Origin: an uncultured Acidovorax sp.
Lineage (GTDB): Bacteria > Pseudomonadota > Gammaproteobacteria > Burkholderiales > Burkholderiaceae_C
Assembly: GCA_913774955.1 (NCBI GenBank)
Contig: CAJYKV010000016.1
Span: forward strand, 1 to 64,000
Direction: 5' to 3'
Length of the DNA stretch: 64,000 nucleotides
The notes beneath the pieces are model-generated. The model was given only the letters and a program-made list of their open reading frames with translations, did no database searches and was not told where the DNA came from. Shown here piece by piece: positions 1 through 64,000 of the stretch. The position numbers were made by a program, and so were the translations under genes. Numbering within the stretch: the stretch's first letter is position 1; each line of letters starts with the position of its first letter.

Positions 1-214
<214 letters not shown>

Positions 215-325
215 TTTCAACTCCAAAAAAAGAGCAATGCCCGTGTGTTGGTTTTACGTCTGCATCGCATTGCGGATTCCTTCGCCACGGGCAACGAAGG
301 GCATGTGATCGCAGACAGAACTGAT

Positions 326-353
326 CCCCCGTGCGCCGCAGGCGGCACGGGGG
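326..353 (-). promoter_or_regulatory. GC-rich hairpin in the fusA-tuf spacer
   Basis: A 9-bp perfect inverted repeat (CCCCCGTGC and GCACGGGGG) starts about 9 nt after the fusA stop codon. No T-tract follows on the minus strand, so it is not a classical Rho-independent terminator. It could stabilise the upstream mRNA end, pause polymerase, or attenuate read-through into tuf. Confidence 0.4.
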
Positions 354-362
354 CGGGGGCCT

Positions 363-2465
<2,103 letters not shown>

Positions 2466-2490
2466 GATGTTTCTTTCGTTTAACGGCCAA

Positions 2491-2527
2491 GAGCCCGCCC
2501 GCCAATGGATGTTGGCAGGTCGGGCTC
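2491..2527 (-). promoter_or_regulatory. Long hairpin in the rpsG-fusA spacer
   Basis: The inverted repeat GAGCCCG/CGGGCTC (2491-2497 and 2521-2527) encloses a second repeat GCCAA/TTGGC (2501-2505 and 2512-2516). Together they form a two-tier stem in the mRNA just upstream of the fusA start. No T-tract follows. Possible roles are RNA processing or translational control within the str operon. Confidence 0.45.
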
Positions 2528-2560
2528 CCAGCCTTCGAGATGTGGGGACGAAACCCGGAC

Positions 2561-3034
2561 TTAGAAGCGGAAGTGGCTGAAAGCCTTGTTGGCTTCGGCC
2601 ATGCGGTGCACTTCGTCACGGCGCTTCATCGCGCCGCCACGGCCTTCCGTGGCTTCCAGCAGCTCGTTGGCGAGGCGCTGGGCCATGGACTTCTCGCCGC
2701 GCTTGCGGGCGGCTTCCTTGATCCAGCGCATCGACAGGGCCAGGCGGCGCACGGGGCGCACTTCCACGGGCACCTGGTAGTTGGCACCACCCACGCGGCG
2801 GGACTTCACTTCCACCATGGGCTTCACGTTGTTGATGGCCACGGTGAACGCTTCCAGGGCGTCCTTGTCGGGGTGCTTCTTCTGGATGAGTTCCAGGGCG
2901 CCATAGATGATGCGCTCTGCAACTGCCTTCTTGCCGCCTTCCATGATCACGTTCATGAATTTGGACAGCTCGACGTTGCCGAACTTCGGGTCCGGCAGGA
3001 TTTCACGTTTGGGGACTTCGCGACGACGTGGCAT
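2561..3034 (-). CDS. rpsG: 30S ribosomal protein S7
   Basis: Primary 16S rRNA-binding protein that organises the head of the 30S subunit. It has 157 residues, against about 156 in most bacteria, starting [20 protein letters not shown] and ending HFRF. The sequence has the conserved basic N-terminus and the [16 protein letters not shown] region. It is second in the str operon. In E. coli S7 autoregulates the operon through the rpsL-rpsG spacer. Here that spacer is about 170 nt and contains several short inverted repeats, so similar control is possible but not shown. Confidence 0.98.
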
Positions 3035-3203
3035 TTCTCACCTCTATCTTTGCTTCAGTTGGCGCCTTTCCAGGCACCGCGAGAACCCATCGGGGCTCCC
3101 ACTTACTCGACCCGCGCAGAACGCCTGCGTTTGGGGTCACTACGCTGCTTCACCGCGCCACGCGGGAACAGCACCGAAAATTCTTTGCGAAAAAGCGCAG
3201 GGC

Positions 3204-3581
3204 TTACTTGGCCTTGGGCTTCTTGGCACCGTACTTGGAACGGGCCTGCTTGCGGTCCTTGACGCCTTGCAGGTCAAGGGAGCCGCGCACGATGTGGTAA
3301 CGCACACCGGGCAGATCCTTCACACGGCCGCCGCGGACCAGCACCACGCTGTGTTCCTGCAGGTTGTGGCCTTCACCGCCGATGTAGGAGATGACTTCGA
3401 AACCGTTGGTCAGGCGCACCTTGGCGACCTTACGCAGAGCGGAGTTCGGCTTCTTGGGCGTCGTGGTGTACACACGGGTGCACACGCCGCGGCGCTGGGG
3501 GGAGTTTTGCATCGCAGGGCTCTTGGACTTGGTCGTTTCGACCTCGCGCCCCTGACGAATGAGCTGGTTGATGGTTGGCAT
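3204..3581 (-). CDS. rpsL: 30S ribosomal protein S12
   Basis: Decoding-centre protein of the small subunit, 125 residues, starting [13 protein letters not shown]. The two loops that mutate in streptomycin resistance, [10 protein letters not shown] and [13 protein letters not shown], carry the wild-type lysines, so no ribosomal streptomycin resistance is expected from this gene. It is first in the str operon, with its own promoter about 85-115 bp upstream. Confidence 0.98.
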
Positions 3582-3644
3582 GAATCGTCCCTAAACGTGA
3601 AAACTTCGCCCGATGGATTCGGTTCGGACGAAGACGTGATTCCC

Positions 3645-3659
3645 TTCGGAAATTCCGAA
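3645..3659. promoter_or_regulatory. Perfect 7-1-7 palindrome in the rpsL leader
   Basis: TTCGGAA-A-TTCCGAA lies near the 5' end of the predicted rpsL leader, a few bases downstream of the proposed transcription start. It could act as a protein-binding operator or as a 5' hairpin that stabilises the mRNA. Confidence 0.4.
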
Positions 3660-3668
3660 AAGCCTTCT

Positions 3669-3697
3669 AATGTATCAGTTCGGCCCGGGCGAGGCAA
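3669..3697 (-). promoter_or_regulatory. Predicted sigma-70 promoter of the str operon
   Basis: On the minus strand a -35-like TTGCCT (3692-3697) is followed after 17 bp by a -10-like TACATT (3669-3674). Transcription would start near 3662, giving a leader of about 80 nt before rpsL. Confidence 0.45.
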
Positions 3698-3736
3698 GGC
3701 GCGGCGCGACAGCCCCCGCCGCCCCTCCCACCGGCG

Positions 3737-4918
3737 TCACTTGATCCAGAGCCGGATCGCGTCCCAGGCGCGGCCGAAGATGCCGGCCTGCTCGACGGTT
3801 TCGAGCGCCACGAGCGGCACCTCGGCGATCTGCTGGTCGCCCAGCGACACCTTGAGCGTGCCCACGGACTGGCCCTTGGTGAATGGGGCCACGAGCGGGT
3901 CCTGCCGCACGATCTGCGTCGCGATCTTGCCGGCCGAGCCCGAGGGCACGGTGACGACGATCGGATCGGGGCGGCCGATCTTGAGCGTGTTCTGGGTGCC
4001 CTTCCAGAGGGCGGGCGTGGCGGCGGGCTGCCCGCCGTCGAAGAGCTTGACCGCGTCGTAGGCGGTGTAGCCCCAGTTCAGCAGCTTCTGGCTTTCGTTG
4101 GCGCGCGCGCTTTCGCTGGAGGTGCCGAGCACGATCGAGAGCAGGCGGCGCTGTCCGACGTTCGGGAATTCGCGCTTGGAGGTCGCCACGAGGCAGTAGC
4201 CGGCCGCCGACGTGTGGCCCGTCTTGAGGCCGTCCACCGTCGGGTCGCGGAACAGCAGCGAATTGCGGTTGGTGCCGTTGGAGGGCGGCGTGCCCGGGTA
4301 GGCGTAGTGCTTCGTGGAGTAGTAGTGCATGTACTCCGGGAAGTCCTTCATGAGCCGCGTGGCGAGCACGCTCAGATCGCGCGCCGTGGTCGTGTGGCCG
4401 GGCTCGGTGAGGCCTTCGGGGTTCTTGTAGGCCGTGTTCTTCATGCCCAGGGCACGCGCCTGGTCGTTCATGAGCTTGACGAAGTTCTCGGCCGTGCCGC
4501 CCACGCCTTCGGCGAGGGCCATGGTGGCGTCGTTGCCGGACTGCACGATCATGCCCTTGATGAGGTCTTCCACGGGCACCTGCATCTTGGGGTCGATGAA
4601 CATGCGCGAGCCCGGCATCTTCCAGGCGCGCTCGCTCACGGGCAGCTTCTGCTCCAGCGTGATCTTCTTGGCGCGCAGCGCGTCGAACACCAGGTAGCCG
4701 GTCATGAGCTTGGTGAGGGAGGCCTGCTCCACGGGGGCGTCGATGTCCTTGGCGGCCAGCACCTGCCCGGCGGTCACGTCGAGCAATAGGTAGTTGCGCG
4801 CGGCGATCTCGGGCGGCTGGGGCGTCTGCACCTGCGCCCAGAGCGCGGCGGGCGCGAGCGCGGCGGCCAGGGCGACGGAGCGCAGCAGGGGCACGAAGGA
4901 CTTCAGGGAGGCATGCAT
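3737..4918 (-). CDS. dacC: D-alanyl-D-alanine carboxypeptidase (PBP5/6 family)
   Basis: Periplasmic, membrane-attached penicillin-binding protein that removes the terminal D-Ala of peptidoglycan pentapeptides. It has 393 residues. Using the ATG at 4918 gives a clean signal peptide (MHASLKSF... ending ALWA-Q); a longer frame upstream adds 23 unlikely residues. The active-site motifs are all present: SLTK with S67 and K70, SGN at 127-129 and KTG at 232-234. A C-terminal beta-rich domain follows, ending in an amphipathic AWDAIRLWIK segment typical of the membrane anchor. The gene is single, after the str promoter region. The dacC symbol is by family; dacA would be equally fair. Confidence 0.93.
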   Translation of the reverse strand: MHASLKSFVPLLRSVALAAALAPAALWAQVQTPQPPEIAARNYLLLDVTAGQVLAAKDIDAPVEQASLTKLMTGYLVFDALRAKKITLEQKLPVSERAWKMPGSRMFIDPKMQVPVEDLIKGMIVQSGNDATMALAEGVGGTAENFVKLMNDQARALGMKNTAYKNPEGLTEPGHTTTARDLSVLATRLMKDFPEYMHYYSTKHYAYPGTPPSNGTNRNSLLFRDPTVDGLKTGHTSAAGYCLVATSKREFPNVGQRRLLSIVLGTSSESARANESQKLLNWGYTAYDAVKLFDGGQPAATPALWKGTQNTLKIGRPDPIVVTVPSGSAGKIATQIVRQDPLVAPFTKGQSVGTLKVSLGDQQIAEVPLVALETVEQAGIFGRAWDAIRLWIK

Positions 4919-5021
4919 TCGGGAAGGTCCGGGGAAGAAGAGAAAAAAGGGAAAGCGGAAGAAGGTGCGGGCGGTACGCAAGGGCACGGGCCGCGGCGCC
5001 AGGGCCCGGCCGGCGGCCCGG

Positions 5022-5663
5022 TCAGGCCTGCGCGGTGAGGTGCCGTGCCACCAGGCTTTTGAGCAGCGGCAATTGTCCGTGAAAGAAATGGCCGCCGCCC
5101 GGCACGACTGTCACAGGGAGTGTCTGCGGGCGGGCCCAGTCCATCACGGCGGCGAGCGGCACGGTGTCGTCCTGCTCTCCGTGCACGACCAGCGTGCGGC
5201 CATGGGCCTCGGCCGGGACGGGGGCGACGGTGAAGCGGCTCGCGGCCGTTCCCACGAGCACCGCGCGCTCGATGCCGCGCGGCTCCCAGAGCTTCGCCAG
5301 CGCATGGCTGGTGACGAAGGCACCGAACGAGAAGCCGGCCAGCGCCAGGGGGCCTTCGGGCGCCGCCTGTTCGACGACGGCCAGCAGGTCGTCGAGTTCG
5401 CCGCGGCCTTCGTCGTAGGTGCCCGCGGTGGCGCCCACGCCGCGGAAGTTGAAGCGCACCGCCGTCCAGCCGCTGGCGACGAAGGCCCGCGCGAGGGTCT
5501 GCACCACTTTGTTGTCCATGGTGCCGCCGAACAGCGGATGGGGATGGGCGATCACGGCCACGCCGCGCGGGGCGGCGCCGTCGGCCGGGGCGGCCGCGTC
5601 GCGCAGCGCCTCGATGGCGCCGGCCGGGCCGGAGAAGGTCAGGCGTTCAGTCTGGGCGTTCAC
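5022..5663 (-). CDS. Small alpha/beta hydrolase (COG2945 type)
   Basis: Predicted serine hydrolase of the compact alpha/beta family; its substrate is unknown. The 213 residues start at a GTG (VNAQTERL) where similarity-like sequence begins. An upstream frame is only Arg/Pro-rich filler. Seen: the HPHPLFGGTMDN block near residues 40-51, the nucleophile elbow GFSFGA with S112, an Asp in GEQDDTVP (165-166) and H192 in GGGHFFHG. Together these are a plausible Ser-Asp-His triad. It may be co-transcribed with dacC downstream. The start codon has only a weak ribosome-binding site, so it is moderately uncertain. Confidence 0.82.
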   Translation of the reverse strand: MNAQTERLTFSGPAGAIEALRDAAAPADGAAPRGVAVIAHPHPLFGGTMDNKVVQTLARAFVASGWTAVRFNFRGVGATAGTYDEGRGELDDLLAVVEQAAPEGPLALAGFSFGAFVTSHALAKLWEPRGIERAVLVGTAASRFTVAPVPAEAHGRTLVVHGEQDDTVPLAAVMDWARPQTLPVTVVPGGGHFFHGQLPLLKSLVARHLTAQA

Positions 5664-5778
5664 TTCGGATGTCCGTCTGCAGTGGGGAGAAGCGGCGCGC
5701 GCACGGGGGGCCCGGCGGCCTGTGGCCGGGGCCCGCGGGTGCGCCACGGGCGCGGGAAACCGGGGCTCTGAGCCCGGA

Positions 5779-6129
5779 TCAGCGCCCGAGTTCCGGCGGC
5801 GTGAGCAGTCGTTCGACGACCTGGCCGTTCTTGAGGTGCGATTCGACGATTTCGTCGATGTCGCTCTTGTCCACGTAGGTGTACCAGGTGCCCTCGGGAT
5901 AGACGACGGCGATGGGCCCGCCCGCGCAGCGGTCCAGGCAGCCGGCCTTGTTGACGCGCACCTTGCCGGGGCCGGCGAGCTTCTCGGCCTTCACGCGCGA
6001 CTTGCAGTGGTCGAACGCCTCTTTCGCGCCGTGGTGGGCGCAGCTGTCTTCGCCATTGGCGCGCTCGTTGAGGCAGAAGAAGATGTGGCGGGCGTAGTAG
6101 CCGGAGGGCTGGGAGGTGTCGTCGGTCAT
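5779..6129 (-). CDS. [2Fe-2S] thioredoxin-like ferredoxin (COG3411)
   Basis: Small cytosolic electron carrier of the thioredoxin-fold ferredoxin family, 116 residues. Likely cluster ligands are C19 (FFCLNER), C30 (EDSCAHHG), C64 and C68 (GCLDRCAGG), the spacing used by this family and by the NuoE-like fold. The sequence GPIAVVYPEGTWY after the last Cys is also typical. It stands between a VanZ-like gene and the small hydrolase on the same strand. No partner enzyme is adjacent, so its redox partner is unknown. Confidence 0.85.
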   Translation of the reverse strand: MTDDTSQPSGYYARHIFFCLNERANGEDSCAHHGAKEAFDHCKSRVKAEKLAGPGKVRVNKAGCLDRCAGGPIAVVYPEGTWYTYVDKSDIDEIVESHLKNGQVVERLLTPPELGR

Positions 6130-6138
6130 GGACGGATT

Positions 6139-8804
<2,666 letters not shown>

Positions 8805-8869
8805 GGCCCCATGTCGCCGATCTGCCCGGCACCGGGGAAAGCAGGGAAAAGCCCACGCGGGGTGCGGCC

Positions 8870-10099
8870 TTGACCGCGGATTCGGACGGCAAGGTCCGCG
8901 TCTTCCACATCCAGCCGCAGGGCGCGCGCGAGCTGGACGCCATCCCGCAGCGCATGCCCGCGCAGGGCTTCGTGTGGATCGCCTGCACGCGCGCGACCTT
9001 CTCGGCACGGCTGGGTGCGCTGCAGTCGGCCCTGCAGGCGCTGGCGGGCCAGCAGCTGGTCGACCTGCACGTCTCCGACCTGCTGAATGCGCAGCTGCCG
9101 TCGCACTACGACTACACCTCGCAGTACGACGTGCTGGTGTTCCGCCGGCTGAGCGCCACCCGGTGCGACACCGGCGAGGTGCCCAGCCTGGCGAGCCTCT
9201 CCGGACTGGGCGCCAAGCGGGCCGCGCCGCCGGTGCTGCGCCGCATCGACACCAGCCCGGTCGGCTTCGCGGTGTTCGACCAGGTGCTGCTGTCGGTGCA
9301 TCCGGACGACTGCACCGTGCGCGATGCGTTCGCCGCGCGCCTGCTCACCGCCCACCAGCCCGCGCCGCCCCCGGCAGCGGTGCAGGAGCCGACGGCGGAG
9401 ATCGCCACGGCCGAGCATCCCCCGTCGGAAACGCTGGCGCGCGAGCAGCGCACCGCTCCGGCGCCGGGCACGCGCCTGCCGACCAGCCCGGCGGACCTGA
9501 TGCTGCGCGTGGTGAACCTGATCGTGGACAACTACCTGGACCTGCGGCGCGAACTCTCCCGCCAGCTCGACCACTGGCAGGCGGAACTGCTGCGGCCCCG
9601 CGGACGCTTCGCCAACTGGAGCGCGCTGCTGGACGCGCGGCTCACGCTGCACCAGCTCGACGAAATCTGCGAGGACCAGCGCGCCGCCGTGCAGGACTGG
9701 GTGGACACGCTGGAGACCTGGGCCCTGCCCGACGGCATGGCCGCGCTGCGCGAGCTGGAACTGCTCAAGGTGCGCAGCCGCGACGTGCTCGAGCACATCG
9801 AGCGCGTGGTGCACCATGTGCGCCGGCTGGAGCAGAGCACCGAGACGGCCGTGCAGATGCACTTCAGCGTGCAGAGCAACCGCACCAACGACATCATGCG
9901 CACGCTCACCGCCCTCACGGCCGTGTTCCTGCCACTCAACCTGATCGCGGGCATCTTCGGCATGAATTTCGAATTCATTCCCCTGGTCCACAAGCAGGAC
10001 GGCTTCTGGTGGGCCATGGCGACGATGACGGTGATCGCCATCGCGCTGGTGGCGCTGTTCTGGCGCAAGCGCTACCTGGCACGCACCGGGCAGCATTGA
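8870..10099 (+). CDS. corA: CorA-family divalent cation transporter
   Basis: Inner-membrane channel of the CorA/ZntB family. It has 409 residues: a long cytoplasmic N-terminal domain with a proline- and alanine-rich linker near 160-200, a long helical segment (about 240-345), and two C-terminal transmembrane helices. Between the helices lies the signature GMN (GIFGMNFEFIP). The ion is Mg or Zn; the sequence alone does not decide. The start is a TTG at 8870, since no ATG or GTG precedes the conserved sequence in this frame. Another ATG-led frame at 8811 stops at 8873. It lies 65 bp after hemB. Confidence 0.88.
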   Translation: MTADSDGKVRVFHIQPQGARELDAIPQRMPAQGFVWIACTRATFSARLGALQSALQALAGQQLVDLHVSDLLNAQLPSHYDYTSQYDVLVFRRLSATRCDTGEVPSLASLSGLGAKRAAPPVLRRIDTSPVGFAVFDQVLLSVHPDDCTVRDAFAARLLTAHQPAPPPAAVQEPTAEIATAEHPPSETLAREQRTAPAPGTRLPTSPADLMLRVVNLIVDNYLDLRRELSRQLDHWQAELLRPRGRFANWSALLDARLTLHQLDEICEDQRAAVQDWVDTLETWALPDGMAALRELELLKVRSRDVLEHIERVVHHVRRLEQSTETAVQMHFSVQSNRTNDIMRTLTALTAVFLPLNLIAGIFGMNFEFIPLVHKQDGFWWAMATMTVIAIALVALFWRKRYLARTGQH

Positions 10100-10250
10100 C
10101 GATGTCCGCCCGTCCCGGCTGACGGGCAGCAACGGAGACCGGCCGCCGCGCCGGGGCCTCTTCCCATCCGCTTGCCACCGCTCCGCCATGGCGGGGCTGG
10201 TCGCGGCCGTGCCCATCCCTCGTCGAACCCCTTGCGCCGCAATCAAAGAC

Positions 10251-10279
10251 TTGACATTATTTGTCTAGTCAATTAATGT
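10251..10279 (+). promoter_or_regulatory. Promoter with embedded palindromic operator ahead of the MarR gene
   Basis: A perfect -35 TTGACA (10251-10256) is followed after 17 bp by TAATGT (10274-10279). Between and across them, 10255-10278 is an imperfect palindrome centred on CTAG, with about 20 of 24 positions symmetric. A MarR dimer bound there would block polymerase. The predicted transcription start falls at or next to the ATG at 10286. Confidence 0.6.
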
Positions 10280-10285
10280 TGCGGC

Positions 10286-10774
10286 ATGAATTCTTCGACA
10301 GCTGCGTCCCCTCCCGCCCACGGCCTCATCGAACAGAGCATCGGCTACCAGATGCGCCGCATCGTCAGCCTGATGGGCAGCGAGGTAGATCGCCGCGTGG
10401 AGCCGCTGGGGCTGACCGACGCGCAGTGGCGCCCGCTGCTGAGGATCTTCCTGGCCTCCGGGCAGGAAAGCACCGTGGCCGCCCTCGCCCGGGTCTGCCA
10501 GCTCGACGCGGGCGGCATGACCCGGTTGCTGGACCGGCTGGAAGCCAAGGGCCTGTGCCGCCGCGAGCGTTCGCAGGAAGACCGCCGCGTGGTCCACCTC
10601 GCGCTGACCGAGGAAGGCCATGCCGCCGCTGCCCAATTGCCCGCGCTGCTGCTGGATCTGCAGAGCACGGCCCTGCACGGCTTCAGCGAGGCGGAAGCGG
10701 CGGCGTTCCGCGGCTACCTGGCCCGCATCTACGAGAACGTCACCACGCGGCTGACGCCGCCGGACGGCGCTTAA
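10286..10774 (+). CDS. MarR-family transcriptional repressor of the adjacent efflux operon
   Basis: Winged-helix dimeric repressor, 162 residues. It has the MarR core: an N-terminal dimerisation helix (IGYQMRRIVSLMG), the recognition region VAALARVCQLDAGGMTRLLDRLEAKGL, and the wing RRERSQEDRRVVHLALTEEG. It is first in a co-directional set with an outer-membrane channel, an EmrA-like adaptor and an EmrB-like pump, the layout of emrR-type loci. A palindrome in its own promoter suggests autoregulation. The ATG sits where transcription should begin, so the mRNA may be leaderless. Confidence 0.92.
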   Translation: MNSSTAASPPAHGLIEQSIGYQMRRIVSLMGSEVDRRVEPLGLTDAQWRPLLRIFLASGQESTVAALARVCQLDAGGMTRLLDRLEAKGLCRRERSQEDRRVVHLALTEEGHAAAAQLPALLLDLQSTALHGFSEAEAAAFRGYLARIYENVTTRLTPPDGA

Positions 10775-10811
10775 CGCACCGCCCACCCCTTTTCCTCGAG
10801 CACGACACAAC

Positions 10812-12374
10812 ATGAACAACCATCTGGCTCCCCTTCCTCCCGCTCCCACCGGCCCGGTGCCGGGAGCGCCGGCGCTGCCCGCCGCGCCGCGCTGGCATGC
10901 GGCGGCGCAGTACTTCGGCACGGTGGCGTTCGCGCTGCTCGGGCTGACGGCCTGTGCCGACATGTCCGGCATCGCATCCCAGGCGAAGATGCGCGACGCG
11001 GCGTCCCTCGGCCTCGCCGCGCAGGCCCAGGGCGTGGCCGATGCCGCGCGCGCCTTCGCGGACCCCGCCGTGGCCTCCGACTGGTGGCGCGGCTTCGGCG
11101 ATGCGCAGCTCGATGCGCTCATCGACCAGGCCCTGGCGCAAAGCCCCAACCTGAAGCTGGCCGAGGCCCGCATCGCACGCGCCCGCGCCTACACGGAAGC
11201 GACCCGCGCCGCCGACCGCCCGCAGGTGAACGGAAGCCTCGACGCCACGCGCCAGCACTACAGCGCCAACTCCATCTACCCGCCGCCGCTCGGCGGCGCC
11301 ACCGAGAACAGCGCCACGGGCCGCCTGACGGGCAGCTGGGAGCTGGATTTCTTCGGCAAGAACCGTGCGGCCATCGACGCCGCCGTGGGCAGCGCCAACG
11401 CCGCCGTCGCCGATGCGCAGGCCGCACGGGTGCTGCTGGCATCGAACGTGGCTCGGCAGTATGTGGAACTGGCGCGGCTGCAGGCCCAGCTCGGCGTGGC
11501 GCAGCGCACGCTGGAGCAGCGCAGCCAGACGCTCTCGCTGGTACGCGACCGGGTCAGCGCCGGGCTAGATACGCGCCTGGAAGAGCGCCAGAGCGAGGGC
11601 AGCCTGCCCGAGGCGCGCCAGCAGATCGAGGGGCTGCGCGAGCAGGCCGCCATGGCCCGCAACGCGCTGGATGCGCTCGTCGGCCAGCCCGGCGCGGCGC
11701 AGTCGCTGGTGCCGGCCCCGCTGGCGTCCCTGCGCCCCATCGCCCTGCCGGCCGCGCTGCCCGCGGACCTGCTGGGCCGCCGCGCGGACATCGCCGCCGC
11801 GCGCTGGCGCGTGGAGGCCGCCTCCCAGGAGGTGGCCGTGGCCCGTGCGCAGTTCTATCCCAACGTGAACCTCACGGCCTTCGTGGGCCTGGCGTCGCTG
11901 GGGCTGGACAACTTCGTCAAGGGCGGCAGCCGCGAATGGGGCGTGGGCCCGGCCATCCGCCTGCCGATCTTCGAGGCGGGCCGGCTGCGCGCCAACCTGC
12001 GCGGCAAGGCCGCCGACGTGGATGCGGCGGTGGAGAGCTACAACGCCACGCTGCTGGACGCGCTGCATGAAACGGCCGACCAGATCGCCGCCGCGCGCTC
12101 CATCGACCAGCAGATGGCCGAGCAGCGCGAGGCGCAGGCCGCGGCCGAGAGCGCCTACGCCATCGCGCAGCAGCGCTACCGGGCGGGCCTGGGCAACTAC
12201 CTGAACGTGCTGTCCGCCGAAACCAGCGTGCTGCAGCAGCGCCGCCAGGCGGTGGACCTCGCCGCGCGCCGGCTGGACACGCAGGCACGGCTCGCGCGGG
12301 CACTGGGCGGCGGCTATGCCGCCACCGATCCGGTCCTCGCCGCCGCACCCGCGGCCGCGGGCGCCGCCCGCTGA
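10812..12374 (+). CDS. Outer-membrane efflux lipoprotein (NodT/OprM family)
   Basis: TolC-like trimeric outer-membrane channel that completes a tripartite efflux pump. It has 520 residues. An unusually long proline/alanine-rich leader of about 35 residues precedes a hydrophobic segment and the lipobox LTAC with C48. The mature part shows WWRGFGDAQLDALIDQAL, the two long helical repeats, and the family segment LLGRRADIAAARWRVEAA. No later Met before the lipobox gives a proper signal peptide, so the long leader stands. It is second in the marR-emrAB operon. Confidence 0.93.
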   Translation: MNNHLAPLPPAPTGPVPGAPALPAAPRWHAAAQYFGTVAFALLGLTACADMSGIASQAKMRDAASLGLAAQAQGVADAARAFADPAVASDWWRGFGDAQLDALIDQALAQSPNLKLAEARIARARAYTEATRAADRPQVNGSLDATRQHYSANSIYPPPLGGATENSATGRLTGSWELDFFGKNRAAIDAAVGSANAAVADAQAARVLLASNVARQYVELARLQAQLGVAQRTLEQRSQTLSLVRDRVSAGLDTRLEERQSEGSLPEARQQIEGLREQAAMARNALDALVGQPGAAQSLVPAPLASLRPIALPAALPADLLGRRADIAAARWRVEAASQEVAVARAQFYPNVNLTAFVGLASLGLDNFVKGGSREWGVGPAIRLPIFEAGRLRANLRGKAADVDAAVESYNATLLDALHETADQIAAARSIDQQMAEQREAQAAAESAYAIAQQRYRAGLGNYLNVLSAETSVLQQRRQAVDLAARRLDTQARLARALGGGYAATDPVLAAAPAAAGAAR

Positions 12375-12467
12375 CGCTCCAGCCGACGTTTTCTCCCTTT
12401 CCGATTCCCTCCATCCTGCCGCGCGGATTGCCATTTCCATGTCTGCTTCCCGCGGGGAGACACTTCC

Positions 12468-13814
12468 ATGAACGCACCCCAGAACGCTTCCGATTCCTCC
12501 AATGCTCCGGCCGCCGCACCGCACGCCAAGACCCGCCGCCGCAAGACCCTGGTGGCCCTGGCCGCCGTCGTCGTCGTGGCGGGCGCCGGGTGGGGCCTGT
12601 ACGACTGGCTCGTGCTGAGCCACTACGAGGACACCGACAACGCCTACGTGCAGGGCAACGTCATCCAGATCACGCCGCAGACCGGCGGGACGGTGATGTC
12701 CATCATGGCCGACGACACCGACTTCGTGAAGGCCGGTGCTCCGCTGGTGCGGCTGGACCCGTCCGATGCCCGCGTGGCGCTCGCGCAGGCCGAGGCGGGC
12801 CTGGCCCAGGCCGTGCGCCAGGCGCGCACCGTGTACGTGAACAACGGCTCGCTGAACGCGCAGATCAACCTGCGCCAGGCCGAGGTGACGAAGGCACGGT
12901 CGGACGTGGCGCGCGCCCAGCAGGACCTGCAGCGTCGGCAGTCCCTCTCGGGCAACGGCGCGGTCTCCAAGGAGGAGCTGCAGCATGCGCAGAACCAGGT
13001 GGACGCGGCCCGTTCGGCGCTGGCCGCCGCGCAGGCCGGCGTGGAGGCCGCCCGCGAGCAGCTGACCAGCAACCAGTCGCTCACGCAGGGCGTGCCGGTG
13101 CAGGAGAACCCCAACGTGCTCGCCGCCGCCGCCAAGGTGCGCGAGGCATACCTGGCCGAGCGCCGCACCGCCCTGCCCGCGCCGGTGGACGGCTATGTCG
13201 CCAAGCGCACCGTGCAGCTCGGCCAGCGCGTCGCGCCCGGTGCGCCGCTCATGACCATCGTGCCGCTCAGCCATGTCTGGGTGGATGCGAACTTCAAGGA
13301 AAACCAGTTGCGCAACCTGCGCCTGGGCCAGCCCGCCAAGCTCACGGCCGACCTCTACGGCAGCAAGGTGGAGTACACCGGCAAGGTCGTGGGGCTGGGT
13401 GTGGGCACGGGCGCGGCGTTCGCGCTGCTGCCGGCACAGAACGCCACCGGCAACTGGATCAAGGTGGTGCAGCGCGTGCCCGTGCGCATCGCGCTCGACG
13501 CCGAGCAGCTCAAGGACCATCCGCTGCGCGTGGGCCTCTCGATGGACGTGACGGTGAACACCCAGGACCGCAGCGGCGCCCTGCTGGCCGATGCCCCGCG
13601 CGCGCAGGCCGTGGCGCAGACCGCCGTGTACTCGGACCTCGACAAGGGCGCCGATGACGAGGTGGCCCGCATCATCGCGGCCAACGCGGGACCGGCCGCC
13701 CGCGTGGGCGATGCCCGGCAGACGCCCACCCGCGGCGACGCGGCCGCCGCCCGGGCCCGGCCGGTGCGCACCGCCGCCGCCACGCATGCGGCCAGCCAGC
13801 CGCAGACCCACTGA
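12468..13814 (+). CDS. emrA: EmrA-like membrane fusion protein (HlyD family)
   Basis: Periplasmic adaptor linking the inner-membrane pump to the outer-membrane channel. It has 448 residues: a short basic cytoplasmic tail, one transmembrane helix at about 27-46, a biotinyl-lipoyl-like half motif (NAYVQGNVIQITPQTGG), a long coiled-coil hairpin at about 95-210, and a beta-barrel domain. The C-terminal 60 residues are Ala/Arg-rich and longer than in E. coli EmrA. GGGGAGA about 8 nt before the ATG is a good ribosome-binding site. It lies between the channel gene and the pump gene. Confidence 0.94.
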   Translation: MNAPQNASDSSNAPAAAPHAKTRRRKTLVALAAVVVVAGAGWGLYDWLVLSHYEDTDNAYVQGNVIQITPQTGGTVMSIMADDTDFVKAGAPLVRLDPSDARVALAQAEAGLAQAVRQARTVYVNNGSLNAQINLRQAEVTKARSDVARAQQDLQRRQSLSGNGAVSKEELQHAQNQVDAARSALAAAQAGVEAAREQLTSNQSLTQGVPVQENPNVLAAAAKVREAYLAERRTALPAPVDGYVAKRTVQLGQRVAPGAPLMTIVPLSHVWVDANFKENQLRNLRLGQPAKLTADLYGSKVEYTGKVVGLGVGTGAAFALLPAQNATGNWIKVVQRVPVRIALDAEQLKDHPLRVGLSMDVTVNTQDRSGALLADAPRAQAVAQTAVYSDLDKGADDEVARIIAANAGPAARVGDARQTPTRGDAAAARARPVRTAAATHAASQPQTH

Positions 13815-13848
13815 TCCGCGGCGGCGCTGACCCCATCCCGGAACTTCC

Positions 13849-15417
13849 ATGTCCTCTCCCACCCACACACCGCCCCTGGCGCCGCCGCCGCTCGAAGGCA
13901 GCGCGCGCATGTGGGGCACGCTGGCCCTCTCGGCGGCCACGTTCATGAACGTGCTGGACACGTCGATCGCCAACGTGTCCCTGCCCGCCATCGCGGGCGA
14001 CCTCGGCGTGAGCCCCACGCAGGGCACCTGGGTCATCACCAGCTTCGCGGTGGCCAACGCCATCGCCGTGCCGCTCACCGGCTGGCTGTCGCAGCGCTTC
14101 GGGCAGGTGCGCCTGTTCGTGGCCAGCGTGACGCTCTTCGTGATCGCCTCGCTGCTGTGCGGCATCGCCCCCAACATGGCCACGCTGATCGCGTTCCGCG
14201 CGCTGCAGGGCTTCGTGGCGGGGCCGATGATCCCGCTGTCGCAATCGCTGCTGCTCTCCAGCTACCCGCGCGCGCTCGCGGGCCTGGCGATGGCGATGTG
14301 GTCGATGACCACGCTCATCGCGCCCGTGATGGGGCCGTTGCTGGGCGGCTGGATCACCGACAACCTGACCTGGCCCTGGATCTTCTACATCAACGTGCCC
14401 GTAGGCATCGTGGCGGTGCTGGTCACCTGGGGCATCTTCCACAAGCGCGAATCCGAGCGGCGCGCGCTGCCGATCGACTCGGTCGGCCTCGCCCTGCTCG
14501 TCATCTGGGTGGCGGCGATGCAGGTGATGCTGGACATCGGCAAGGAGCACGACTGGTTCGCCTCGCCCTGGGTGGTGGCCTGCGCCGTCGTGGCCGTGGT
14601 GGGCTTCATCACTTTCATGGTCTGGGAGCGCGGAGAAGACCACCCGGTGGTGGACCTGTCGCTCTTCAAGATCCGCAACTTCTGGGCCGGTGCGCTGGCC
14701 ACGTCGGTGGGCTACGGCCTGTTCTTCGGCAACGTGGTGCTGCTGCCGCTCTGGCTGCAGCAGTACATGGGCTACACCGCCACGCAGGCGGGCATGGTGA
14801 TGGCGCCGGTGGGCCTGCTGGCGCTGGTGCTCTCGCCGGTGGTGGGCAAGAACATCGCCAAGGTGGACCCGCGCCGCTTCGCGACCTTCGCCTTCCTGGT
14901 GTTCGCCCTGGTGCTGTGGATGCGCTCGCGCTTCAACACGCAGGCCGATCTGATGACGATCATGGTGCCCACCATCATCCAGGGCATCGCCATGGCGTTC
15001 TTCTTCATCCCGCTGGTGACGATCACGCTGTCGGAGATCGCGCCCGCGCGCATCCCCTCGGCCTCGGGGCTGTCGAACTTCATGCGCATCACGGCCGGCG
15101 CGATCGGCACCTCGGTCTCGACCACGCTGTGGGAGCGGCGCGCCACGCTGCACCACGCCCAGCTCACCGAAGGGCTGCAGCAGGGTGGCGTGGCCGTCAC
15201 GCAGACGCTGCAGGGGCTGCAGGCCGGCGGACTCACCGCCGAGCAGGCGCTCGCGCAGGTGGAGCGGCTGGTGAACCAGCAGGCCTTCATGCTGGCGGCC
15301 AACGACATCTTCTATGCGTCGGCCGTGCTTTTCCTGCTGCTGATCCCGCTCGTGTGGCTGTCCCATCCGGTGCGCGCGAGCGCGGGCAGCGCGGACGCGG
15401 CCGCAGGGGCGCATTGA
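13849..15417 (+). CDS. emrB: EmrB-like multidrug efflux pump (MFS, DHA2 family, 14 TM)
   Basis: Proton-driven drug exporter of the inner membrane. It has 522 residues with 14 predicted helices. Seen: the DHA2 motifs LDTSIANVSLPAIAGDLG in helix 1, GWLSQRFGQVRLF in the 2-3 loop, and the motif C-like SMTTLIAPVMGPLLGGWIT in helix 5. It is last in the marR-nodT-emrA-emrB operon, 34 bp after emrA. Substrates are unknown; related pumps export hydrophobic and phenolic compounds. Confidence 0.95.
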   Translation: MSSPTHTPPLAPPPLEGSARMWGTLALSAATFMNVLDTSIANVSLPAIAGDLGVSPTQGTWVITSFAVANAIAVPLTGWLSQRFGQVRLFVASVTLFVIASLLCGIAPNMATLIAFRALQGFVAGPMIPLSQSLLLSSYPRALAGLAMAMWSMTTLIAPVMGPLLGGWITDNLTWPWIFYINVPVGIVAVLVTWGIFHKRESERRALPIDSVGLALLVIWVAAMQVMLDIGKEHDWFASPWVVACAVVAVVGFITFMVWERGEDHPVVDLSLFKIRNFWAGALATSVGYGLFFGNVVLLPLWLQQYMGYTATQAGMVMAPVGLLALVLSPVVGKNIAKVDPRRFATFAFLVFALVLWMRSRFNTQADLMTIMVPTIIQGIAMAFFFIPLVTITLSEIAPARIPSASGLSNFMRITAGAIGTSVSTTLWERRATLHHAQLTEGLQQGGVAVTQTLQGLQAGGLTAEQALAQVERLVNQQAFMLAANDIFYASAVLFLLLIPLVWLSHPVRASAGSADAAAGAH

Positions 15418-15445
15418 CGGGAGGATGACGCTGCGCCGGTTTCAA

Positions 15446-15463
15446 AGGCCCGACGGCGGGCCT
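15446..15463. terminator. Hairpin between convergent emrB and dienelactone hydrolase genes
   Basis: AGGCCC-gacggc-GGGCCT forms a 6-bp stem between two convergent genes. There is no T-tract, so it is at best a weak bidirectional stop. Confidence 0.3.
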
Positions 15464-15486
15464 CTGGCGCACGCCCCTGCAGCAGC

Positions 15487-16176
15487 TCAGCCCAGGTGCT
15501 TCGCGAAGAATGCCAGCGTGCGTTCGCGCGCCAGGTCTGCCGAGGGCGCGTCGTAGGAGCCGCGCTGGTCGCAGTTGAAGCCGTGGTCGGCTTCGTAGAT
15601 GTAGGCCTCCACCTCCGGATGCGCCTTGCGGAAGGCCTCCACGCCGTCGAGCGGGATGTAGTGGTCGCGCTTTCCGAAGTGCGCGATCACCGGGCAGCGT
15701 GGCGTGCGGGCCACTTCCTGCTCGCCCGTGATGCCGCCGCCGTAGTACACCGCGGCCGCCGACAGGCCCTGCAGCTCGCACGCCGCCCTCCAGGACAGCA
15801 GGCCGCCCCAGCAGTAGCCCACGATGCCGACCTTGCCGCCGCTCTGCTGGGCCGCATGGTCGATGGCCGCCTGGATGTCGGGCAGCACGCCGGCGCCCGG
15901 CAGCGCCTCGACCTGCTGCTTGAGGCCGAAGCCTTCCTTCATGTCGTCGTCGCTGTAGCCCAGCTCCACGCCCGGCTGCACGCGCGCGAAGGTGGCGGGC
16001 GCCACCGCCAGGTAGCCGGCCGCCGCATAGCGGTCGGCCACGGAGCGGATGTGCGAATTCACGCCGAAGATTTCCTGCAGCACCACCACGGCACCGCGCG
16101 CCGGGCCCTCGGGCTTCGCTACCCAGGCGGGTACCTTGAAACCGTCGGCCGAAGCCAGATCCACGAAACTGCCCAT
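15487..16176 (-). CDS. Dienelactone hydrolase family protein
   Basis: Cytosolic alpha/beta hydrolase related to carboxymethylenebutenolidase of the chlorocatechol pathway. It has 229 residues, the family length. The Cys-Asp-His triad is visible: C122 in GYCWGG, D171 in HFGKRDHYIP and H198 in YEADHGFNCD. E35 in the LQEIFGVN block is the residue that tunes the Cys nucleophile in this family. No catechol-pathway genes are next to it, so its natural substrate is open. Divergent from an SDR gene. Confidence 0.92.
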   Translation of the reverse strand: MGSFVDLASADGFKVPAWVAKPEGPARGAVVVLQEIFGVNSHIRSVADRYAAAGYLAVAPATFARVQPGVELGYSDDDMKEGFGLKQQVEALPGAGVLPDIQAAIDHAAQQSGGKVGIVGYCWGGLLSWRAACELQGLSAAAVYYGGGITGEQEVARTPRCPVIAHFGKRDHYIPLDGVEAFRKAHPEVEAYIYEADHGFNCDQRGSYDAPSADLARERTLAFFAKHLG

Positions 16177-16313
16177 GTCGTCACTCCTTCGATATTGACT
16201 GCGTGAACGCCCCCGCGTGCGGGGACGGCGAAAAAGAACCGATCGCAGCGCACGCCTGCCCGGGGCCGGCGGTGCTGTAATCGCGCCACGGCATTCTTGC
16301 AGGAGACGCTCCC

Positions 16314-17063
16314 ATGGACAAAAAAGTGGTTTTGGTGACGGGCGGCAGCCGCGGCATCGGCGCGGCCACCGCCCGGCTCGCGGCCCGGCGCGGCTGGGCC
16401 GTGGCCGTGAACTACGCCCGCGACGCGGCCGCGGCGGCGCGCGTGGTGGATGGCATCCTGGCGGAGGGCGGCGAGGCCGTCGCGCTGCAGGGTGACGTGG
16501 CCGACGAAGCGCAGGTCGTGGCCCTCTTCGCGGCGGTGGATGCGCGGCTGGGCCGGCTTTCGGCCCTGGTGAACAACGCCGGCGTGGTGGACGTGCCCTC
16601 GCGCGTGTCGGAGATGGGCGGCGAGCGGCTGCGGCGCATGTTCGGCATCAACGTGCTGGGCAGCTTCTTCTGCGCCCGCGAGGCCGTGCGGCGCATGAGC
16701 ACCCGCGAAGGCGGCAGCGGCGGGAGCATCGTCAATGTCTCCAGCGCCGCGGCCCGCCTGGGGGCGGCCCATCAGTACGTGGACTATGCGGCCGCCAAGG
16801 GCGCGATCGACGCGATGACCGTGGGCCTCGCGCGCGAAGTGGCGGCCGAGGGCATCCGCGTGAATGCGGTGCGGCCCGGCCTGATCGACACGGAGATCCA
16901 CGCCAGCGGCGGCCTGCCCGACCGCGTGCGCGACCTCGCCCACCAGGTGCCCATGGGCCGCGGCGGCACGGCCGAGGAGGTGGCGGAGTCCATCGTCTGG
17001 CTGATGTCGGACGCCGCGAGCTACACCACCATGAGCCTGCTGGAAGTCTCCGGCGGCCGCTGA
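16314..17063 (+). CDS. Short-chain dehydrogenase/reductase
   Basis: NAD(P)-dependent SDR of the classical type, 249 residues. Seen: TGGSRGIG at 9-16, NNAG at 87-90, catalytic serines at 143-144, and YxxxK with Y158 and K162. An Asn and Arg after the second beta strand (VNYARD) suggest NADP preference, as in FabG-like enzymes. The substrate cannot be told. An AGGAGA ribosome-binding site sits 8-9 nt before the ATG. It is followed 16 bp later by a marC gene on the same strand. Confidence 0.9.
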   Translation: MDKKVVLVTGGSRGIGAATARLAARRGWAVAVNYARDAAAAARVVDGILAEGGEAVALQGDVADEAQVVALFAAVDARLGRLSALVNNAGVVDVPSRVSEMGGERLRRMFGINVLGSFFCAREAVRRMSTREGGSGGSIVNVSSAAARLGAAHQYVDYAAAKGAIDAMTVGLAREVAAEGIRVNAVRPGLIDTEIHASGGLPDRVRDLAHQVPMGRGGTAEEVAESIVWLMSDAASYTTMSLLEVSGGR

Positions 17064-17079
17064 CCCAGGAAGTCCCCCC

Positions 17080-17715
17080 ATGGACCTCAAACCGCTCATC
17101 ACCCTGCTGGCCATCGTGAACCCGCTGGCCATCGTCCCCTTCTTCATCCACTACACCGACGGGTTCTCGCCGCGCCAGCGGCGGCGCACCATCCAGGTGG
17201 CGGCGTTCAGCGCGTTCTGCGTGATCGCGGCCTGCGCGCTGCTGGGCCTGCAGATCCTCGCGTTCTTCAACATCTCGCTGCAGAGCTTCCAGGTGGGCGG
17301 CGGCATGCTGCTGCTCATCAGCGCGATGAACATGCTCAATGCGCAACCCGCCGAGGCCAAGCCCCACACCCACGAGCTGGAGGAAGGCGCCGAGAAGGCC
17401 GCGCAGGGCGACAGCATCGCCGTGGTGCCGCTCACCATCCCGCTGCTCACCGGGCCGGCGAGCATGTCCACCGTGGTGATTTATGCCGACCGGGCACAGA
17501 CCGTCTGGCAGCACCTCGCGCTGGTGGGCTACGGCGTGGTGATCGCGCTGGCCACGGCAGTGTGCTTCGCTCTCGCCGACCCGATCGCGCGCGTGCTGGG
17601 CAAGACCGGCATCAACGTGATGACGCGGCTCATGGGGCTGATCCTCGCGGCGCTGGCGGTGGAGGTGATGGCCGACGGGCTGGGCAAGCTGTTTCCCGTG
17701 CTGGTGGCGCGCTGA
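17080..17715 (+). CDS. MarC-family integral membrane protein
   Basis: Six-helix inner-membrane protein of the MarC/UPF0056 family, 211 residues, starting MDLKPLITLLAIVNPLAIVP, a typical N-terminus. The conserved PLTIPLLTGPASMSTVVIY block is present. Despite the name, MarC proteins have no proven role in antibiotic resistance. It ends 2 bp before creB, so it is probably transcribed with the two-component genes. Confidence 0.92.
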   Translation: MDLKPLITLLAIVNPLAIVPFFIHYTDGFSPRQRRRTIQVAAFSAFCVIAACALLGLQILAFFNISLQSFQVGGGMLLLISAMNMLNAQPAEAKPHTHELEEGAEKAAQGDSIAVVPLTIPLLTGPASMSTVVIYADRAQTVWQHLALVGYGVVIALATAVCFALADPIARVLGKTGINVMTRLMGLILAALAVEVMADGLGKLFPVLVAR

Positions 17716-17717
17716 CC

Positions 17718-18413
17718 ATGGCCGCACGCCTGCTGCTCGTGGAGGACGACCCGGCGATCGCGCGCACGGTGGCCTATGCGCTGGAACGCGACGGCCTGGC
17801 GGTGAGCCACAGCCTGCTGCTGAGCGATGCCCGCGGCCTGCTGCGCAGCCACCGCTTCGATCTGCTGGTGCTGGACGTCGGCCTGCCCGACGGCAGCGGA
17901 CTGGATCTGCTGCGGGAGCTGCGGCAGCAGGGCCACGGCCTGCCGGTGCTGATGCTCAGCGCGCACGGGGAGGAGATCGACCGCGTGCTGGGGCTGGAGC
18001 TCGGCGCCGACGACTACCTGCCCAAGCCCTTCAGCCCGCGGGAGCTGGCGGCGCGCGCCAAGGCGCTGCTGCGCCGCTCCGCCGGGCCCGCGGCCGTGCC
18101 TGCCGGGGCGGTTTCGCCAGCGGCCGGCAGCGCCTTCCACGACGACCTGGCCGGCCAGCGCGTGCACCTGCACGGCCGGCCGCTGGAGCTCACGCGGCGC
18201 GAATACCGGCTGCTCTCGGTACTGCTCGCCGGCGCCGGCCGCATCCACGCGCGCGACGCCCTGCTGGCCGCCGCCTGGGGCAGCGACAGCGAGAGCACCG
18301 ACCGCACCGTGGACACCCACGTCAAGACCCTGCGCGCCAAGCTGCGCGAGGCCGATCCGGCGCGCGAGTACATCCGCACGCAGCGCGGCATGGGCTATTC
18401 GTTAGAAGTATGA
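17718..18413 (+). CDS. creB: Response regulator, CreB-like (OmpR family)
   Basis: Two-component DNA-binding regulator, 231 residues. The receiver domain has acidic D10-D11, phospho-acceptor D53 (LVLDVGLPDG) and K103 (LPKPF). It is followed by a winged-helix C-terminal domain ending RTQRGMGYSLEV. The presence of creC and creD downstream supports the CreB name; E. coli CreBC senses growth and envelope states and drives creD. Unusually, 214 bp of hairpin-rich repeat separates it from creC. Confidence 0.9.
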   Translation: MAARLLLVEDDPAIARTVAYALERDGLAVSHSLLLSDARGLLRSHRFDLLVLDVGLPDGSGLDLLRELRQQGHGLPVLMLSAHGEEIDRVLGLELGADDYLPKPFSPRELAARAKALLRRSAGPAAVPAGAVSPAAGSAFHDDLAGQRVHLHGRPLELTRREYRLLSVLLAGAGRIHARDALLAAAWGSDSESTDRTVDTHVKTLRAKLREADPAREYIRTQRGMGYSLEV

Positions 18414-18560
18414 GGCCCCCCCTGAGGCGCTTCGCGCCATCCCCCCGAGGGGGGACGACGCCGGTGGCCCGGCGAAGCCGGTTCCACGGCGTCCGCTGGC
18501 TTGGCCTGCTCCGCGGCCTTTCGAAGGGTCGGGACCGGGGGCGGGCGGGTGTCTGCGGGC
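18414..18560. repeat. GC-rich hairpin-bearing intergenic repeat element between creB and creC
   Basis: Begins right at the creB stop. It contains CCCCCC...GGGGGG arms around 18414-18453 (with GGCGC/GCGCC inside), then CCGGTGGCCCGGCGAAGCCGG, trimmed here to the stem CCGGC-gaa-GCCGG, and a TTCCACGG tail. I recall closely similar blocks scattered between genes of Comamonadaceae. Only this one copy is seen in the window, so the repeat status rests on memory. Confidence 0.5.
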
Positions 18561-18627
18561 AAACCAGCGCCCTGCATCACTTCATTGAAGCTAGCCCAGC
18601 GCAGACGCTGCGGGCAGGGGGCTGACC

Positions 18628-20079
18628 ATGCGCCTCGGACTGCGGCTGCTGTTCGCGTTCTTCCTCATCAACGGCATCGCGGCATTCTTCGTGCTGCGGG
18701 TGTTCACGGCCGAGATCAAGCCCAGCGTGCGGGAGGTGATGGAGGACATGATGGTGGACACCGCCAACCTGCTCGCGGAGCTGGCGAGCGACGACCTAGC
18801 GAGCGGGCGCCTCGCGGCTGGCGCGGAGAACAGCGATTTCGCCCGCCACGTGCGCCGCTATGCGGCCCGGCCGGTCGATGCGTCCATCTGGGGCCTTTCG
18901 AAGCAGACGCTGGACTTCCGCATCTACGTGACCGATGCGCGCGGGCGCGTGCTCTTCGACACCGAGCGGCGCTCCGTGGGCGACGATTACTCGCAGTGGC
19001 GCGACGTGGCCCGCACGCTGCGCGGCGAGTACGGCGCCCGCGCCACACGCGACGTGCAGACGGACGACACCAGTGGCGTGATGTACGTGGCCGCACCCAT
19101 CTGGATCGGTGGCGCCGCCGGAGGCGAGCGGCGCATCGGCGGGGTGCTCACGGTGGCGAAGCCGACGCGCACGGTGCAGCGCTTCATCGACCGCGCCGAG
19201 CGCAAGGTGCTGCAGGGCGGGCTGCTGCTGCTCGCGCTGTCGGCCGCCGTGGGCGTGGCCGTCACCGTGTGGACGGTGTGGCACGTGCGCCGGCTGCGCG
19301 ACTATGCCCGCAGCGTGCAGGCGCCGGGCGAGGGCGCGGGCCCGCCGCCGCCGGTGCCGCGCGTGCCGGGGGAACTGGGCGACCTGGCGCGCGCCATGGA
19401 CCGCATGCGCGAGCGGCTCGCGGGCCGCGACTACATCGAGGGCTACGTGCGCGCCCTCACCCACGAGCTCAAGAGCCCCGTGGCGGCCATCCGCGGCGCG
19501 GGCGAGCTGCTGCAGGACGACCTGCCCGCAGACGACCGCCGGCAGTTCGCGGCCCAGGTGGTGGAGCAGAGCGAGCGGCTGCAGCGCCTCGTCGACCGGC
19601 TGCTGGAGTTGAGCAAGCTGGAGCAGCGCCAGCATGCCGAGGCCGGCGCCGCGCCCGTGGCGCTGCGCGCCTGCGCCGAGGCCGCCCTGCGCCAGTGCGC
19701 CGCGCGCGCCCGCCAGCGCGGCGTGCGGCTGCAACTGGAGGGCGACGGCGGCAGCGGCCCGTGGGAGGCCGAGCTCATCACCCTCGCGCTGGGCAACCTC
19801 GTCGACAACGCGATCGACTTCTCGCCCGCGGGCGGCACCGTGCGCGTGGTGCTGGACGGCCCCACCGCCACCGTGCAGGACGAAGGGCCGGGCGTGCCGG
19901 ACTACGCCCTGCCGCGGCTGGGCGAACGCTTCTTCACCACCGCGCGGCCGGACGGCACGCGCAGCGGCTCGGGCCTGGGGCTGGCGATCGTGAAGCGCGT
20001 CATGGCGCTGCACGGGGGCCGGCTCGACGTCGCCAGCACCGCCCAGGGGCTGCGGGCGACGCTGGTGCTCGGCGGCTGA
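18628..20079 (+). CDS. creC: Sensor histidine kinase, CreC-like
   Basis: Inner-membrane sensor kinase, 483 residues: TM1 at about 5-25, a periplasmic sensor region of about 165 residues, TM2 at about 193-212, a linker, then the kinase core. The phospho-acceptor His (about 279) is in RALTHELKSPVAAIRG. The ATP-binding boxes are NLVDNAIDFSP (N), DEGPGVP (G1) and GSGLGLAIVKRVM (G2). The HELKSPVAAIRGA signature is characteristic of CreC. It lies between creB and creD. Confidence 0.92.
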   Translation: MRLGLRLLFAFFLINGIAAFFVLRVFTAEIKPSVREVMEDMMVDTANLLAELASDDLASGRLAAGAENSDFARHVRRYAARPVDASIWGLSKQTLDFRIYVTDARGRVLFDTERRSVGDDYSQWRDVARTLRGEYGARATRDVQTDDTSGVMYVAAPIWIGGAAGGERRIGGVLTVAKPTRTVQRFIDRAERKVLQGGLLLLALSAAVGVAVTVWTVWHVRRLRDYARSVQAPGEGAGPPPPVPRVPGELGDLARAMDRMRERLAGRDYIEGYVRALTHELKSPVAAIRGAGELLQDDLPADDRRQFAAQVVEQSERLQRLVDRLLELSKLEQRQHAEAGAAPVALRACAEAALRQCAARARQRGVRLQLEGDGGSGPWEAELITLALGNLVDNAIDFSPAGGTVRVVLDGPTATVQDEGPGVPDYALPRLGERFFTTARPDGTRSGSGLGLAIVKRVMALHGGRLDVASTAQGLRATLVLGG

Positions 20080-20245
20080 CGGCCCTCCGGGCGGACGCAT
20101 CCGGACCGCGGGCCCGCGGCAGCCGCGTTCCGTCGCGTCGCGGCGCCGCACCGCGCGACTTCACGCCCGCCTCACACACCTCATCTCCCCCTCACACCCG
20201 GAGCCCAGACTGCCCCTCCATCACCACTTGCCGGAGGAGCTTCCC

Positions 20246-21655
20246 TTGAAACGTCCCTTTCTCGCCAAAGCCGCCGCGCTGTTCGCGGTCACCCTGCTGC
20301 TGCTCTTCGGGCTCGGCATGATCGAAGACATCGTGCGCGACCGGCAGCACTACCGCAGCGAGGCCACCCGCAGCGTGGCCCAGAGCCTGGCCGGGCCGCA
20401 GACGCTGCTCGGGCCGATGCTGCACAGCGCCTGCGTGGAAACCTGGGATATCGTGACCGGCAAGGGCGAGGAGCGCCGCACGGCCGAGCAGCGGCGCGAG
20501 TTCCTGCTCACCGCCATGCCCGAATCGCTGCAGGTGCGCTCCGGCGCCGCGATGCAGCAGCTGGCGCGCGGCCTGCACCAGGTCAACGCCTATACCCTGC
20601 AGGCCCACGTCACCGCGCGCTGGGCCCCGCTCGCGGACCTACGGCCGCACGCCACCGTGGAGGGATCGCGCATGCAGTGCGGCGCGCCCATCCTCATGCT
20701 GGCCGTGGGCGATGCCCGCGGCATCCGCGCCGCCCGCGTGGAGGTCGATGGGCAGCCGCTGGCGCTCAAGCCCGGCACCTTCCATCCCACCTACACCCGC
20801 GGCCTGCACACGCCGCTGCCGGAATTGCTGCGCGGGCGCGGCGAGCCCCTGAGCGCCTCCGTGGACCTCGAACTGGTAGGCACCGAACGCCTCTCCGTCG
20901 TGCCCCTGGGCGGCACGACCGACGTGCAGTTGCAGAGCAGCTGGCCGCATCCGTCGTTCGGGGGCCGCTTCCTGCCCTCCGAGCGCACCGTCGGCGAGGA
21001 CGGGTTCACGGCGCGCTGGCACCTCTCCGCGCTGGCCTCCACCGCGCAGCAGGACGTGGCCGCCAATCGCCGCCTCTGCGATCTCGTGGGCGATGCGGTG
21101 CCCTACGAACCGCCGGGCACGTCCGAGGCGGGCTGCGCCGACGCGTTCGGCGTGTCGTTCATCGATCCGGTCAACCCGTATTCGCTCTCCGACCGCGCCA
21201 CGAAATACGGCGTGTTGTTCATCGCGCTCACCTTCGTGGCCGTGGGCCTGTTCGAGCTGCTGCAGCGGCTCCGGGTGCATCCGGTGCAGTACCTGCTCGT
21301 GGGTAGCGCCCTGTGCAGTTTCTTCCTGCTGCTGGTGAGCCTGTCCGAGCACCTGCCGTTCGGCACGGCCTACGCGGCGGCGGCCAGCGCGTGCGTGCTG
21401 CTGCTGGCCTACTACGCCTGCCACATGCTGCGCAGCGTGCGGCGCGGCCTGCCGTTCGGCGCGGGCATTGCCCTGCTCTACGGCCTGCTCTACCTGCTGC
21501 TGCAGCTGGAACAGACGGCGCTGGTGGTGGGGGCGCTGGCGCTGTGCGCGGTGCTGGCGTTCGTGATGGTGGCCACCCGCAGGCTGGACTGGTATGCGCT
21601 GTCTTCCGGCGGCCGGGCGCTGCCCCCAGCTCCGCGGACGGAGGCAGCGCAATGA
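20246..21655 (+). CDS. creD: Inner-membrane protein CreD
   Basis: Cell-envelope protein of the CreBC regulon, 469 residues from the TTG at 20246. The choice of start is decided by a strong GGAGGAG at 20233-20239 with a 6-nt spacer; an earlier in-frame TTG at 20228 would put that motif inside the gene. Seen: an N-terminal anchor helix, a large periplasmic beta-rich domain (about 40-310, with the conserved SWPHPSFGGRFLP block), then about six C-terminal helices from KYGVLFIALTFVAVGLFELL onward. In E. coli creD is induced by CreBC; its activity is unknown. Confidence 0.9.
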   Translation: MKRPFLAKAAALFAVTLLLLFGLGMIEDIVRDRQHYRSEATRSVAQSLAGPQTLLGPMLHSACVETWDIVTGKGEERRTAEQRREFLLTAMPESLQVRSGAAMQQLARGLHQVNAYTLQAHVTARWAPLADLRPHATVEGSRMQCGAPILMLAVGDARGIRAARVEVDGQPLALKPGTFHPTYTRGLHTPLPELLRGRGEPLSASVDLELVGTERLSVVPLGGTTDVQLQSSWPHPSFGGRFLPSERTVGEDGFTARWHLSALASTAQQDVAANRRLCDLVGDAVPYEPPGTSEAGCADAFGVSFIDPVNPYSLSDRATKYGVLFIALTFVAVGLFELLQRLRVHPVQYLLVGSALCSFFLLLVSLSEHLPFGTAYAAAASACVLLLAYYACHMLRSVRRGLPFGAGIALLYGLLYLLLQLEQTALVVGALALCAVLAFVMVATRRLDWYALSSGGRALPPAPRTEAAQ

Positions 21656-21960
21656 CCGCGGAGGCCGCGTCCCGGACCGGCGCCGCCGCATGGTCGGGCT
21701 ATCTCTCGGCATGGCAGGCGCCCGCGGCGGCCACGGCACCCGCGCCGCTCGGCCTCGAAGACATCGCCCGCCTGGAACGCTACCGCGACCGTCTGCTGGC
21801 GGCGTGGGAGGCGCAGGACCAGGACGCCCTGCGCTCCGCGAAGCAGGCCGTGCTCCGGACGGCCCGCATGCGCCCGATGCCCAGCCCGGTCTTCATGAAG
21901 GCCCTGCGCGGGCTGGCCTGGCGCATGGCGGCGCTGCGCCTGGAGCGATCGCGCGCGTGA
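21652..21960 (+). CDS. Small protein of unknown function, translationally coupled to creD
   Basis: Predicted soluble protein of 102 residues that I do not recognise. It starts with an ATGA overlap on the creD stop, so coupling is likely. The first third is Ala-rich; the rest is helical and basic (LEDIARLERYRDRLLAAWEAQDQ, shown broken as LEDIARLERYRD then RLLAAWEAQDQ; MRPMPSPVFMKALRGLAWRM). No signal peptide or membrane helix is seen. Codon use matches its neighbours, which favours a real gene over a chance frame. Confidence 0.6.
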   Translation: MTAEAASRTGAAAWSGYLSAWQAPAAATAPAPLGLEDIARLERYRDRLLAAWEAQDQDALRSAKQAVLRTARMRPMPSPVFMKALRGLAWRMAALRLERSRA

Positions 21961-22024
21961 GCGAGGAAATGGCCATCTCTCCGCGCCTGCGTCCGGGATA
22001 CGGCGCGCAGGCGCGCCAGCCGGT

Positions 22025-22540
22025 TCAAGCCGCTGCGGCGACCCGGCTTTCGGCTTCCGGAGCGGCCGGATCGCTGGAGCATGCGCCGCCGCAGCCGTGG
22101 ATGGGCTCGGCCGGCAGCGCGTCCGGCGCATGCACGGTGCCGCTGGCGGGGTCGTAGCCCACGCGACGCAGGTGCAGGGCCAGCGCGGCGTCCATGGTCT
22201 GCGTGTGCTGGGGAAACCACACCGCCAGCTCGCCGGCCATGTGGCGCAGCACGGCGGGCTCGCCCGCCTCGGCGCGGGCCGTGCCCTCGCCCATGACCTG
22301 CAGCACCACCTTGTGCTGCAGGCTGTGGCAGTTGCCGGAGGCGAAGCGGGTGGCGGCCATCCAGGCGTCCTCCCGGGCGAAGTGCCCGGTGGTGTGCGCC
22401 ACGAGCGCGCGCCACGCGGGCAGCAGTGCCCCGTCGTCCGCCTCCTGGACGGCGGCCAGCAGCGCGACGAATTCCTCGTGCGTTTCATCCATGAGGGGCA
22501 GGTCCAGGGCCAGGCCCTCCGACCATTGCAATGCGGCCAT
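22025..22540 (-). CDS. Bacteriohemerythrin-like protein
   Basis: Di-iron, oxygen-binding four-helix protein, 171 residues. The metal ligands of the family are visible: H21 (DETHEEF), H53 and E57 (HFAREDAW), H72 and H76 (HSLQH), and later the QHTQTMDAALALHL segment supplying the last His and Asp. The C-terminus adds about 40 residues with a GCGGAC motif not needed for the fold. Possible roles are oxygen storage, delivery or sensing. Monocistronic, divergent from nothing close; its 3' end faces the creD operon. Confidence 0.88.
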   Translation of the reverse strand: MAALQWSEGLALDLPLMDETHEEFVALLAAVQEADDGALLPAWRALVAHTTGHFAREDAWMAATRFASGNCHSLQHKVVLQVMGEGTARAEAGEPAVLRHMAGELAVWFPQHTQTMDAALALHLRRVGYDPASGTVHAPDALPAEPIHGCGGACSSDPAAPEAESRVAAAA

Positions 22541-22682
22541 GCGTCTCTCCAATCCTTGGGGCTTCGGGTGAGCGATGCAGCTTAGGCGCTGCCACCCGGT
22601 GGGGATTTGACGCAGGTCAGCCTTCCCGCGGCGGCGGCGAGGCGATGGCGAAGGCCGGGCGCGCTGCGGATCCGCACGCCGC

Positions 22683-22724
22683 AAAAAAAGAGGCCGGAGC
22701 CTCCCTGGTGGAAGGATCCGGCCC
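22683..22724 (-). terminator. Rho-independent terminator of the Cys-pair repeat protein gene
   Basis: On the minus strand GGCCGGA (from 22717-22723) pairs with TCCGGCC (22692-22698), followed by a T-run (A-tract at 22683-22689 on the plus strand). It lies about 45 bp after the stop at 22770. Confidence 0.75.
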
Positions 22725-22769
22725 ACAGAGGACCATGGCGTGGCGTGCCATGGTTCCCACCAGCGTGGC

Positions 22770-23348
22770 TTACTGGTTGTACATGCGCTTGGCGTCGGCG
22801 ACGCACTTGTCCTTGGCGTCACCGCTCATCGTGTCGCAGCGTTCCTTGGCGGCCTTGTAGTCGGCTTCGCGCTTCTCTTCAGCGGCGTCCTTCTTGGCTT
22901 CCGCCACCTTGGCGTTCTTCTCGGCCATCGAGTCGGCGGGCTTGGCCTGGGCGCGTGCCACCTTGGCGTCTTCCTTGGCCTTCACATGGGCCGCCTTGGC
23001 GTCCTTCTGGCACACGTTCTTGGCGTCGCCCTGCAGGTCATCGCACTTTTCCTTGGCGACGTCGTAGGCGGCGTCGGCACGGGCTTCGGCGACCTTGTAG
23101 GTGTTCTTGTCGCTGGGTTTGTACTGGGCTTCCAGTTCGGCCTTGGCGATCTTCTCGTTGCCCTTGGCTTCCTTTTGGCAGACGTCCTTGGCATTGCCGG
23201 TCATGCCATCGCACTTGGCCTTGGCGGCCTTGTAGTCGGCGGAGATGCGGTCGTTGCCGGCCTTGTGTTCTTCCTTGGTCATGGCCATGCCGGACGTGGC
23301 GAGCAGACCGGCGACGGCCAGGGCGAGCAGATTGCGTGCGTGCTTCAT
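22770..23348 (-). CDS. Periplasmic Lys/Ala-rich protein with three Cys-pair repeats
   Basis: Predicted exported protein of 192 residues, function unknown. It has a signal peptide (MKHARNLLALAVAGLLATSG, cleaved near residue 22). The mature chain is very rich in Lys, Ala, Asp and Glu and predicted helical. Three repeats of the form YxxAKxKCDxMxGxAKxxC each hold two cysteines exactly 11 residues apart: C46/C57, C102/C113 and C171/C182. The spacing suggests one disulfide per repeat closing a helical hairpin. It has its own terminator and lies next to a csbD stress gene on the same strand. Similar proteins appear, from memory, as hypotheticals in Burkholderiales. Confidence 0.8.
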   Translation of the reverse strand: MKHARNLLALAVAGLLATSGMAMTKEEHKAGNDRISADYKAAKAKCDGMTGNAKDVCQKEAKGNEKIAKAELEAQYKPSDKNTYKVAEARADAAYDVAKEKCDDLQGDAKNVCQKDAKAAHVKAKEDAKVARAQAKPADSMAEKNAKVAEAKKDAAEEKREADYKAAKERCDTMSGDAKDKCVADAKRMYNQ

Positions 23349-23458
23349 TGTTTTCTCCTCAGGTCAGTGAAGGGGGTTGGTTTTTTCGAAGGCTTCCGAA
23401 GCGGTGGCTCCGGCGGCCGAGGTGTTGTGGATGGGTGGAGAGTTTTGGGAACTCGGGA

Positions 23459-23677
23459 TCACTTGTCGAAGCGGAAGTCCGGATGGCGGTCCTGCCAGTC
23501 CTTGAGTTCCTTTTCGGCGGCGTCACGTGCCAGACCCTGGCGCTCCTGCAGCTTGCCGAGGAACTGGTCGCGCTTGCCGGCCACGACGTCCAGGTCGTCG
23601 TCGGTCAGCTTGCCCCATTGCTCCTTCATCTTGCCGGTGAATTGCTTCCAGTTGCCCTTGATGGTGTCTTCGTTCAT
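23459..23677 (-). CDS. CsbD-family stress protein
   Basis: Small acidic protein of 72 residues in the CsbD family, members of which are induced by general stress. It starts MNEDTIKGNWKQFTGKMKEQ, the family signature, and continues WGKLTDDDLDVVAGKRDQFL. The start at 23677 is supported by GAGAGG upstream; a longer frame exists but precedes that site. The molecular role is unknown. Confidence 0.9.
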   Translation of the reverse strand: MNEDTIKGNWKQFTGKMKEQWGKLTDDDLDVVAGKRDQFLGKLQERQGLARDAAEKELKDWQDRHPDFRFDK

Positions 23678-23844
23678 GGACGATCCTCTCTCTGGTACGT
23701 CGCTTCCCCCATCCACCCCGGTGCGGTGCGGAACCCTGGGGGTTGCGATGGAAGAGACTGTAAAAGTCGGCCCGGCACCGTTGCGTAGGTACGCCGGATA
23801 TGGCCGCGTCAGCCCAGGACTACTGGACGCGTGGGCACCCAGCC

Positions 23845-23874
23845 ATAAAAAAAGGGCATGCGAGCATGCCCTTC
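23845..23874 (-). terminator. Rho-independent terminator of the cysH-like gene
   Basis: AAGGGCATG-cgag-CATGCCCTT forms a 9-bp perfect stem with an A-tract on its left (23847-23853), which is a T-run on the minus strand. It lies 32 bp after the stop at 23906. Confidence 0.85.
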
Positions 23875-23905
23875 GTGTTCGGTGGCGCCGCGGCGCCCGG
23901 AGGCG

Positions 23906-24529
23906 TCAGTGTGACAGGTGGAGCCCGCACTCGCGGTTGTCCTCGCCCTTGGTGGGATCGACGTAGTCGAAGTTGTTGGGCAGGCCATGCGCCTTGCAGT
24001 ACTCGTGCAAGTCTCTGGAGCTCCAGTGCAGCAGCGGCGCGACCTTGATGAGGCCGTCGGGGTTCACGCTCACGGGGTCCATCTGCGCGCGCACGGCGGT
24101 GTCGGTGGAACGCAGTGCCGTGAACCAGACCTTGGGCGCGGTCTCGCGCAGGGCGCGCGCGAAGGGTTCGAGCTTGACCTCTTCCGTGAACGCGGCGTGG
24201 CGCGGATCGTCCAGCGCGGGCGTGGGGCCGTCCACGGCTTCGCGGTGGGCGCGCGAGCGCCTGGGCAGGTAGATGCGCAGGTCGAGGTTCAGCAGGCGTG
24301 CCACTTCGTCGGCATAGCGGTAGGTCGCCTCGGTGTTGTAGCCGTTGTCCATCCACACCACCGGGATGTCCGGACGGGCCTGCGTGCACAGGTGCAGGAT
24401 CACGGCCTCGAACGGCCGGAAGTTGGTGGTGACGATGGCGGGCTGGCCCAGGCCGATGGCCCAGTCCACGAGGCCCTGCGCGTTGCGGCCGAGTTCGGCG
24501 TTGATCTGTGCGAGGTCGATGCTGCTCAT
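23906..24529 (-). CDS. cysH: Phosphoadenosine/adenosine phosphosulfate reductase family protein
   Basis: Member of the PAPS/APS reductase family, which makes sulfite in assimilatory sulfate reduction. It has 207 residues, shorter than E. coli CysH (244). Seen: VVWMDNGYNTEATYRYADEV, the RAHREAV region, KVAPLLHWSSRDLHEYC and the C-terminal catalytic ECGLH with C201. Missing: the CC and CxxC motifs that bind the 4Fe-4S cluster of APS reductases. The usual PP-loop serines are replaced (TTNFRPFEAV). So it is either a PAPS-type enzyme or a divergent paralogue. No other cys genes are adjacent. Confidence 0.78.
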   Translation of the reverse strand: MSSIDLAQINAELGRNAQGLVDWAIGLGQPAIVTTNFRPFEAVILHLCTQARPDIPVVWMDNGYNTEATYRYADEVARLLNLDLRIYLPRRSRAHREAVDGPTPALDDPRHAAFTEEVKLEPFARALRETAPKVWFTALRSTDTAVRAQMDPVSVNPDGLIKVAPLLHWSSRDLHEYCKAHGLPNNFDYVDPTKGEDNRECGLHLSH

Positions 24530-24688
24530 GGGAATGCGTGGCTCCGTTGACCCGCCGGAAGGGAGATGGAGGACCGGCGGCAGGGTGAGGATTGTGCCGC
24601 GCACCCGGGGTGCGCCGCCGGCCCCGGGCCGACGCCCCCGCTGCGCGCAGGGGCCTTCCTGCCGGCACGGAGCAAACGACATGCCCGG

Positions 24689-24706
24689 TTGTCACTGTCG
24701 AGTCAC
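24689..24706 (+). promoter_or_regulatory. Possible Pho box upstream of the PHP-domain lipoprotein
   Basis: TTGTCAC-tgtc-GAGTCAC is a pair of 7-bp near-repeats with a 4-bp spacer, the arrangement of a PhoB half-site pair. It lies about 85 bp before the start of a predicted phosphoesterase. Sequence fit to the E. coli consensus is partial. Confidence 0.3.
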
Positions 24707-24789
24707 ACAAAGTAGTTACAAATTGTCAGCCTCCAGAGCCATTGCGCCCCGGAGAACGCTCACAACCCTCCACCAGATCCACGTTCCCA

Positions 24790-26421
24790 ATGTCCCTCTC
24801 TCCGCTCCGCGCACGCCGGCCCGTGCGCCATCCCGTGGCAGTCGCCTCCTCCCTTCTGGTCCTTCTCCTGAGCGCCTGCGGCGGCTCCGGCGGCACCTCC
24901 GACAACTTCGAGAAGGGGCGATGGACCACGGGCGACCTGCACACGCACACCGTCCAATCCGACGACTCGCGCACCACCCAGACCCTGGACTTCCTGCTGG
25001 GCAAGGCCTTCACCACCTACGGGCTGGACTGGATGGCGGTCACCAACCACCTGCGCTCGTCCAAGTACGACGATGCGGCGAACCTGCTGCCCGCGCCGCG
25101 CGCCTTCGCCTACGGCATGGAGGCGTACGAGATGCCGCGCATCAAGGCGCTGCAGGACGCCGGCAGCTACAAGGGCAAGCTGATCTACTCCGCCTTCGAG
25201 TGGGACATGCCCACGCACGACCACATCGGCGTCGGCATCTTCCAGGGGGCCAGCGGCAGCTGGAAGACCTCCCCGAGCGCCGCCAAGGAGTTCCAGTACC
25301 TGTTCACGACGGGCGCCGAAACGCTCTTCGATCCGGCGGACGTGGCCCGCTGGAAGACCCAGTATCCGCAGCGCTACAACCAGACGGGTGAAGACGCCCT
25401 GAAGGCCATCGCCTGGCTCAAGGACAAGTACCCCGACACCAGCTACGCGCTCATCAACCATCCCTCGCGCAACCCGGGCAAATACACGATCGCCGACTTC
25501 CGCCAGATGAACGATCTGGCACCCCGGATCGTGTTCGCCATCGAGGGCATGGTGGGCAACCAGCTCGAACCCGACCGCGGCGGCTACACCTCCGCCTACA
25601 TCGATGCCAACCGGCCCAACCGCACCTACGGCGGAACGGACTACGTCGTGGCGCAGGTGGGCGGCGTGTGGGACGCGCTGCTGGGCGAGGGCCGCCGCAT
25701 CTGGAACGTCGCCGACTCCGACTCGCACTTCGAGATCGACTCGAACAACAACAGCAGCGGCTACTACCCCGGCGAATACGCCAAGAACTACGTCTGGCAG
25801 GCCGCCAAGGCGGACGGCCACATCGGCGGGCTGGTCGACAGCCTGCGCGCGGGCCGCAGCTTCGGGGTGTTCGGCGACCTGATCAACGCCCTGGACTTCC
25901 ATGTGTCCGGCGCGGCAGGCAGGGCGACCATGGGCCAGGAGATCCAGGCAGCCTCCGGCGAGCGCGTGACGGTGCGCATCCGCTTCAAGAGCCCGCCGGT
26001 CAACAACTACCAGCGCCCGGTGGCGAGCGGCAACCTGGGGAACATGACGCCCAGGGTGGACCACGTGGACCTCATCGTGGGCGACGTGGGGGCCAAGGCG
26101 CTGCCCGGCACCGACGCCTACCGGCAGGCCACCAACCCGAGCACCCGCGTGGTCCGCCGCTTCACGGCCGCGGACTGGACCACCGACGAGGAAGGCTACA
26201 ACGTGGTGGAGTTCCCGATGACGGTCACGAAGAACCAGTACCTGCGGCTGCGCGGCACCAACCTGGGCGAGAACGTGGCCGGGCTGACGTCCGGGGGCGA
26301 GCCGCTGCCGGACCAGCCGGTCACCACGACCGACCCCGCGAGCCGCCACGACCAGATCAACGACCGCAACTACGGCAGCCTCTGGTTCTATTCGAACCCG
26401 GTGTTCGTGTCGGTGCGCTGA
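24790..26421 (+). CDS. PHP-domain (CehA/McbA-like) metallohydrolase lipoprotein
   Basis: Predicted secreted or outer-membrane phosphoesterase, 543 residues. An N-terminal basic region and hydrophobic stretch end in the lipobox LLLSAC with C30, followed by a Gly/Ser linker. The PHP metal site begins with GDLHTHT (H51, H53). Further likely ligands are E in AFEWDMPTHDH, H in INHPSRNP and DSDSHFEID. The C-terminal part (about 370-540) is beta-rich. Family members hydrolyse phosphoesters or carbamates; the substrate here is unknown. It lies alone after a divergent cysH-like gene, with a possible Pho box upstream. Confidence 0.85.
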   Translation: MSLSPLRARRPVRHPVAVASSLLVLLLSACGGSGGTSDNFEKGRWTTGDLHTHTVQSDDSRTTQTLDFLLGKAFTTYGLDWMAVTNHLRSSKYDDAANLLPAPRAFAYGMEAYEMPRIKALQDAGSYKGKLIYSAFEWDMPTHDHIGVGIFQGASGSWKTSPSAAKEFQYLFTTGAETLFDPADVARWKTQYPQRYNQTGEDALKAIAWLKDKYPDTSYALINHPSRNPGKYTIADFRQMNDLAPRIVFAIEGMVGNQLEPDRGGYTSAYIDANRPNRTYGGTDYVVAQVGGVWDALLGEGRRIWNVADSDSHFEIDSNNNSSGYYPGEYAKNYVWQAAKADGHIGGLVDSLRAGRSFGVFGDLINALDFHVSGAAGRATMGQEIQAASGERVTVRIRFKSPPVNNYQRPVASGNLGNMTPRVDHVDLIVGDVGAKALPGTDAYRQATNPSTRVVRRFTAADWTTDEEGYNVVEFPMTVTKNQYLRLRGTNLGENVAGLTSGGEPLPDQPVTTTDPASRHDQINDRNYGSLWFYSNPVFVSVR

Positions 26422-26766
26422 CCGCGCCACACCTCGCCGCCCGCCTGGGTGGAGTCGGCCAGCGAGGCGTGCAACCGCAGCACGCCATTGGGCCCGCGGC
26501 GCCGCTCAACGGCGGTGGCGCGCTGACCGGCAGCACGCTGAACCGCCACCTGACGGGGGAGCCCTGCACCATCGCGCAGCCCCTGTCCAGGGGCTTGGCG
26601 GGAATGTTCTGCATGCCGAAATGCAAGGGTCGGCGGGGACCGAAGAACACGGCAGTTGCGGCACAGTGCGGGGCGCGTGCCCGCGGGGATGGATGGGCAT
26701 GCGCCACAGGCACGCTCACGGTGGGCGGAGGGTGGCCCATGCCCCATGCGGGCAGAAAGAAGAACA
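26422..26766. other. Gene-free left flank of the accessory island (345 bp)
   Basis: No credible gene is seen on either strand. It contains the stray 49-bp copy of lipoprotein-gene sequence (26438-26486), a small GC hairpin near 26579-26595 without a T-tract, and the purine-rich ribosome-binding site of the next gene at its right end. Confidence 0.6.
26438..26486 (-). repeat. Left copy of a 49-bp direct repeat (fragment of a lipoprotein gene)
   Basis: Matches 28999-29047 at 47 of 49 bases. On the minus strand it still encodes VLRLHASLADSTQAG, against VLRLRASLADSTQAG in the intact gene, but the frame on both sides is unrelated. It is therefore a gene fragment, not a gene. Confidence 0.8.
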
Positions 26767-27429
26767 ATGTCGCTTGCCTATTGGTTCCGGGAGGGACCTG
26801 CGGAGCCCATTGAGGATGGGACGATTCAATACGGACCGGGCAAGGGGTTGCCCAAGCTCGTGTTCGAGGGAATGAACAACGCTCATACACTTGTCCAAAA
26901 GATCGCCACCGTCGATCCCGTTCGCAAAAAAATAATCCTGATCCAACCTGGAGAAAAAGCCTTGTATGTCTCGGGCCTGCGGGAAGCCGGAGTCGTCGGG
27001 TATCTCTATCTTTTCGCTCACGCAAATGCACAACGGCTTCAGGGAGCAGTAGACCTTGGCGAAATCACCCGCGTCATCCATCGCAGCGGTTTATGGCACA
27101 GGCAACCGATCCTCATTGACGCGTGCAATGCCGGTGCATCAGCCGACGGCGTCGCAAGCAATTTGGCGCAGGCATTGCAAACCTATGTCACAGCGCCCAC
27201 GACGCTCACCTGGAACCGCCCCATGGGCGGCGGCGCCGTCGGTCAAGGCACTTTCGAAAAATTGCCTGGCATCCTGAGCCGGCTTCCCATACCCGACTTT
27301 TTTCGACCGGGGCAATGGCGCACCTGGGGACCGGACGGCCACCCCATTGCCACCACGCGCACCTCGCCACGCGATGGTGGCGAACTCGTCAAGGGTCAGC
27401 TGGCTCACGAACTCACAAGGAAACAATGA
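26767..27429 (+). CDS. Small protein with a clan CD (caspase-like) His/Cys signature
   Basis: Not a family I can name. It has 220 residues, no signal peptide and no membrane helix. Two hydrophobic strands each end in a catalytic-type residue: YLYLFAHAN with H85 and ILIDACNAG with C120. That is the layout of clan CD cysteine peptidases (caspases, C80, CHAT), where a hydrophobic block precedes HG and a second precedes DACxG; here H85 is followed by Ala, not Gly. A conserved-looking VTAPTTLTW and a Gly-rich GGGAVGQGTF follow. The start ATG has GAAAGAAG 5 nt upstream. The stop overlaps the next start (ATGA), so it is coupled to the membrane protein downstream. Base composition is lower in G+C than its neighbours, which suggests transfer. 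Confidence 0.75.
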   Translation: MSLAYWFREGPAEPIEDGTIQYGPGKGLPKLVFEGMNNAHTLVQKIATVDPVRKKIILIQPGEKALYVSGLREAGVVGYLYLFAHANAQRLQGAVDLGEITRVIHRSGLWHRQPILIDACNAGASADGVASNLAQALQTYVTAPTTLTWNRPMGGGAVGQGTFEKLPGILSRLPIPDFFRPGQWRTWGPDGHPIATTRTSPRDGGELVKGQLAHELTRKQ

Positions 27430-28130
27430 TGCTGCGATGGTGGAAGCACGTGGGCTTTGGCTTTCGACTGCTTCTGGCTGCCTTTCTGCTGATCGGCATA
27501 TACACCGCATGGTGGTGGATCGACAGCGCTCGCACCTGCGATACCCAGGACGAATACAACCTTCGCGGCATCTGCCTCATGCGCATACAGGAGCGCGCGG
27601 AACAGGGCGACAACGCCGCGCAGTGGAGCTACGGCGCCTACCTCGAAACGGAACGCAGGGAGTCGGAAGCACGCCAATGGCAGTTGCGCGCCATGCACGG
27701 CGCGCAGGTGGGATTAGATCTGCGCAATGAGATGAAAGTCTTTTGCGACCGCATTCCCGGCTTCGAGGCGCGCACCGTGGAGGCCATCATGCGGCGCGTG
27801 GTCACGAGTAGCCCCGACGCCCATCTTCGTCTGCTGCAGCTCTACATCCATCCCCGCTGCGGTGCTTTCGACCTCGACAAGGCCAGTGCGCAGATACCCT
27901 TGCTGACACAGTGTGCTCACTTTGCCTTGGGGGACTATCTTGAACGGGCCAAAGACAAGCATTACCGCGTCTCCCCCGCCACCCGTGCGGCCATACGTTC
28001 GAATATGAAAATCTGCGAACAGGAATTGGAAAACCCACCCCCACCAGGGTCTACGGTCCGCGAGTTCATGCCCGTTTGGCGACAAGATCTAGACACGCTG
28101 GCAAGAGGCTTGGCCGAACTGGAGCAATAG
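27426..28130 (+). CDS. Membrane-anchored six-Cys Sel1-like protein, first of two tandem paralogues
   Basis: Unnamed protein of 234 residues. An N-terminal basic stretch and one transmembrane helix (about 11-32, ending YTAWWWIDSA) place the rest in the periplasm by the positive-inside rule. The outside part has six cysteines, all conserved in the next gene, compatible with three disulfides. A Sel1-like repeat is visible: AEQGDNAAQWSYGAYLE followed by ARQWQLRAMHG. The start is an ATGA overlap with the preceding caspase-like gene; a second ATG follows at once at 27429. I infer a partner, inhibitor or immunity protein for the upstream product. Confidence 0.78.
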   Translation: MMLRWWKHVGFGFRLLLAAFLLIGIYTAWWWIDSARTCDTQDEYNLRGICLMRIQERAEQGDNAAQWSYGAYLETERRESEARQWQLRAMHGAQVGLDLRNEMKVFCDRIPGFEARTVEAIMRRVVTSSPDAHLRLLQLYIHPRCGAFDLDKASAQIPLLTQCAHFALGDYLERAKDKHYRVSPATRAAIRSNMKICEQELENPPPPGSTVREFMPVWRQDLDTLARGLAELEQ

Positions 28131-28173
28131 ACTACCTGTCAATCAATGCTGAGACTGAACATGGCGAGAACAC

Positions 28174-28854
28174 ATGGATCGTGCATTGAGATGGCTCGCG
28201 ATTTCCTCTGTTCTGATCGGGACCTACACTGCATGGTGGTGGATCGACAGCACGCACACCTGCGCTACCCAAGACGAATACAACCTTCGCGGCATCTGCC
28301 TCCTGCAGATACAGGAGCGCGCTGAAAAGGGCGACAACGCCGCGCAATGGACCTATGGCAGTTATCTCGAAACGGAACGGCGGGAGGCAGAAGCTCGGGC
28401 ATGGCAACTCCGGGCTATGCACGGCGCCCGGATAGGACTGGGTCTGCGGGGCGAAACGCTCGCTTTTTGCGACCGCTTCCCCGGCTTCGAGGGCCGCACC
28501 GTTGAGGCCCTCATGCTGCGCGTAGCGCCGACCAGCCCCGATGCGCATCTGCGGCTACTGCAACTTTATACCCACCCTCGCTGCGGCGCCTTCGACCTCG
28601 ATAAGGCCAGTGCGCAGCTTCCCCTGCTGACGCAATGCGCGCATCTGACGCTCGAAGACTATCTGGAGCGTGCTGCAAGTGCCGATTACCGCATCCCGGC
28701 GGACACCCGAACGGTCATCCGCGCCAACCTGGCGCTCTGCGAGCAGGAACTGGCGGGGCATGCACCACCGGACACCACCGTGCAGGAATTCATGCCTGTC
28801 CGCCGCAAGGACGTGGAAGCACTGCGACGTCGCCTCGAGGCGGCGTCGCGCTGA
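28174..28854 (+). CDS. Membrane-anchored six-Cys Sel1-like protein, second tandem paralogue
   Basis: Paralogue of the preceding gene, 226 residues, similar along its whole length (for example ATQDEYNLRGICLLQIQERA against DTQDEYNLRGICLMRIQERA). It has the same helix, the same six Cys and the same Sel1-like AEKGDNAAQWTYGSYLE. Differences cluster in the N-terminal cytoplasmic tail and in the middle of the ectodomain. It begins 43 bp after its twin and ends 1 bp before the stop of a convergent lipoprotein gene. Tandem duplication and divergence are typical of immunity genes but are not proof. Confidence 0.78.
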   Translation: MDRALRWLAISSVLIGTYTAWWWIDSTHTCATQDEYNLRGICLLQIQERAEKGDNAAQWTYGSYLETERREAEARAWQLRAMHGARIGLGLRGETLAFCDRFPGFEGRTVEALMLRVAPTSPDAHLRLLQLYTHPRCGAFDLDKASAQLPLLTQCAHLTLEDYLERAASADYRIPADTRTVIRANLALCEQELAGHAPPDTTVQEFMPVRRKDVEALRRRLEAASR

Positions 28855-28855
28855 T

Positions 28856-29524
28856 TCAACGCCCCATCCGCTCCACCCACTGCGCCACGTCCTGCGCCGC
28901 CTGGGCCGCTGCCTCGGCCATGGCGAGCGTGCCGCCGCGCGCGTCCGCCGTGGGCGCCGGCCGCTGGACGACGAAGACGCGCTGGGCCATGAGCTTTTCG
29001 CCCGCCTGGGTGGAGTCGGCCAGCGAGGCGCGCAGCCGCAGCACGCCGGTGCTGGCCTTGGGCGACTGGAAGACCTGGCTGAATTCCTCGATCTCCACGC
29101 GCAGCACCACCGGCGGCTTGCCGGTGTCGACGAGCTGCGACGCGCCCTCGTCGCCCATGAGCACGGCGCGGCGCAGGCCGAGCTGGTCGCGCAGGGCCTG
29201 CTGCACGAGCTGCGCGGGAGGCTGGCTCCAGCGCGCCTGGCCGTAGGGACGCAGGTGGCGCGGGTCGTCGTAGGCCAGGCGGTACAGCACGGCGGTGCTG
29301 CCCTCGACCGGCCCCGCGACGGCCACTTCCGGCAGCGCGATGGGCGGCAGCTGCGCACCGCGATCGGTGGGCGCGCCCGCCAGCGGGCCGGGGCCGAAGT
29401 CGTACACGTCGGCCCGGGCCGGCGGTGCGGGCAGGGCGGAGCAGCCCGCCATGAGCGCGGCGGCCGCGAGGGCCGCGGCGGCCCGGAGGCCGCGGGCCCG
29501 GGGGGTGACTGCGGGGTGTGCCAT
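28856..29524 (-). CDS. ABC-type transport auxiliary lipoprotein (PqiC/DUF330-like)
   Basis: Outer-membrane lipoprotein partner of an MCE lipid transporter. It has 222 residues with the lipobox ALMAGC near residue 28. The body contains the family pattern of strands around RLAYDDPRHLRPYGQARWSQ and VVLRVEIEEFSQVF. The start at 29524 has GAGGA about 6 nt upstream; an earlier in-frame ATG at 29545 lacks one. It is last in a four-gene minus-strand operon (permease, ATPase, MlaD-like, lipoprotein). A 49-bp piece of this gene is duplicated across the neighbouring island. Confidence 0.88.
   Translation of the reverse strand: MAHPAVTPRARGLRAAAALAAAALMAGCSALPAPPARADVYDFGPGPLAGAPTDRGAQLPPIALPEVAVAGPVEGSTAVLYRLAYDDPRHLRPYGQARWSQPPAQLVQQALRDQLGLRRAVLMGDEGASQLVDTGKPPVVLRVEIEEFSQVFQSPKASTGVLRLRASLADSTQAGEKLMAQRVFVVQRPAPTADARGGTLAMAEAAAQAAQDVAQWVERMGR
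28999..29047 (-). repeat. Right copy of the 49-bp direct repeat (inside the lipoprotein gene)
   Basis: Original-looking copy, in frame within the lipoprotein gene (VLRLRASLADSTQAG). It is 47/49 identical to 26438-26486, in the same orientation, with about 2.5 kb between them enclosing the island. Confidence 0.8.
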
Positions 29525-29601
29525 GTCGTTCCTCGTGATGTCCATGGATGCGGTGGAAGGTCCTGCGGAGGTGCTCGCGCGGCAGCGGGACGGCGGACGC
29601 C

Positions 29602-30582
29602 TCACGGCGCCGCGGCCGCCGGCGCCTCGAATCCGGGCTCGCCCGGGCCGCCCGAGGCACGGCCGGGACCGTAGATGAGCGACTGCGGGTTGTCGCTGAG
29701 GTTGCTGGCGGCGCGGCCCAGGCGTCGCACGGCGCGCGAGGTCTCGTCCGCCGCATGGTTCAGGCGCGGCAGGGTCACGCGGCCGAAGCGGTCGGCAGCC
29801 AGCGACAGCGATTCCGAACTGTCGGCGATCTTGTCGATCGGGCCGCCTTCGACGCTGAGCTTGCGCACGGCGATCTTGACCTCGTTGGCGGCGTCGCCGG
29901 CGTTGGTGCCGGCCTGCCGCAGGGCCTTGAGCGTTTCGCGCGCATCGCTCGCCAGGGCAGGAACGGAAGCCAGCGCGGGATCGAGGCGCTGCTCCACGGT
30001 GGCGTCGAGCCGCTTCATGAGCGTGTTGGCGCTGCCTGCGGCCTGCGCGAGGTTGTCCAGCGCCAGGCTGACGCGCTTCTGGTTCTCGTCGCCCAGCAGG
30101 TCGTTGATGCGGTCGGTGGCCTGCTGCACCTGCGCGAGGATGGCGGGGCCCTGCTCCGCGAGCTGGCTGAACGGAGAGCTCTTGAGCGGCAGGCGCGGCA
30201 GGCCGCTGGAGCCGCGCGGCACCTGCGGCTGCGGGTCCGTGCCGTCGTCGAGCAGCACGTGGGCCAGGCCCGTGACGCCCTGGTAGCCCAGCACGGCGAA
30301 GGTGGCCGGGGTGACCGGTGCCTGGTCGTTCACGGCGATGCGGATCAGGACGTTGCCGGGCACGTCGGGGTCGAAGCCGATGCGCGTGACCTTGCCCACC
30401 GCCACGCCCTTGTAGCGCACGGCCGCCTGCGGCTGCAGGCCGCCGACGCTCTCGCGCGTGGAGAGCTCATAGAGCTGGTAGCTCGCCCGGTCGCGCGTGA
30501 GCCACAGGCCCAGGCCGGCGAGCAGCGCCGCCACCACCACCACGAAGATGCCCGCGGCGAGGGCATGGGACTTGTTTTCCAT
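29602..30582 (-). CDS. MlaD/MCE-family lipid transport protein
   Basis: Periplasmic substrate-binding protein of an MCE transporter, 326 residues. It has an N-terminal transmembrane anchor at about 9-28, then one MCE domain (YQLYELSTRESVGGLQPQAAVRYKG..., kept short here: SVGGLQPQAAVRYKGVAVGK), then a long helical region (about 160-300) that would form a barrel or tunnel as an oligomer. One MCE domain fits the MlaD-like rather than the PqiB/LetB class. The start overlaps the ATPase stop (TGATG). Confidence 0.92.
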   Translation of the reverse strand: MENKSHALAAGIFVVVVAALLAGLGLWLTRDRASYQLYELSTRESVGGLQPQAAVRYKGVAVGKVTRIGFDPDVPGNVLIRIAVNDQAPVTPATFAVLGYQGVTGLAHVLLDDGTDPQPQVPRGSSGLPRLPLKSSPFSQLAEQGPAILAQVQQATDRINDLLGDENQKRVSLALDNLAQAAGSANTLMKRLDATVEQRLDPALASVPALASDARETLKALRQAGTNAGDAANEVKIAVRKLSVEGGPIDKIADSSESLSLAADRFGRVTLPRLNHAADETSRAVRRLGRAASNLSDNPQSLIYGPGRASGGPGEPGFEAPAAAAP

Positions 30583-31469
30583 CAGGCCTCCTGTGTCGGG
30601 GCGGCGGCGGCCGGCGGCGCGGATGGCGCCGAGGGCGCGGGCGCCATCGCGCGGCGGCCGCGCTCCCCGAGGAAAAAGTGTTGAATGAACGGATGCTCGA
30701 AGCGCGTCACTTCCTGCGGCGTGCCGCTGGTGATGACGCGTTTTTCGGCGAGGACGGCGACGCGCGTGCTGAGCGCGAAGAGCGTGTCGAGGTCGTGCGT
30801 GACCATCACCACCGTGAGGCCCAGCGCGGCATGGAGTTCGCGCAGCAGTTCGCAGAATTCGTCGGAGCTGTTCGGGTCGAGGCCGGCGGTGGGCTCGTCG
30901 AGCAGCAGCAGCGGCGGGTCCATGACCAGGGCCCGCGCGAGCGCCACGCGCTTGATCATGCCGCCCGAGAGATCCGACGGGCTGCGGGTGGCGTGCTCGG
31001 GCTTCAGGCCCACCATGCGCAGCTTGACCATGGCCGCATCGGCGATGAGGTCCTTGGGCAGGGTGCCCTGCTCGCGCAGCGCGAAGGCCACGTTGTCGAG
31101 CACGCTGAAGGCCGAGAACAGCGCGCCGTGCTGGAACAGCATGCCCACGCGGCTCGCGGCGCCCGAGCGGCCCATTTCGGCGGCGGGGCGGCCCAGCACC
31201 GTGACGCTGCCCTTGGCCGGCTGGGTGAGCCCGAGCATCTGGCGCAGCAGCACCGTCTTGCCGGTGCCCGATCCGCCGACCAGCGCGAGGATCTCGCCGC
31301 GCCGCACGGTGAGGTCGAGGTTCTCGTGCACGGCGAAGGCCTCGTCGCCCTTGCCGAACACGGTGGAGAGGCCGCGGATCTCGACCACGGGCGGCGCGTC
31401 CTGCGGCGGCGGCTCGGGAGCGGCGGCGGGTCCGGTGGCGATGGCGTCTTCTGCTGCGTCGCGCGTCAT
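30582..31469 (-). CDS. ABC transporter ATPase, MlaF-like
   Basis: Cytoplasmic ATPase energising the lipid transporter, 295 residues. Seen: Walker A GGSGTGKT, Q-loop FQHGALF, signature LSGGM, Walker B LLLLDEP, and the H-loop VTHD. An acidic/proline-rich N-terminal extension of about 25 residues and an Ala/Pro-rich C-terminal tail flank the core. It overlaps mlaD-like by one base and starts 2 bp after the permease. Confidence 0.95.
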   Translation of the reverse strand: MTRDAAEDAIATGPAAAPEPPPQDAPPVVEIRGLSTVFGKGDEAFAVHENLDLTVRRGEILALVGGSGTGKTVLLRQMLGLTQPAKGSVTVLGRPAAEMGRSGAASRVGMLFQHGALFSAFSVLDNVAFALREQGTLPKDLIADAAMVKLRMVGLKPEHATRSPSDLSGGMIKRVALARALVMDPPLLLLDEPTAGLDPNSSDEFCELLRELHAALGLTVVMVTHDLDTLFALSTRVAVLAEKRVITSGTPQEVTRFEHPFIQHFFLGERGRRAMAPAPSAPSAPPAAAAPTQEA

Positions 31470-31471
31470 GC

Positions 31472-32599
31472 CTAGATCCCGAGGTTCTTGAACGCGATCG
31501 CGAAGAGCGCATCCACGATGATGACCATGGTGATGGCGTTCACCACCGATGCCGTCGTGCCTTCGCCGAGGCTCTGTGTGTTGGGCTTCACGCGCAGTCC
31601 CCAGTGGCAGCCGATGAGCGCGATGCCCACGCCGAACACCACCGACTTGGCCATCGCGAGCCCGAGGTTGGAGAAGCTCACCGCGTTCGGCAGCGCCTGG
31701 GCGAAATAGGCGGGCGAGACGTCCATGGCGATGTCGGCCGCGAGCATGCCGCCGGCCAGCGCGCAGAGCGTCGTCCAGACGGCGATGAGCGGCATGGCGA
31801 TGGCGAGGGCCACGGCGCGCGGCATCACGAGCCGGAAGCCGTGCGGGATGCCCATGACGCGCATCGCGTCGAGTTCCTCGGTCACCCGCATGACGCCGAT
31901 CTGCGCGGTGATGGCCGAGCCGGAGCGGCCCGCCACCAGGATGGCCGCAAGCATCGGGCCCAGTTCCCGGATCAGCGAGATGCCCAGGATGTTGACGATG
32001 AACGACTCGGCACCGAACTGCCGCAACTGCAGGCTCATGAGGTAGGCCAGCACCACGCCGATCAGGAAGCCCACGATGGCCGTGATCGGCATGGCCGTGG
32101 CGCCCATGCGGTAGAGGTGGCCGGAAATGTCGCGCCAGGGCGCCCGGCGGGGGGCCCGGACGACGCTGGCGAGATCGATGACGAGCTGGCCCACCAGCTC
32201 CAGCAGGTGCTTGCCGTGGCCGAGCGCATGCAGCACCTTCACGCCGAGGCGGTCCACCTCCTCGGCCAGGCTCCAGCGCGGATCGGGAAGGCGGTCGGTG
32301 ACGGTGAATTCGGCCACGCGGTCGAGCATGTCGCGCTGCGCGTCGTCGAGCGCGACCCGCTCGGGCCAATCGCGCTGCCAGTGGTTCCAGAGCAGCTGCG
32401 CGCCGACGTGGTCCAGCCAGTCCACGCTGCGCAGGTCCCAGCCGAGGCCGGCGTCGGGCGCGTTCTGCGCGAGCTGCGCGGACACCTCGCGCCAGGTGCG
32501 CCGCGTGCCCAGGTCCGCGGCGCCCCAGCGCCCGTGCAGTACGGCGACCGGCCCTTCGGGCGTGTCGGTGCGTTCGATGCGGGGCGGGCTGTCGCTCAT
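31472..32599 (-). CDS. MlaE-family ABC permease with N-terminal STAS domain
   Basis: Inner-membrane permease of the MCE lipid transporter, 375 residues. Residues about 1-110 look like a STAS domain (WDLRSVDWLDHVGAQLLWNH). The MlaE core follows, with ISGHLYRMGATAMPITAIVG, GISLIRELGPMLAAILVAGR and EELDAMRVMGI. In E. coli the STAS protein MlaB is separate; here it is fused to the permease. First gene of the operon, which lacks an MlaC-type shuttle and carries a PqiC-like lipoprotein instead. Confidence 0.93.
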   Translation of the reverse strand: MSDSPPRIERTDTPEGPVAVLHGRWGAADLGTRRTWREVSAQLAQNAPDAGLGWDLRSVDWLDHVGAQLLWNHWQRDWPERVALDDAQRDMLDRVAEFTVTDRLPDPRWSLAEEVDRLGVKVLHALGHGKHLLELVGQLVIDLASVVRAPRRAPWRDISGHLYRMGATAMPITAIVGFLIGVVLAYLMSLQLRQFGAESFIVNILGISLIRELGPMLAAILVAGRSGSAITAQIGVMRVTEELDAMRVMGIPHGFRLVMPRAVALAIAMPLIAVWTTLCALAGGMLAADIAMDVSPAYFAQALPNAVSFSNLGLAMAKSVVFGVGIALIGCHWGLRVKPNTQSLGEGTTASVVNAITMVIIVDALFAIAFKNLGI

Positions 32600-32905
32600 G
32601 GACGGGGCAGGACGGAAGCGGTGGCGCTGGAAAGGGGGCTGGGGGCGGGCATGCGGAAGAGCGCCGCGCGAACGGCAACGGGATGTTAGCGGAGCGCGGC
32701 CGGGCGGACACGTCAGCGCAGAGCCCGTCCGCATGGCGGAAGCCGGTGCATGAAATTTCCTCAAAACCGCACTGCGCCCTTGCCCTGCCAGGTTTTTTTG
32801 CTATCGATCGGGGAGCGGCGGGTGTTTCCCTATCGACAGCCGGGCCGCGCCGCGCACAATGGGCCGGGCCTGCCGCCCCGGGGCTCGCGTTCCTGCCTTT
32901 CTTCC

Positions 32906-34612
32906 ATGAGCGACACCACTTTCGACTTCATCGTCATCGGCGGCGGCACGGCCGGCGCCCTGCTCTGCAACCGCCTGAGCGCCGATCCGCGCCACCGCGT
33001 CCTGCTCGTGGAAGCCGGCCGCAAGGACGACTACCACTGGATCCACATCCCCGTCGGCTATCTCTACTGCATCGGCAATCCGCGCACCGACTGGCTCTAC
33101 CAGACCGAACCCGACGAGGGCCTGAACGGCCGCACGCTGCGCTACCCGCGCGGCAAGACGCTGGGCGGCTGCAGCAGCATCAACGGCATGATCTACATGC
33201 GCGGGCAGGCGCGCGACTACGACCAGTGGGCGGCTGCCACGGGCGACGACACCTGGCGCTGGGAGAACGTGCTGCCCGCGTTCCGCCGCCACGAGGACCA
33301 CTGGCGCCTGGACCGCCCGGACACCGCGAGCGAGGCGTTCCGGCAGTTGCACGGCAGCAAGACCACCGGCGGCAGCGGCGAATGGCGGGTGGAGCGCCAG
33401 CGCCTGCGCTGGGACGTGCTGGACGCCTTCGCGCGCGCCGCGCAGGAGGCCGGCATTCCGGCCACCGACGACTTCAACGGCGGCACCAACGAGGGCGTGG
33501 GCTATTTCGAGGTCAACCAGAAGAACGGCTGGCGCTGGAACACCGCCAAGGCCTTCCTGCGGCCCACCTGCTACGGCCGGCCGAACTTCGAGATGTGGAC
33601 CGGCGCGCAGGCCGCCCGGCTGCTGCTGGAGACGCTGCCGGACGGCTCCAGCCGCTGCACCGGCGTGGAGGTATGGAACGGCGGCGAAATGGTCACCGCG
33701 CACGCCGCCCGCAGCGTGGTGCTGAGCGCGGGGGCCGTCAACTCGCCGCAGCTGCTGCAGCTCTCGGGCATCGGCCCGGGCGCGCTGCTGCAGCAGCACG
33801 GCATCCCGGTGGCGCACGAACTGCCGGGCGTGGGCGCCAACCTGCAGGACCACCTGCAGATCCGCGCGGTGTTCAAGGTGAACGGCGTGCCCACGCTCAA
33901 CACGCTGGCGGGCAACCTGTGGGGCCGCGCGCGCATCGGGCTGGAGTACGCGCTCAAGCGCAGCGGCCCGATGAGCATGGCGCCCTCGCAGTTGGGTGCC
34001 TTCACGCGCAGCGCTCCTGGCCAGCCGCACCCGAACATCCAGTACCACGTGCAGCCGCTGTCGCTCGACGCCTTCGGCGAGCCGCTGCACACCTTCCCCG
34101 CCTTCACCGCCAGCGTCTGCAACCTGAACCCGACCAGCCGGGGCACGGTGCGGATCAAGAGCTCCCGCTTCCAGGACGCGCCGGCCATCGCGCCGCGCTA
34201 CCTCAGCACGCCCGAGGACCGCCAGGTGGCGTCCGACTCGCTGCGCGTCACGCGCCGCATCGTGGCGCAGCCCGCGCTCGCACCCTACCGGCCCGAGGAG
34301 TGGAAGCCCGGCCCGCAGTACCAGACCGACGAGGACCTGGCCCGGCTCGCGGGCGACATCGCCACCACCATCTTCCATCCCGTGGGCACGACGCGCATGG
34401 GGGCCGACGGCGATCCGGGCGCGGTGCTCGACGCGCGCCTGCGGGTGCGCGACGGGCGTGGCGGCACCATCGCGGGGCTGCGCGTGGTCGATGCGGGTGC
34501 GATGCCCACCATCACCAGCGGCAACACCAATTCGCCCACGCTGATGATCGCGGAGAAGGCCGCCGAGTGGCTGCGCGCGGAAGCGCCGGCCTCTGCCCTG
34601 GGCGGCCGCTGA
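32906..34612 (+). CDS. GMC-family FAD oxidoreductase (choline/alcohol dehydrogenase type)
   Basis: Flavin-dependent alcohol oxidoreductase, 568 residues. Seen: the FAD-binding VIGGGTAGALLCNRLS at 10-25, LVEAG, the GMC signature YPRGKTLGGCSSINGMIYMR, the second signature GAVNSPQLLQLSGIG, and the catalytic FHPVGTTRMG followed by TITSGNTNSPTLMIAEKAA. Family members oxidise choline, aliphatic alcohols or sugars; the substrate cannot be read here. It is monocistronic, divergent from the lipid-transport operon. Confidence 0.92.
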   Translation: MSDTTFDFIVIGGGTAGALLCNRLSADPRHRVLLVEAGRKDDYHWIHIPVGYLYCIGNPRTDWLYQTEPDEGLNGRTLRYPRGKTLGGCSSINGMIYMRGQARDYDQWAAATGDDTWRWENVLPAFRRHEDHWRLDRPDTASEAFRQLHGSKTTGGSGEWRVERQRLRWDVLDAFARAAQEAGIPATDDFNGGTNEGVGYFEVNQKNGWRWNTAKAFLRPTCYGRPNFEMWTGAQAARLLLETLPDGSSRCTGVEVWNGGEMVTAHAARSVVLSAGAVNSPQLLQLSGIGPGALLQQHGIPVAHELPGVGANLQDHLQIRAVFKVNGVPTLNTLAGNLWGRARIGLEYALKRSGPMSMAPSQLGAFTRSAPGQPHPNIQYHVQPLSLDAFGEPLHTFPAFTASVCNLNPTSRGTVRIKSSRFQDAPAIAPRYLSTPEDRQVASDSLRVTRRIVAQPALAPYRPEEWKPGPQYQTDEDLARLAGDIATTIFHPVGTTRMGADGDPGAVLDARLRVRDGRGGTIAGLRVVDAGAMPTITSGNTNSPTLMIAEKAAEWLRAEAPASALGGR

Positions 34613-34739
34613 GTCCCGGGCGGGCGGCCCCGTTCGCGGCAGGTGCGCGCGGCGGTGGCGGCCGGCCTCCCAACGGCGGTGCATACGGTCCACCTGCGGG
34701 AAACCCCCAATGCACCAGCGGGGTGCGCCAGTTACATTG

Positions 34740-34878
34740 CGGTTACTCGATAGCACGCAACGCCGTGCAACGAGGGGACCGAGGAGACAAACTCGAACTC
34801 GAAAAATTACGCATCCAAAGCATCCCCTATAAAAGATGCCTTACTTCGAAGCGCCGGCGATGCCGGCGCTTTTTTTTC
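34740..34878 (+). ncRNA. Candidate small RNA ending in a strong terminator
   Basis: Proposed only from layout: an unusually A+T-rich stretch in a GC-rich genome, local hairpins (GCACG/CGTGC at 34753-34768; GCATC/GATGC at 34820-34839; AGGGG at 34773-34777 facing CCCCT at 34824-34828), and a textbook terminator about 240 bp after the GMC gene stop. I could not place a convincing promoter. It could instead be the 3' UTR of the GMC gene. Confidence 0.3.
34849..34878 (+). terminator. Rho-independent terminator (GMC gene or candidate small RNA)
   Basis: AAGCGCCGGC-ga-TGCCGGCGCTT followed by eight T. The stem is GC-rich and perfect apart from the tight loop. It is the clearest plus-strand terminator in the window. 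Confidence 0.85.
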
Positions 34879-34977
34879 GCCTGCGATGTCCTCAGGGCCG
34901 GGCCGCCATGGACATCCGGCATCGCACGCCGCACTGCCGAAAGCTCCTGAAACGATAGCAGGTGCGACAATCGGGGG

Positions 34978-35736
34978 ATGGAATGGATCATTGTTTCGCT
35001 GGCCTCGCTGCTGGCCGGCTTCGTGGACGCCATCGTGGGCGGCGGCGGGCTCATCCTCGTGCCCGCGCTGTTCGCCACCTTCCCCAACGCGCCGCCGGCC
35101 ACGATGCTGGGCACCAACAAGAGCGGCTCGATCTGGGGCACCGCCATCGCCACCTGGCAGTACAGCCGCCGCGTGGAAATGCGCTGGCAGTCGCTGCTGC
35201 CGGCGGCCGCCGCGGGCTTCGTGGGGGCGTTCGCCGGGGCCTGGACGGTCACGGTGGTGCCGGTGGACTTCCTGCGCCGGCTGCTGCCCTTCATCCTGCT
35301 GGCCGTGCTGCTCTACACCCTGGCGCGCAAGGACCTCGGCAAGCACCATGCGCCACGCTTCGAAGGCGGCATGGAAACCCGCGTCGCCTGCCTGATCGGG
35401 CTCACGATCGGGTTCTACGACGGCTTCTTCGGCCCCGGAACGGGCAGCTTCTTCGTCTTCCTGTTCGTGCGGCTGCTGGGCTACGACTTCCTGAACGCGT
35501 CCGCTTCGGCCAAACTGCTCAACCTCGCGACCAACGTCGCCGCGCTGATCCTGTTCACGGCCAAGGGGCAGGTGTGGTGGCACTTCGCGCTGCCGCTGGC
35601 GGTGGCCAACGTGCTGGGCAGCGTGCTGGGCACGCACATGGCGATGAAGCACGGCACGGGTTTCGTGCGCGGCATCTTCATCTTCGTGGTGGGCGCGCTC
35701 ATCCTGAAGACGGGCTACGACGGGTTCCTGCGCTGA
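34978..35736 (+). CDS. TSUP-family (TauE/SafE) membrane permease
   Basis: Inner-membrane permease of the sulfite/sulfonate exporter family, 252 residues with about eight helices. Seen: the N-terminal repeat LLAGFVDAIVGGGGLILVPAL and the second-half GFYDGFFGPGTGSFF, the two signature blocks of the family. The anion carried is not known. It is single, convergent with a LysR gene. Confidence 0.9.
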   Translation: MEWIIVSLASLLAGFVDAIVGGGGLILVPALFATFPNAPPATMLGTNKSGSIWGTAIATWQYSRRVEMRWQSLLPAAAAGFVGAFAGAWTVTVVPVDFLRRLLPFILLAVLLYTLARKDLGKHHAPRFEGGMETRVACLIGLTIGFYDGFFGPGTGSFFVFLFVRLLGYDFLNASASAKLLNLATNVAALILFTAKGQVWWHFALPLAVANVLGSVLGTHMAMKHGTGFVRGIFIFVVGALILKTGYDGFLR

Positions 35737-35738
35737 GA

Positions 35739-35758
35739 CCGCCGGCGCCCGCCGGCGG
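35739..35758. terminator. GC-rich hairpin between convergent TSUP and LysR genes
   Basis: CCGCCGGC-gccc-GCCGGCGG is a perfect 8-bp stem directly after the TSUP stop. It has no T-tract. It may help stop transcription from both sides. Confidence 0.4.
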
Positions 35759-35772
35759 GGGCATGGCGGGGC

Positions 35773-36687
35773 TCAGCCGGCCACGGCCGGACGCAGGCGC
35801 TCCGCCGCGCGCACGATCTCGTCGATGAACACCTTCACCGCGGGGTGGTCGCGCTCACCGCGCCGGAAGGCGACGGAGATCTCCCGGGTGGCGGCCGGCC
35901 GCAGCGGCACGGCACGGGTACCCGGCAGGGGGCGCAGCAGGCGCAGCCCGGGCACCACGGTCACGGCGCAACCGGCGCCCACCATGGCGGACACCACCTC
36001 GAAGCCCCGCGCGCGCACATCCATGCGCGGCTCGAAGCCGGCCTCCAGGCAGAGGTGGCGCACGAATTCCCCGAAGCTGCTGGAGGCGGCGTCCATGGCC
36101 CAGGGCTCGTCCCGCAGGTCCGCCACGCCCAGCCAGGGGCGGCCGGCCAGCGGGTGGGTTTCGGGCAGCAGCACGTGCAGGGAATCGCGTGCGAGCGCCA
36201 CGAAGCCGCAGCCGTCCTGCCGCCGGTCGCGGCGCAACGCGAGGTGGTCGATGAGCGCGATGTCGGCCCGCCAGGAGCCGAGCGCCGCCAGGCCGTCGGC
36301 CGGCTCCATCTCCTCCACGGCCAGGCGCAGGCGCGGGTAGGCGGCCCGCAGCGCCTGGATGGTTTCGGGCAGAAGGGCCGACGCGATCGAGGGAAAGGCG
36401 GCCACGCGCAGTTCCCCCGCCAGTTCCCGGCGCAACAGCGCCAGTTCCGACTTGGCCTCGTCCAGCACCGCCATCAGGCGCTCCGCATGCCGCACGAGCG
36501 CCTCGCCCCCGGGCGTGAGGCGCACGCCACGGCCCTGCCGCTCGGTGAGGGCCAGGCCCGCTTCGTCTTCGAGCTGCGCGATCTGCTGCGACACGGCCGA
36601 GGGCGTGAGCGCCAGCGCCTCGGCCGCGGCGGCCATGGTGCCGCAGCGGGCCAGTTCGCGCAGGGCGCGCAGGCGGTTCATGTCCAT
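35773..36687 (-). CDS. LysR-family transcriptional regulator, divergent from serine dehydratase
   Basis: LysR-type regulator, 304 residues. The N-terminal winged helix is clear ([20 protein letters not shown], then [16 protein letters not shown]), followed by a two-lobed effector domain. The start is placed at the first Met of MDMNRLRAL; either Met could serve. A longer frame begins at a codon inside the divergent promoter region. The sdaA gene starts 160 bp away in the opposite direction, the usual position of a LysR target. Confidence 0.9.
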
Positions 36688-36847
36688 GGGGTTCCAGATG
36701 GGCCGGAAATCAGTGATTTTTCTAATGTATCCCTTCACGAAAGATCAGTGGACCTGTCGAAACCGGCGTTCTACGCTCGGGTTGTCTTTCCGGGCCGACC
36801 AGCCTTCCCGGCACATCGCTCCTTCCCTTCCCCACCGCCCACCTTCC

Positions 36848-38236
<1,389 letters not shown>

Positions 38237-38337
38237 GCAGGAGCCGGGCCGGTCCGCTTCTTGCTGAGCCGCCTGGCCGCTCGGAGGGCGTGGAGCCATC
38301 CGCATTTCCGAGGGGGCATAAAGCAATACCCCTTCTT

Positions 38338-38343
38338 TATAAT
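38338..38343 (+). promoter_or_regulatory. Perfect -10 hexamer ahead of the amino-acid ABC transporter
   Basis: TATAAT about 110 bp before the binding-protein start. The hexamer 17 bp upstream (GGCATA) is a poor -35, so an activator may be needed. A loose GGGG/CCCC inverted repeat just before it (38313-38332) could be the end of the sdaA transcript. Confidence 0.35.
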
Positions 38344-38452
38344 GTGTCCGCTCCGTGACGTCCGCCTGCGGGCGGCGGCCCCACCATGTCCGGCTTCGCC
38401 ACCCGCCAAGCCGGATTTTTTGTACCCTGCCCCACCCCAACAGGAACCGCTG

Positions 38453-39220
38453 ATGAAGATTCTCAAGACGATGGCCACCGCCGCCGTGGCGCTGTGCGCA
38501 GCCTTCTCCGCCCAGGCCCGCCCGATCGACGCCATCCAGAAGGACGGCAAGATCATCATCGCGACGGAGGGGCAGTTCGCGCCCTTCAACTATTTCAAGG
38601 GCACGGAGCTCACGGGCTTCGAGGTGGAGGTCGCCAACCTGGTGGCCAAGAAGATGAACCTGAAGGTGGAATGGAAGACGCTGGGCTTCGACGCGCTGCT
38701 GACCGGCCTCGCGCAGGACCGCTGGGACGTCGCCATCGCCTCGCACGGCGTGACGGAAGAGCGCTCCAAGGCCGTGACCTTCGCCACGCCCCACTACTGC
38801 TCGGGCGGCATGGTGATCGCCATGGACCCGGCCATCCGCGCCGGCAAGGACCTCGCCGGCAAGGTGGTGGCCGTGCAGACCGGCACGAGCTACCTCGAGA
38901 ACGTGAAGAAGGTGCCCGGCGTGAAGGACGTGAAGAACTTCCCGACCGACGTGGATGCCCGCAGCGCCCTCACCTCCAAGCGCGTGGATGCCTGGGTGAC
39001 CGACAAGTTCGTCGCCAAGGAAGTCGCCGCCAAGAACCCCAAGGCCGGCCTGAAGCTCGGCGACATGCTCTTCATCGAGAAGATCGCCCCGGCCGTGGCC
39101 AAGGGCAACACCAGCCTGGCCGACGCCTGGAACAAGGCCTTCGCCGAGATCCTGGCCGACGGCAGCTATGCCGCCGTCTCCAAGAAGTACTTCAACGAAG
39201 ACGTCCGCTGCGCCCCCTGA
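38453..39220 (+). CDS. Polar amino-acid ABC transporter, periplasmic binding protein
   Basis: Type II periplasmic binding protein (family 3), 255 residues. It has a signal peptide of about 22 residues (MKILKTMATAAVALCAAFSA then QA). The body shows GKIIIATEGQFAPFNYFKG, LTGFEVEVANLVAKKM, RWDVAIASHGVTEERSK and DAWVTDKFVAKEVA, all usual for this family. The ligand is a polar or basic amino acid; which one is not clear. First of a three-gene ABC operon. Confidence 0.94.
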   Translation: MKILKTMATAAVALCAAFSAQARPIDAIQKDGKIIIATEGQFAPFNYFKGTELTGFEVEVANLVAKKMNLKVEWKTLGFDALLTGLAQDRWDVAIASHGVTEERSKAVTFATPHYCSGGMVIAMDPAIRAGKDLAGKVVAVQTGTSYLENVKKVPGVKDVKNFPTDVDARSALTSKRVDAWVTDKFVAKEVAAKNPKAGLKLGDMLFIEKIAPAVAKGNTSLADAWNKAFAEILADGSYAAVSKKYFNEDVRCAP

Positions 39221-39284
39221 TCCCTGACCGCCGGCCGGCGCCCTGACGCGGCGCCGTGCGGCCGGCCTTCCGGACGCTTTCTCC

Positions 39285-40067
39285 ATGCTCACCGCCCTTT
39301 GGCCCCGGCACTGGAGCCGCCAGCAGCGCAGCAATGCGACGCTGGTCTCGGCCCTGGTGCTGATGGTGCTGGCCCTCGCCCTGCTGGGCCAGGCCCTCTC
39401 CTTCCTCCCCGACCCCATCGGCCCCAACGCCCAGGCTTTCGCCGAAGGCGCGCGCACCACGCTCTGGCTCACGCTCGTGAGCGGCTTCTGCGGCCTGCTG
39501 CTCGGCACCGGCGCGGCCCTGGCCCGCACCGCGCGCTGGACGCCGCTGCGCTGGGCGGCCCGCTTCTACATCTGGGTGATCCGCGGCACGCCGCTGCTCG
39601 TCCAGATCCTCTTCGTGTACTTCGCGCTCCCGGTGCTGGTGCCGGGGCTGAACCTGCCCGACTTCGCCGCCGCCGTGGTGGCCCTGGGCCTGAACGTCGG
39701 CGCCTACAACTCCGAGGCCATCCGCGCGGGCCTGCTGGCCGTGCCGCGCGGGCAGACCGAGGCCGCGCGCGCGCTGGGGCTCTCGCGCACGCACGTCTTC
39801 TTCGACGTGGTGTTCCCGCAGGCGTTCAAGATCTCGCTGCCGCCGCTCGTGAGCAATTTCGTGGCGCTGCTGAAGGACTCTTCCCTGGCGTACGCCATCG
39901 GCGTGGTGGAGCTGACCAACGTGGGCAACCGCATCCAGTCGGCCACGTTCCAGCCGATCGCGACGCTCTCCACGGTGGCCGTCACCTACCTGCTGCTGAC
40001 GACGCTGGTGACCCAGGTATCGAACGCCATCGAGCACCGCTTCGACGTGGAGGGCCGCGCCCAATGA
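39285..40067 (+). CDS. Polar amino-acid ABC transporter, permease
   Basis: Inner-membrane permease of the HisM type, 260 residues with about five to six helices. Seen: [20 protein letters not shown] at the start of the core, [22 protein letters not shown], and the coupling motif [21 protein letters not shown]. It lies 64 bp after the binding protein and overlaps the ATPase by ATGA. Only one permease gene is present, so a homodimer is likely. Confidence 0.94.
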
Positions 40068-40831
40068 CGCATCCCCACGCCACGTCCACGGCACCCGCCA
40101 CGCCCTACATCGTGGCCGAGAACGTCTGCAAGGCGTTCGGCACGCACCAGGTGCTCAAGAACGTCTCCACCGTGTTCAACACGGGGGAGGTCACCGTGAT
40201 CATCGGTGCCTCCGGGTCGGGCAAGTCCACGCTGCTGCGCGCCATCAACCGGCTGGAGCCGCACGACAGCGGCCGCATCGCCATTGGCGGCGTGGAGGTC
40301 ACCGACGACCAGCGCACGCTGCAGCAGCAGCGCAGCGAAGTCGGCATGGTGTTCCAGCAGTTCAACCTGTTCGGCCACCTGAGCGTGCTCGACAACGTGA
40401 CGCTCGCGCCGCGCCGCATCCACCGCACGCCGCGCGCCGAGGCGAACGAGCAGGCGCTGCAGCTGCTGCGCCGCGTGGGCCTGCGCGAGCATGCGCACAA
40501 GTACCCGTGGCAGCTCTCCGGCGGCCAGCAGCAGCGCGTGGCGATCGCCCGCGCGCTCGCCATGCGCCCCAAGGTGATGCTGTTCGACGAGCCCACTTCC
40601 GCCCTCGATCCGGAAATGGTGCAGGAAGTGCTGGACGTGATGCGCGAGCTCGCACGCGGCGGCATGACGATGATCGTGGTCACGCATGAAATGGGCTTCG
40701 CCCGCGAGGTGGCCGACCGCGTGATGTTCTTCGACCAGGGGCGCATCGCGCACGACGCGCCGCCGGCCGAGTTCTTCGCCAACCCCGCCAACGACCGCAT
40801 CCGCGCGTTCATCGGCCGCATGGGCAGCTGA
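40064..40831 (+). CDS. Polar amino-acid ABC transporter, ATPase
   Basis: GlnQ/HisP-type ATPase, 255 residues. Walker [11 protein letters not shown]-loop [10 protein letters not shown], signature LSGGQQQR, Walker [13 protein letters not shown] and H-loop VTHEMGFA are all present. It is last in the operon with ATGA coupling to the permease. The adjacent sdaA and LysR genes hint that the substrate could be serine or a related amino acid; this is inference only. Confidence 0.96.
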
Positions 40832-40869
40832 AGGCGCCGCTGCGGCGGCCCCAGCCTCCTTTCCATCCG

Positions 40870-41763
40870 ATGCGCTCCGAACGCCAGGGCCTGCTGGCCC
40901 TCCTCCTGGTCACCGTGGTCTGGGGAACGACCTTCCCCGCGATGAAGATGCTGTCGTCGCACCTGGATGCGCTGCAGATCATCTGGCTGCGTTTCGCCAT
41001 CGCGCTGGCCGTGCTCAGTCCCCTGTGGCGCGGCATGCGCCGCGCGGAGCGCCGCTGGGGCCTGCTGCTGGGCGCCCTGCTGTTCCTCGCGTTCTGGCTG
41101 CAGATCGAAGGGCTGGCGCGCACCAGCAGCAACCGCAACGCCTTCGTCACCGGGCTGAACGTGCTGGTCGTGCCGCTGCTGGCCATGGCCGTGCTGGGCC
41201 GGCGCTACGGATGGACGCTGTGGGCCGCCTGCGGCATGGCGCTCGCGGGCATGGCGCTGATGTTCCACGAGAACGAGCCCTGGAACCTGGGCGATTCGCT
41301 GACGCTCGCCAGCACGGTGTTCTACGCCATCTACATCCTCGCGCTGGAGGAATGCGCGCGCCGCACGGCCGCGGCCCCGCTGCGCGCCACGCGCATGGCG
41401 GCGATGCAGGCGCTGGTGATGTTCGCCGCCGCCACGGTGCTGGTGGGCGTGCGCCATGGCGGCCATGCGGGCACGCTGGCGCAGCTGGCGCAACTGCCCG
41501 CCGGCGCATGGAGCGCCGTCGCCTACCTGGGCGTGGTGGCCAGCGTGCTGGTGGTGACGCTGCAGGCCTGGGGTCAGCAGCGCGTGGACGCCATGCGCAG
41601 CGCCATCGTCTTCGGCCTGGAGCCGGTGTTCGCGGCGCTCACGGCCTGGCTGCTGATCGGCGAGCGCCTGGGCTGGGCCGGCGTGTGCGGAGCGGCGCTC
41701 ATCGTCGCCGCGCTGATCGCGAGCCAGCTGCAGCCGCCGCGCGCGCCGCAGGCCGCGGGCTGA
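40870..41763 (+). CDS. EamA/DMT-family transporter
   Basis: Inner-membrane exporter of the drug/metabolite superfamily, 297 residues with ten helices from two EamA repeats. Seen: LLLVTVVWGTTFPAMK in helix 1 and, in the second repeat, SAIVFGLEPVFAALTAWLLIGERLGWAGVCGAALI, given here as LEPVFAALTAWLLIGERLG. It lies 38 bp after the ABC ATPase and might share its transcript. Related proteins export amino acids and metabolites. Confidence 0.9.
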   Translation: MRSERQGLLALLLVTVVWGTTFPAMKMLSSHLDALQIIWLRFAIALAVLSPLWRGMRRAERRWGLLLGALLFLAFWLQIEGLARTSSNRNAFVTGLNVLVVPLLAMAVLGRRYGWTLWAACGMALAGMALMFHENEPWNLGDSLTLASTVFYAIYILALEECARRTAAAPLRATRMAAMQALVMFAAATVLVGVRHGGHAGTLAQLAQLPAGAWSAVAYLGVVASVLVVTLQAWGQQRVDAMRSAIVFGLEPVFAALTAWLLIGERLGWAGVCGAALIVAALIASQLQPPRAPQAAG

Positions 41764-41784
41764 CGCTCCGCCGCCGGCGCCCGG

Positions 41785-43731
41785 TCAGGGCGCGGGCGGC
41801 GCGACCTGCACGTCGGCCGCGCGCCGCGGGGTGCCCATGGGCGCGCCGGCCTGGCCCTTGGCGACGGCCGCCAGGTCCTGCTCGTTGGGATAGTCGCCCT
41901 GCAGCCAGTAGTCGAACACCCGGCGCACGATGGGCGCCGCGGCGGCCGCGCCGAAGCCGGCGTTCTCGACGATCACCGCCACGGCGATGCGCGGGCTCTC
42001 GGCCGGCGCGAAGGCGGCGAACAGCGAGTGGTCGCGCTGGTGCTCCTCCAGCAGCTTGGCGTTGTATTTCACGTTCTGGCCCAGGCTCACGGCCTGCGCG
42101 GTGCCGGTCTTGCCGGCCGCGGTGTACGCGGCGCCCGCGAACACGCGCGTGCCCGTGCCGGCCTTGATCACCGCCGTGAGGCCGTTGCGCACGATCTCCA
42201 GGTTCTTCGCCGAGTAGCCGAGGTTCTCGCCCGGCGGCTGCTGCACTTCCGTGACCGCGCCGGTGACGGTATCGCGCACGGCCTTCACGAGGTGCGGGCG
42301 GTAGCGGATGCCGCCGTTGGCGAGCGTCGCCTCGGCCGAGGCCAACTGCAGCATGGTGAAGCTGTTGTAGCCCTGGCCGATGCCGAGCGACACGGTCTCG
42401 CCCGAGTACCAGCGCTTCATCTCGGGGCGCTTGTAGGTGTTGCGCTTCCATTCGGTGCTGGGCAGCACGCCGCGCACCTCGCCATTGAGGTCGATGCCGG
42501 TGATCTGGCCGAAGCCCAGCGGCTTCATGAAATCGTGGATGGTGTCCACGCCCATGTCCACGGCGAGCGAGTAGAAGTAGGTGTTGCTGGAGAACTGGAT
42601 GGCGCGCACCATGTCCACGCCGCCCAGGCCGCCTTCGTGGCTGCGGAAGGTGTGGCCACCGTAGGTGTAGAAGCCCGGATCGTTGTAGACCTGCGTGGGC
42701 GAGCGCTTGTTCAGCTGCAGCGCGCCGAGCGCCATGAAGGGCTTGTAGGTGGAGCCGGGCGGGTAGGTGCCGCGCAGCGCGCGGTTGAGCAGCGGCTTGT
42801 CGATCGACTCGTTGAGCGCCTGCCAGTTTTCGGAATCGATGCCCTCCACGAACAGGTTCGGGTCGAAGGTGGGCTTCGAGACCAGCGCGAGTACCTCGCC
42901 GTTGCGCGGGTCGATCGCCACCAGCGCTCCGCGGCGGTCGCCGAACATGTCTTCCACCAGCTTCTGCAGCTTGATGTCGAGCGACAGCATCACCGTGTTG
43001 CCCGGGGTGGCCGGATGGCTCGCGAGGCGCCGCACCGCATGGCCGCCGGCCGAGGTTTCCATGCGCTCCACGCCGGTCTGGCCGTGCAGCGTGGTCTCCT
43101 GGCTCTGCTCGATGCCGAGCTTGCCGATGTGGTCGGTGCCGCGGTAGTTGGCCGCGTCCTCGGAATCCTCGATGCGCTCCTTCTCGCGCTGGTTGATGCG
43201 CCCGATGTAGCCGATCGCATGGCTGCCGACGTCGCCCAGCGGATAGTTGCGGAAGAGCCGGGCCTTGATGTCCACGCCCGGGAAGCGGTAGCGCTGCGCG
43301 GTGAAGCGCGCCACCTCCTGGTCCGACAGGCGCGTGCGGATCGGCAGCGACTCGAAGCTGCGCGACTCCTCCATGAGCCGCTTGAAGCGGCGCCGGTCGC
43401 GGGCATGGATCTCCACCACCTTGGAGAGCGCGTCGATCGTGTCCTCCAGTCCATCCACCTTCGAGGGCGTGATCTCCAGCGTGTAGGCCGAGTAGTTGGT
43501 GGCCAGCACGACGCCGTTGCGGTCCTGGATGAGCCCCCGGTTGGGCACGATGGGCACGACCGCCGTGCGGTTGCTCTCGGCCTGGTCGGCGAGGTCTTCG
43601 TGCCGCACCACCTGCAGCACCAGCAGGCGCGCCACGATGAGGCACATGGCCAGCAGCACCACGATGGCGACGACGAACACGCGCAGGCGGAAGCGCGAGA
43701 GATCGGCCTCGGTATTGCGCAGCTCGGTCAT
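41785..43731 (-). CDS. mrdA: Penicillin-binding protein 2 (elongasome transpeptidase)
   Basis: Monofunctional class B PBP of the rod complex, 648 residues. It has a short cytoplasmic tail, one TM at about 16-38, a dimerisation domain, and the transpeptidase domain with STYK (in PPGSTYKPF), SSN (QFSSNTYF) and KTGTAQ. It is the last gene of mreB-mreC-mreD-mrdA. In most proteobacteria rodA follows directly; here a convergent DMT gene follows instead. Confidence 0.96.
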   Translation of the reverse strand: MTELRNTEADLSRFRLRVFVVAIVVLLAMCLIVARLLVLQVVRHEDLADQAESNRTAVVPIVPNRGLIQDRNGVVLATNYSAYTLEITPSKVDGLEDTIDALSKVVEIHARDRRRFKRLMEESRSFESLPIRTRLSDQEVARFTAQRYRFPGVDIKARLFRNYPLGDVGSHAIGYIGRINQREKERIEDSEDAANYRGTDHIGKLGIEQSQETTLHGQTGVERMETSAGGHAVRRLASHPATPGNTVMLSLDIKLQKLVEDMFGDRRGALVAIDPRNGEVLALVSKPTFDPNLFVEGIDSENWQALNESIDKPLLNRALRGTYPPGSTYKPFMALGALQLNKRSPTQVYNDPGFYTYGGHTFRSHEGGLGGVDMVRAIQFSSNTYFYSLAVDMGVDTIHDFMKPLGFGQITGIDLNGEVRGVLPSTEWKRNTYKRPEMKRWYSGETVSLGIGQGYNSFTMLQLASAEATLANGGIRYRPHLVKAVRDTVTGAVTEVQQPPGENLGYSAKNLEIVRNGLTAVIKAGTGTRVFAGAAYTAAGKTGTAQAVSLGQNVKYNAKLLEEHQRDHSLFAAFAPAESPRIAVAVIVENAGFGAAAAAPIVRRVFDYWLQGDYPNEQDLAAVAKGQAGAPMGTPRRAADVQVAPPAP

Positions 43732-43768
43732 GTCGGCAGGGCGGAAGAAAAGAAAGGGACAGGCGGCG

Positions 43769-44287
43769 TCAGAGCGGCCGGTTCTCGTCGCGGTCGGGCG
43801 GGCGGCGCTGGGGCGCGAGCAGCACCCAGGTCGCGAGCGGCCAGAGCAGCGCCTCGATCACCGGCGCGATCAGCCCCGGCAGCCCGGGCAGGATGCCGCC
43901 CGAGACCATGCGCACGAGCAGTTCGATGGCGTGCGCGCCCAGGAAGAGCGGCAGCACCTGCAGCGCCTGCGAGAACGGGCTGAACCACAGCAGGCGCCGG
44001 TGCAGGTAGATGGCGCCGAACATCATGGCGCAGTAGGCCAGCGCGTGCTGGCCGAGCAGGGCGGTCTGGTAGACGTCCATGCACAGGCCCAGGGCGAAGG
44101 CGACGGTCATGCCCACGCGCTGGGGCTGGTGCACGCCCCAGAAGACGAGCAGCACCATGACGAGGTCGGGCGTCCAGACCACCCGCCCGAGGGGCAGCAT
44201 GTTGAACGCCAGCGCCACCAGCAGGCTGCCCGCGATGAACGCAGGCCGCACGGGCATCAGCAACTGTTCGCCGCGGGGCATGATCAT
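43769..44287 (-). CDS. mreD: Rod shape-determining protein MreD
   Basis: Small polytopic inner-membrane protein of the elongasome, 172 residues with about five helices. It starts MIMPRGEQLLMPVRPAFIAG and has WTPDLVMVLLVFWGVHQPQR, a segment typical of the family. It overlaps mreC by four bases (ATGA) and lies 37 bp before mrdA. Confidence 0.94.
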   Translation of the reverse strand: MIMPRGEQLLMPVRPAFIAGSLLVALAFNMLPLGRVVWTPDLVMVLLVFWGVHQPQRVGMTVAFALGLCMDVYQTALLGQHALAYCAMMFGAIYLHRRLLWFSPFSQALQVLPLFLGAHAIELLVRMVSGGILPGLPGLIAPVIEALLWPLATWVLLAPQRRPPDRDENRPL

Positions 44288-45204
44288 CGGCGGCCTCCCT
44301 TGCGGGCCGGTGCGGCCTCGGCGGCGGGCGGGCGCTCGGGCAGGCCCGGATCGAGCGGCTGCAGCACCATGACGTGGCGCGCGCCCTGCGCCTGCGCGAG
44401 CGGCGCGCAGTAGATGCGGGCGAACGCGGAATCGGCGCGGCGCTCCACGCGCACGACGCGGGCCACGGGCAGGCCCGGCGGGTAGAGGCCGTCCACGCCG
44501 CTGGTGGTGAGCAGGTCGCCCTCCTGCACGTCGGCGTTGCTGGGCATGAAGCGCAGCTCCATGCCGCCGCCGTGCGCGATGACGGGATCGCCGTAGGCGA
44601 CGCCGCGCGCCCCGGTGCGCACGTTCATGACGGGAATGGCCTGGTCGCGGTCGATGAGCAGCGTCACCTCGCTCAGCAGCGGATGCACCCGCGTCACCTG
44701 GCCGAGCATGCCGGATTCATCCATGACCGGCGCGCCGAGCGCGATGCCGGCCACCTGGCCCTGGTCGATCATCACGCGGCGGGTGTAGGGATCGGCGGCG
44801 TCGTAGATCACCTGCGCGGCCTTCGCCGGCGTCTGCAGCCGGTCGCGCAACTGCAGCAGCTTGCGCAGGCGTTCGTTCTCCTGCAGGAGCTGGTCGGCCT
44901 GGTTGGCGCGCTGGGCCATGGCCACCATCTCGCGCCGCGCGGTGTCGACCTCGGCCTGGGCGGCCTCCATGGTGCGCAGGTAGGCCGTGCCGCCGCCCAC
45001 GAACTGCACGGGCTGCAGCATCACCCACTGCACCGGATAGAGCGCCACGGCGATGGCCTTGCGCAGGGGTTCGGTGACGTGGAAGCGGGCGTCCGCCACC
45101 ATGAGGAACAGTGCCAGCGCGCCGCAGAGCGCGAACCGCGCGCGCGGCGACGGGCCCTGCTTGAAGAACGACGGCGCGGACCGCTCGAGGGTACCGATGG
45201 GCAT
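44284..45204 (-). CDS. mreC: Rod shape-determining protein MreC
   Basis: Periplasmic scaffold of the elongasome, 306 residues. One TM at about 22-40, a coiled coil at about 75-115 (ending LLQENERLRKLLQLRDRL), then the double beta-barrel with VAGIALGAPVMDESGMLGQV and GDLLTTSGVDGLYPPGLPV. The C-terminus is Pro/Ala/Arg-rich. It lies between mreB and mreD. Confidence 0.96.
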   Translation of the reverse strand: MPIGTLERSAPSFFKQGPSPRARFALCGALALFLMVADARFHVTEPLRKAIAVALYPVQWVMLQPVQFVGGGTAYLRTMEAAQAEVDTARREMVAMAQRANQADQLLQENERLRKLLQLRDRLQTPAKAAQVIYDAADPYTRRVMIDQGQVAGIALGAPVMDESGMLGQVTRVHPLLSEVTLLIDRDQAIPVMNVRTGARGVAYGDPVIAHGGGMELRFMPSNADVQEGDLLTTSGVDGLYPPGLPVARVVRVERRADSAFARIYCAPLAQAQGARHVMVLQPLDPGLPERPPAAEAAPARKGGRR

Positions 45205-45344
45205 GGCGGTAGGGAACAGCCGCTGGAGAGTGTCAGGAAGGAAGGTGCCGCGCGGATGCGGGGCCGGGAGCGGCGGCGGCGCACGGGCCGGGAAGCCGGC
45301 CTGCCCGGCCGGACCCGCAGCCCCCGCCCCGCGGCATGGTCATG

Positions 45345-46388
<1,044 letters not shown>

Positions 46389-46489
46389 TCAGGAATTCCT
46401 CTGGGGCACGGCATGCGCGTCGGCCTGCCGTCGCCGGGTGTTAGGGGGTGTTTGTGGGCTTTTTTCGCACAATGACCGGCGGTTGGGAG

Positions 46490-46517
46490 GGTATTGCGGC
46501 AAAGCCGGGATAATACC
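46490..46517. promoter_or_regulatory. Interrupted inverted repeat in the mreB-gatC divergent promoter region
   Basis: GGTATT (46490-46495) and AATACC (46512-46517) enclose an inner CGGC-aaa-GCCG. The whole sits 101 bp from the mreB start and 76 bp from the gatC start. AATACC overlaps TAATAC, which resembles a -10 box. It could be an operator shared by both genes, or a hairpin in the gatC leader. Confidence 0.4.
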
Positions 46518-46593
46518 GCATCCCCTGTGAATAACTTCTGCCCGGCCCTTCGCCGGCGCAGCTTTACATCCCGTTTCCGCACCCGTTTTTCCC

Positions 46594-46893
46594 ATGGCAC
46601 TGACACCCCAGGACATTGGCCGCATCGCCAACCTGGCGCGGCTCGACCTGAGCCCCGCCGAAAGTGAGCGCATGCTCACCCAGCTCAACGACTTCTTCGG
46701 CACGGTGGAGAAGATGCGGGCTGTGGATACCACCGGCGTGCAGCCTCTGTCGCACCCGGTCGCGGCGATCCAGGACATCGCCCTGCGCCTGCGCGAGGAC
46801 GCCGTGGGCGAGCCCAACCAGCGCGAGGCCAACCAGCGCAGCGCACCGGCCGTGGAACGGGGCCTGTTCCTCGTGCCCAAGGTGATCGAATAA
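46594..46893 (+). CDS. gatC: Asp-tRNA(Asn)/Glu-tRNA(Gln) amidotransferase subunit C
   Basis: Small stabilising subunit of GatCAB, which amidates mischarged Glu-tRNA(Gln) or Asp-tRNA(Asn). It has 99 residues, the family size, with [20 protein letters not shown] and the C-terminal FLVPKVIE. First in gatC-gatA-gatB. Confidence 0.96.
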
Positions 46894-46923
46894 AGAACGA
46901 GAACGCGAAAAGCCCGTCATTCC

Positions 46924-48447
<1,524 letters not shown>

Positions 48448-48448
48448 C

Positions 48449-49900
48449 ATGACCGCGAAACTCATCCACGGCTACGAAGTCGTCATCGGCTTCGAGACCC
48501 ACACCCAGCTCGCCACGCACAGCAAGATCTTCAGCCGCGCCTCGACGGCGTTCGGCGCCGAGCCCAACACGCAGGCCTGCGCGGTGGACCTGGCCCTGCC
48601 CGGCACGCTGCCGGTGATGAACCGCGAGGCCGTGGCCTGCGCCATCCGCCTGGGGCTGGCGCTGGGCTCCACCGTCGCACCCGAGAGCATCTTCGCGCGC
48701 AAGAACTACTTCTACCCCGACCTGCCCAAGGGCTACCAGATCAGCCAGTTCGAGATCCCGGTGGTGCAGGGCGGCGAGGTGTCGTTCTACCTCGGCGAAG
48801 AGAAGAAGACCGTGCGCCTGGTGCGGGCCCACCTCGAAGAGGACGCGGGCAAGTCGCTGCACGAGGACTTCATCGGCCAGTCCGGCATCGACCTGAACCG
48901 CGCCGGCACGCCGCTGCTGGAGATCGTGACCGAGCCCGACATCCGCAGCAGCGAAGAGGCCGTGGCCTATGCGCGCGAGCTGCACAAGATCGTCACCTGG
49001 ATCGGCATCTGCGACGGCAACATGCAGGAGGGCTCGTTCCGCTGCGACGCCAACGTCTCGGTGCGCAAGCCCGGCCAGCCGCTGGGCACGCGCCGCGAGA
49101 TCAAGAACCTGAACAGCTTCAAGTTCATGCAGCAGGCGATCGACTACGAGATCCGCTGGCAGATCGAGCAGATCGAGGACGGCCACGCGATCCAGCAGGC
49201 GACCGTGCTGTTCAACCCCGACACGGGCGAGACGCGCGCGATGCGCACCAAGGAAGACGCGGCCGATTACCGCTATTTCCCCGATCCGGACCTGCCGCCG
49301 CTGCGGATCTCGCAGGAATGGATCGAAGAGGAGCGCAGCCGCATGCCCGAGCTGCCGCGCGCGATGGCGGCGCGCTTCGTGGCCGACTACGGCCTGCCCG
49401 AGTACGACGCCACCACGCTCACGCAGTCGAAGGCCATGGCGGCCTACTTCGAAGAGGCCGCGAAGGCCAGCGGGCAGCCGAAGCTCGCGAGCAACTGGAT
49501 CATGGGCGAGGTGTCGCGCCGCGTGAATGCGGGCGAGACCGACATCGCCGCCGCGCCGGTCACGGCCGCGCTGCTGGCGAAGCTGATCGCGCGCATCGCC
49601 GACGGCACCATTTCCAACGCCGCCGGCCGCCAGGTGTTCGAGGCGCTCTGGACCAGCGAGGGCAGCGACGTGGACGCGGTCATCGAGGCCAAGGGCCTCA
49701 AGCAGATGAACGACACCGGCGCGCTGGAGAAGATCATCGACGAAGTGATCGCCGCCAACCCGGACAACGTGGCCCAGTTCAAGGCCGGCAAGGACAAGGC
49801 GTTCAACGCGCTGGTCGGCCAGGCGATGAAGGCGAGCCGCGGCAAGGCGAACCCGCAGCAGGTCAACGACCTGCTCCGCGCGCGGCTCGCCGCTTCCTGA
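48449..49900 (+). CDS. gatB: Asp-tRNA(Asn)/Glu-tRNA(Gln) amidotransferase subunit B
   Basis: tRNA-binding kinase/transamidase subunit of GatCAB, 483 residues. Seen: [20 protein letters not shown] at the N-terminus, [29 protein letters not shown], the [12 protein letters not shown] motif, and a C-terminal YqeY-like helical tail. Last gene of the operon. Confidence 0.98.
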
Positions 49901-49957
49901 CCGGGCCCCGGCAGCCGGGCTGTACCGGACGGACCGGGCGCCCGGCCGGTTTGCGCG

Positions 49958-50653
49958 CTACTGCGGGGCCGGCACCGCCGGCGCGGAGTGCTGCGCGGCC
50001 CAGAGCGGGCGCAGCTGGGCCAGTTCGGCATCGAAGCGCTGGTGCACGCGGCGCTTCTCGTCTTCCTGCGAGGCGATGAAGCGCTGCTGCAGGGCGATCG
50101 ACTCGTCCTGTTCGGCGATCTGGCGGCGCAGGACCATGGGGGCCTTGGACGGATCGCGGCGGTAGAACTCCATTTCCGCATCGAGCTTCCTGCGCTGGCT
50201 GCGCAGTTCGGCCACGCGTGCGGCGGCCACGGCCGTCACCTCGTCCACCTTCGCGATCGCCGCCGCGCGCTCGGCATCGTGCGCGGCCTGGTCCGGATAG
50301 CGCGCGACCAGCACGCGCTCCCGGCGGCGCTCCTCGGCGGCGCGGGCCCGGTCCTCGGTCTCTTTGCGGCGCTGGGCGTCCTGGGCCGCGCGCTCCTGGT
50401 CGGACAGCAGCGGGCCCACGCGGCCGCGCTCGGTGCCGGACGGACCCAGCACGCGCTGCTCGCGGTCGGTGCATTCGGGGATCGGGCGGTCCGCCGTGAG
50501 GCGCCGGCCCTTGGCATCCACGCAGGTGTAGATGCCGCCGGCCCCGGGCTGGGCCTGCTGCTGCGCCTGCGCGGCCGGGCCGCACAGGGCGGCCAGCGCC
50601 GCCCCGGCGCCCAGGCGCCAGAGGGTCGGTGGCTTCAGCGGAAGGACTGCCAT
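49958..50653 (-). CDS. Exported DUF4124-like coiled-coil protein
   Basis: Predicted periplasmic protein of 231 residues, function unknown. A signal peptide (MAVLPLKPPTLWRLGAGAAL, ending AAQA) leads to a short DUF4124-like motif, GGIYTCVDAKGRRLTADRPI, with a second Cys in PECTDRE. A long charged coiled coil (about 85-215) follows. On the same strand and about 40 bp downstream of pyrE, so it may share that transcript. Confidence 0.8.
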   Translation of the reverse strand: MAVLPLKPPTLWRLGAGAALAALCGPAAQAQQQAQPGAGGIYTCVDAKGRRLTADRPIPECTDREQRVLGPSGTERGRVGPLLSDQERAAQDAQRRKETEDRARAAEERRRERVLVARYPDQAAHDAERAAAIAKVDEVTAVAAARVAELRSQRRKLDAEMEFYRRDPSKAPMVLRRQIAEQDESIALQQRFIASQEDEKRRVHQRFDAELAQLRPLWAAQHSAPAVPAPQ

Positions 50654-50693
50654 GGGGTTCGGAATGCGGAAGATGGGCCGCGCGCGGCCCGGG

Positions 50694-51413
50694 TCAGACG
50701 CCGTAGCGGTGGCGGTAGGCCAGCACGCGCTCGTGGTGGGCGCCCATGTCGGAGCCCCCGCGCTCCTGCAGATATTGCAGCAAATCGGCCAGCTTGGCGA
50801 TGGTGCACACCTGCATGCCCAGTTGGCCGCGCACGTACTGCACGGCGCTGTGGTCCACGTCCCGGCCGTTCTCGGTGGCCTTTTCCTGGCGGTCGAGGGC
50901 GATCGCCATCGCATGGGGCACCGCACCGGCAGCCCGGATGAGGGCGATGGATTCGCGCGCGGCGGTGCCGGCGGACATCACGTCGTCCACGATCAGCACG
51001 CGGCCCTGCAGCGGCGCGCCCACCAGCGTGCCGCCCTCGCCGTGGTCCTTGGCCTCCTTGCGGTTGTAGGCGAACGGCACGTTGCGGCCGTGGCGCGCCA
51101 GCTCCACCGCCACCGTGGCGGCCAGGGGGATGCCCTTGTAGGCGGGCCCGAAGACCATGTCGAATTCGATGCCGCTGGCGATCAAGGCTTTTGCATAGAA
51201 TTCCGCGAGCCGGCCCATCTTGGCGCCGTCGTCGAAGAGCCCGGCGTTGAAGAAGTACGGGCTCATGCGGCCCGCCTTGGTCTTGAATTCACCGAACCGG
51301 AGCACTCCCGCCTCCACGGCGAAGTGCACGAATTCCTGCGCCAGGCGGTCCGGCGAACCGCCCTCTCCCGCCATTTCCGTTCCCGCCTGCCGCTGCGCGC
51401 CGTCTGCCACCAT
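50694..51413 (-). CDS. pyrE: Orotate phosphoribosyltransferase
   Basis: Makes orotidine 5'-monophosphate from orotate and PRPP in pyrimidine synthesis. It has 239 residues from the ATG at 51413. Seen: GEFKTKAGRMSPYFFNAGLF, the Lys-rich AYNRKEAKDHGEGG, and the PRPP motif VLIVDDVMSAGTA. AAGGGAAG about 6 nt before the 51413 ATG supports that start; a second ATG at 51374 would better match the shorter N-terminus of E. coli PyrE. The 51413 start codon shares two bases with the start of the divergent exonuclease gene. Confidence 0.96.
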   Translation of the reverse strand: MVADGAQRQAGTEMAGEGGSPDRLAQEFVHFAVEAGVLRFGEFKTKAGRMSPYFFNAGLFDDGAKMGRLAEFYAKALIASGIEFDMVFGPAYKGIPLAATVAVELARHGRNVPFAYNRKEAKDHGEGGTLVGAPLQGRVLIVDDVMSAGTAARESIALIRAAGAVPHAMAIALDRQEKATENGRDVDHSAVQYVRGQLGMQVCTIAKLADLLQYLQERGGSDMGAHHERVLAYRHRYGV

Positions 51414-52227
51414 GGATGCTTCCCTTTTCAAATTGACCAGCCTGAACCTCAACGGCATCCGTTCCGCCACCTCGAAAGGGGTGGAAGCCTGGATCGCCGA
51501 GACGCGGCCGGATTGTATTTGCGTGCAGGAGATCAAGGCCCAGTCCGCCGACATGGAGGGCCGCTTCGAGAGCCTGGCGGGCCTCAAGGGGCACTTCCAC
51601 TACGCCGTGAAGAAGGGCTATTCGGGCGTGGGCATCTACACCCGCCACGAGCCGACCGACGTGCGCGTGGGCTACGGCTCCTCCGAGTTCGACGCCGAGG
51701 GCCGCTACGTGGAGGCGCGCTTCGACACGCCCACGCGCAAGCTCTCGATCATCAGCGCGTATTTCCCGAGCGGCTCGTCGGGCCCCGAGCGCCAGTTGGC
51801 GAAGTTCCGCTTCCTGGCGGAGTTCCACGTGCACCTGATGCGCGTGAAGGAAGAGCGCGAATTCATCCTCTGCGGCGACGTCAACATCGCCCACCAGCAG
51901 ATCGACCTGAAGAACTGGCGCGGCAACCAGAAGAACAGCGGCTTCCTGCCCGAGGAACGCGAGTGGATGACGAAGCTGCTGCACCCCACCGACCTGGGCG
52001 GCGGCCTAGTGGACGTGTACCGCCTGCTGCAGCCGGACACCACCGAGGCCGCCTACACCTGGTGGAGCAACCGCGGGCAGGCGTATGCGAACAACGTGGG
52101 GTGGCGGCTCGACTACCACCTTGCCACGCCGGCGATCGCGGCGCTGGCGCGCACCGAGGCCATCTACAAGCAGCAGAAGTTCTCGGACCACGCGCCGATC
52201 ACGGTGGGCTACGAACTCGCGATCTGA
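51412..52227 (+). CDS. xth: Exodeoxyribonuclease III (AP endonuclease family)
   Basis: Base-excision repair nuclease, 271 residues. Seen: LNLNGIRSA with the metal-binding Asn, CVQEIKAQ with the catalytic Glu, GDVNIAHQQIDLKN with the Asp/Asn pair, YTWWSNRG, WRLDYHLATP and SDHAPITVGYEL with the final Asp-His. The ATG at 51412 is fixed by the conserved start of the fold. There is no clear ribosome-binding site before it. Divergent from pyrE with overlapping start codons. Confidence 0.96.
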   Translation: MDASLFKLTSLNLNGIRSATSKGVEAWIAETRPDCICVQEIKAQSADMEGRFESLAGLKGHFHYAVKKGYSGVGIYTRHEPTDVRVGYGSSEFDAEGRYVEARFDTPTRKLSIISAYFPSGSSGPERQLAKFRFLAEFHVHLMRVKEEREFILCGDVNIAHQQIDLKNWRGNQKNSGFLPEEREWMTKLLHPTDLGGGLVDVYRLLQPDTTEAAYTWWSNRGQAYANNVGWRLDYHLATPAIAALARTEAIYKQQKFSDHAPITVGYELAI

Positions 52228-52257
52228 GCGCGGGCCACCGCCATGGGCCCGGGCGGG

Positions 52258-53091
52258 TCAGTCCCAGGCCGGCGCCAGCCCTTCCGGGCCCACCAGCCGG
52301 CCGCCGCGGTCCAGCGCGGCGATGCGTCGCATCTGGGCACCGTCCAGACGCAGCTGCGCGGCGCGCAGGTTGGAGTGCAGGTGTTCTCGGCGCGTGGACG
52401 ATGGGATCACGGCGAAGCCCGACTGCATCGCCCAGGCCAGCGCGACCTGGGCCGGCGTGGCGCCGCACTCCTGCGCGATCGCCTGGACCTCCGGATCCTG
52501 CAGCATCTGGCCATAGCCCAGCGTCATGTACGAAGTGATGTGGATGCCCTGGCTGCGCGCGAAATCCACCACCGCCCGGTTCTGCAGGTACGGATGCAGT
52601 TCGATCTGGTTCGTGGCGATCGCCTCCGCGCCCACGGCGGCTACGGCCTCGCGCAGGAGCGGCACCGTGAAGTTCGACACGCCGATGCGCCGCGCGAGCC
52701 CGCGGGATTGCGCATCGGCCAGCGCCTCCAGGCTTTCGGCCAGCGGCACCGCGCCGCCGGGCGAGGGCCAGTGGATCAGCACCAGATCGACGTAATCCGT
52801 GCGCAGTTTCTCCAGGCTCTCCTGCAGGCTCGTGGCGAGCCGGTCGCCAGCGAGGTGGTCGGTCCAGATTTTGGTGGTGAGGTAGAGATCACCCCGGGCG
52901 ACGCCGCTGGCGGCGACGGCCTGGCCCACCTCCGCTTCGTTGCCGTAGATCTGCGCAGTGTCCACATGGCGGTAGCCCAGGTCGAGCGCGTTCGCCACCG
53001 AGTCGATGGCGGCCTGGCCCTTCAGGCGGAAGGTGCCCAGGCCGAACGGGGGCACGGGCGGATGGGAGGATGGGGCAGCGGATGCCTGCAT
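52258..53091 (-). CDS. dkgB: Aldo/keto reductase (2,5-diketo-D-gluconate reductase B type)
   Basis: NADPH-dependent aldehyde/ketone reductase, 277 residues. The catalytic tetrad is visible: Asp in GYRHVDTAQ, Tyr in [11 protein letters not shown], Lys in TTKIW and His in LIHWPSP. The C-terminal cofactor region has [20 protein letters not shown] lies 8 nt before the ATG, and a six-copy GATG repeat sits just upstream of that. It is probably co-transcribed with the MFS gene before it. Confidence 0.92.
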
Positions 53092-53106
53092 GGAAAGCTC
53101 CTTGTC

Positions 53107-53130
53107 GATGGATGGATGGATGGATGGATG
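53107..53130. repeat. (GATG)6 simple repeat in the aldo/keto reductase leader
   Basis: Six perfect GATG units (CATC on the transcribed minus strand) 16 bp before the dkgB start and about 60 bp after the MFS stop. Related GATG-like units continue imperfectly to about 53146. Copy number could vary by slippage. Confidence 0.85.
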
Positions 53131-53190
53131 AACGGGTGAATGGATGGGCGACCCAAGGGGCAGGACCGCGCCAGGACCGGCCGCCGCGGC

Positions 53191-54393
53191 TCAGTGGCCC
53201 TCGGCCACCGGACGCCCCCCGCGGACGGCAGCCCCGCCACGGGCATCGAGCACGCCGCTCGCCTGGGTGAGCGCCAGCGCGCCCAGCACCACCACCGCGC
53301 CGATCCACGGGGTGTGCATCAGGCCCAGGTGGCTCACGATCAGGCCCCCGGCCCAGGCGGCGCCCGCGATGCCGAGGTTGAACGCGGCGATGTTGAGGCC
53401 CGAGGCCACGTCCACGGCCTGCGGCGCGACGCGCTCGGCCTGGCGCACCACGTACAGCTGCAGGCCCGGCACGTTGCCGAAGGCCACGGCGCCCCAGAGC
53501 AGCACCGTGCCGACGGCCAGCCAGGGATGCGGCGCGGTGAACTGCAGGAGCAGCAGCACGGCAGCCAGCAGCGCGAAGAGGATGCGCAGTGCGGAGATCG
53601 GCCCCAGGCGGTCGGCGAGCCGGCCGCCCCAGAGGTTGCCCGCGGCCACCGAGACACCGTACACCAGCATCACCCAGCCCACCGTGCCTTCGCTGAAACC
53701 CGACACGCCGGTGAGGATGGGCGCGAGGAAAGTGAATGGGATGAAGGTGCCGCCGTAGCCGATGGCCGTCTTGGCATAGACCAGCAGCAGCCGTGGCTCG
53801 GCCAGCACGCGGGCCTGCTGCAGGAACGAGGCCGGCGGCACGTGCGCGATGCGCCGCGGCACGAACAGCGCGCTGCCCGCGAAGGCGAGCATGCCGAGCC
53901 CCGCGACGGCGAGGAAGGTATCGCGCCAGCCGAAGTGCTGGCCGATGAAGGTGCCCAGCGGCACGCCGGTGACCAGCGCCACCGTGAGCCCCGAGAACAG
54001 CGTGGCGATCGCGCTGGCGGCCTTCTCGCGCGGCACCAGGCCGGTGGCGATGGTCGAGCCGATCGAGAAGAACACACCGTGCGCGAGTCCGGTGAGCACG
54101 CGCGCGGCCACCAGCGTGCCGTAGCCCGGGGCCTGCCAGGCCAGCAGGTTGCCGGCGGTGAACAGCGCCATGAGCGCCAGCAGCAGGGCCTTGCGCGGCA
54201 GCCGGCCGGTGAGCGCGGTGAGCACCGGCGCGCCGAAGGCCACGCCCAGCGCGTACAGGCTGACGAGCAGGCCGGCCGAGGGCAGGCCGATGCCGAGGTC
54301 CGCCGCCACGGTGGGCAGCAGGCCGACGATGACGAATTCCGTCGTGCCGATGGCGAACGCGCCGAGCGTCAGCGCGAACAGGGCGATGGGCAT
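53191..54393 (-). CDS. MFS transporter (DHA1, AraJ/YdhP-like)
   Basis: Proton-coupled exporter of the inner membrane, 400 residues with 12 helices. It opens with ALTLGAFAIGTTEFVIVGLL, the typical start of the AraJ/YdhP group, and has the motif A-like TGRLPRKALLLALM. The start at 54393 has AAGGAGT 8 nt upstream. Divergent from a LysR gene 126 bp away and followed by dkgB, a common regulator-pump-reductase set. Confidence 0.93.
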   Translation of the reverse strand: MPIALFALTLGAFAIGTTEFVIVGLLPTVAADLGIGLPSAGLLVSLYALGVAFGAPVLTALTGRLPRKALLLALMALFTAGNLLAWQAPGYGTLVAARVLTGLAHGVFFSIGSTIATGLVPREKAASAIATLFSGLTVALVTGVPLGTFIGQHFGWRDTFLAVAGLGMLAFAGSALFVPRRIAHVPPASFLQQARVLAEPRLLLVYAKTAIGYGGTFIPFTFLAPILTGVSGFSEGTVGWVMLVYGVSVAAGNLWGGRLADRLGPISALRILFALLAAVLLLLQFTAPHPWLAVGTVLLWGAVAFGNVPGLQLYVVRQAERVAPQAVDVASGLNIAAFNLGIAGAAWAGGLIVSHLGLMHTPWIGAVVVLGALALTQASGVLDARGGAAVRGGRPVAEGH

Positions 54394-54519
54394 GGGAAAC
54401 ACTCCTTGCAATCACAGATCGATGGCAGGAGTGTGGGCGTTTCACCTTTGCGGAAAAAGCCCGTGATCTGCAGAATATATTTGCCTTCGGATCAACAATC
54501 GCTGCGGCGCTCACGCCCC

Positions 54520-55416
54520 ATGAAAACCACCCTGGAAGAACTGCAGGCCTTCACGGCCGTGGTCGATGCGGGCTCCGTCACGGCCGCCGCCGCGCAGTTG
54601 GAGCAGACGGCATCGGGCATCAGCCGGGCCCTGGCGCGGCTGGAGAAGAAGCTCGACACCACGCTGCTGCGCCGCACCACGCGCCGCATCGGGCTCACGG
54701 AAGAGGGCCAGGCCTTCCTCACGCGCGCCCGCGCCATCCTCGCGGCGCTCGACGAAGCGGAAGAGCACATGGCGGCGCGCAGGGGGCAGCCAGCGGGCCG
54801 GCTGCGCGTGAACGCGGCCACGCCCTTCATGCTGCACGTGGTGGCGCCGCTGGTGCCGGCGTTCCGCCGCGCCCATCCGCAGATCGCGCTGGAGCTGGAC
54901 ACCGACGAGCGCAACATCGATCTGCTGGAGCGGCGCACCGACGTCGCGATCCGCATCGGCGCGCTGCGCGACTCCACGCTGCACGCGCGCCCGCTGGGCT
55001 CCAGCCGCCTGCGGGTGCTGGCGAGCCCCGCCTACCTGGCCGCGCACGGCCGGCCGAAGTCGGTCGCGGCGCTGGCGCAGCACTCACTGCTGGGCTTCAC
55101 CCAGCCCGACGCGCTCAATCTCTGGCCCCTGCGCGGCCCGCACGGCGACGGCTGGACCGCCACGCCGGACATCGCGGCATCGAGCGGCGAGACGCTGCGC
55201 CAGCTCGCGCTGCAGGGCGCGGGCATCGCCTGCCTGGCGGATTTCATGACGACGCAGGACCGCGACCGCGGCGACCTGGTGCAGGTGCTGGCGCGGCACA
55301 CGGCCGACGTGCGGCAGCCCGTCAGCGCGGTGTACTACCGCAACACGCAGCTGGCCGCGCGCATCGCCTGCTTCCTGGACTTCCTGGCCCACCACCTGGC
55401 CACCGCGCCGCGCTGA
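54520..55416 (+). CDS. LysR-family regulator, divergent from the MFS gene
   Basis: LysR-type regulator, 298 residues. The winged helix is seen in ELQAFTAVVDAGSVTAAAAQ, then QTASGISRALARLEKKLDT. The effector domain is of the DNA-binding CrgA/YafC type (RLRVNAATPFMLHVVAPLVP). It probably controls the divergent MFS-dkgB pair. A/T-rich sequence in the shared 126-bp promoter region could hold its sites. Confidence 0.92.
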   Translation: MKTTLEELQAFTAVVDAGSVTAAAAQLEQTASGISRALARLEKKLDTTLLRRTTRRIGLTEEGQAFLTRARAILAALDEAEEHMAARRGQPAGRLRVNAATPFMLHVVAPLVPAFRRAHPQIALELDTDERNIDLLERRTDVAIRIGALRDSTLHARPLGSSRLRVLASPAYLAAHGRPKSVAALAQHSLLGFTQPDALNLWPLRGPHGDGWTATPDIAASSGETLRQLALQGAGIACLADFMTTQDRDRGDLVQVLARHTADVRQPVSAVYYRNTQLAARIACFLDFLAHHLATAPR

Positions 55417-55563
55417 CGCTGCCCCGCTCCGGTGCGGGAGCGTCCCGGCCCGGCGATCACCCCGCCATGGCCCGCCGGATCCACCGCCGGATCGGCGCCG
55501 CGCCCGAGCACGGCATGGGGGCATTCCTGCACCCGGCGCGGGCGCAGGCTTAGACTGGCCTTC

Positions 55564-56067
55564 ATGTTCCTGGACTACAACCCCGACGACCTGGACGTGC
55601 GGATTTCGGAACTGCTGGTGGCCACAAGCGATTCCGCCGATCCCGACCTGCCCTCGGCCGTGCCCGCGGTGCTGCGGCTGCTGCGCACGCGGCTGGGGAT
55701 GGACGTGGCCTTCGTGTCGCAGATCGCGGACGGCCGCCGCACCATCCAGGCGGTCGACAGCGCGCCGGATTTCTCGCCCCTGCCTGCGGGCACGTCCGAT
55801 CCGGTCGCGGAAACCTGGTGCCACTGGGTCATCGAAGGCCGGCTGCCGGAGCGCGTGGACAACGCGGCGCCCTACGTGAAATCGGGCCGGGCGCCCGACC
55901 CGGGCCATCCGCTGGGCACCATCCTGAGCACGCCGGTGCGCCTGCCCGGGGGCAAGATCTACGGCACGCTGTGCTGCTTCAGCCGGGACATCCGCGCGGA
56001 AGCGGACATCGGCCGGCTGCGGTATTCGGCGGATCTGCTGGCGTCCCGGCTGCCCGCTGCCTCCTGA
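55564..56067 (+). CDS. Small GAF-domain protein
   Basis: Soluble protein of 167 residues that is almost all one GAF domain. Seen: DVAFVSQIADGRRTIQAVDS, then WCHWVIEGRLPE and the IYGTLCCFSRDIR strand, the usual last strand of GAF sensors. Ligand unknown; related domains bind small molecules, bilins or haem. No output domain is attached, so it may be a stand-alone sensor or a partner of another protein. Its 3' end faces crtE. Confidence 0.8.
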   Translation: MFLDYNPDDLDVRISELLVATSDSADPDLPSAVPAVLRLLRTRLGMDVAFVSQIADGRRTIQAVDSAPDFSPLPAGTSDPVAETWCHWVIEGRLPERVDNAAPYVKSGRAPDPGHPLGTILSTPVRLPGGKIYGTLCCFSRDIRAEADIGRLRYSADLLASRLPAAS

Positions 56068-56082
56068 GCGCCCGGCGATCGG

Positions 56083-57051
56083 TCAGTGCCCGGCGGCCTG
56101 CATGCCCGCACGCGGCGCACTCCCGGCGGAGCGGAACACGCCCTGCATGAAGGCGCCCAGCAGCGTATCGGCCGGCAGGGCCTCGTCCAGCAGGCCCCAT
56201 GCGCGGCGCAGCTGCACGTCCAGGAGCCGGCGCGTGGCCGAGGGGCCGACCAGCGACACCAGCGTCGATTTGCCTGCGTCCTGGTGGCAGTCCTTGCCGA
56301 TCACGGCCGGGTCCAGCTCGCCGTCGGCGAGGTCGTCGGCCAGCTGGAACGCCTGGCCGAGCGCATCGGCCGCCTCGCGCAGCAGTTCGCGCGTGCGCCG
56401 GGGCGATCCCGCGGCCAGTGCCGCCAGTTCGAACGCCGCCGTGAAGAGCGCACCGGTCTTCTGCTGGTTCGTGTGGGCGGCATGGCCCGCCGTGCGCTGG
56501 GGACCGGCCTCGTGCAGGTCACGGTACTGCCCGGCCACCAGGCCATCGGTGCCGACGGCGTCCGACAGCACGGCGACCATCTCGGTGCGCACGCGCGGCG
56601 GCAGGCCGGTGGCCTTCGCGGCGGTGCGCCAGGCGCAGGCGAGCAGCGCGACGGCCGCCAGCATCGCGACGTCTTCGCCATAGGCGACGTGCACGGTGGG
56701 TTGGTTGCGGCGCAGCTGCGCGTCGTCCATGCAGGGCAGGTCGTCGAGGAACAGCGATGCGGCATGCACCATCTCCAGCGCGCAGGCCACGTCCAGCAGA
56801 TCGCGCGGGTCCGCGCCGAGCCCGCGCGCCGCGAGCAGCACCAGCATCGGCCGCACGCGCTTGCCCGGGGCCAGCACGCCGTAGCGCATCGCCGCGGCCA
56901 CGCCGCCCCGCTCACCGCGGGCGTCCGGCAGCAGCTCCCCGAGGCGGGCTTCCACTGCCGAGCGGAGTTCGCGGATCAGGGACTCCGGCGTGCTGGCGCG
57001 CGGCGCGGCAGTGGCCGGCGACGCGGTCGGGGCGGGCAGGGGAACGAGCAT
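56083..57051 (-). CDS. crtE: Geranylgeranyl diphosphate synthase
   Basis: Prenyltransferase that makes the C20 precursor for carotenoids. It has 322 residues from the ATG at 57051. The first Asp-rich motif is in LFLDDLPCMDD and the second in FQLADDLADGE. GKRVRPMLVLLAARGLG is the usual IPP-binding region. Neither the ATG at 57051 nor a GTG at 57102 has a strong ribosome-binding site. It is transcribed away from crtX; in Pantoea the same gene is co-directional. Confidence 0.93.
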   Translation of the reverse strand: MLVPLPAPTASPATAAPRASTPESLIRELRSAVEARLGELLPDARGERGGVAAAMRYGVLAPGKRVRPMLVLLAARGLGADPRDLLDVACALEMVHAASLFLDDLPCMDDAQLRRNQPTVHVAYGEDVAMLAAVALLACAWRTAAKATGLPPRVRTEMVAVLSDAVGTDGLVAGQYRDLHEAGPQRTAGHAAHTNQQKTGALFTAAFELAALAAGSPRRTRELLREAADALGQAFQLADDLADGELDPAVIGKDCHQDAGKSTLVSLVGPSATRRLLDVQLRRAWGLLDEALPADTLLGAFMQGVFRSAGSAPRAGMQAAGH

Positions 57052-57220
57052 GATGGATCGGGGGAAAAAAGCGTACGGGGGCCGTAACGGCCGCGATGGC
57101 ACACCTTAGTCACAAAGCGCGGCCTCATGCGCGCGTGCGGCCAACTCGCGCCCATGTCCTACAGCCCTGCCCCCGCACAATCAACGGCGCGCGCTTCTCG
57201 CGAAGCAGCGCGGCACGCCC

Positions 57221-58516
57221 ATGCACTTCGCCTTCGTCGCCCCCCCCTTCACCAGCCATGTGCGCGCTCTGGAAGCGCTGGGCGCGGTGCTGCTCGACCG
57301 TGGGCACCGCGTGTCCTGGATCGACCGGGCCGACACGGCGCGGCAGCTGCGCGATCCGCGCATCGATTTCCATGCCGTCGGCGCGTCCACCCATCCGCCG
57401 GGCAGCGTCGAGGCCGTGGTCGCGCGCGCCGCGAACCCGGGCGGCCCGCTGGGCCTGCGGCGCGTGATCGGCGACGTCGCGGCCGCCACCGACATGCTGT
57501 GCGCGGAGGCTCCGGCAGTGCTCGCGCGCATCGGCGCCGATGCCATCGTGGCCGACCAGATGGAGGCCGCCGGCGGCCTGCTCGCCGATGGGCTGGGCCT
57601 GCCGTTCGTCTCGGTGGCCTGCGCGCTGCCCGTCAACCGCGATCCGCGCATTCCGCTGCCGGTGATGCCCTGGGGCTATGCGGCCGACGCGCGCGGCGAG
57701 CGCCTGAACGAGGGCAGCAGCCGCGTGTACGACTGGCTGATGGAGCCGCACAACGCGGTGATCCGGCGGCATGCGGCGCACTGGGGACTGCGGGGCCGCC
57801 GCACGCTGGCCGACTGCCTCTCGCCGCTGGCCCAGCTGAGCCAGACCACGGCGGGCTTCGATTTCCCGCGCTCCGCGCCGGAGCCGCATTTCCACCACGT
57901 CGGGCCGCTGCGCGGCGCGCGCACCGAAGAGCCCGCGCTCGATCTGCCGCTGGATGCCGCACGCCCGTTCGTGTTCGCCTCGCTCGGCACGCTGCAGGGC
58001 GGCCGGTTCGCGCTCTTCCAGCGCATCGCGCGCGCCTGCCGCGCCGAGGGCGTGCAACTGCTGATCGCCCACTGCGACCGGCTCGATGCCGTCCAGGCGG
58101 AGGCGCTGCTGCGCTGCGGCGCCACCGCGGTGACCGGCTTCGCGCCGCAGCGCTCGGCGCTGGAGCGGGCCGATGCGGTGGTCACCCATGCGGGCCTGAA
58201 CACCGCGCTCGACGCGCTGGAGGCCGGCACGCCGCAACTGGCGCTGCCGATCGCGTTCGACCAGCCGGGCGTGGCCGCCCGCATCGTGCATGCCGGTACC
58301 GGCGTGAAGCTGCTGCCGCCGCTCGCCACGGTGGCGGCGCTGCGGCGCGCCCTGCGGCGGCTGCTGGACGCACCGGAATTCGCACGGCGCAGCCGGGCGC
58401 TCGGCCAGGAGATCGCCGCCGCCGGCGGGGCGGAGCGCGCGGCGGACCTGGCCGAGGCCGCTCTGCGTGCGCGCCCCGCGGTGCAGGCGCCACCCGTGCA
58501 CGGCATGGTGGGGTGA
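57221..58516 (+). CDS. crtX: Zeaxanthin glucosyltransferase
   Basis: UDP-sugar-dependent glycosyltransferase that adds glucose to zeaxanthin hydroxyls, 431 residues. The N-terminus [20 protein letters not shown] and the C-terminal sugar-nucleotide region [20 protein letters not shown], with [20 protein letters not shown], fit the CrtX/UGT family. First of the crtX-crtY-crtI-crtB set; its TGA overlaps an alternative GTG start of crtY. Confidence 0.92.
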
Positions 58517-58521
58517 CCGGC

Positions 58522-59742
58522 ATGCCGTCCAGCGCCACCCCCGACGCCGATCTGCTACTCGTGGGTGGCGGCCTGGCGAACGGCCTGCTGGCCTGGCGCC
58601 TGCGCCGCGCCCACCCGGCGCTGCGCGTGCTGGTGCTGGAATCCGGCGCCACGCTGGGCGGCAACCACACCTGGTGCTTCCACGCCTCCGACCTGACCGC
58701 GCCGCAGCAGCACTGGCTGCAGCCCTTCGTCGCGCACCGATGGCCGGCGCACGAAGTGCGCTTTCCCGGGTACCGGCGGCGCCTGGACGGCGACTACGGC
58801 TGCGTCACCTCCGCGCGCTTCGACACCGTGCTGCGCGGCGCGCTCGGCGCATCGGCGCGCACCGGCTGCCCCGTGGCCTCGGTCGGGGCGGACCATGCCG
58901 TGCTCGCGGACGGCAGCGTGCTGCGCGCGCGCGCCGTGATCGATGCGCGCGGCGTGCCGCCGGCCGGGCACCTCGCGCTGCGCTTCCAGAAATTCCTGGG
59001 CCAGGAGCTGCGGCTGGCCGCGCCCCACGGCCTCACCGCGCCGGTCCTGATGGACGCCACGGTCGATCAGGTGGACGGCTACCGCTTCGTGTACCTGCTG
59101 CCGTTCTCGCACGACACGGTGCTGGTCGAGGACACCGTCTACGCCGATGGCGCAACCCTGCCGCGGGACCTGCTGCGCAGCCACATCGCCGACTATGCGC
59201 GCGCCCGCGGCTGGACGGTGCGGGAAGTGCTGCGCGAGGAAGAAGGCGTGCTGCCGATCGCGCTGGCCGGCGACGCGGGCGCGCTCTGGGCTGCGGCCGG
59301 CGGCGTGCCCCGCGCCGGGCTGGCGGCGGCGCTGTTCCACCCGACCACCGGCTATTCGCTGCCGGAGGCGGTGCGCCTCGCGGACCACCTCGTGGCGCAG
59401 CCGCTGGCCACCCTCCACGACCCGGCGCGGCTCTTCGGTACCGTTCGCGCCCATGCGCTGCGCCACTGGCGGGCGAACGGCTTCTTCCGCACGCTCAACC
59501 GCATGCTGTTCCTGGCGGCGGAGCCCGCGCAGCGGCGCGTGGTGATGGAGCGGTTCTACCGCCTGCCCGCGCCGCTCGTCGCACGCTTCTACGCCGGCCG
59601 GCTGCGCACGGCCGACAAACTCCGCATCGTGACCGGCCGCCCGCCGGTGCCCGTCCGGTCCGCGCTGCGGGCCGTGCTGCTTCCCGTCCCTGCTGCCGCC
59701 AGCGGCTCCCCTCCACCTTCGCACGCCGCCGACCTTCCATGA
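58522..59742 (+). CDS. crtY: Lycopene beta-cyclase
   Basis: Flavoprotein that closes both ends of lycopene to give beta-carotene, 406 residues. Seen: the dinucleotide fold [17 protein letters not shown], then [40 protein letters not shown], the [11 protein letters not shown] region and [13 protein letters not shown], all CrtY landmarks. Start ATG at 58522; an in-frame GTG at 58513 overlaps the crtX stop and is also possible. Its stop overlaps crtI (ATGA). Confidence 0.94.
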
Positions 59743-61259
59743 ACCCAACCCCGCACCACCCGTCTTCTTCGGCCGCCTCTGCGCACTCCACGGCCGCGGT
59801 GATCGGCTCCGGCTTCGGCGGGCTCGCGCTCGCGATGCGCCTGCAGGCCGCGGGCGTGCAGACCACGGTGTTCGAGTCGCGCGACAAGCCCGGCGGCCGG
59901 GCCTACGTCTACCACGACCAGGGCTTCACGTTCGATGCGGGCCCCACCGTCATCACCGACCCGTCGGCGCTCGAAGAGCTGTTCGCGCTCTCCGGCCGGC
60001 GCCTGTCCGACTACGTGGAGCTGCTGCCGGTGGAACCGTTCTACCGGCTGTGCTGGGAAGACGGCTCCACCCTCGACTACGCCAACGACCAGGAAGCGCT
60101 CGACGCCCAGCTGCGCGCGCTCTCCCCGGCCGACGTGGAGGGCTACCAGCGCTTCCTCGCCTATTCGCGCGCGGTGTTCGAAGAGGGTTACCGCAAGCTC
60201 GGCACCGTGCCGTTCCTGCAGTTCCGCAACATGGTGGCCGCGGGCCCCGCGCTGGTGCAATTGCAGGCGTGGCGCAGCGTGTATGCCAAGGTCGCCTCGT
60301 TCATCGAGAACGAGAAACTGCGCCAGGCGTTCTCCTTCCATTCCCTGCTGGTGGGCGGCAACCCGTTCGAGACCAGCTCCATCTATGCGCTGATCCATGC
60401 GCTGGAGCGCGAATGGGGCGTGTGGTTCCCGCGCGGGGGCACGGGCGCGCTGGTGCAGGGCATGGTGCGCTGCTTCGAGGACATGGGCGGCACCCTGCGG
60501 CTCTCGACCCCGGTGGAGCGCATCGAGGTGGAAGGCGGGCGCGCGGCGGCCGTGGTGGCCGGCGGTGTGCGGCACGCAGTGGACCAGGTCGCCTCCAACG
60601 CCGACGTGGTGCACACCTACGAACGGCTGCTGGGCCACACCCCGCGCGGCGCGGCGGAAGCCCGGCGGCTGCGGCGCAAGCGGTTCAGCATGTCGCTCTT
60701 CGTGGTGCACTTCGGGCTCTCGAAGCCGCAGCCACAGCTGCGCCACCACACCGTGTGCTTCGGGGCGCGCTATCGCGAACTGATCCACGACATCTTCCAC
60801 GGCAGCGCGATTCCGGAAGATTTCTCGCTCTACCTGCACACGCCCTGCGCCACCGATCCGTCGCTCGCGCCGCCCGGCTGCTCCAGCCACTACGTGCTGG
60901 CCCCCGTGCCCCACCTCGGCAATGCGCCGGTGGACTGGTCGGTGGAAGGCCCGCGCCTGCGCGAGCGCATCTTCGACTACCTGGAGCAGCACTACATTCC
61001 CGGCCTGCGCGACAGCCTGGTGACGAGCCGCATCTTCACGCCCGAGGATTTCCGCGGCGAGCTGAACGCGCACCTCGGTTCGGCGTTCTCGCTCGAACCC
61101 GTGCTGACGCAGAGCGCCTGGTTCCGCACCCACAACCGCGACGCCGCCATTCCCAACCTCTACGTGGTGGGCGCGGGCACGCACCCCGGCGCGGGCGTGC
61201 CGGGCGTGGTCGGCTCCGCCAAGGCGACCGCGGGCCTGATGCTGGAGGAATTCGCATGA
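59739..61259 (+). CDS. crtI: Phytoene desaturase (to lycopene)
   Basis: FAD-dependent desaturase that takes phytoene to lycopene, 506 residues. N-terminal [20 protein letters not shown] and C-terminal [20 protein letters not shown] mark the CrtI family. The middle [20 protein letters not shown] is also typical. ATGA overlaps link it to crtY before and crtB after, so the three are coupled. Confidence 0.96.
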
Positions 61260-62206
61260 GGGCCGGCCCGCTGGTGCACGACCGCCGCGTGGTGGACCAC
61301 GGTGCCGCGGCGATCCGCAACGGCTCGCAGAGCTTCGCGGCGGCCGTGCGGCTGTTCTCGCCCGAGGTGCGCGACAGCGCCGTCATGCTCTATGCCTGGT
61401 GCCGCCACTGCGACGACGTGGTGGACGGCCAGACGCTCGGCCACGGCCAGCGCGGCGGGCAGCGGGCGGACGGCGCCGTGCGGCTCGCGGGCCTGCGGCA
61501 ATCGACCCGCCTCGCCTGCGACGGCCGGCCGCCGGGCGACCCGGTGTTCATGGGCCTGGCCGAAGTGGTGCGACGCCACCGGCTCGCGCCGCGCCACCTG
61601 GAGGCGCACCTCGACGGCTTCGCGATGGACGTGGCCGGCCACCGCTACGCCACCTTCGACGACACGCTCGCCTACTGCTGGCGCGTGGCGGGCGTGGTCG
61701 GCGTGATGATGTCGCAGGTGATGGGCCGCAGCGACCCTGCCACGCTGGACCGGGCCTGCGACCTGGGCATGGCCTTCCAGCTCACCAACATCGCGCGCGA
61801 CATCGTCGAGGATGCCGCGATCGGCCGCGTCTACCTGCCCGCCGACTGGCTGGCCGCCGAGGGCATTCCGCCCGGCGCATCGCTGGACGACCCGCGGCAC
61901 CGCGCGGCGCTCGCGCGCATCGCCGACCGGCTGGTGCGGGCGGCCGAGCCCTACTACGATTCCGCGCTGGACGGCCTGCCCGCGCTGCCGCTGCGCTCGG
62001 CCTGGTCGATCGCCACGGCCCGCAGCGTCTACCGGTCCATCGGCCGCAAAGTGCGCTCCCGCGGGCCTTCGGCGTGGGACACCCGTGCGCGCACCAACGG
62101 CGCCGAGAAGGCCTGGTGGGTGGCCGCGGCCGCGGCGCAGGCCGTGGCCTCGCGCATGCGCCGCGCCACCGGGCGCGATGCGCAGCTCTTCAGCCGGCCG
62201 GCCTGA
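61256..62206 (+). CDS. crtB: Phytoene synthase
   Basis: Condenses two geranylgeranyl diphosphates head-to-head to phytoene, 316 residues. The two Asp-rich motifs are in CRHCDDVVDG and NIARDIVEDA, with the tail motif RVYLPADWL. Last gene of the crtXYIB set. Faces crtZ, which is on the other strand 33 bp on. Confidence 0.96.
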   Translation: MRAGPLVHDRRVVDHGAAAIRNGSQSFAAAVRLFSPEVRDSAVMLYAWCRHCDDVVDGQTLGHGQRGGQRADGAVRLAGLRQSTRLACDGRPPGDPVFMGLAEVVRRHRLAPRHLEAHLDGFAMDVAGHRYATFDDTLAYCWRVAGVVGVMMSQVMGRSDPATLDRACDLGMAFQLTNIARDIVEDAAIGRVYLPADWLAAEGIPPGASLDDPRHRAALARIADRLVRAAEPYYDSALDGLPALPLRSAWSIATARSVYRSIGRKVRSRGPSAWDTRARTNGAEKAWWVAAAAAQAVASRMRRATGRDAQLFSRPA

Positions 62207-62239
62207 AGCAGCCCGCGCGGCCGGGCGCCGCAGGGGCGC

Positions 62240-62746
62240 TCAGGTTCGGTGCGCTTGCCGCCGCCGGGCCTGCACCCGAGCCTGCGCGGCCTGCAATTGC
62301 TGTTTCAGGCGATCGGGCGCCGGCGCCCACAGGAAGCCGAACGACACGCAGCCCTCGCGCCCATGCACCGCATGGTGCAGCCGGTGCGCCTGGTAGAGCC
62401 GCTTGAGGTAGCCGCTGCGGGGCACCCAGCGCCACGGCCAGCGCTGGTGCACCAGCCCGTCGTGCACGAAGAAATACAGCGCGCCGTAGAGCGTCATGCC
62501 CGCGCCGATCCACTGCAGCGGCCAGTGCCCGGACGTGCCCAGCGCGATCAGCACGATGGCCACGCCCGCGAACACCACGGCGTACAGGTCGTTCTTCTCG
62601 AACACGCCCTGCCGCGGCTCGTGGTGCGAGCGGTGCCAGCCCCAGCCCCAGCCGTGCATCACCCAGCGGTGCGCCGCCCAGGCGAATACCTCCATGCCCG
62701 CGACGGTGGCCAGGACGATGCCGGCGGCAGACAGGGCCGCGTTCAT
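62240..62746 (-). CDS. crtZ: Beta-carotene hydroxylase
   Basis: Di-iron membrane hydroxylase that turns beta-carotene into zeaxanthin, 168 residues with about four helices. Its His clusters are complete: HRWVMHG, HRSHHEPR, HDGLVHQRW and HRLHHAVHG. Opposite strand to crtXYIB, as in Pantoea. Confidence 0.95.
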   Translation of the reverse strand: MNAALSAAGIVLATVAGMEVFAWAAHRWVMHGWGWGWHRSHHEPRQGVFEKNDLYAVVFAGVAIVLIALGTSGHWPLQWIGAGMTLYGALYFFVHDGLVHQRWPWRWVPRSGYLKRLYQAHRLHHAVHGREGCVSFGFLWAPAPDRLKQQLQAAQARVQARRRQAHRT

Positions 62747-62863
62747 GGCGCGGAGCGGCTGCGCGCGAGGCTCCGCTCGGAGAAAAGGAAGGAAACGGGG
62801 TGCATCCAGGGCATGCTATCGGAAAGTCCGCGCGACGCGGCCAGGAACGGGGTCATGGGCCGC

Positions 62864-63187
62864 TCAGGTCGCGGGGCCGAAGCCGAACAGAGTGCGCCGT
62901 TTCGGCCCCGCGCCGCCATCGGCCGGCCCGTCTTCCGCATCGGCGTCCGGATCGGCATCCGCCCAGTCGTCCACGGCCTTGCGCGGCCCGGTGTCCAGGT
63001 CGTCCACCAGCGCCTGCAGCGCCAGCAGCCCGTCGGCCATCGCCTGCCGGTAGGTACCGGCCGGAGCCGAAGCGCGGTCCAGCCCGGCCCAGCGCCCGCG
63101 CGCGTCGCGCTCGGTGAGCACCCAGCGGAAGTCGCCTTCGGCAGGCTCTTCCACGTGGAGGGCAATCGGGCGCAGCAGGGTCGGCAT
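62864..63187 (-). CDS. Hypothetical acidic protein
   Basis: Protein of 107 residues that I do not recognise. The first half is compact (RPIALHVEEPAEGDFRWVLT) and has a plausible single small domain. The second half is Asp/Gly-rich (DDWADADPDADAEDG) and ends with basic KRRTLFGFGPAT. The start at 63187 is chosen because sequence before it looks like non-coding. It sits between crtZ and the divergent ku gene. Confidence 0.6.
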   Translation of the reverse strand: MPTLLRPIALHVEEPAEGDFRWVLTERDARGRWAGLDRASAPAGTYRQAMADGLLALQALVDDLDTGPRKAVDDWADADPDADAEDGPADGGAGPKRRTLFGFGPAT

Positions 63188-63333
63188 CCCGCAAGCATAG
63201 GCGACGCCGGCCCCGGCCGACACGGCTGCAGCGTCCGGCGATGCCTACCCTTGCGGCAAGCCGCCGCCTACATGCTTCGCACGCCGCGCTGGCGACACTG
63301 AAGCCCATCGGATTTCGGCATCGGAGAACCCCC

Positions 63334-64000
63334 ATGGCAACTGGAAGTCGCACCCTCTGGAAAGGCGCCATCACCTTCGGCCTCGTCCACATCCCCGTCG
63401 GCCTGCACACCGCTGCGACCGAGCAGGGCGTGGATTTCGACTGGCTCGACAAGCGCACCATGGACCCGGTGGGCTACAAGCGCATCAACAAGAAGACCGG
63501 CAAGGAGATCGACAAGGACAACATCGTCAAGGGCGTGGAATACGAAGACGGCCAGTACGTCGTCATCAGCCCCGACGAGATCGAGGCCGTCTTCCCCAAG
63601 ACCACGCAGACCATCTCGATCGAGCGCTTCATCGACGCGAACGAGATGCCGTTCATCTTCCTGGAGCGGCCCTACTACGTGGCGCCCGTGAACAAGAGCG
63701 ACCGGGTCTATGCGCTGCTGCGCGAGACGCTCATCGCCACCGGCAAGATCGGCCTGGCCAAGGTCGTCATCGCCACCAAGCAGCACCTGGCCGCCCTGGT
63801 GCCCTCCGGGCCCGCACTGGTGCTCAACCTGCTGCGCTGGGGCGACGAAGTGAAGACGCTCGACTCGCTCGATCTGCCGCCCGCGGGCAAGAAGAGCCTC
63901 AGCGCCGCCGAACTCAAGATGGCCCGGCAGCTCGTCGAGGAGATGTCCGGCCCCTGGGACCCGGCCGACTTCAAGGACGAGTTCCGCATCCAGGTCATGA
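63334..64000 (+). CDS. ku: Ku protein of non-homologous end joining, N-terminal part
   Basis: DNA double-strand end-binding protein that works with LigD. The first 222 residues are in the window, about three quarters of a usual bacterial Ku. Seen: LWKGAITFGLVHIPVGLHTA, the HKRTMDPV-like LDKRTMDPVGYKR block, and EIEAVFPKTTQTISIERFI. The gene runs past 64000. A ligD gene may lie beyond. Confidence 0.96.
   Translation, partial: MATGSRTLWKGAITFGLVHIPVGLHTAATEQGVDFDWLDKRTMDPVGYKRINKKTGKEIDKDNIVKGVEYEDGQYVVISPDEIEAVFPKTTQTISIERFIDANEMPFIFLERPYYVAPVNKSDRVYALLRETLIATGKIGLAKVVIATKQHLAALVPSGPALVLNLLRWGDEVKTLDSLDLPPAGKKSLSAAELKMARQLVEEMSGPWDPADFKDEFRIQVM

Follow-up and report, generated by a model that had tools for sequence, protein, structure and literature searches.

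The three-gene island at positions 26767-28854 of the window, the 64,000-nt stretch of uncultured Acidovorax sp. DNA analysed here, is probably (about 0.76, judged from sequence comparison) an antibacterial effector-immunity cassette, in which a predicted clan-CD protease is paired with six-Cys immunity proteins and is likely delivered by a type VI secretion system (T6SS). An effector-immunity module had already been proposed by a sequence-only reading of this DNA, and comparison supports it through the linkage to six-Cys genes, the homologues found at Rhs/CdiA-like C-terminal ends, and the exported or anchored products of 5/6 genes next to those homologues. Two observations count against it, namely three partnerless genomes of another genus and the nitrilase-first ranking returned by Foldseek.

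The island and its site

The first gene of the island (26767-27429, + strand) encodes a 220-aa caspase-like protein, predicted to be a clan-CD cysteine-protease toxin. It is followed by six-Cys gene 1 (27426-28130, + strand; 234 aa), which encodes a predicted immunity protein, and by its paralogue six-Cys gene 2 (28174-28854, + strand; 226 aa), encoding the second predicted immunity protein. The features read from the sequence alone were borne out by measurement: the start codon of six-Cys gene 1 overlaps the stop codon of the caspase-like gene in an ATGA motif (27426-27429), both partner proteins hold exactly six Cys, and the G+C content of the island is below that of its flanks. The island has 60.3% G+C, under both the mean (70.65%, sd 2.65) and the minimum (61.8%) of 1156 island-sized stretches taken at 50-nt steps from the window outside it.

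Repeats were likewise said to bracket the island, and a 49-nt direct repeat, 96% identical between copies, is indeed present, with both copies outside 26767-28854. The right copy (28999-29047) lies within the neighbouring gene at 28856-29605 (- strand), a lipoprotein-like gene, named by eye, that adjoins an MCE-type ABC transporter; the left copy (26438-26486) is a stray fragment of the same gene, and neither copy is assigned a strand. Because the left copy is a piece of the neighbour, the repeat was rejected as the end of a mobile element. In the cassette-free relatives G007 and G004 the 49-nt sequence occurs a single time, in the neighbouring gene. This gene has a match in 17/17 genomes of the genus and shows where the cassette usually sits: in 9 of the 11 carriers it starts no more than about 100 nt from the last six-Cys gene. 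The exceptions are G002, where the full neighbour gene is about 2 kb away and a fragment of it adjoins the cassette, and G003, where the site is divided over two contigs. In G007 and G004 the cassette site is occupied by another region with reduced G+C (61-62%; about 816-2736 in L079, about 807-2605 in L080), so the site may be a hotspot for cassettes.

The caspase-like protein

The predicted catalytic residues of the caspase-like protein are His85 (27019-27021) and Cys120 (27124-27126). Both are invariant in 21 close sequences (alignment A1) and in 12 divergent ones (alignment A4, which omits L008, L042 and L046, all three of them present in A3); in A3, the Cys is absent from L046. The best matches given by the structural aligner VIA are autoprocessing proteases of the Pfam family Peptidase_C80. 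Foldseek alone ranked nitrilases at the top, which counts against the protease reading. The gene starts at a conserved position of its own and evolves under purifying selection, with a median pairwise dN/dS of 0.129 (173 of 210 pairs used, 37 saturated).

Profile and sequence searches place the island outside named families. No Pfam family was matched at E<=10 by any of the three proteins, so the curated cut-off of Peptidase_C80 was not reached, and NCBIfam gave one chance match only (E 0.09). Among PDB entries, phmmer found nothing better than E 0.56, with legumains on top, and profile searches found no convincing match. Weak sub-threshold sequence matches to Peptidase_C80 come from two remote relatives, and a weak match to DUF4347 from one.

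The six-Cys partner proteins

The two six-Cys paralogues of the island share 67% identity, and all six Cys are invariant across 37 six-Cys sequences, a pattern that would fit three disulfides formed in the periplasm. The model of six-Cys protein 1 (pLDDT 90.5) consists of a single N-terminal membrane helix followed by an alpha-solenoid, and since positive residues precede the helix, the solenoid would lie outside, on the periplasmic side. The best four Foldseek rows for this protein are all Sel1 proteins (E 0.04-0.19, none significant), and VIA, the second structural aligner, returned mixed helical repeats. Median pairwise dN/dS among the partners is 0.234 (628 of 666 pairs used, 38 saturated).

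Linkage and loss

A scan of genome_contigs (84,980 species), able to detect no more than close relatives, gave 11 loci, each of which carries the label Paracidovorax or Acidovorax. Within the genus the caspase-like gene is present in 11/17 genomes as 20 full-length copies, two each in nine genomes and one each in two; together with L011 of Acidovorax sp. Leaf78, where the match begins at residue 11, these make up 21 distinct loci. Frequent vgrG, PAAR or six-Cys genes beside the homologues had been named as support for an effector. The six-Cys part of that expectation stood, with one or more full-length six-Cys genes immediately downstream at 21/21 loci (20/20 in the genus plus L011), whereas linkage to vgrG or PAAR was not found. 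The ATGA overlap recurs at 19/21 loci, the exceptions being L008 and L011, and the number of tandem full-length six-Cys genes per locus runs from 1 to 6, with extra truncated or broken copies at some loci. The longest arrays are those of L004 and L006, with 4 and 6 tandem full-length copies, respectively, per caspase-like gene.

Partner genes also outlast the caspase-like gene. A second locus in the window's own genome carries a six-Cys gene without stops over the matched region, and upstream of it the two ends of the caspase-like protein are each matched weakly over a short length, with the catalytic core absent. G007 holds a 15-residue caspase-like start followed by a six-Cys gene that a single in-frame stop interrupts, G004 six-Cys fragments only, and G001 fragments of both genes; a full-length caspase-like gene without a partner is found nowhere in the genus. 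Within the genus, the pattern of loss is thus the one that an antidote predicts, and the prediction fails outside it, in the three partnerless genomes. These belong to one other genus (g40) and carry the caspase-like gene at L041, L042 and L043, with no six-Cys partner nearby or in the whole genome at 3/3 loci. Their matches begin at profile positions 18 to 28, and at L041 and L043 the gene lies between genes that resemble gluQ and trmB by eye. Either these copies are inert, or the protein is harmful only on arrival from outside. At L044, the caspase-like gene also stands alone, with no evident partner among the ORFs listed.

The three partnerless genomes would suit a peptidase that works with dedicated inhibitors inside its own envelope, in housekeeping or stress processing and not as a weapon, and caspase-like domains are often protein-processing according to part of the text of PMC3482391. 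Such a role is nonetheless improbable given the patchy presence of the gene (11/17 genomes, often with two loci per genome), the 1-6 tandem copies of a partner that outlives the peptidase, and the fusion of the same domain to Rhs/CdiA-type proteins.

Beyond the genus, partly overlapping samples of 399 family, 399 order, 398 phylum and 360 class genomes held matches in 9, 6, 4 and 4 genomes, respectively (own genome counted, each search at its own cut-off), which points to a caspase-like family that is rare or divergent. A pattern-limited scan of viral_contigs gave 48 matches, none confirmed as a relative.

Clan-CD peptidases with TPR-like partners occur in CHAT/TPR defence systems. By that likeness, the island could be an anti-phage defence or abortive-infection protease system, and defence-type signalling had been suggested from the sequence alone. 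The suggestion went unsupported, as PADLOC-DB holds no profile matching any of the three island proteins at E<=10 (the proteins that the scan covered). With partners that are membrane-anchored, no viral relative confirmed in the pattern-limited scan, and relatives that sit on Rhs and CdiA-like proteins, a defence role is very improbable.

Relatives at the ends of Rhs and CdiA-like proteins

Five remote matches are the C-terminal ends of Rhs proteins, identified as such by the TIGR03696 core in L045, by RHS repeats in L058, L059 and L060, and by Pfam RHS in L063 from E. coli. Another, L057, stands at the end of a 3809-aa frame of the two-partner-secretion, CdiA-like type (labelled by eye). The C-terminal-most position of a toxin domain, which the stand-alone window gene does not have, is thus occupied in L045, L057, L058, L059, L060 and L063. 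A profile of the close homologues recognised 7/8 remote domains with E values no higher than 1.1e-5 and L060 with 0.033, scores that check domains pre-picked by related searches and give no frequency; its best E against 2000 shuffles was 0.44. By hhalign, the window domain matches the Rhs/CdiA-like tips at 99.3% (E 3e-20), against 0.07% and 0.25% for two mismatched controls. L060 was retained despite its weakness (E 0.0035), as it stands behind an Rhs core and its dyad is intact; L061 and L062 (E 0.006-0.007) were dropped, their frames looking non-coding.

At 6/6 of these tips the next same-strand ORF overlaps the tip or starts no more than 12 nt away, although the start codons of those after L057 and L060 are TTG and uncertain. 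In 5/6 cases the next gene encodes a small protein whose N-terminus bears a membrane stretch, lipobox or signal peptide, called from computed hydropathy and, for lipobox and signal motifs, by eye; the gene after L057 encodes a Zn-ribbon-like product. Sub-threshold Sel1 matches come from the L058 partner and from YibG, the product of the gene beside the E. coli tip. The six-Cys profile matches YibG (E 0.0013) and the L045 partner (E 0.065), with no match to the other five partner candidates tested, two of them from L057, and the comparison of partner profiles with one another is weak (7.3%, E 0.005). With sequence matches this weak, the partners have type and location in common more surely than a sequence family.

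Caspase-like domains were also seen in other settings. Matches of the A4 profile at L069-L072 were left uncounted, since they resemble DUF4347-type surface proteins by eye; L069 (7264-10410, + strand), from the window's own genome, is a 1048-aa frame of this DUF4347-like kind with a weak caspase profile match (E 6e-5). L056 (1-9290, - strand), from G687 in the same order, is a giant 4198-aa frame with at least two internal caspase-like domains (i-E 3e-8 and 0.005), and was excluded from the Rhs/CdiA-like count.

The E. coli tip and yibG

The E. coli tip was first found by a marginal tblastn match (E 0.006), and the close-homologue profile scores it at E 6.5e-11. The tip together with yibG has a match in 3501/5426 complete genomes, with coverage of at least 80% in 3422/5426. 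In K-12 MG1655 and AB66 the tip comes after rhsA-yibA and is annotated as an incomplete orphan tip; downstream of it come yibG, a further Rhs fragment and an Imm57 gene. The K-12 rhsA locus (L073, 5554-8128) stacks two orphan Rhs pieces, yibG and the Imm57 gene. Since yibG lies between the tip and Imm57, the Sel1-type protein may be the true partner of the tip. Among the matches listed, RefSeq names the tip DUF8616 in 3/15 cases, and the yibG product is named only as a Sel1 repeat protein; no openly licensed paper among the matches listed is recognisable as assigning a role to yibG.

The E. coli pair resembles the island in its homologous caspase-like domain with a His/Cys pair and in a next gene that is Sel1-like, with a signal peptide (by eye) and a weak six-Cys profile match. 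It differs in that the tip follows Rhs core sequence, and in that the yibG product, with 2 Cys, carries a signal peptide where the six-Cys proteins have six Cys and an anchor.

The search of plasmids for relatives returned one E. coli record, NZ_OL790696.1, the source of L063, which is a chromosome-sized 4.8-Mb record that PLSDB files as a plasmid. A Rhodococcus plasmid matches the E. coli tip at 31% (E 4e-6), and two Campylobacter phage records (H23, H24) hold a 98.8% copy of it, perhaps by contamination.

Delivery

The T6SS sheath gene VipB is found in 11/11 carriers of the genus and in 2/6 non-carriers (Fisher p 0.006, a statistic that ignores shared ancestry), as well as in 7/11 more distant carriers, those without it being G055, G253, G324 and G1001. 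The absence of VgrG, PAAR and Rhs genes from the window, stated earlier from the sequence alone, was confirmed: neither VgrG (TIGR03361) nor PAAR (PF05488) has a match within it, and no Rhs core was found there, three Rhs tblastn queries matching the caspase-like gene itself only. The VgrG nearest to the island is at 87272-88870 of its own contig, a distance of about 58 kb, and those nearest to the other 19 loci are farther away or on other contigs. As far as contig ends allow, none of the 20 loci has a VgrG or PAAR match on its own contig up to 58 kb away, and PAAR has no match on the window's contig. With VipB in all carriers of the genus but no VgrG or PAAR nearby, T6SS delivery of the caspase-like toxin is plausible.

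The same toxin-immunity pair might also act in the cytoplasm, with the anchored partner intercepting the toxin on entry, or travel by a route other than the T6SS, such as recombination of an orphan C-terminal cassette onto an Rhs or CdiA carrier. The missing vgrG linkage, the 4/11 distant carriers without VipB, and the orphan Rhs tip with yibG in E. coli would agree with this. It is nevertheless unlikely, because 5/6 tip partners and the six-Cys proteins carry a membrane stretch, lipobox or signal peptide at the N-terminus, which fits a periplasmic site better, and the stand-alone gene, itself under purifying selection, starts at a conserved position of its own.

Proposed mechanism and known systems

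In the proposed effector-immunity mechanism, the first gene would encode a caspase-like cysteine protease of clan CD that uses His85 and Cys120 as its dyad. This protease would enter rival cells, most likely as free-standing T6SS cargo, and cut a target in their periplasm. The six-Cys products would be Sel1/TPR-like solenoids that are anchored in the inner membrane, stabilised by disulfides and exposed to the periplasm; they would protect self and kin by binding and blocking the protease, and their tandem copies may broaden this protection.

Tox-Caspase domains were predicted by Zhang et al. 2012 (PMC3482391); in part of its text most are described as processing peptidases and some as toxins, and Imm36 and Imm57 are named as their partners. 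The window protein shares with that family a caspase-like fold and a conserved His and Cys. A toxin role was predicted there for some versions, relatives of the window protein stand at the C-terminus of Rhs-type toxins, and a candidate immunity gene adjoins the window gene. Unlike those systems, as that portion of the paper presents them, the window gene stands alone and its partner is anchored and Sel1/TPR-like, neither Imm36 nor Imm57; Sel1 is there a repeat inside toxin proteins in at least three of four mentions.

The autoprocessing Peptidase_C80 domains of large toxins are the best VIA structural matches of the window protein, which differs from them in being no internal processing domain, in having no Pfam match and in having partner genes. 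The phospholipase toxin PldB of P. aeruginosa is encoded with tandem Sel1-like periplasmic immunity genes; it resembles the island in these paralogues and differs in the toxin, a phospholipase.

Another comparison is offered by Cpe1-Cpi1, reported by Song et al. 2025 (PMC12136450) as an antibacterial cysteine-protease toxin that has its immunity gene next to it and is linked with delivery by T6SS and CDI. It is unlike the island in its papain-like fold and in its targets GyrB and ParE, which the protease cuts. Among the matches listed, no openly licensed paper can be recognised from its title or abstract as a test of a caspase-like antibacterial toxin. Caspase-like toxins were already predicted in 2012, and what is new here, as far as seen, is the type of partner and the E. 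coli relative.

The cassette is a compact, testable toxin-immunity pair with its own immunity array, and the comparison suggests a concrete role for yibG, as antidote to the adjoining Rhs tip. Even odds would be given to a broad family of caspase-like protease toxins that kill from the periplasm, with Sel1/TPR-like anchored immunity as the general partner, spanning the stand-alone cassettes of Paracidovorax, the Rhs/CdiA-like tips and the yibG locus of most complete E. coli genomes. If this is true, a caspase-fold protease and a helical-repeat inhibitor would join the periplasmic arms race.
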